Shown piece by piece: positions 1 to 22,084 of a DNA stretch of 22,084 bases. Below the pieces are notes generated by a model. That model had not been told where the DNA came from. It ran no database searches and was given only the letters and a program-made list of their open reading frames with translations. The DNA is from a virus. Position numbers and translations under genes: made by a program. The DNA is taken from positions 1 through 22,084 of IMG/VR virus record IMGVR_UViG_3300006175_000035. One strand, 5' to 3'. Each line of letters starts with the position of its first letter. The stretch's first letter is position 1.

Positions 1-2
1 GA

Positions 3-1199
3 CTCCCGTTGGGCGAGACGTATATCCGCACCAATTTCCAGGGGCGCGTCGATTCCTTCGTGCGTCCGTTCCGCATGACGGCGCGTCAGGCGATGCAGCA
101 GTTCGGTCACGACATGCTGCCGATGGCATTGGACGAGGCGCAGGACAAGCAGAGCGAGCAGCTTTTCAGTTTCTTCCATTGCGTCTACCCCAACACCGAT
201 TACGACCCGGACGAGAAGCTCAGCGTCAACGGCAAGCCGTACTATTCCTGCTACATCTCGCAGACCGAACGGCGCGTGATGCAGGAAGGCGGCTACACCT
301 CGTTCCCGCTCGCCTTTGCGCGCTACAATCTGACGCCGAACGAGATTTACGGCATCGGCCCCATCGGCGACGTGCTGCCCGCGGTCAAGACCCTGAACGC
401 CGAGAAGGCGGTGTTTCTCAAGGCCGGTCATCGCGCCGCCGATCCGGTGCTGCTGACTGCCGATGACGGGCTGACGGATTTCTCTCTGGTGCCGGGCGCC
501 TTGAACAAGGGCGGCGTCAACTCCGACGGCAAGCCGTTAGTACATGCGTTAGAACCGGGCAACATTCAGATCACCAAGGAGATGATGGACGAGGAACGTG
601 CCTTGATCGGCGACGTGACCTTGACCTCCATCTTCCAGTCGCTTGTCGAAAACCCGAACATGACGGCGACACAGGTGATCGAACTCATCAACCAGAAAGG
701 CGTCTTCCTCGCGCCGACCGTCGGCGGCATGACGGAATATCTCGACGCCACCATCGAGCGTGAACTCGACCTTGCGTTCCAGTTGAAATTGCTGCCGCCA
801 CCGCCACCGATCCTTCGAGAAGCGCGTGGCGAGTACAAGATCGTCTACACCTCGCCCCTGTTCAAGTCGGCGCGTGCCGGTGAGGCTTCCGGCTTCCTGC
901 GCACGGTCGAGAGCGCCTTGGAAGTGGCGGGGCAGATGCAAGACCCGTCGATCCTCGACGCCTTCAACTTCGATGTCGCCATTCCTGAGATCGCCAAGAT
1001 TCAGGATGTGCGCGATAGCTGGATGGCGTCACCCGACGAGATCGCCGCCAAGCGCGACTCGCGCGCCAAGGCGAAGCAGCAGGAACAGGCGGTGCAAGCC
1101 CTTCCGGCCCAAGCGGCGATGCTTAAGGCGCAGGCGCAGGTCAACAAGCGCACCGGCAATCCGATGCCGCCCGCTGTGCAGCAGCAAGGCCAGCAATGA
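3..1199 (+). CDS. Portal (head-tail connector) protein, 5' truncated
   Basis: This is the C-terminal ~399 residues of a podophage portal of the head-tail connecting protein family. A dodecamer of this protein would sit at one capsid vertex, nucleate assembly, pass DNA and bind the tail. Family-like stretches are the aromatic segment around YPNTDYDP, the block SFPLAFARYNLTPNEIYGIG followed by a long helical region, and the C-terminal PLFKSARAGEASGF segment before a Q/A-rich tail. Full-length relatives are usually longer, so the N-terminal part lies left of the window. The frame is open from the first complete codon, and the TTG at 9 is only an internal leucine codon. Its stop overlaps the next start as ATGA. 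The family call rests on recognised sequence and on the downstream scaffold and capsid genes. Confidence 0.9.
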   Translation, partial: LPLGETYIRTNFQGRVDSFVRPFRMTARQAMQQFGHDMLPMALDEAQDKQSEQLFSFFHCVYPNTDYDPDEKLSVNGKPYYSCYISQTERRVMQEGGYTSFPLAFARYNLTPNEIYGIGPIGDVLPAVKTLNAEKAVFLKAGHRAADPVLLTADDGLTDFSLVPGALNKGGVNSDGKPLVHALEPGNIQITKEMMDEERALIGDVTLTSIFQSLVENPNMTATQVIELINQKGVFLAPTVGGMTEYLDATIERELDLAFQLKLLPPPPPILREARGEYKIVYTSPLFKSARAGEASGFLRTVESALEVAGQMQDPSILDAFNFDVAIPEIAKIQDVRDSWMASPDEIAAKRDSRAKAKQQEQAVQALPAQAAMLKAQAQVNKRTGNPMPPAVQQQGQQ

Positions 1200-1399
1200 G
1201 CAAGGCGAAGCCAAAGAAGGCGTCCGCGCCCGCTGTCGAGTACAGCAAGATCAGGATCATTTCGGTCGAGATCGGCGATCCAGACGCCTTCAACAACCTC
1301 GAACTTCTTGTCGAGGAAGGCTGGATGATCGGCTGCTGCGCGGGCGTGCGCTCAGACGGCTTCAACCGCGACACGCTGTACTACACGCTGGTCAAGTAA
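1196..1399 (+). CDS. Hypothetical 67-aa protein
   Basis: This small gene starts on an ATGA overlap with the portal stop and ends directly against the next ATG. The protein has a basic, Ala/Lys-rich beginning (about residues 1-13), followed by a compact alternating hydrophobic segment with IRIISVEIG, an acidic helix-like LELLVEEG and a GCC motif before YYTLVK. I do not recognise a family. The alternating pattern would fit a small alpha/beta fold. Tight coupling on both sides in a head-assembly operon argues that it is real and co-translated with the portal. Its role could be structural or in assembly, but nothing in the sequence decides this. Confidence 0.7.
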   Translation: MSKAKPKKASAPAVEYSKIRIISVEIGDPDAFNNLELLVEEGWMIGCCAGVRSDGFNRDTLYYTLVK

Positions 1400-1660
1400 A
1401 TGGACGCGATCCTCGATTATTTCAGGAGGCGCCGCGCTTACTACCAGATGGTTTTCAGCCGGATCAATCCGGCAGACATGCAAGTCCTCGCCGACCTGAT
1501 GGACTTCTGTCACGCGAACTCGACGACGGCCATATCCAACGATCCGGTTGAAACCGCGATCCGCGAAGGCCGCCGTCAAGTATGGCTGCGCATCACGCGC
1601 GCCATCAACCTGACGCCGGAAGAACAATTCGATCTGGCACAAAAGAGAGATAAGCCATGA
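1400..1660 (+). CDS. Bbp19-like small phage protein
   Basis: This 86-aa protein resembles the Bbp19-like phage domain, named after a small protein of Bordetella phage BPP-1 that lies near the portal and scaffold genes of many podophages. The recognisable pattern is an N-terminal basic/aromatic helix (RRRRAYYQMVF), a central VLADLMDFCHA segment and a C-terminal EGRRQVWLRI helix ahead of a short LTPEEQ segment. It begins immediately after the preceding stop (TAAATG) and overlaps the scaffold start (ATGA). Its exact role is unknown. The position suggests a structural or assembly accessory. The family assignment is from memory of the pattern and is moderately sure. Confidence 0.7.
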   Translation: MDAILDYFRRRRAYYQMVFSRINPADMQVLADLMDFCHANSTTAISNDPVETAIREGRRQVWLRITRAINLTPEEQFDLAQKRDKP

Positions 1661-2508
1661 GTGCTGCCGGGAATACCGACACCAGCAATAATACGGATAA
1701 TACGAACAACACGACCACCACCACGACCGTGACAAAAGCATGGTTCGACGGTGCCGATGCAGAAACCATCGGACGCATCCAGAACCGCGGCTGGGACAAG
1801 ATGGCAGCCAATGAGGCGGCGATGGCGGCTGTCAAGGCGCATCACGAAGCCGAGAAGCATCTCGGCGTTCCCGCCAACCAACTCCTGCGCTTGCCAAAGG
1901 ATGCGAGCGACGAGGCAGGGCGCAAGGCCATGCTCGAGCGTCTTGGCGTCCCAGCCGACGTGAAGGGCTACGACTTCAAGGACATCAAGTTCACCGACGG
2001 CACCGAACTGGACGATGCCTTCAAGGACACGATGTCCAAAGCCTTCCTCGACAACGGCGTGCCGAAGGATGCCGCTCCCGGCATCGTCAAGCAGGTCGTC
2101 AAGTTCATGGAGGATCAGGACAAGGCAGAAGCTGTTACAGCGCAAGCCAAGATCGCTGAGGAAGCCGATGCACTGGCGAAGTCGTGGGGCACCAACCTCA
2201 AGTCCAACACCTTCATCGCCAATCAGGCTGCCGAGAAACTCGGCTTCGGCAAAGACCTGCTCGACAAGATGGTCAACGTCGTCGGACGCACCGAGATGGC
2301 GCAAGCCCTTCTCAAGATGGGTCAGATGATGGGCGAGGACCGCTTCATCAAGGTTCCCGACGGCCAGCCGCAAGGCATCATGACGCGCGAAGGTGCGCAG
2401 GCGCGGGTGAGCGAACTCATGTCGGACAAGCAGTTCGCGCAACGCCTGTTCAGCGGCGACACGCGCGCACGTGCCGAACTCGACGGCCTGACAAGGATGC
2501 TCGTGTGA
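1657..2508 (+). CDS. Scaffolding / capsid assembly protein
   Basis: This 283-residue protein lies between the portal and capsid genes, where podophage scaffolds are found. It opens with a low-complexity Asn/Thr tract (about residues 6-27), followed by [11 protein letters not shown] and a block near [20 protein letters not shown] that is typical of these proteins. The rest is largely helical and charged, with [11 protein letters not shown] around the middle. The last 30 residues form a short helix-turn-helix ([19 protein letters not shown]), the kind of C-terminal element that scaffolds use to grip the capsid protein. It would form the internal core of the procapsid and then leave. The start overlaps the upstream stop (ATGA), and the stop overlaps the next ATG by one base. 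Confidence 0.85.
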
Positions 2509-2861
2509 TGACTTGGACATCACAATACGACTGGGACAATCGCGACCAGATGCAGACTTACATTCGCGAGCGTGCCGTCATTGATCCAAACTCAGGTTGC
2601 TGGCTGTGGGAGCGGCAACTTGACTCCGATGGTTACGGTCAGTTTCGCCGCTTAAGGGACTCGCCGTGGTTTAAGGCGCATCGAATCTCGTTTTGGGCGT
2701 TCAATGGTTCGGTGCCAGATGGACTCGGCGTTCTGCACAAGTGCGATACGAGGGCCTGCGTCAATCCGCAGCATTTGTACGCAGGAACACAAAAACAAAA
2801 CGTCGCTGACATGCTGCGTCGTAGGCGAATGATGGAGAAGTCCGTTGCCATGGTCTGCTGA
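2508..2861 (+). CDS. HNH_3-type homing endonuclease
   Basis: This 117-aa protein has the HNH_3 arrangement: a glycine-aromatic start GYGQF (42-46), AHR with His58, the core [16 protein letters not shown] with His77, Cys79, Cys84, Asn86 and His89, then GTQKQN ending at Asn98 and a basic tail. Such enzymes cut DNA at or near their own insertion site and spread as free-standing genes in phages. The ATG at 2508 overlaps the scaffold stop by one base and fits the domain, although the same frame is open further upstream inside the scaffold gene. Its 3' end overlaps the next small gene by 17 nt. GC is visibly lower than in neighbours, which suggests later acquisition. It could be catalytically active, since the key residues are present. 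Confidence 0.9.
2834..2837 (+). promoter_or_regulatory. Ribosome binding site deciding a TTG start
   Basis: GGAG lies 7 nt before the TTG at 2845, inside the 3' end of the HNH_3 endonuclease gene. It supports translation of the overlooked 57-aa gene that begins there in a different frame. Confidence 0.55.
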
Positions 2862-3018
2862 GTCGTTCAAGTCGAAGCACAACAAGAAGCTCTCCAAGTC
2901 TCAGTCCGCCTCGGCGGCAGCACAGGCGAACGCCATGCTGCGCCGGGGCGTACCCGAGGGTGAAGCGATCGCAACCGCCAACAAAAGGTTCATGTCCAAG
3001 AAGGTCAAAAAGAAATGA
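2845..3018 (+). CDS. Small basic 57-aa protein, TTG start
   Basis: This short open frame starts at TTG behind a well-spaced GGAG and encodes 57 residues. It begins [17 protein letters not shown] and has the centre [20 protein letters not shown], with a lysine-rich end (KKVKKK). The pattern of a PW start, KHNKKL, then AxxANAxLR and [10 protein letters not shown] resembles small conserved phage proteins often found near structural genes, but I cannot name a function. No ATG in this frame precedes the conserved start, since the first one is internal (Met31). It overlaps the endonuclease by 17 nt upstream and the next gene by ATGA downstream. Before the endonuclease arrived it probably followed the scaffold gene directly. 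Confidence 0.75.
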
Positions 3019-3137
3019 GTATCGAAGACGGAATTTCCAAAGTGGTCTGGAGTACGATTCAAATCTGTGTCGCCATTGTCGCCTCAGCGTTTACGATTGC
3101 CGTTGTGCGCGAGCTTTTTCTCGGGCGGCTTCTGTGA
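3015..3137 (+). CDS. 40-aa single-pass membrane peptide
   Basis: This short gene starts on an ATGA overlap with the preceding stop. The peptide has a polar acidic N-terminus (MSIEDG), one strongly hydrophobic segment at about residues 10-31 and a short basic C-terminus containing RELFLGRLL. That is a plausible single transmembrane helix with a charge difference across it. A small membrane protein in a head operon could be a holin-like or other envelope-active peptide, but no family is recognised and no endolysin lies nearby in the window. The overlapping starts on both sides and the clean membrane profile are the main support. Confidence 0.6.
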   Translation: MSIEDGISKVVWSTIQICVAIVASAFTIAVVRELFLGRLL

Positions 3138-3229
3138 GGGCGGCGCTTGTCATCATCGCCGCTGGCCTCGCCGGACTGATTGTCGGGTGGGGCTTCGGCT
3201 CGCTCATCGCCATGGAAATCAAAATCTGA
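3134..3229 (+). CDS. 31-aa glycine-rich membrane peptide, GTG start
   Basis: The GTG start overlaps the preceding stop (GTGA). The peptide is almost entirely one hydrophobic helix (about residues 3-26), with small residues Gly11, Gly14, Gly18, Gly20 and Gly22 on a repeating face, which suits helix packing in a membrane. The end is MEIKI. A longer reading of the same frame from 2960 would give 89 residues, but it would run through the two coupled genes upstream, so I prefer the short form. With the preceding peptide it makes a pair of tiny membrane proteins. Function is unknown, and such a short gene may be non-coding. Confidence 0.45.
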   Translation: MRAALVIIAAGLAGLIVGWGFGSLIAMEIKI

Positions 3230-3370
3230 CGACGGTGCGTTGCGGCTCAGTCGATCCGGCATAAATCTCGCGTTCGTTCGCACACCCGCTTCGCGGCGCG
3301 AGCAACTGAACAGGCCCCCGTTCGGGCACGGCCAAAAGACGACTTGGTTTAACTCGAACGGAGATATCCG
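3230..3370 (+). other. Largest intergenic gap, before the capsid gene
   Basis: These 141 nt hold no convincing gene. Seen: a TTGCGG at 3240 and an ATAAAT at 3261 with only 15 nt between, a poor match to a sigma-70 promoter; an inverted repeat CTCGCG (3267-3272) / CGCGAG (3297-3302); a small GCCC/GGGC pair near 3315; and a good Shine-Dalgarno GGAG at 3360-3363, 7 nt before the capsid ATG. There is no U-run after either hairpin, so a rho-independent terminator is not supported. A promoter or mRNA processing site raising capsid expression is possible here but unproven. Confidence 0.35.
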
Positions 3371-4312
3371 ATGGCCGATACCGGCTTGTTGGACCTGTTT
3401 CAGGTCCAGTTCAGCACACTGCTGAAACTCAAATTACAGCAAAAGGACAGCAAGCTTCGTGGCCGCGTGCTCGAAGGCATGCACGCAGGCGCCAAGATGG
3501 CGTCGCCCATGCAGTACATCGGCGCCATGCAGATGAAGGTGCCCGCGGGCCGCTTCTCGCCCAAGAACGCCACGTCGCAGGACTATTCGCGTCGCTGGAT
3601 CGTTCCCATCGACAAGGAACTCGACGTGCTGATCGACAACTTCGATCTGCTCAAGACCCCGATCGATCCGCAGTCGCAGATCGTCGCCTCGGCAGCCGCA
3701 GCCTGCAACCGCGCCATCGATGACGAGATCATCCGCGCCGCAGTCGCGACTTCGACCATCGGCGCCGATTCCGGCTCGCTCACGACCGAAGCCTGGGACA
3801 CGGCCTATCAGGTCGCCTCCGACTTCGACTCGGGCTCGACATCTACCGGCCTCACCCCCGGCAAGCTCAACGAAGCCCGCCGCATCCTCGAACACAATCA
3901 TGCGTTCGACGAAGACCCGTCCGCGACGCTCATCATCGGCTCCAAGCAGCACGCCGATCTGCGCAACTCCGCCGTCGTGTCGTCCAGCGACTTCAATTCG
4001 CGCGGCGGCGTCTTGGTTGACGGTCTCGTGACCCGCTTCATGGGTTTCGACATCGTTGTCTCGGAACGTCTGCCGGTCATCACCGACAAGGACTCCAAGA
4101 CCAACACGCGCGGCTGCCTCGCTTTCAGCAAGAGCGGCATCTACATGGGCGTGTGGCAGGACTTGAAGACCGAAGTGTTCCGCCGCCCGGAACTGTCCAG
4201 CAATCCCTGGGACGTGAACGTCATGCTCTCGATCGGCGCGACGCGCACGCAGCTTGGACAAGTCGTCCAGATCTGCGCTGCCGACACGACCGGCTCAGAC
4301 ATCACCGTCTAA
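3371..4312 (+). CDS. Major capsid protein
   Basis: This 313-aa protein follows the scaffold gene and has its own strong Shine-Dalgarno and the longest leader in the window, as expected for the most abundant virion protein. Family-like stretches are the N-terminal helix with VQFSTLLKLKLQQKDSKL, the RRWIVPIDKELDVLIDNFDL block that begins the shell fold, a DEDPSATLIIGSKQHADLR segment, the GLVTRFMGFDIVVSERLP strand and the C-terminal FRRPELSSNPWDVNVMLSIG region. These fit the HK97-fold capsid proteins found with head-tail-connector type portals. It would assemble around the scaffold into the procapsid. No sign of a frameshifted second form is visible at its end. Confidence 0.88.
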   Translation: MADTGLLDLFQVQFSTLLKLKLQQKDSKLRGRVLEGMHAGAKMASPMQYIGAMQMKVPAGRFSPKNATSQDYSRRWIVPIDKELDVLIDNFDLLKTPIDPQSQIVASAAAACNRAIDDEIIRAAVATSTIGADSGSLTTEAWDTAYQVASDFDSGSTSTGLTPGKLNEARRILEHNHAFDEDPSATLIIGSKQHADLRNSAVVSSSDFNSRGGVLVDGLVTRFMGFDIVVSERLPVITDKDSKTNTRGCLAFSKSGIYMGVWQDLKTEVFRRPELSSNPWDVNVMLSIGATRTQLGQVVQICAADTTGSDITV

Positions 4313-4329
4313 GGGATAGGAGATAATAC

Positions 4330-4872
4330 ATGACAACCGAAGCCCTTAAATCGACGGCGATCACCAACCTCGATGCCGCGCCTGTTGTGGAAAACACGGC
4401 AGGTCACGGCGCCCCCGGCGTCATCCATCAGGTAGACGGCTACGTCACCGTCTCGGCCTCGATGGCTGCCGGATCGACCTACCGTCTCGTGCGCCTTCCG
4501 ACCAAGGCGATTGTCAAGCACCTGTTCTTCGAGTCCGAAGCGCAGGGCGCCGGCAAGTTCAACCTCTCGGCCTATTACTCGGACAGCACGACCGATGGAA
4601 CGCCGGTGGCGAACCAGGGCGTGATCGTGCCGACGACGGGCGACCAGTTCTGGGCCTCCGACATTGACTGCGCGTCAGCGGTCAAGTCGTTGGACGAGAT
4701 CAACGAGAGCGGCAACAACGGCGTGGACAAGCGCCAGAAGCAACTCTGGGACGCTCTTGGCCTGACCTCCGATCCGGGCGGTTACATCGATGTCGTGGCC
4801 GTTGTGCACACGACCGACGTGACGACCGGAACCGGCAAGCTCGGTGTCTCGGCGTTCTTCGTGTACGGCTGA
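4330..4872 (+). CDS. Virion-associated protein next to the capsid gene
   Basis: This 180-residue protein is led by a strong AGGAGA Shine-Dalgarno. Ser, Thr and Gly are frequent and alternate with hydrophobic residues, as in beta-sandwich virion proteins. Segments such as GYVTVSASMAAGSTYRLVRL and IDVVAVVHTTDV look like strands. The middle carries a charged helical stretch with EINESGNNGVDKRQKQLWDAL. Placement directly after the capsid gene suggests a decoration, head completion or other abundant virion component. I do not recognise a named family, and an assignment as capsid decoration would be inference from position. Confidence 0.75.
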   Translation: MTTEALKSTAITNLDAAPVVENTAGHGAPGVIHQVDGYVTVSASMAAGSTYRLVRLPTKAIVKHLFFESEAQGAGKFNLSAYYSDSTTDGTPVANQGVIVPTTGDQFWASDIDCASAVKSLDEINESGNNGVDKRQKQLWDALGLTSDPGGYIDVVAVVHTTDVTTGTGKLGVSAFFVYG

Positions 4873-4881
4873 GGCTGAGCG

Positions 4882-5238
4882 ATGGCGAATGTCGTCATCA
4901 CGGCCACTCTGAACCATGCGCTTCCCGATGGACGCTTCAATGTGTCCACCGGGGCGCTGGCAGATCCGAACGGCACAGCACCGGCAACCACGACAGTCGC
5001 GGCCAATGTCGCAACGCTCGTGGCCGACGGCGCAACCCCGACACAGGCCCACGTCACCACGTTGAACACGAACTGGGGCACGTTCCTCACGGCGTACAAT
5101 TCCTACACCGGAGGGGTCGGTGCGTTGACCGCCAACGCCTCTTTCTTCTTCGATCCGGCGCAGGTGACAACCATGAATCAGGCTCGCGCCATCCTGCGCG
5201 CGATCGAACATCAGTTGGCTGGCCGCCTGACGGCTTAA
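4882..5238 (+). CDS. Hypothetical virion-type protein, 118 aa
   Basis: The protein is rich in Ala, Thr, Asn and Val. It starts with MANVVITATLNHALPDGRFN, which looks like a beta-hairpin, continues with a Thr/Ala linker, and ends with a helix containing QARAILRAIEHQLAGR. The GAGG just upstream of the ATG and the 9-nt spacing to the previous stop support this start. Neither motif identifies a family. The context of small genes between capsid and tail tube suggests a minor virion or neck component. Confidence 0.7.
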   Translation: MANVVITATLNHALPDGRFNVSTGALADPNGTAPATTTVAANVATLVADGATPTQAHVTTLNTNWGTFLTAYNSYTGGVGALTANASFFFDPAQVTTMNQARAILRAIEHQLAGRLTA

Positions 5239-5248
5239 GGAGTTTGAC

Positions 5249-5467
5249 ATGGCTTCCGTTTCCCTCGGGCAAAATCGCGGCACGTATCAGGGCAACATCC
5301 CCGATGCACTCACTGTCGGCACCGTCGCAGCGTCGGGCAACGACATGGTCGTCAGTTTCGATCTGACCAAGTCCATCAACAAGATGGATGCGATCGACTT
5401 CCTTCAGCATTGCATCCGCTATCTGGAGGACGACCGTCTTGCCACGGCGTTCCTGCTGAACATCTGA
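5249..5467 (+). CDS. Hypothetical 72-aa protein
   Basis: This small gene has a clear AAGGAG 9 or so bases before its ATG. The N-terminal half (about residues 1-30) is polar and Gly-rich, then comes VVSFDLTKSINKMDAIDFLQ and an amphipathic helix ending in ATAFLLNI. The next gene starts one base after its stop, which suggests coupled translation. No family is recognised. It is probably part of the same virion-protein group as its neighbours. Confidence 0.65.
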   Translation: MASVSLGQNRGTYQGNIPDALTVGTVAASGNDMVVSFDLTKSINKMDAIDFLQHCIRYLEDDRLATAFLLNI

Positions 5468-5468
5468 C

Positions 5469-5777
5469 ATGACCAAGGCTTACGTCGAAGAATATGCGTA
5501 CATGCAGGCGCCCGCCTTGGGGCAGGCGTTCCAGATGGGAACGCAGCCGCCTGTGGCGACGCCGCAGGTTGTCGATTACGGCTCCGGCGCTGCTGCGTCC
5601 GCCGCCTTCAACGCCAAGACGAACTTCATCCGCGTTCACGTCGATTCGATCTGCTCCTATCGCGTGAGCACCGCAGGCACGGCGGCGACCACGTCCTATT
5701 CGCGCATGGCCGCGAACCAGACGGAATACTTTGCCGTTCAGCCCGGGGACAAAATCAACTTCATCACCAATACGTGA
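5469..5777 (+). CDS. Small beta-rich virion-type protein, 102 aa
   Basis: The N-terminus (MTKAYVEEYAYMQAPALGQA) is followed by a Pro-rich turn and then a beta-rich half with FIRVHVDSICSYRVS, a Thr-rich loop, a YFAVQPGD turn and a final strand KINFIT. Short phage proteins with a strand, a turn and an ending like VxPGDKI are common among head decoration and neck genes, so a virion role is likely. This is a pattern judgement, not a named family. The start is one base after the preceding stop, with no strong Shine-Dalgarno, so it is probably translated by coupling. Confidence 0.65.
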   Translation: MTKAYVEEYAYMQAPALGQAFQMGTQPPVATPQVVDYGSGAAASAAFNAKTNFIRVHVDSICSYRVSTAGTAATTSYSRMAANQTEYFAVQPGDKINFITNT

Positions 5778-5784
5778 GGAGTCC

Positions 5785-6276
5785 ATGGCAAACGTCATAG
5801 CTCCACCGTCCGCCACCGACACGGTCGTCCTGTCGCTGCTCAACATGTTTTCCGATCCGGAAGGCGCGAAGAGGGCGATCAAGGAATACAACGACGCACG
5901 CGTTGCCGCCGAGAACGCAATCCGCGAAGCCGCCAATGTCTCTTCGGTCAATACGCAGGAAGCCGAACGGCTGGCCGCTCTCGAAGCGGACCTCAACGCA
6001 CGCGCGGCCAAGGTCGCCAAGGACGAAGCCGAACTTCAGGCCGAACAAACCGCCCATGCCGCCCGCGTGTCGGATCACATGGCGGCCCTGCGCGCACACG
6101 CCTCGAACGTCAAGCAGATGAACACGGAAGCGTCACGCCGCGACAGCGAGCTCGGACGCCGCGAACATGCGCTCAACGAGCGCGAGCGGATCGCTGCCGA
6201 GAAGCACGATGCCGCCGAGGCCACCCGCCAGAAACATCAGGACGCGCTCGACAGAATGCGCGCAGCGGTGGCGTGA
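5785..6276 (+). CDS. Coiled-coil protein, 163 aa
   Basis: The ATG at 5785 has GAGGAG just upstream and gives the sensible start MANVIAPPSATDTVVLSLLN. An in-frame ATG 54 nt earlier would overlap the previous gene. After an N-terminal hydrophobic segment (about residues 13-20) the protein is almost continuously helical and rich in Ala, Glu, Arg and Lys. Examples are RLAALEADLNARAAKVAKDE and REHALNERERIAAEKHD, with heptad-like spacing of hydrophobics, so a long coiled coil is likely. It has no signal peptide or membrane segment. It could be a small internal or assembly protein, and a scaffold-like or chaperone role is possible. The stop overlaps the next start by one base. Confidence 0.7.
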   Translation: MANVIAPPSATDTVVLSLLNMFSDPEGAKRAIKEYNDARVAAENAIREAANVSSVNTQEAERLAALEADLNARAAKVAKDEAELQAEQTAHAARVSDHMAALRAHASNVKQMNTEASRRDSELGRREHALNERERIAAEKHDAAEATRQKHQDALDRMRAAVA

Positions 6277-6449
6277 TGGATGTCGCTCTTGAACCACGCG
6301 GCACGCTAACGCTGTATCGGATTCCGCGCTGTCGGGCCTGTCTGGCGTCAAATGCCCACGGCAAATTTGTCTGTCAGACGCCGCGTTGCCGATATGCCAC
6401 CGAGAAAACCGATCTGCAAACCGTCGAGGCGGTTGTGACCAATGGCTAA
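6276..6449 (+). CDS. 57-aa four-cysteine (zinc-ribbon-like) protein
   Basis: This very short gene starts at an ATG overlapping the previous stop (TGATG) and runs 8 nt into the next gene. It encodes cysteines at 19, 22, 33 and 38 in a CX2C-X10-CX4C pattern with basic residues around them (IPRCRAC and QTPRCRY), which resembles a small zinc-binding ribbon. Such proteins bind nucleic acid or partner proteins, but here nothing shows which. The coupled ends on both sides support it as a real gene. Confidence 0.6.
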   Translation: MDVALEPRGTLTLYRIPRCRACLASNAHGKFVCQTPRCRYATEKTDLQTVEAVVTNG

Positions 6450-6840
6450 CGGCGTCGCCTTCACCAATGCCGGAACCGCACTCGTCACGCAGCGCATGAC
6501 GCAGGCTGGTTCCGCGCCGAAGAACATCGGCTGGGGTATCGGCACAACCACGCCTGCCGTCACCGATACCGCGTTGCAAACCGAGAGCGTTCCGACGACT
6601 TCGGGTGGGCGCACGGTCGGCACCGAAAGCCGCACGACCACGACCGTCACGAACGACACTTACACCGTGACGGGAACGGTTGTTGCTGGTTCCTCGCTGG
6701 CGATCACCGAGGCCGGACTGTTCGACAACGTCACGGCTGGCAACTGCCTGATCCACGGCGTCTTCAGTGCGGTCAACGTCGTCTCGGGCGACTCCATCGC
6801 GTTCACGTTCAATCTCGCGTTTGTCGCGCATGAGGCGTAG
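6442..6840 (+). CDS. Beta-rich tail/neck-type virion protein
   Basis: This 132-aa protein resembles a recurrent phage virion module. It begins with a FTNAGTALVTQRM helix, continues with WGIGTTTPAVTDTALQTES, a Thr-rich strand region, then SLAITEAGLFDN and ends with VVSGDSIAFTFNLAF. The GxGTTxPxxxDTAL and TEAGLFD signatures recur in tail and baseplate proteins of tailed phages. A virion location is therefore likely, although its exact partner is unknown. It overlaps the four-cysteine gene by 8 nt, and the next gene begins with GTG two bases after its stop. Confidence 0.75.
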   Translation: MANGVAFTNAGTALVTQRMTQAGSAPKNIGWGIGTTTPAVTDTALQTESVPTTSGGRTVGTESRTTTTVTNDTYTVTGTVVAGSSLAITEAGLFDNVTAGNCLIHGVFSAVNVVSGDSIAFTFNLAFVAHEA

Positions 6841-6842
6841 CC

Positions 6843-7208
6843 GTGGCGATCACGAAGCGCGTCATCATCCTCGAAAAGCTGAGTAACAGCCCGCTCGTCT
6901 TTCGCTATGCGCTGTGGGCCGACGTGCCAGCAGCACGCCAGCCATTCTACGCTGTCCAGCAAGCGAACACTGTCTCGGCATGGAAGGACGCAGCGCCTGG
7001 CGATAACACGGCGATCCAGTCCGGCGCCGTCACGGAAATAGTTGACACGATCAACCTGACGCAAGCGCAAACGGTTGCGGACGCGCAAGCAGCGCTACAG
7101 GCGATCTGGACGGCATTTCAGGCAAGGATAAACAACTTCGATCCGTGGCAGCGCTACGGCACGTTCATGGACACGACGAATAGCTGGACGGCTGGCGGTG
7201 TCGCATGA
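6843..7208 (+). CDS. Hypothetical 121-aa protein, GTG start
   Basis: The protein opens with a basic segment and a VFRYALWADVPAARQPFY stretch, has an acidic middle, a helix AQTVADAQAALQAIWTAFQA and ends with a Trp/Gly tail (SWTAGGVA). The GTG is preceded by GAGG and sits 2 nt after the previous stop. The stop overlaps the following ATG (ATGA). I do not recognise a family. Its place in a run of virion-type genes suggests a minor structural component. Confidence 0.65.
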   Translation: MAITKRVIILEKLSNSPLVFRYALWADVPAARQPFYAVQQANTVSAWKDAAPGDNTAIQSGAVTEIVDTINLTQAQTVADAQAALQAIWTAFQARINNFDPWQRYGTFMDTTNSWTAGGVA

Positions 7209-7696
7209 CGACGGTCAGTGCAAACCTTGCAGCCTCCGCCAGCATAACTGTCTCGACGGCGCTCAATTCGCTGACGACCGGATCGGCGGCGCAACTCGGT
7301 TCCATCGATAACAGCACGAATCTGTATCTCGACGCTCTGGTGTCCATCTACATTGCGGTCGGAACCGTCGCCTCGCCCAAATACATCAATGTCTGGGCCG
7401 CCGCGTCAGAGGATGGGACAACATTTACCGGCAACAGCGCGACGACGGACGCTTACACGGGAACGGCTGGCTCGATCACGCTGGGTTCGCCGACTTCGTT
7501 TTTCGGGCCTTTCTTCTTCCCGACGCAGCAATCATCTGTCACCGCGCAGATCATCATTCCGTCGATGCGCGATCTGTTCGGTGGTCTCATTCTACCGCGC
7601 AAGTGGGGACTTATTGTGGAGAACCAGAGCGGCGCGTCGTTCGCCTCATCCGGTCACAGCGCGACCTATAGCGGCGTCAAGCTGACGAACGCATAG
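7205..7696 (+). CDS. Beta-sandwich-like virion protein, 163 aa
   Basis: The sequence is Ser/Thr/Ala-rich with repeated strand-like segments: NLYLDALVSIYIAVG, YINVWAAASEDGTTFTG, TAQIIIPSM and WGLIVENQSG. The motif of an aliphatic strand followed by xSEDGTTFTG is shared with many small phage virion proteins. No catalytic motif is seen. The ATG overlaps the previous stop (ATGA), and the strong AGGAGGG of the next gene includes part of this gene's stop codon. Probably a minor structural protein of head or neck. Confidence 0.68.
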   Translation: MTTVSANLAASASITVSTALNSLTTGSAAQLGSIDNSTNLYLDALVSIYIAVGTVASPKYINVWAAASEDGTTFTGNSATTDAYTGTAGSITLGSPTSFFGPFFFPTQQSSVTAQIIIPSMRDLFGGLILPRKWGLIVENQSGASFASSGHSATYSGVKLTNA

Positions 7697-7701
7697 GAGG
7701 G
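7695..7701 (+). promoter_or_regulatory. Strong Shine-Dalgarno for the LamG-like gene
   Basis: AGGAGGG lies 4-5 nt before the ATG at 7706 and overlaps the preceding stop codon. It is the best ribosome binding site I see in the window and suggests high translation of the 404-aa protein. Confidence 0.6.
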
Positions 7702-7705
7702 TCCA

Positions 7706-8920
7706 ATGGCCCTTCTCAAGCGTGCAAACCCCGGCATCTCGATCAACTGGCGCCATCCCGCCGCGGACAATCTTCAATTTCTCGCCGTGACCCTGAATGG
7801 CGGCCAGATGGTCGATCTGGTCCGCAAGCTGAAGGGCACGTCCAACGGCAGCGCCTCGACCACGCAGGATCTAGTCATTGGACGCGCCACGGTGCTGGGC
7901 ACCCCTACTACAACAGATGTCGAGTTCGCCGGGTATAAGACAGCCGCGCAAGGCTACATGACCGTCGCGGCACTCGTGAGAATTACATCAACTGCGAATG
8001 CCGCGAACTACATATTGACCGACAACGTACCGGGAACGAGCGGCGTGCGTTTGTTCACGGGAACCACCAACAAGTTTACTTTTGCGTCGAGTGGTGCTAG
8101 CGGGCTCATTGCGGCGAGCGCGGTCGTGTCAGGCGCTGTCTATTTTGTTGCCGGTAGTTTTCACTTGGGTACGGTGGATAATCCGAGGGCCTTGGTCTAT
8201 CGGCGGCTGGATGGCGCCGGATTTGAGGCGCTATCGGACACCACGAACCCCGGCTCACCGACGCCTAGCGGCACGATCACATTAGGTCAGAAAAACGGCA
8301 CCTCATATTGGCATGGCGACATTGCATGGGCGCTACAGTCTTATAGCTACACGTCCATCGAGGAACTGATCCGCTGGTCGCGCGATCCATGGTCGATCTT
8401 CAACCGTGCATCTAGTTGGGCCGCCTATTCGTCGTCTAGTGGGGCCAACGCCTTTACGCAGTCCGTCAACGCCACGACCACGCCCAATGCCACGATTGCG
8501 CGGCAGACCGGCAGAATCGTCACCCAGAACACCACGCCGAACGCCACCATCGTGCGGCTCGCTGGCAAACTGGTGAACGCCAACTCAACACCCAACGCCA
8601 CCATCGTGCGTGCGAATGCCAAGATTGTCGGCGCGCAGACGACACCCAATGCCGCCATTGTGCGCTCGACACTGAAGCCCATCGCGGCCTCCTCGACACC
8701 CAATGCCGCCATCGTGCGGCAAACCGGCAAGGTTGTCAGCATCGACACCACGCCTGTCGGTGCGTTGACGCCGACGAAGCAAACCCTTTTCCATCAAACG
8801 CTTTCCATCAGTACGACGCCGAATGCGAGCATGTCCGAGACCTTCATCGCCAAATCGACGCCGCTGCCGCCGCACCGTGGCGTTCTCATCATCGGCAAAA
8901 TGACGCACAGGAACGAGTAG
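7706..8920 (+). CDS. LamG-like virion protein with 18-residue tandem repeats
   Basis: Residues about 20-245 look like a laminin-G/concanavalin-type beta sandwich: YMTVAALVRITST, YILTDNVPGTSG, GAVYFVAGSFHLG and the ending SYWHGDIAWALQSYSYT before a helix and RDPWSIFN. A Ser-rich linker follows, then five units of exactly 18 residues (consensus TPNATIVR plus a basic/hydrophobic half), a divergent copy and a last TPNAS element. The C-terminus carries PLPPHRGVLIIG. LamG-like domains bind sugars or proteins and occur in virion surface proteins, so a host- or capsid-surface role is likely. Its strong Shine-Dalgarno suggests abundance. In the middle of the LamG part base use is more AT-rich than in neighbours, which may mark a swapped-in domain. 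Confidence 0.72.
   Translation: MALLKRANPGISINWRHPAADNLQFLAVTLNGGQMVDLVRKLKGTSNGSASTTQDLVIGRATVLGTPTTTDVEFAGYKTAAQGYMTVAALVRITSTANAANYILTDNVPGTSGVRLFTGTTNKFTFASSGASGLIAASAVVSGAVYFVAGSFHLGTVDNPRALVYRRLDGAGFEALSDTTNPGSPTPSGTITLGQKNGTSYWHGDIAWALQSYSYTSIEELIRWSRDPWSIFNRASSWAAYSSSSGANAFTQSVNATTTPNATIARQTGRIVTQNTTPNATIVRLAGKLVNANSTPNATIVRANAKIVGAQTTPNAAIVRSTLKPIAASSTPNAAIVRQTGKVVSIDTTPVGALTPTKQTLFHQTLSISTTPNASMSETFIAKSTPLPPHRGVLIIGKMTHRNE
8480..8749 (+). repeat. Five tandem 54-bp repeats
   Basis: Five consecutive in-frame 54-bp units begin at 8480, 8534, 8588, 8642 and 8696, each coding TPNA(T/A)I(A/V)R plus ten residues. The core codons are well conserved and the second half varies (RQTGRIV, RLAGKLV, RANAKIV, RSTLKPI, RQTGKVV). 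A shifted sixth unit (TPVGAL) and a late TPNAS follow. Equal length without indels points to amplification by unequal recombination or slippage within the coding frame. Confidence 0.85.
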
Positions 8921-10069
8921 ATGGCCGCATTCACGACCCCGGAATCGATCGTCAATCGCGGCCTGCAAAAGCTCGGCGCCTTCCGCGTCACATCGCTTGC
9001 CACCGACACGACCAAGCAGGCGACCGAGGCGAACTTCCTCTACTCCAAGCTGCGGCGCGCCGAATTGCGTCGCAACACCTGGCGCTTTGCGATCCGCCGT
9101 TGCCTCCTGCGCGCCGTCGGCTCGGCTCTCCCGGCCTGGGATGCGACCGTCACCTATGTCCTGAACTCGCTCGTCAGCTACAACGGGCTCAACTACATCT
9201 CGATCCACGCGACGCCGAACCTGAACCAGAACCCGGCGACAGCGACGACCTACTGGACGCAGTTCAGCGGCAACACCAGCCAGAAGGTCACGTTCCCGGC
9301 ATGGGCCATCGGCACGACCTACGGTGCGGGCGCCATCGTGGTGGGGTCGGACAATCTGCTCTACCTCTCCATGGTCTCCAGCAACCTGGCGCACGACCCG
9401 ACGACGGACGATGCGACGCACTGGACGCTCTACTTCGGTTCCGATGTCGCATCCGCCCTCGATCCCTCGACGACCTACGGTGTCGGCGAGATCGTCTTCG
9501 ACGCCTACCAGAACGTCTACTACTCGCTGGCGAACGGCAACCCGCTCATTCTTTTGATCGTGGGCGGCGTGCCGCTGCCGCCGGGACCAAGCTGGGCGCT
9601 GCTGACCGGCGCCACGATTGCCCCCGTCGTCATTCCATGGCCAGCGGGCACGGGACCGGCTTCCGAACAGATGTCGCGCAACGTCTTTCCGTTGCCGTAC
9701 GGGTACTTGTTCTACGCACCGCAAGACCCCAAGGCGGGCTCAACCTCCTATCTCGGCTTTCCGTCGAACCTCATCAATAACGATTGGGTGTTCGAGGGCG
9801 GCTACCTGATTTCGATGGACCCCGGCCCGATCATGTTCCGCTTTGCCGCCGACGTGACGCAGGTGGCGCTCATGGACGATCTGTTCTGCGAAGGCTTTGC
9901 GGCGCGCATCGCATTGGAGATGTGCGAGTTGCTGACGCAAAGCCAGCCCAAGCTCGCCTCCATCGCCAGCGAATACAAGCAATTCATGAATGAAGCGCGG
10001 CAGCGTAACGGCATTGAGACGGGACCGACCGAACCGCCGATGGACGATTTCATCGCGGTGCGTTTCTGA
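8921..10069 (+). CDS. Tail tubular protein A (gp11-like) with inserted glycan-binding-like modules
   Basis: The two ends of this 382-residue protein match the T7 gp11 type adaptor that joins the portal to the tail. Residues 1-70 have ESIVNRGLQKLGA and ELRRNTWRFAIRR. Residues 250-382 have LPYGYLFYAPQDP, NDWVFEGGYLI, GPIMFRFAADVT, EGFAARIALEMCELL and the final DDFIAVRF. Between them about 180 residues are inserted with three similar units around W73, W128 and L180. Each reads like WxxxTTYxxGxIVxxxxxxYxS followed by a closing Trp, the usual look of family 5/12 carbohydrate-binding modules. Canonical gp11 relatives are shorter, near 200 residues. The ATG follows the previous stop directly. The adaptor role is well supported, while glycan binding is inferred. 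Confidence 0.87.
   Translation: MAAFTTPESIVNRGLQKLGAFRVTSLATDTTKQATEANFLYSKLRRAELRRNTWRFAIRRCLLRAVGSALPAWDATVTYVLNSLVSYNGLNYISIHATPNLNQNPATATTYWTQFSGNTSQKVTFPAWAIGTTYGAGAIVVGSDNLLYLSMVSSNLAHDPTTDDATHWTLYFGSDVASALDPSTTYGVGEIVFDAYQNVYYSLANGNPLILLIVGGVPLPPGPSWALLTGATIAPVVIPWPAGTGPASEQMSRNVFPLPYGYLFYAPQDPKAGSTSYLGFPSNLINNDWVFEGGYLISMDPGPIMFRFAADVTQVALMDDLFCEGFAARIALEMCELLTQSQPKLASIASEYKQFMNEARQRNGIETGPTEPPMDDFIAVRF
9137..9604 (+). repeat. Three CBM5/12-like modules inside tail tubular protein A
   Basis: Residues 73-115, 128-171 and 180-228 repeat a pattern of starting Trp or Leu, TTY or VTY, a hydrophobic valine strand, an aromatic Y-x-S strand and a closing W: starts WDATVTYV, WAIGTTYG and LDPSTTYG, ends YWTQF, HWTLYF and SWALL. 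The spacing is 40-50 residues. Protein-level similarity is clear, but the DNA has diverged. Confidence 0.75.
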
Positions 10070-10070
10070 A

Positions 10071-10355
10071 ATGATCGAGATCGTTGTTCGCACCTGTGAG
10101 CGTGCCGACATCCTCACCGAGGCGGGTGTCGCCGACTACATCGCGCGCAAGTACGCGGGCACGCCACCCAATGACTTCATGGTGGCACTGATCCCGCGCG
10201 ACGATCCGGTGCTGGTCCAGATGGTCAAGGAGAGAAAAGGCGACAGCCTTGTGGACGGCTGTTCCAAGCCGAAGATCATCGCCCTGCCGGACGGCTCGCA
10301 ATGGCACCTCGTCGGCGGTGCGCGCTTTCCCGAATGGGTAGCGCTCGATGGCTAA
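10071..10355 (+). CDS. Hypothetical 94-aa protein
   Basis: The ATG at 10071 starts one base after the tail tubular A stop. An earlier in-frame ATG at 9990 lies inside that gene and is less likely. The protein starts MIEIVVRTCERADILTEAG, has a YIARKYAGTPPNDFMVALIP stretch and ends WHLVGGARFPEWVALDG. The mixed strand/helix pattern and conserved-looking DP and GG turns suggest a compact domain. No family is recognised. Its stop lies 8 nt inside the endonuclease gene. Before the insertion it was probably the gene directly upstream of tail tubular protein B. Confidence 0.62.
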   Translation: MIEIVVRTCERADILTEAGVADYIARKYAGTPPNDFMVALIPRDDPVLVQMVKERKGDSLVDGCSKPKIIALPDGSQWHLVGGARFPEWVALDG

Positions 10356-10923
10356 ATCAGCAGTTGCTCGTGAACGTAATCGTCTCTGGATGAAAGCGTA
10401 CCGCGCTACGCCAGAAGGAAAGGCGGCGTGCAGAGAAGCAAAGCTTCGTGTCTATCAGACGCCAGAAGGTCGCGAAGTCATGCGCGAAGGAAAGCGCCGT
10501 TGGAAAAAGTCGGAGCGCGGCAAAGAGACGACAAATAAAAATCAGCGCAAACGATACGTTGCGTCGCCGCGCGTTCTCCTGACTGAGGAGGAAAGAAAGC
10601 GGCGCAAAAAGGAATCTATTGCCCGCTCTCTAGCAAAGCCATCAGTTCTTGCAAAACGCAAAGAAACTGCATGGAAGGCGCATCTCAAGCGCACCTATGG
10701 CATTAGCGTTGAGCAATACGAAGAGATGTCAAAGTACGGCTGCCAAATTTGCGGCAAATACAACTCTCATGGCCGCAAGTTGCATGTCGATCACGACCAC
10801 AAGACAAAGCATGTGCGCGGTGTGCTCTGCGATCCATGCAATCGTGGCCTAGGAACGTTTTTCGATGACCCAATACTCCTCGAAGCGGCTGCTTCGTATC
10901 TGAGGAGTACGTGCCATCGCTGA
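10348..10923 (+). CDS. Endonuclease VII-type HNH endonuclease
   Basis: Residues 118-187 match the recombination endonuclease VII fold: YGISVEQYEEM, zinc ligands Cys132/Cys135 and Cys161/Cys164, HVDHDH with Asp148 and His149, and Asn165 after the second cysteine pair. This is the layout known from T4 endonuclease VII. A GLGTFFDDPILLEAAASYL helix closes the domain. The first ~115 residues are very basic and carry about four 17-18-residue units (TPEG at 21 and 38, SERG at 55, a weak SPR at 73), which suggests DNA-recognition repeats. It may be a free-standing homing endonuclease or a junction resolvase. Its place in a structural operon and its lower GC favour homing. The 3' end contains the next gene's ribosome binding site. 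Confidence 0.9.
   Translation: MAKSAVARERNRLWMKAYRATPEGKAACREAKLRVYQTPEGREVMREGKRRWKKSERGKETTNKNQRKRYVASPRVLLTEEERKRRKKESIARSLAKPSVLAKRKETAWKAHLKRTYGISVEQYEEMSKYGCQICGKYNSHGRKLHVDHDHKTKHVRGVLCDPCNRGLGTFFDDPILLEAAASYLRSTCHR
10902..10907 (+). promoter_or_regulatory. Shine-Dalgarno before an apparent ATC start
   Basis: GAGGAG lies inside the end of the endonuclease VII-type gene and 8 nt upstream of an ATC (10916) in the tail tubular protein B frame. That frame has a TGA at 10901-10903 and then no ATG, GTG or TTG until 11012. Confidence 0.6.
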
Positions 10924-13900
10924 CGCGTCTTTTCAACAGTCTCTGTTCACGGCGGGTGAGTGGGCACCGTCGCAGCAGGGCAAGACGGAAGACCCGCGCT
11001 ACAAGGCCGCCTTGGCGCAATGCCTGAACTACATCCCGACGATGGAAGGAAGCCTCAAGCCGCGTTCCGGTTGGCGCCGTCTCGGCATCTCCTATCAGGG
11101 CCGCAACGCCATCGTGCTGCCGTTCCGATTCTCGGCGGTCGAAAGCTATGTCGCCGAGATGAGCGACTCGATCATTCGCCTGTGGGCCAACGGCCAACTC
11201 ATCATTCAGGATACACTCAACATCGCCAGTGTATCCACGGGCGGCACGCCGACCTTCACTATGGCGTCCAACTTTCCGACGGCTTGGACTGTGTCAGGGG
11301 CGACGGTCAAAATCCACTTCTCGACCATTGCCGCGATGGAGAAGGCGCCGTTCCTGTGCAATCGCGAGTTCTTACTCAATGTTACAGGCGCGAACACCTG
11401 CACGCTGACCGATGCGGCGACCGCGGCGCCTTTGACGACGCCGATTGCTACGACGTTCACCGCGCGCATGGATCTGATCTTCAACTTCGTCATCCCGGCC
11501 AACATCGGTTCGCTCGAAGTGGTCGATACGGAAGACGTGCGCATCCTGCAATACACCTCGCAGAAGCTGTTCGAGCAGGGCCGCTTCGCCAGTGCGGTCG
11601 ATCACAAGGCCGCGATCATCGCGCCGCAGTTTCCGCCGATCGCGTTTTCGACTTCGCGCGGGGTGATGAACCCGATCTACGAGCAGTTTCAGGACGGGCC
11701 GTACTACGACAGCATCGGCGACTCGATTCCCGTCGATGTCAGCGGCACGACCGGCAACATCACCGTCACGCTCAACTTGTTCAGCCTGACCTTGACCTAC
11801 AACACGGGCGACCTCGTCTATTCCGGCGGCAATGTCTTCGTCTCGCTGATCGACAGCAACACCGGCAATGCGCTCCCTGCCGTCGCCGATGCGCATTGGG
11901 CACTGGTGCCGACGACATGGAACAGCGGCACGACCTATGGTTTGGGTGCACCCTCCACCAGCACGCCGAACAATGCCTTCGGCGTGCCGACCGTCTACTA
12001 TTCGATCCAGACGGCGAACACGAACCATGCGCCGACGACCAGCCCGACATGGTGGTCCACCACGCCGCCGACCTATTCCGGTGCGATCTCCTATGTGGTT
12101 GGTGCTGTCGTCGTCTCATCCGCCATTCAGTACGTCTGCATCCAGGCGGGCAGCGGCCACACACCCGCCTCATCGCCGACCTTCTGGCTCCCGGTCAACT
12201 TCAGTGCGGCGGTCGCCGGACAAACCAGCACGACCACAGGGCAGGCTGCAGCCAACCGCTTCTCGCTGACCGATGCCAGCGATACGGCACCGTCCACCGA
12301 CAGCGTTCTCGGCCTTGCCGGTCGCCTCATCCGTCTCAAAGTTGGACCGCAGCCATGGTCGAACAAGACCACGTATGCGGTCAACGACCAGGTGACCTTC
12401 GACGACATCATCTACAAGGCGCTGGCGATCAACACCAACAAGCAACCCGACACCGATGTGGTGAACTGGCAGGTTCAGACGCTCACGATCCAGTGGACGT
12501 GGGGCATGATCAAGACCTACATCTCGCCCTATCAGGCGGTCGTCACGATCCTCGGCGATGATCTCCGCAACAACAACACGGTCTGGGAATACCGCCTCGG
12601 TCTTTACAGCGACACGACCGGCTGGCCGTCCTGCGGCGCCTATCATGAAGGCCGCGTGATCCTGTCGAGCTTTACCCAGACGCGCGAGTCGAACGATACG
12701 CTTTCCATCGTGCGCTCGCAGGGACTTGCCAACCGCGTCGATATGGGCGCACCGGATCAGGGCTTCACCTTCACGCCAACCGCTCCCGATGGGACGGTCT
12801 CGGACGGCAACGGCATCGCGATGGTGTTGAACGCGGCAGGCAACGAACATGTCTGCACCATCGCCTCCTCGCTGGATGGCGTTCTCGTCAACACCGACAT
12901 GAGCGAGTGGGTCATCTCAGCTTCGAACCTCAACGATCCTCTGACGCCGACGAGCGCGCAGGCCAAGCGCACATCGCAATACACCAGCGCGCAAGTCGGC
13001 AGCGTCCCTCTTACCGCTTCCAATGCTTTCGTGCAGGGCAATCGCCGCCGCCTTCTGGAATACAAGTCGTTCATCGACGTGACGGCCTATCAGGTACGTC
13101 CGAACGCGGCGGACTTGACCAAGGATTGCCAGCATTTGACGGTCAACGGCATCGGCCATGTCGAGTTCCAGCGCGTGCCGCAGCCGGTGATCTGGTGCTC
13201 GACCGGCCAGCGCGAAGCCTTCTGCCATCGCCACGACTACGGCCACCAGTTGTTCGGCATCGGCTACTGGCGCGGCCCCGATCAATCCTATGTCGCACCG
13301 TTCTCGATGGAGCACGGCATCGAACTGTTCTACGGCAGCAAGCTCGATTACCGCTCCGTTGGCGTGCAGTACGGCACCGACGACACCGCGGAATATCTCT
13401 ACGCGCAATTCGGCGGGCAGTCTGGCGGCGGGGTGATCGAGTATCTGGAGCCGGTGTTCGACACGTCAGGGCCGAGCGATTTCATCACGTTTCTCTACGC
13501 GCCGAACCTTTTGAAGGCGAACCAGAAGCTCATGGCGCCGTCGGTGTTTCTCGACGCTGCTGTCTCGCCGTGCGGTTTCAAGGAAGCGAGCGATCATACC
13601 GGCGTGACCTACTATGGGCTGTGGCCGCATGTCGGCATTCCGGTCTCGTTCGTCATCAACGGCAAGTACATCGGCGAGTTCACGCCCGCGAGCGACGGCA
13701 GCGTCTTCGTGCCGTTCAGCAACGGCGCCTCCACGACGTTCCACGAGAACGGTAACTTCTCGGTCTACGACACGGGGCAGGCGATGTGCTCGACCAACAG
13801 CCCGCTCGTTCTGCCGGACTACTATCAGGAGTTTCTTTACGACGTGAATGGCGATGTGAACGGTCCCGATGTGGACCAGTCCAGTCCGCCGATCACCAAG

Positions 13901-14263
13901 TACACGGCGTATTTCGGCTACAAGTACCGCCGCCGCGGCAAGACGCTGCGCCCGATCATCGGCTCGCAGAATGGTCCGACCTTCGCCAAGACGGTCAGGA
14001 ATGCCCGTATGGGCGTGTACGTCGATTCGGCGCACGAGGTTTCGATTGGCGGCTCGTTCTCGAACTTGGTGCCGCTGACGTTGACCGTCGATGGGCCGCG
14101 CGACGTGACGGCGCTGGGGATCGACGGCTTGGCGACCGGCATCTTCCGCGACTTCGTCAAGGCCGATTACGACTACGACGGGCAGTTGTGCTGGGAACAG
14201 ACTGAGCCCTATCCCGGCGGCATCCTCGCCGTCGGCGGTTTCGACAACGTAACGGACGTTTGA
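10916..14263 (+). CDS. Tail tubular protein B (gp12-like), apparent ATC start
   Basis: This large protein (1115 residues from 10916; 1083 from TTG 11012) is the main tail-tube or nozzle subunit. Its beginning reads ADASFQQSLFTAGEW, then KAALAQCLNYIPTMEGSLKP and RSGWRRLG, which matches the conserved N-terminus of this family. I therefore place the start at ATC 10916, where related genes would have ATG, behind GAGGAG. CTG 10943 and TTG 11012 are fallbacks that would remove conserved residues. The middle carries four carbohydrate-binding-like modules (11779-12478). The remainder has family-like SWPSCGAYHEGRVILSS, FQRVPQPVIWCSTGQREAFC and a C-terminal KYRRRGKTLRPIIG region. Homologous ejection conduits bind tail tubular A above and the fibres below. 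Confidence 0.88.
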   Translation: MADASFQQSLFTAGEWAPSQQGKTEDPRYKAALAQCLNYIPTMEGSLKPRSGWRRLGISYQGRNAIVLPFRFSAVESYVAEMSDSIIRLWANGQLIIQDTLNIASVSTGGTPTFTMASNFPTAWTVSGATVKIHFSTIAAMEKAPFLCNREFLLNVTGANTCTLTDAATAAPLTTPIATTFTARMDLIFNFVIPANIGSLEVVDTEDVRILQYTSQKLFEQGRFASAVDHKAAIIAPQFPPIAFSTSRGVMNPIYEQFQDGPYYDSIGDSIPVDVSGTTGNITVTLNLFSLTLTYNTGDLVYSGGNVFVSLIDSNTGNALPAVADAHWALVPTTWNSGTTYGLGAPSTSTPNNAFGVPTVYYSIQTANTNHAPTTSPTWWSTTPPTYSGAISYVVGAVVVSSAIQYVCIQAGSGHTPASSPTFWLPVNFSAAVAGQTSTTTGQAAANRFSLTDASDTAPSTDSVLGLAGRLIRLKVGPQPWSNKTTYAVNDQVTFDDIIYKALAINTNKQPDTDVVNWQVQTLTIQWTWGMIKTYISPYQAVVTILGDDLRNNNTVWEYRLGLYSDTTGWPSCGAYHEGRVILSSFTQTRESNDTLSIVRSQGLANRVDMGAPDQGFTFTPTAPDGTVSDGNGIAMVLNAAGNEHVCTIASSLDGVLVNTDMSEWVISASNLNDPLTPTSAQAKRTSQYTSAQVGSVPLTASNAFVQGNRRRLLEYKSFIDVTAYQVRPNAADLTKDCQHLTVNGIGHVEFQRVPQPVIWCSTGQREAFCHRHDYGHQLFGIGYWRGPDQSYVAPFSMEHGIELFYGSKLDYRSVGVQYGTDDTAEYLYAQFGGQSGGGVIEYLEPVFDTSGPSDFITFLYAPNLLKANQKLMAPSVFLDAAVSPCGFKEASDHTGVTYYGLWPHVGIPVSFVINGKYIGEFTPASDGSVFVPFSNGASTTFHENGNFSVYDTGQAMCSTNSPLVLPDYYQEFLYDVNGDVNGPDVDQSSPPITKYTAYFGYKYRRRGKTLRPIIGSQNGPTFAKTVRNARMGVYVDSAHEVSIGGSFSNLVPLTLTVDGPRDVTALGIDGLATGIFRDFVKADYDYDGQLCWEQTEPYPGGILAVGGFDNVTDV
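11779..12478 (+). repeat. Four CBM5/12-like modules inside tail tubular protein B
   Basis: Four segments share a TTY/TLTY-type first strand, a valine strand, an aromatic strand and a closing Trp: FSLTLTYNTGDLV to HWALV, WNSGTTYGLG to WWSTT, YSGAISYVVGAVVV to FWLPV, and WSNKTTYAVNDQVTF to NWQVQ. The third and fourth are separated by a linker with Ser/Thr/Ala-rich segments. The resemblance to the modules in tail tubular protein A is seen at protein level. Confidence 0.75.
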
Positions 14264-14264
14264 A

Positions 14265-14675
14265 ATGGGTCAGCTTGCATCAGGCGTCAGCGACATCTTC
14301 AGCGGCATCGGCGATCTGTTTGCCGCGAGCGGCTATGCCGAAGCGGCTGGCTTCGCCAAGAAGAACGCGCAGTACGAAAAACTCTCGACCGGCATCCAAC
14401 TCGATCAGGCAAACCGCAAAGCCTACGAGTTGGCTGGAACGACAGAGGCTGCGGCTGGTGCTAACAACCTCTCGCTTTCCGGTTCAGCGATGGACGTGAT
14501 GAAGGCAAACGCCTCGCAGATGTCGCTCAACAAGAACCTGACGGCATTGCAGGGACAAATCGAAGTGAACGCATGGAACGAAAAAGCCGCAGCCGATAGC
14601 GCGCAGGCCGCAGCCGAGACGGCGGCTGGTATCGGCAACATTGCAGGCGGCATCCTTGGGATATTCGGACTCTAA
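14265..14675 (+). CDS. Small internal virion protein (gp14-like)
   Basis: This 136-residue protein directly follows tail tubular protein B and precedes the large internal proteins, the place of T7 gp14. It begins with a hydrophobic, glycine-containing segment (SGVSDIFSGIGDLF), has an Ala/Asn/Gln-rich helical centre (about residues 20-115) and ends in a glycine-zipper-like hydrophobic tail, AAGIGNIAGGILGIFGL. Such a tail could insert into the outer membrane during ejection. Function is inferred from order, size and the hydrophobic ends. Confidence 0.75.
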   Translation: MGQLASGVSDIFSGIGDLFAASGYAEAAGFAKKNAQYEKLSTGIQLDQANRKAYELAGTTEAAAGANNLSLSGSAMDVMKANASQMSLNKNLTALQGQIEVNAWNEKAAADSAQAAAETAAGIGNIAGGILGIFGL

Positions 14676-14678
14676 TCG

Positions 14679-16883
14679 ATGCCAAATCTACCGACTTACG
14701 ACTCGCCAAAAGCGCAGCAGGGATTGCAGGTCTCCGATCTGGGCGTCAGTGCATGGGAGCAAGCCGCCGGCACGTTCAGTCGCGTCGGTCGTCAGCTTGG
14801 TGAGGCTGCTAGCCATGTCATCGACACCTACCAGCAAAGCCAGCAGGCCGAGGACGCGGTCGATTTCACCAACAAGAGCACCGACTGGAATATCAAGTCC
14901 GATCAAGACTGGGCTGACTATCAGAAGAAGGGCGGCAAGGCAGAAGACTATCTGCGCGATGTCTACGAGCCGGGGCAGCAGAAACTTCTTGACGGCCTTC
15001 GCACCGACAAGGGCAGACAAGCTGCCGAGATGGCGCTGGCGGAACAGCGCTCGACATTCGCCAAGAAGATATTTGGTGATGAGGCGAAGGCTGCGTCGGA
15101 CAACGGAAAAATCGCGCTGGAAAACTCCGGTACCGTCTACGGGACACACGCTTTTGACGATCCGTCCAGTGCGCCCGCCAACTTCGCCGCATGGACGCAC
15201 AGCGCGGCGTTCCTTGCTGGCGCGCATGGTGTCAGCGCCGCAGACCTTGCAGAGATCACACAAAAGGGTGGCGAGTTCATCTACGGACAGTCGGCAGCCG
15301 GTTTGCTGCACAATTTCATGGTCGATCCGAACCCGACCCAAGAAAAAGCCGATGCGATCAAAAAAATCCTCGGTCAGGACGATTACCGCCAGTATCTCGG
15401 CAAAAACTATGGCGAGTACATCGACAAGCTGGACAAGGCCGTCGGTGCCAATGACGATGTGCAGGGCGAGATTGCCGCGCAGGCACTTCCCAGCATCTAC
15501 AAGGCGATCGAGAGCGGCGACGTAAAGCGGGCCGATCAGGCCGAAGTCCTTATCGCGGGCGACACGCACGGCGATCATCCTGAAGTGAGGCAGGCCGAGC
15601 AACGCAGGCAACTGGCGGATGCCTTGGCCGTCGGCACCGCGTCTCAGGGCATGGTCAATGTCTCGGACGCTGCGGCACAGAACGCCCTTCCTGCGCTGCA
15701 AGCGCGGATGCGCGATCCGAGCACGACGCCGGATCAGTTGGCACCGCTGCAACGCCAGTACGACGCCATTCTCAAGGCGATCAAGTCGCGGGACGAGGGG
15801 ATCAAGTCGGACGGGGCGCAATACTTCCTGAACAATCCGCAACTCTACGGCACCGTCAACGCGAAGTATCAGAAGTTCCTGCAGACCAAAGACCCGAAGG
15901 ACTTCGCAGCCTATGCGACGGCGGTTGCCTCAGCCGAGCGCACCATCAATCCGGCCAATCCGGTCAGGATTCTGCCGCAGGAATTGTTTCGCGACGTAGC
16001 GGCCCAGATCGGCGCTGCCACGCAAGACCCGGAAGGGGCGCTGACGGTGGCGACAACGCTCTCCAACCTGCGCACCTTGACCGGCCCCTACTGGAATGGC
16101 GTGGCGCATGAACTGCAAGCCAATGGCGTTCTCAAGGGCGGCGTGTTTGCCGCCGCACAGCTTATGGGCGACCCGAAATCATGGAGTTTGGGTCAGGAGA
16201 TCATCCGTGCGTCTGTGCTGAAGGACGAGGACTTGACCTTGTCGTCCGGCAAGCCGCGGGCTGCTGCCGACATGATCGCCGCCAAGGCGCTCAAGGATTT
16301 GTCCGCCACCTTCGCCGAGACGACCAACGGGCACGAACTGGTGGACTCCTACGTCCACGCCATCTCGGATGTGATGCGTGCGCGCGGCACGGTCGATGCG
16401 ACCACGGCAGCCAATCTGGCGCAGACGATGGTGCTGGACCGCTTCAACATCAGGAGCAACCTGCGCATCCCCAAGAACTTAGACGACAGGGACGTGGCCG
16501 ATGGTGCCGAGAACGTCATGGCGCATATCGACACGCACAACATCATCCCGCCGCCTAGTTTCAGCGGCCTCAAAGGCGAAGCGCAACGCACGGCCTATGT
16601 GCAAGATGTGCGCGACTACGGCCATTGGGTGACGAACGCGCAAGGCGATGGCGCACAACTGCGCGACCAGTTCGGTTCGCCGGTCTATGAGCGCAACCAG
16701 AAGGGCGCGAGCGTTCCCGTCGAAGTCCCCTACACCGATCTGGAAAAGATCGGACGCGGCATCCGTGGCCCGTTGAACCAGATCGGGCGCTTCCTGACGA
16801 ACCCCGGCTCCTTGCCTGAAATCAAGCCGACTGACGGCACGACATTCGTTCCGCCGTCACCGTTCGGCAAACCGAGACCCTGA
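14679..16883 (+). CDS. Large internal virion protein (gp15-like)
   Basis: This 734-residue protein is almost wholly helical and polar, with many Ala, Gln, Lys and Asp residues and no membrane segment or enzyme motif. It starts LPTYDSPKAQQGLQVSD, contains repeated DDYRQYLGKNYGEY and ALQARMRDPSTTPDQ like helical stretches and ends with a Pro-rich tail (VPPSPFGKPRP). Its position between the gp14-like and transglycosylase genes fits an ejection protein that forms part of the internal core and the trans-periplasmic tunnel. The call is by order and composition, not by a catalytic feature. It ends one base before the next start (TGATG). Confidence 0.75.
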   Translation: MPNLPTYDSPKAQQGLQVSDLGVSAWEQAAGTFSRVGRQLGEAASHVIDTYQQSQQAEDAVDFTNKSTDWNIKSDQDWADYQKKGGKAEDYLRDVYEPGQQKLLDGLRTDKGRQAAEMALAEQRSTFAKKIFGDEAKAASDNGKIALENSGTVYGTHAFDDPSSAPANFAAWTHSAAFLAGAHGVSAADLAEITQKGGEFIYGQSAAGLLHNFMVDPNPTQEKADAIKKILGQDDYRQYLGKNYGEYIDKLDKAVGANDDVQGEIAAQALPSIYKAIESGDVKRADQAEVLIAGDTHGDHPEVRQAEQRRQLADALAVGTASQGMVNVSDAAAQNALPALQARMRDPSTTPDQLAPLQRQYDAILKAIKSRDEGIKSDGAQYFLNNPQLYGTVNAKYQKFLQTKDPKDFAAYATAVASAERTINPANPVRILPQELFRDVAAQIGAATQDPEGALTVATTLSNLRTLTGPYWNGVAHELQANGVLKGGVFAAAQLMGDPKSWSLGQEIIRASVLKDEDLTLSSGKPRAAADMIAAKALKDLSATFAETTNGHELVDSYVHAISDVMRARGTVDATTAANLAQTMVLDRFNIRSNLRIPKNLDDRDVADGAENVMAHIDTHNIIPPPSFSGLKGEAQRTAYVQDVRDYGHWVTNAQGDGAQLRDQFGSPVYERNQKGASVPVEVPYTDLEKIGRGIRGPLNQIGRFLTNPGSLPEIKPTDGTTFVPPSPFGKPRP

Positions 16884-18526
16884 TGTCCTCTCAAGGACTT
16901 CCCTTCAACCCGGTCCTCAGTGGCGGACCGGCTGCTCCCATTGAGAGCTCGACGCTGTCCAAGCCGGACTTGGGCGGTGCCGCACAGAGCACATGGGGCG
17001 CGGCCTTCCGATCCAACTTCGGCCAATCGCCCGTCGTCACGGGACTGGCGCGCGCCTGGGGCGACTTCCAAGACCCCACACCCGTCAGCCATGACGATGC
17101 GGTCCGGCTGGTGCAGTCGCAAGGCTACGACGCGGCGTTCATTCCCAAGACCGGCATGAGCCGTGGTGCGATCAATATGGAGGTCGATCGCCAGTACCGC
17201 GTCAAGCAGGCGCAGATCATGCTTGAGCGCGGTGGCGGTGGCGGCTTCGTCACCAACTCGACGGCAGCCTTGGCTGCTGGCTTGTCCGATCCGAGCAACA
17301 TTGTTCTGGGTCCTGCCTTTGGGGCTGTAGCGGACGTGGCACGGGGCGGCTTGGCGGTGAGGGCCGGAATCGGGGCTGCCATGGGAGCGGCCTACGCGGG
17401 CGGCATGGAGTCAGCGCAGGCCCATCTGACGGGGCATGACGAAGACATCGGCTCCTGGTCGATGTTGAGCAACATGACGCAGAGTGCGGCCCTCTTCGGA
17501 CTGATGCACGGCGCCCTTGGTCCGCGTGTCGCGCCGGAAACGATCAAGGCGGCAACCGCTGGCCGTCTCGTGTTGAGCGATGTTTATGGACTTGAGCGCA
17601 GCGGTGAAACGGCTGTCTCTCCCAAAGGTGCTGTTGGGCGCGGGCAGGTCATGCCTGAGACGGCAAGGACGCTCGGCTTTGATCCGTCGCGGCTGGGCGA
17701 GCCGGAATACAACGCCAAGGTCACGCAAGCCGTCTTGGACGATCTTCAGAAGAAGTTTCCCAATGACCGCGAAGCGCAGGCCGTCGGCTACAACGCCGGT
17801 CCCGGCAGGGCGAACGAATGGATCAAGGCTGGCCGCAATGACGCCGTGTTACCAAAAGAGACACAGGCCTATCTTGCCAGACTGCGCGGTGGGGTTGAGG
17901 GCGGTGAAGTCATTGCACGGCGCGCAGCCGCACCAGAAGACGAGCGGGTAACATCGCCCGCATCTCTCTCCGACGATCAGGCAGGAGAATTGCGCGCACG
18001 GCTGGCCGAGCTCGAAGCCAAGGCCGACAGGACGCCGGTGGAAGATGCCACGCTCGCGAGCATCCGCGATCTGATGAAGGAATCCGCCGATAGTGTTGCC
18101 GAGAAGCAACGGTTGGCGCAAGTCGCGCTGGCGCAATATGCCGCCGACAATCCTGTCAGTGTGGACCCGTTCCGTAGCGGCGTTCCATCCGATCCGCTCA
18201 AGGCGCAGGCCGTTGACAATGCAGCCCGCGCTGCCATGCCGGACGCGCTCAAGAACACGCCTGCCCCGTCGAGCGTGCCCATCATCAAATCGCTTGAGAC
18301 GAAGCCAGAAGAACCGAATGCGCTCGCGCAACAGTTTGTCAAAGACGCCAAGGCGCGTGTGACGGCGCTCAAGCCGGAACGCGGCGAAGCCTTTGACGAG
18401 GCCGTGAACGAAGCGCCGCTGGAACATGAGCCGGATACCAAGATGACGCACGACGAGTTCACCAAGTCCGTTCAGGCGGCGGTGCAATGCGCAATGGCGC
18501 AGGGGGTGAAACTTGCCGTCGAATAA
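16883..18526 (+). CDS. Internal virion protein with lytic transglycosylase (SLT) domain
   Basis: Residues about 230-335 carry an SLT-type domain: GLERSGETAVSPKGAVGRGQ with the likely catalytic Glu238, VMPETARTLG, and GYNAGPG at 302-308, then the ETQAYLARL end. This would open peptidoglycan locally as DNA enters, as T7 gp16 does. An earlier hydrophobic, Gly/Ala-rich stretch (about residues 127-177) may touch the membrane. The C-terminal third is helical and acidic (RARLAELEAKADRTPVEDAT). The Glu-to-SPKGA spacing is a residue or so different from common SLT enzymes, so the exact catalytic Glu is a judgement. It overlaps the following TTG start by 14 nt. Confidence 0.87.
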   Translation: MSSQGLPFNPVLSGGPAAPIESSTLSKPDLGGAAQSTWGAAFRSNFGQSPVVTGLARAWGDFQDPTPVSHDDAVRLVQSQGYDAAFIPKTGMSRGAINMEVDRQYRVKQAQIMLERGGGGGFVTNSTAALAAGLSDPSNIVLGPAFGAVADVARGGLAVRAGIGAAMGAAYAGGMESAQAHLTGHDEDIGSWSMLSNMTQSAALFGLMHGALGPRVAPETIKAATAGRLVLSDVYGLERSGETAVSPKGAVGRGQVMPETARTLGFDPSRLGEPEYNAKVTQAVLDDLQKKFPNDREAQAVGYNAGPGRANEWIKAGRNDAVLPKETQAYLARLRGGVEGGEVIARRAAAPEDERVTSPASLSDDQAGELRARLAELEAKADRTPVEDATLASIRDLMKESADSVAEKQRLAQVALAQYAADNPVSVDPFRSGVPSDPLKAQAVDNAARAAMPDALKNTPAPSSVPIIKSLETKPEEPNALAQQFVKDAKARVTALKPERGEAFDEAVNEAPLEHEPDTKMTHDEFTKSVQAAVQCAMAQGVKLAVE

Positions 18527-21137
18527 TTGCCGAGGAGAGATCGAGGCCGCTCTTGGTCGTGCGTTGACGGCCAGCGAGTACAAGGCTGTTTCGCGCAATG
18601 GTGCCAAGCTCAAGGCCGCGATCGACGGCGCCAATGGCAACCCGACCGCTGCGAACACCATCCTCGACAACTTCCTGAAAGAGCGCGAGTTCATCAAGGA
18701 CGCCAAGAAGATGATGGCGGCTCAACGCGAACTCGCGAACGCCAACTTGCAGGATCGCGTCTTTGCGAGCGGCGACTTTGCGTGGAAGGCTCCCGGCGAA
18801 GTCTTGAAGTCCATGCTGATCGGCTCGCTCAAGGTCTTCAAAGGGGCAGGCGACAGCCTCGGCAGAAACATCACACGCGGCTCCGCGCAGCGGATGCAGG
18901 CCATCTTCGACCATCTGGAACAGGAAGGGCTTGCGCAATACGCCTTCAGCGGCACGGACGAGAAGAACCTGTGGCGGGCGTTTGCCGCACTCTCGGCTGG
19001 CGAGGACGCCACCAAATTCGGCGATCTCGCAGCGCGCACCGCCACACTGCTCAAGAAGCACACCGACGCGCTTTGGTTCGACAAGCACGCGGCTGGCATC
19101 CCGCAGGGCAGGCTCGAGGATTGGGCTGGCCCTCAGATGCACGATCCGTATTCGCTAGCGCGCGCCGGTGGCAACAGGTTCGGCAGCGATGCATCCGCGA
19201 AGGCGTGGGTCGATTCAGTCATGCCGCGCCTGGATTGGTCCAAGAGTTTCGGCGGTCAGTTTCTTGCGGCGGACGACACCCTGCGTTCACGCCGTCTCAC
19301 GGAAATATGGACGCAGTTCGTCGCCAACGAGCATCTGAAATATGGCGGCAACAACTTCCTCAAGAACCGCGAAATCCATTTCCAGTCGCCGGTCGATGCC
19401 TACAACTACAACGCCGAGTATGGCAACGGTCGCACGCTGGCCGAGAACGTCGTCAGCCACCTCTCGCGCGGTGCCCGCGATGTCGAGACCGCCAAGATGT
19501 TCGGCTCCAATGTGGAATACTCGTTCCGCAAGGTTGCGGACGGGATGCAGAAGATCATCAACGAGAACCCGGACATCTCGCCCAGCAAGCGCGCCAAGGC
19601 CATCAAGGAAATCGCCGCGACAACCGACAAGGCCGAGAAGTATTGGATACCATCGCTGACCGACAGTCTCGTCAATCCCGAGCACGGTGGCGCGGCGCAG
19701 TATCTCGCGGCAATGCGCACAGGCATCAACGCGCTGGCGGCTGCCGGTGCAACGCCTGTCCTGATCGGCGACATCCCGCTTGCGATGCGGCTCATGGGCG
19801 AACACGGCGGGCGTTCGCTGCAAGGCTATGTCAATGGTCTGAAGAAAAGCGTCGATTGGATGGCGGGGCTTTCCAAAGAAGAACGCTCGCGCCTCGCGGC
19901 CAGTGGCGAAGTGCTGTTGCAGGATGCAACCCGTCCGATGACGCACGCGCACACCGATTGGGCTGGCTTCGGCATCGTCAACCGCATGGAACAAATGCTG
20001 ATGAAGTACGGCGGTCACACCGGCTGGACCGATCGCTTCCACATGAACCAGCTTGTCAACTTCGGCATGGATCATTGGTTCGACAAGGATCGTGCGTTTG
20101 CTGATCTGCTTCCCGGCCAGCAAGACTTGTTCACGCGCTACGGGATCAGCGCGAAAGAGTGGGATGTGATCCGCCAGCAAGACCCGCTGATGTTCGACAA
20201 TAACAAGGCTGGTATCTTCACGCCGCGCAACGTGCGCCAGATGGATTTAGAGAAATTCAAGGCGCTGGTAGGACAGGACGCGTCCGATAGCCTCTTGCGC
20301 TCCACACGCACAGATGTTGCGGACAAGTACCGCAACCTGCTTGGCGACATGGCGGAACGTGGCACGGCTGCGCCGGATGCGGAGATGCGTGCGATCACGC
20401 TGCATGGCACACGACCGGCAACGCCCGTCGGCGAGCTCGTGCGCAATTTCAATTCTCTGAAATCGTGGACCTACAACCTCATGCGCAATCATCTGGGCGC
20501 GAGCATCTACGGCGATGCCAACCCGGACAATGTCGGCTGGGGCAAGGCCATGTGGGCGTTTGCGACAGGGCAGGGCGGCAACCGTGGCGGGCGCCTCGGC
20601 ATGGCGAAGTTCATCGCCAACAACCTCGTATTCGGCACACTCATCGTCACGCTGGCCGACATCCGTGACGGCAAGCAGCCGGAACTGCCGACAAGCGGAG
20701 AGGCTGCGGGTGATCTCTTGTGGCGCGGGTTCGCACGTCAGGGCCTTGGGCTCTATTCCGATTTGCTGATGAGTCAGTTGGAACACCCGGATCAATCTCC
20801 GTTTGAGACGGTCGGCAGACTGGCTGGTCCATCTGTCGGCGATGCCGTCGATCTGACGCAAGCCGCTGCGCGCATCGCAAAGTCGCTGTGGAACTACTCG
20901 AGCGACCCGGACTACGACAGCGACAAGTTCTGGAAGTCGATGGATCGCAGCGGCGCTCAGGCTGGCCGTGTCGGATACAGCCTCATTCCCGGCACGAACT
21001 TCGCGTGGGCGAAGTGGGCGACCGATTACTACATCAAGGACAATCTGCTCGACATGCTCAATCCCGGCTACAAGGATCGGCTCTTGAAGCGTGCGCAGGA
21101 TCAGGGACGGCCTTACGTGCTGGCACCGCAGCAATGA
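18513..21137 (+). CDS. Large ejection / internal core protein, 874 aa
   Basis: The TTG at 18513 has GGGGGTG a few bases upstream and begins MPSNNCRGEIEAALGRALT, a start-like motif common in large phage internal proteins, so I accept it although it overlaps the previous gene by 14 nt. No enzyme motif is recognised. Regions include a long charged helical body, YIVNRMEQ-like helices near residue 490 (GFGIVNRMEQMLMKYGG) and a hydrophobic segment at about 697-717 (MAKFIANNLVFGTLIVTLAD) followed by DIRDGKQPELPTS. The order and length suggest it completes the gp16-like ejection protein that the separate transglycosylase gene begins. Its C-terminal GLYSDLLMSQL region resembles others in podophage internal proteins. 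Confidence 0.75.
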   Translation: MPSNNCRGEIEAALGRALTASEYKAVSRNGAKLKAAIDGANGNPTAANTILDNFLKEREFIKDAKKMMAAQRELANANLQDRVFASGDFAWKAPGEVLKSMLIGSLKVFKGAGDSLGRNITRGSAQRMQAIFDHLEQEGLAQYAFSGTDEKNLWRAFAALSAGEDATKFGDLAARTATLLKKHTDALWFDKHAAGIPQGRLEDWAGPQMHDPYSLARAGGNRFGSDASAKAWVDSVMPRLDWSKSFGGQFLAADDTLRSRRLTEIWTQFVANEHLKYGGNNFLKNREIHFQSPVDAYNYNAEYGNGRTLAENVVSHLSRGARDVETAKMFGSNVEYSFRKVADGMQKIINENPDISPSKRAKAIKEIAATTDKAEKYWIPSLTDSLVNPEHGGAAQYLAAMRTGINALAAAGATPVLIGDIPLAMRLMGEHGGRSLQGYVNGLKKSVDWMAGLSKEERSRLAASGEVLLQDATRPMTHAHTDWAGFGIVNRMEQMLMKYGGHTGWTDRFHMNQLVNFGMDHWFDKDRAFADLLPGQQDLFTRYGISAKEWDVIRQQDPLMFDNNKAGIFTPRNVRQMDLEKFKALVGQDASDSLLRSTRTDVADKYRNLLGDMAERGTAAPDAEMRAITLHGTRPATPVGELVRNFNSLKSWTYNLMRNHLGASIYGDANPDNVGWGKAMWAFATGQGGNRGGRLGMAKFIANNLVFGTLIVTLADIRDGKQPELPTSGEAAGDLLWRGFARQGLGLYSDLLMSQLEHPDQSPFETVGRLAGPSVGDAVDLTQAAARIAKSLWNYSSDPDYDSDKFWKSMDRSGAQAGRVGYSLIPGTNFAWAKWATDYYIKDNLLDMLNPGYKDRLLKRAQDQGRPYVLAPQQ

Positions 21138-22084
21138 GCAGGATCACGCGCGTCCGTGGCATTCGCTCACCTGTCGGTCCGGGTTCTGTTCTCGCACGCT
21201 CGGATGGCGGTACGGGGCCGGTCACGCCGCACAAGGCGCAAGGCGGCATCCTCGCCAAGAAGGGCAAGCTGGCGCTGCAACTGACTGGCGATGTGAGCAA
21301 CGACACGACCGGCAAGACGACCGTCGGCGCCTTGGCCGGTGTTCCGCTTGACGTATCGACCCTTACCAACGGCTTCGTGCTCGCCTACGACAGCGGGTCC
21401 AGCACGCTCAAATTGCAGGCAGGCGGTGCCAGTGGGGCCACAGCCTTCACAGGACTGACGGACGTTCCGGGCAGCTATTCCGGCGCGTCGCTCAAAGGCG
21501 TGCGTGTCAATGCCAGCGCGACAGGACTTGAGTTTCATGCGCCATTGTTCACGGACCTTGCCGACGCGCCGTCCAGCTATACGAGCCAGGCGCTCAAGGC
21601 GGTCCGCGTCAACGCAGGTGCCACCGCTCTTGAGTTCTACACGCCGAGTTCTGGCGGTGCGACGGCCTTCACCGGCCTGTCCGACGTTCCGGCAAGCTAT
21701 TCCGGGCAGACGCTCAAGGCCGTGCGTGTCAACGCGGGCGAGACGGCGTTGGAGTTCTATACGCCGTCTGCCGGTGGCGGCTACTCGGCAGGAACGCCGC
21801 CCACCATCGTTCAGAGCGTCGTGGACAATTCTGGCGCAGCCACGATCACATTCCCGTCCGCACCGACCAACGGCAACATCCTCGTCGTCATGGCGTTCAA
21901 TCCGACGGTTGGAACACAGGGCACAGGCTGGACGCTGGCAGGAAACAACGGCGCCGGAACCGACTTCGGACTGTTGCTGACGAAGACGGCCGGCGCATCG
22001 GAGCCTGCATTGCAGACGCCGCTTTCGTCCTCGCCGGGAGGGACAGGCGTTCTCATGGGCTGGGAACTGACGCCAAGCACCTTG
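21134..22084 (+). CDS. Tail fibre-type protein, 3' truncated
   Basis: The gene starts at an ATGA overlap with the preceding stop, and its frame stays open for 317 codons to the window edge. The first 90 residues include GPGSVLARSDGGTGPVTPHK and beta-rich KKGKLALQLTGDVS. Then come three repeats of FTGLxDVPxSYxGxxLKxVRVNAxxTxLEFxxP. After them is a domain starting TIVQSVVDNSGAATITFPSAP, with the GNILVVMAF strand and GWTLAG. That mix of DVP-type repeats and a late beta-sandwich is typical of phage tail fibre or appendage proteins. The receptor-binding end is missing. It is placed last after the ejection genes, as fibres often are. Confidence 0.8.
   Translation, partial: MSRITRVRGIRSPVGPGSVLARSDGGTGPVTPHKAQGGILAKKGKLALQLTGDVSNDTTGKTTVGALAGVPLDVSTLTNGFVLAYDSGSSTLKLQAGGASGATAFTGLTDVPGSYSGASLKGVRVNASATGLEFHAPLFTDLADAPSSYTSQALKAVRVNAGATALEFYTPSSGGATAFTGLSDVPASYSGQTLKAVRVNAGETALEFYTPSAGGGYSAGTPPTIVQSVVDNSGAATITFPSAPTNGNILVVMAFNPTVGTQGTGWTLAGNNGAGTDFGLLLTKTAGASEPALQTPLSSSPGGTGVLMGWELTPSTL
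21440..21766 (+). repeat. Three in-frame repeats in the tail fibre gene
   Basis: Three units begin FTGLTDVPGSY, FTDLADAPSSY and FTGLSDVPASY and end LEFHAP, LEFYTP and LEFYTP. Unit starts are 102 and 120 bp apart, and the longer step comes from an extra SSGGA linker. Units two and three share long stretches of similar DNA, which suggests duplication of fibre shaft segments. Confidence 0.85.

Follow-up and report, generated by a model that had tools for sequence, protein, structure and literature searches.

CBM5/12-fold modules in the tail adaptor and nozzle proteins of a lineage of uncultivated BcepC6B/BPP-1-type podoviruses

Lactococcal phages of the 936 group carry carbohydrate-binding modules on the neck, the tail tube/tail protein and Dit; binding to host cells was shown for two of them, a tail module and, more weakly, a neck module (PMC6669499). 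Phage A-1(L) has a carbohydrate-binding module in its neck fibre, for which no host binding was seen (PMC10966104). In phage T7, adaptor and nozzle each have a fibre dock and the fibre is held between the two, while the tip of the nozzle is directed at the outer membrane (PMC6702177). Tail tubular proteins have been reported as binders of host receptors (PMC7241545), and a lectin-like domain and capsule-degrading activity were reported for KP32 TTPA (PMC5440376). In the CBM5 and CBM12 families, chitin is bound by a few aromatic residues, a Trp pair in the former and Trp687 in the latter (PMC8449059).

The window analysed here is the complete 22,084-base IMG/VR virus record IMGVR_UViG_3300006175_000035, a piece of a podovirus genome. 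Its genes follow the order portal, scaffold region, major capsid, small genes, adaptor, nozzle and internal virion proteins; the plan of Burkholderia phage BcepC6B and Bordetella phage BPP-1 has the same order and the same gene names. The ORF upstream of the adaptor (7706–8920) has about five repeats of TTPNA[TA]IVR close to its C-terminus and a weak match to the StcE beta-sandwich domain. An Endonuclease VII-type gene (PF02945, 74.6 bits) lies between the adaptor and the nozzle at 10348–10923, its stop overlapping the nozzle start, and a second HNH gene (PF13392) lies at about 2505–2861. The gene at 16883–18526 encodes a virion-type protein that includes a transglycosylase SLT domain (PF01464, 46.7 bits). 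The fibre genes are mostly outside the window; the ORF at 21100–22084, which is open at the window end and contains repeats like GLTDVPxSYSGxxLKAVRVNAxxTALEF, probably represents the beginning of a tail fibre gene. No Rfam families were found in the window, and a genome scan returned solely distant capsid matches (26–39% identity) in varied bacteria.

The tail adaptor (tail tubular protein A, gp11-type, 382 aa) is encoded at 8921–10069 and the tail nozzle (tail tubular protein B, gp12-type, 1115 aa) at 10916–14263, both on the plus strand; they belong to PHROG 394 and PHROG 376, respectively. The pattern W....TY..G..V......Y.S....N....P......W recurs in seven stretches, three of them belonging to the adaptor and four to the nozzle. 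With the Pfam profile CBM_5_12 (PF02839), the adaptor scores 25.3 bits and the nozzle 16.7 bits, both below the curated cut-off for membership (26.2 bits); on the genome, the places found by this profile (9134–9256, 12074–12187 and 12356–12433) are all sub-cut-off. A module profile made from relatives alone, with the window excluded, gave 16.9–54.6 bits for the seven stretches, and the top score among 400 residue-shuffled copies of the adaptor and nozzle was 13.4 bits. The adaptor modules, all on the plus strand and within residues 69–230 or so, are A1 (9125–9268, residues 69–116, 42.1 bits), an extra module also present in the relative L056; A2 (9290–9454, residues 124–178, 54.6 bits), which has a W..YFG signature; and A3 (9452–9610, residues 178–230, 16.9 bits), a degenerate half module with an insertion in its second loop and the weakest and least certain call. 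The nozzle modules, on the same strand, are B4 (11771–11917, 32.9 bits), B5 (11900–12067, 27.3 bits), with a long loop between strands, B6 (12056–12217, 34.8 bits) and B7 (12320–12496, 53.7 bits), which is preceded by GR.xR.. The module count of the initial annotation, three for the adaptor and four for the nozzle, and its positions both stand.

The adaptor was modelled with AlphaFold (AF2) from alignments without rows from phage records (pLDDT 77). The model has helices at residues 7–18 and 32–51, a strand at 58–63, the insert, further strands and long helices at 320–338 and 342–364, that is, the four-helix bundle with fibre-dock strands of gp11-type adaptors. Its core matches the Carin-1 connector (VIA-align Z 16.3), the LME-1 adaptor (15.9), KP32 TTPA (12.1) and T7 gp11 (11.7–11.9). 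Compared with plain adaptors the insert is clean, bounded by '...LLRAVGSALPAW' and 'NVFPLP...', and is situated between helices 2 and 3, in a region of five strands. By strand order, it is predicted to lie between strands 1 and 2 of the counterpart of the T7 fibre dock. The A2 model superimposes on the chitin-binding domains of chitinases over 48 residues at 1.3–1.5 Å with Z 7.0–7.9. The A1 model matches the tail fibre of cyanophage A-1(L) (8kec) over 47 residues at 1.6 Å with 38% identity; the matches of A1 and A2 together extend over 42–48 residues at 0.9–1.6 Å. The Z values of these module matches, 7–8, lie in a range where common arrangements can occur, but the sequence evidence agrees with the fold match. 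In A3, beta strands are modelled at 191–193, 199–202 and 225–228 with lower confidence.

The nozzle model, built from alignments of the same kind, has a pLDDT of 65. B7 is confident (pLDDT 84–93 in blocks covering 471–530), B4 has partly confident strands at model residues 281–310, and B5 and B6 are of low confidence. The model aligns with the Carin-1 nozzle over 619 residues at 2.7 Å (Z 25.6) and with T7 gp12 (Z about 17). Its propeller matches span 49–867, and it agrees with the gp12-type nozzle, a beta-propeller whose platform is built from both termini. The flanks of the modules are thus of gp11 and gp12 type, as the initial annotation had it, and the insertions concern two proteins at two levels of the tail, the adaptor ring and the nozzle. 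Profiles of the adaptor and nozzle gave no HHalign alignment to T7 gp11 and gp12, so the T7 positions are based on secondary-structure order and shared motifs. Mapped by shared motifs only, the nozzle modules appear to occupy the blade-3 excursion, which is the nozzle tip in T7. A candidate module in the Carin-1 nozzle (residues 212–262), aligned opposite B7, was rejected, with 2.3 bits against up to 8.9 bits for shuffled sequences.

The apparent start codon of the nozzle is an ATC (10916), preceded by AGGAGT and positioned exactly at the ATG, GTG or TTG of relatives (10902–10930: GCCATCGCTGACGCG, against GCCATGGCTGACGCA in L029); the next in-frame ATG, GTG or TTG is at 11012. The nozzle of contig L011 has the same ATC start. 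This codon is a rare start codon, a case of translational coupling or a sequence error.

The modules are real domains of the CBM5/12 fold: short beta modules with the scaffold aromatics W, Y, Y/W and W in order. The assignment is based on structure for A1 and A2 and on sequence for B4–B6, A3 being degenerate. Residue columns were set by aligning the modules with ChiA1 (1ed7), ChiC (2d49) and MmChi60 (4hmc); the ChiA1 reference sequence in this alignment is provisional in part. The scaffold aromatics, equivalents of ChiA1 W656, Y662, Y675 and W696, occupy columns that are about 100 per cent aromatic in 153 dereplicated modules. The two columns of the CBM5 Trp-Trp pair are aromatic in 1 and 3 per cent of these approximately 153 modules, and the column of CBM12 Trp687 in 1 per cent. 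None of the six window modules in the alignment has ligand aromatics, be it the exposed Y-W or W-W pair of CBM5 or Trp687 of CBM12. Canonical chitin binding is therefore unlikely, judging from these residues, though another surface of the modules might bind. The CBM5/12-type fold that had been proposed is borne out by the structure predictions; the sugar binding proposed along with it is not supported as it was stated, given the loss of ligand residues from the window modules and from 97–99% of the 153 modules of relatives.

Single-protein searches of IMG/VR returned just three adaptor relatives and one nozzle relative. Relatives were gathered by alignment of the major capsid protein, which gave 80 related viral contigs. 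The lineage carrying the modules is one of uncultivated BcepC6B/BPP-1-type podoviruses. Modules are present in 41 of 41 non-redundant adaptors (window included, some cut by contig ends), with 1–7 matches each, and in 36 of 36 nozzles of the lineage, with 1–6 matches each, the weakest of these matches being marginal. There is one conserved module per protein: the adaptor module with the W..YFG signature (A2 in the window) has a fixed position in 39 of the 41 adaptors, and the nozzle module with the GR.xR flank (B7) in 31 of the 36 nozzles. The remaining modules vary in number between relatives. Sixteen contigs of 35–47 kb were searched whole, and all module matches fell inside the adaptor or nozzle ORFs, as identified by ORF length (for record G011, inferred). 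In one contig (L019:8986–10179), a frame change, either real or an assembly error, divides the adaptor between two ORFs.

More distant adaptors are plain, about 186–276 aa long, with no recognised modules; they are found in bacterial genomes (L091, L092, L094, L095 and L097) and in BcepC6B, ct8d5349 and ct3Et533. The insert is thus absent from canonical gp11 relatives, as had been supposed, but it is shared by every lineage member examined and not peculiar to the window phage. Alcaligenes phage Piluca and two Acinetobacter phages combine a nozzle module with a plain adaptor. In this limited sample, the nozzle module seems to be the older or the more widely distributed of the two, and we infer that the adaptor modules were gained within the lineage of the window phage.

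Modules and core diverge at about the same pace. In close relatives, core and module identities are 0.92 and 0.92, 0.88 and 0.87–0.89, and 0.85 and 0.83–0.84. For pairs with more than 5% amino-acid divergence, dN/dS is 0.07–0.19 in adaptor modules and 0.07–0.30 in nozzle modules, low and about equal to that of the core. The modules are under purifying selection like the core, and these low values argue that they are maintained for a function. Typical receptor-binding tips, by comparison, diverge faster than the core. The nearest neighbour of a module is in the same gene of another genome in 189 of 202 cases and in the other gene of the same genome in only one. This gives no support to recent intragenomic copying between adaptor and nozzle, one of two origins suggested by the initial annotation. 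Old exchange or shared selection may have acted: adaptor and nozzle modules are slightly more similar within a genome (0.171) than between genomes (0.159), an excess reached by at most 1 in 1000 label permutations and larger than the differences explained by residue composition (0.000–0.004). Across the two genes, the clearest case links A2 of the window to the nozzle module in L006 and L056.

What the modules do can be read in several ways. We tentatively favour, at a little under even confidence, a lineage-wide virion decoration of adaptor and nozzle that makes weak multivalent contact with surfaces through a non-canonical binding mode. The adaptor ring and the nozzle would bear strings of modules that, during adsorption, ahead of the main fibres and alongside them, make ancillary, low-affinity, multivalent contacts to the cell surface or to polymer around it, binding without the canonical chitin-binding aromatics. 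With the stoichiometry of T7 (12 adaptors and 6 nozzles), a virion would carry 36 adaptor and 24 nozzle modules, about 60 in all, and the T7 fibre-dock and nozzle-tip positions suggest that they would be exposed outwards. This contact reading is favoured by analogy with the 936 phages (PMC6669499) and with tail tubular proteins reported to bind a receptor (PMC7241545) or, in KP32 TTPA, to have a lectin-like domain (PMC5440376), and is supported by the reality of the modules, their chitin-binding-domain fold, their lineage-wide presence, their restriction to adaptor and nozzle and their low dN/dS. The absence of ligand aromatics weakens it, as does a divergence no faster than that of the core, unlike that of typical receptor-binding tips, and the A-1(L) module without host binding (PMC10966104) calls for caution.

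A close rival, which we hold to be somewhat less likely, is an elaborated fibre dock, in which the CBM scaffold would have been repurposed for protein–protein contact, bracing adaptor and nozzle or holding fibres or spikes. The two proteins with modules are precisely those that make up the fibre-docking site of T7 (PMC6702177), the adaptor insert falls within the five strands that separate helix 2 from helix 3, scaffold aromatics are retained where sugar-binding ones are gone, the modules are under selection as strong as the core is, and each protein has one module whose position is fixed and whose flanks are conserved; a module number varying from 1 to 7 among relatives would nevertheless be odd for a fitted dock, and the nozzle modules appear, by motif mapping only, at the tip excursion and not at the nozzle fibre dock. 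That non-sugar-binding CBM scaffolds serve as a reusable brick, building an expanded docking or bracing collar in which module number is tuned and both proteins co-evolve, is possible, though less likely than not. The near-empty ligand columns make it improbable that these are canonical chitin/GlcNAc-polymer modules gripping chitin, peptidoglycan or capsule by stacked aromatics, even though chitin-binding domains are their best matches in both sequence and fold. If a small domain that inserts easily had simply accumulated, largely by neutral change, the variable module number and the degenerate A3 would be accounted for; retention throughout the lineage and low module dN/dS make this very improbable.

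On the favoured reading of surface contact, a decoration of virions with modules that is known from siphophage necks and tail fibres is fixed in the adaptor and nozzle of a widespread podovirus lineage, and the part of non-fibre tail proteins in adsorption becomes open to direct test. Automatic labels of 'carbohydrate-binding protein' on such nozzles rest on a scaffold without the known sugar-gripping residues.

The modules resemble the CBM5/12 domains (PF02839, SM00495) of bacterial chitinases in fold, size, strand order and scaffold aromatics, but differ in lacking the ligand aromatics, in being part of virion proteins and in scoring below the Pfam cut-off. As in the 936 phages, small binding-type modules have been added onto neck and tail virion proteins; however, those are siphophages of a Gram-positive host with different proteins, and host binding was measured there for two modules, whereas the present ones are known from sequence and models. 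The core folds are those of T7 gp11 and gp12 and of the Carin-1 and LME-1 adaptors and nozzles, in which no string of CBM5/12 modules is recognised. The nozzles of Alcaligenes phage Piluca and the Acinetobacter phages likewise contain a module, that of Piluca being annotated 'carbohydrate-binding protein' with SM00495, but only a single one, and their adaptors are plain (186–187 aa). The module fold is also common to phages A-1(L), 7-7-1 and Milano and to the Anabaena contractile system; there the modules are located in fibres or baseplates, whereas in the lineage of the window they are confined to the adaptor and the nozzle.
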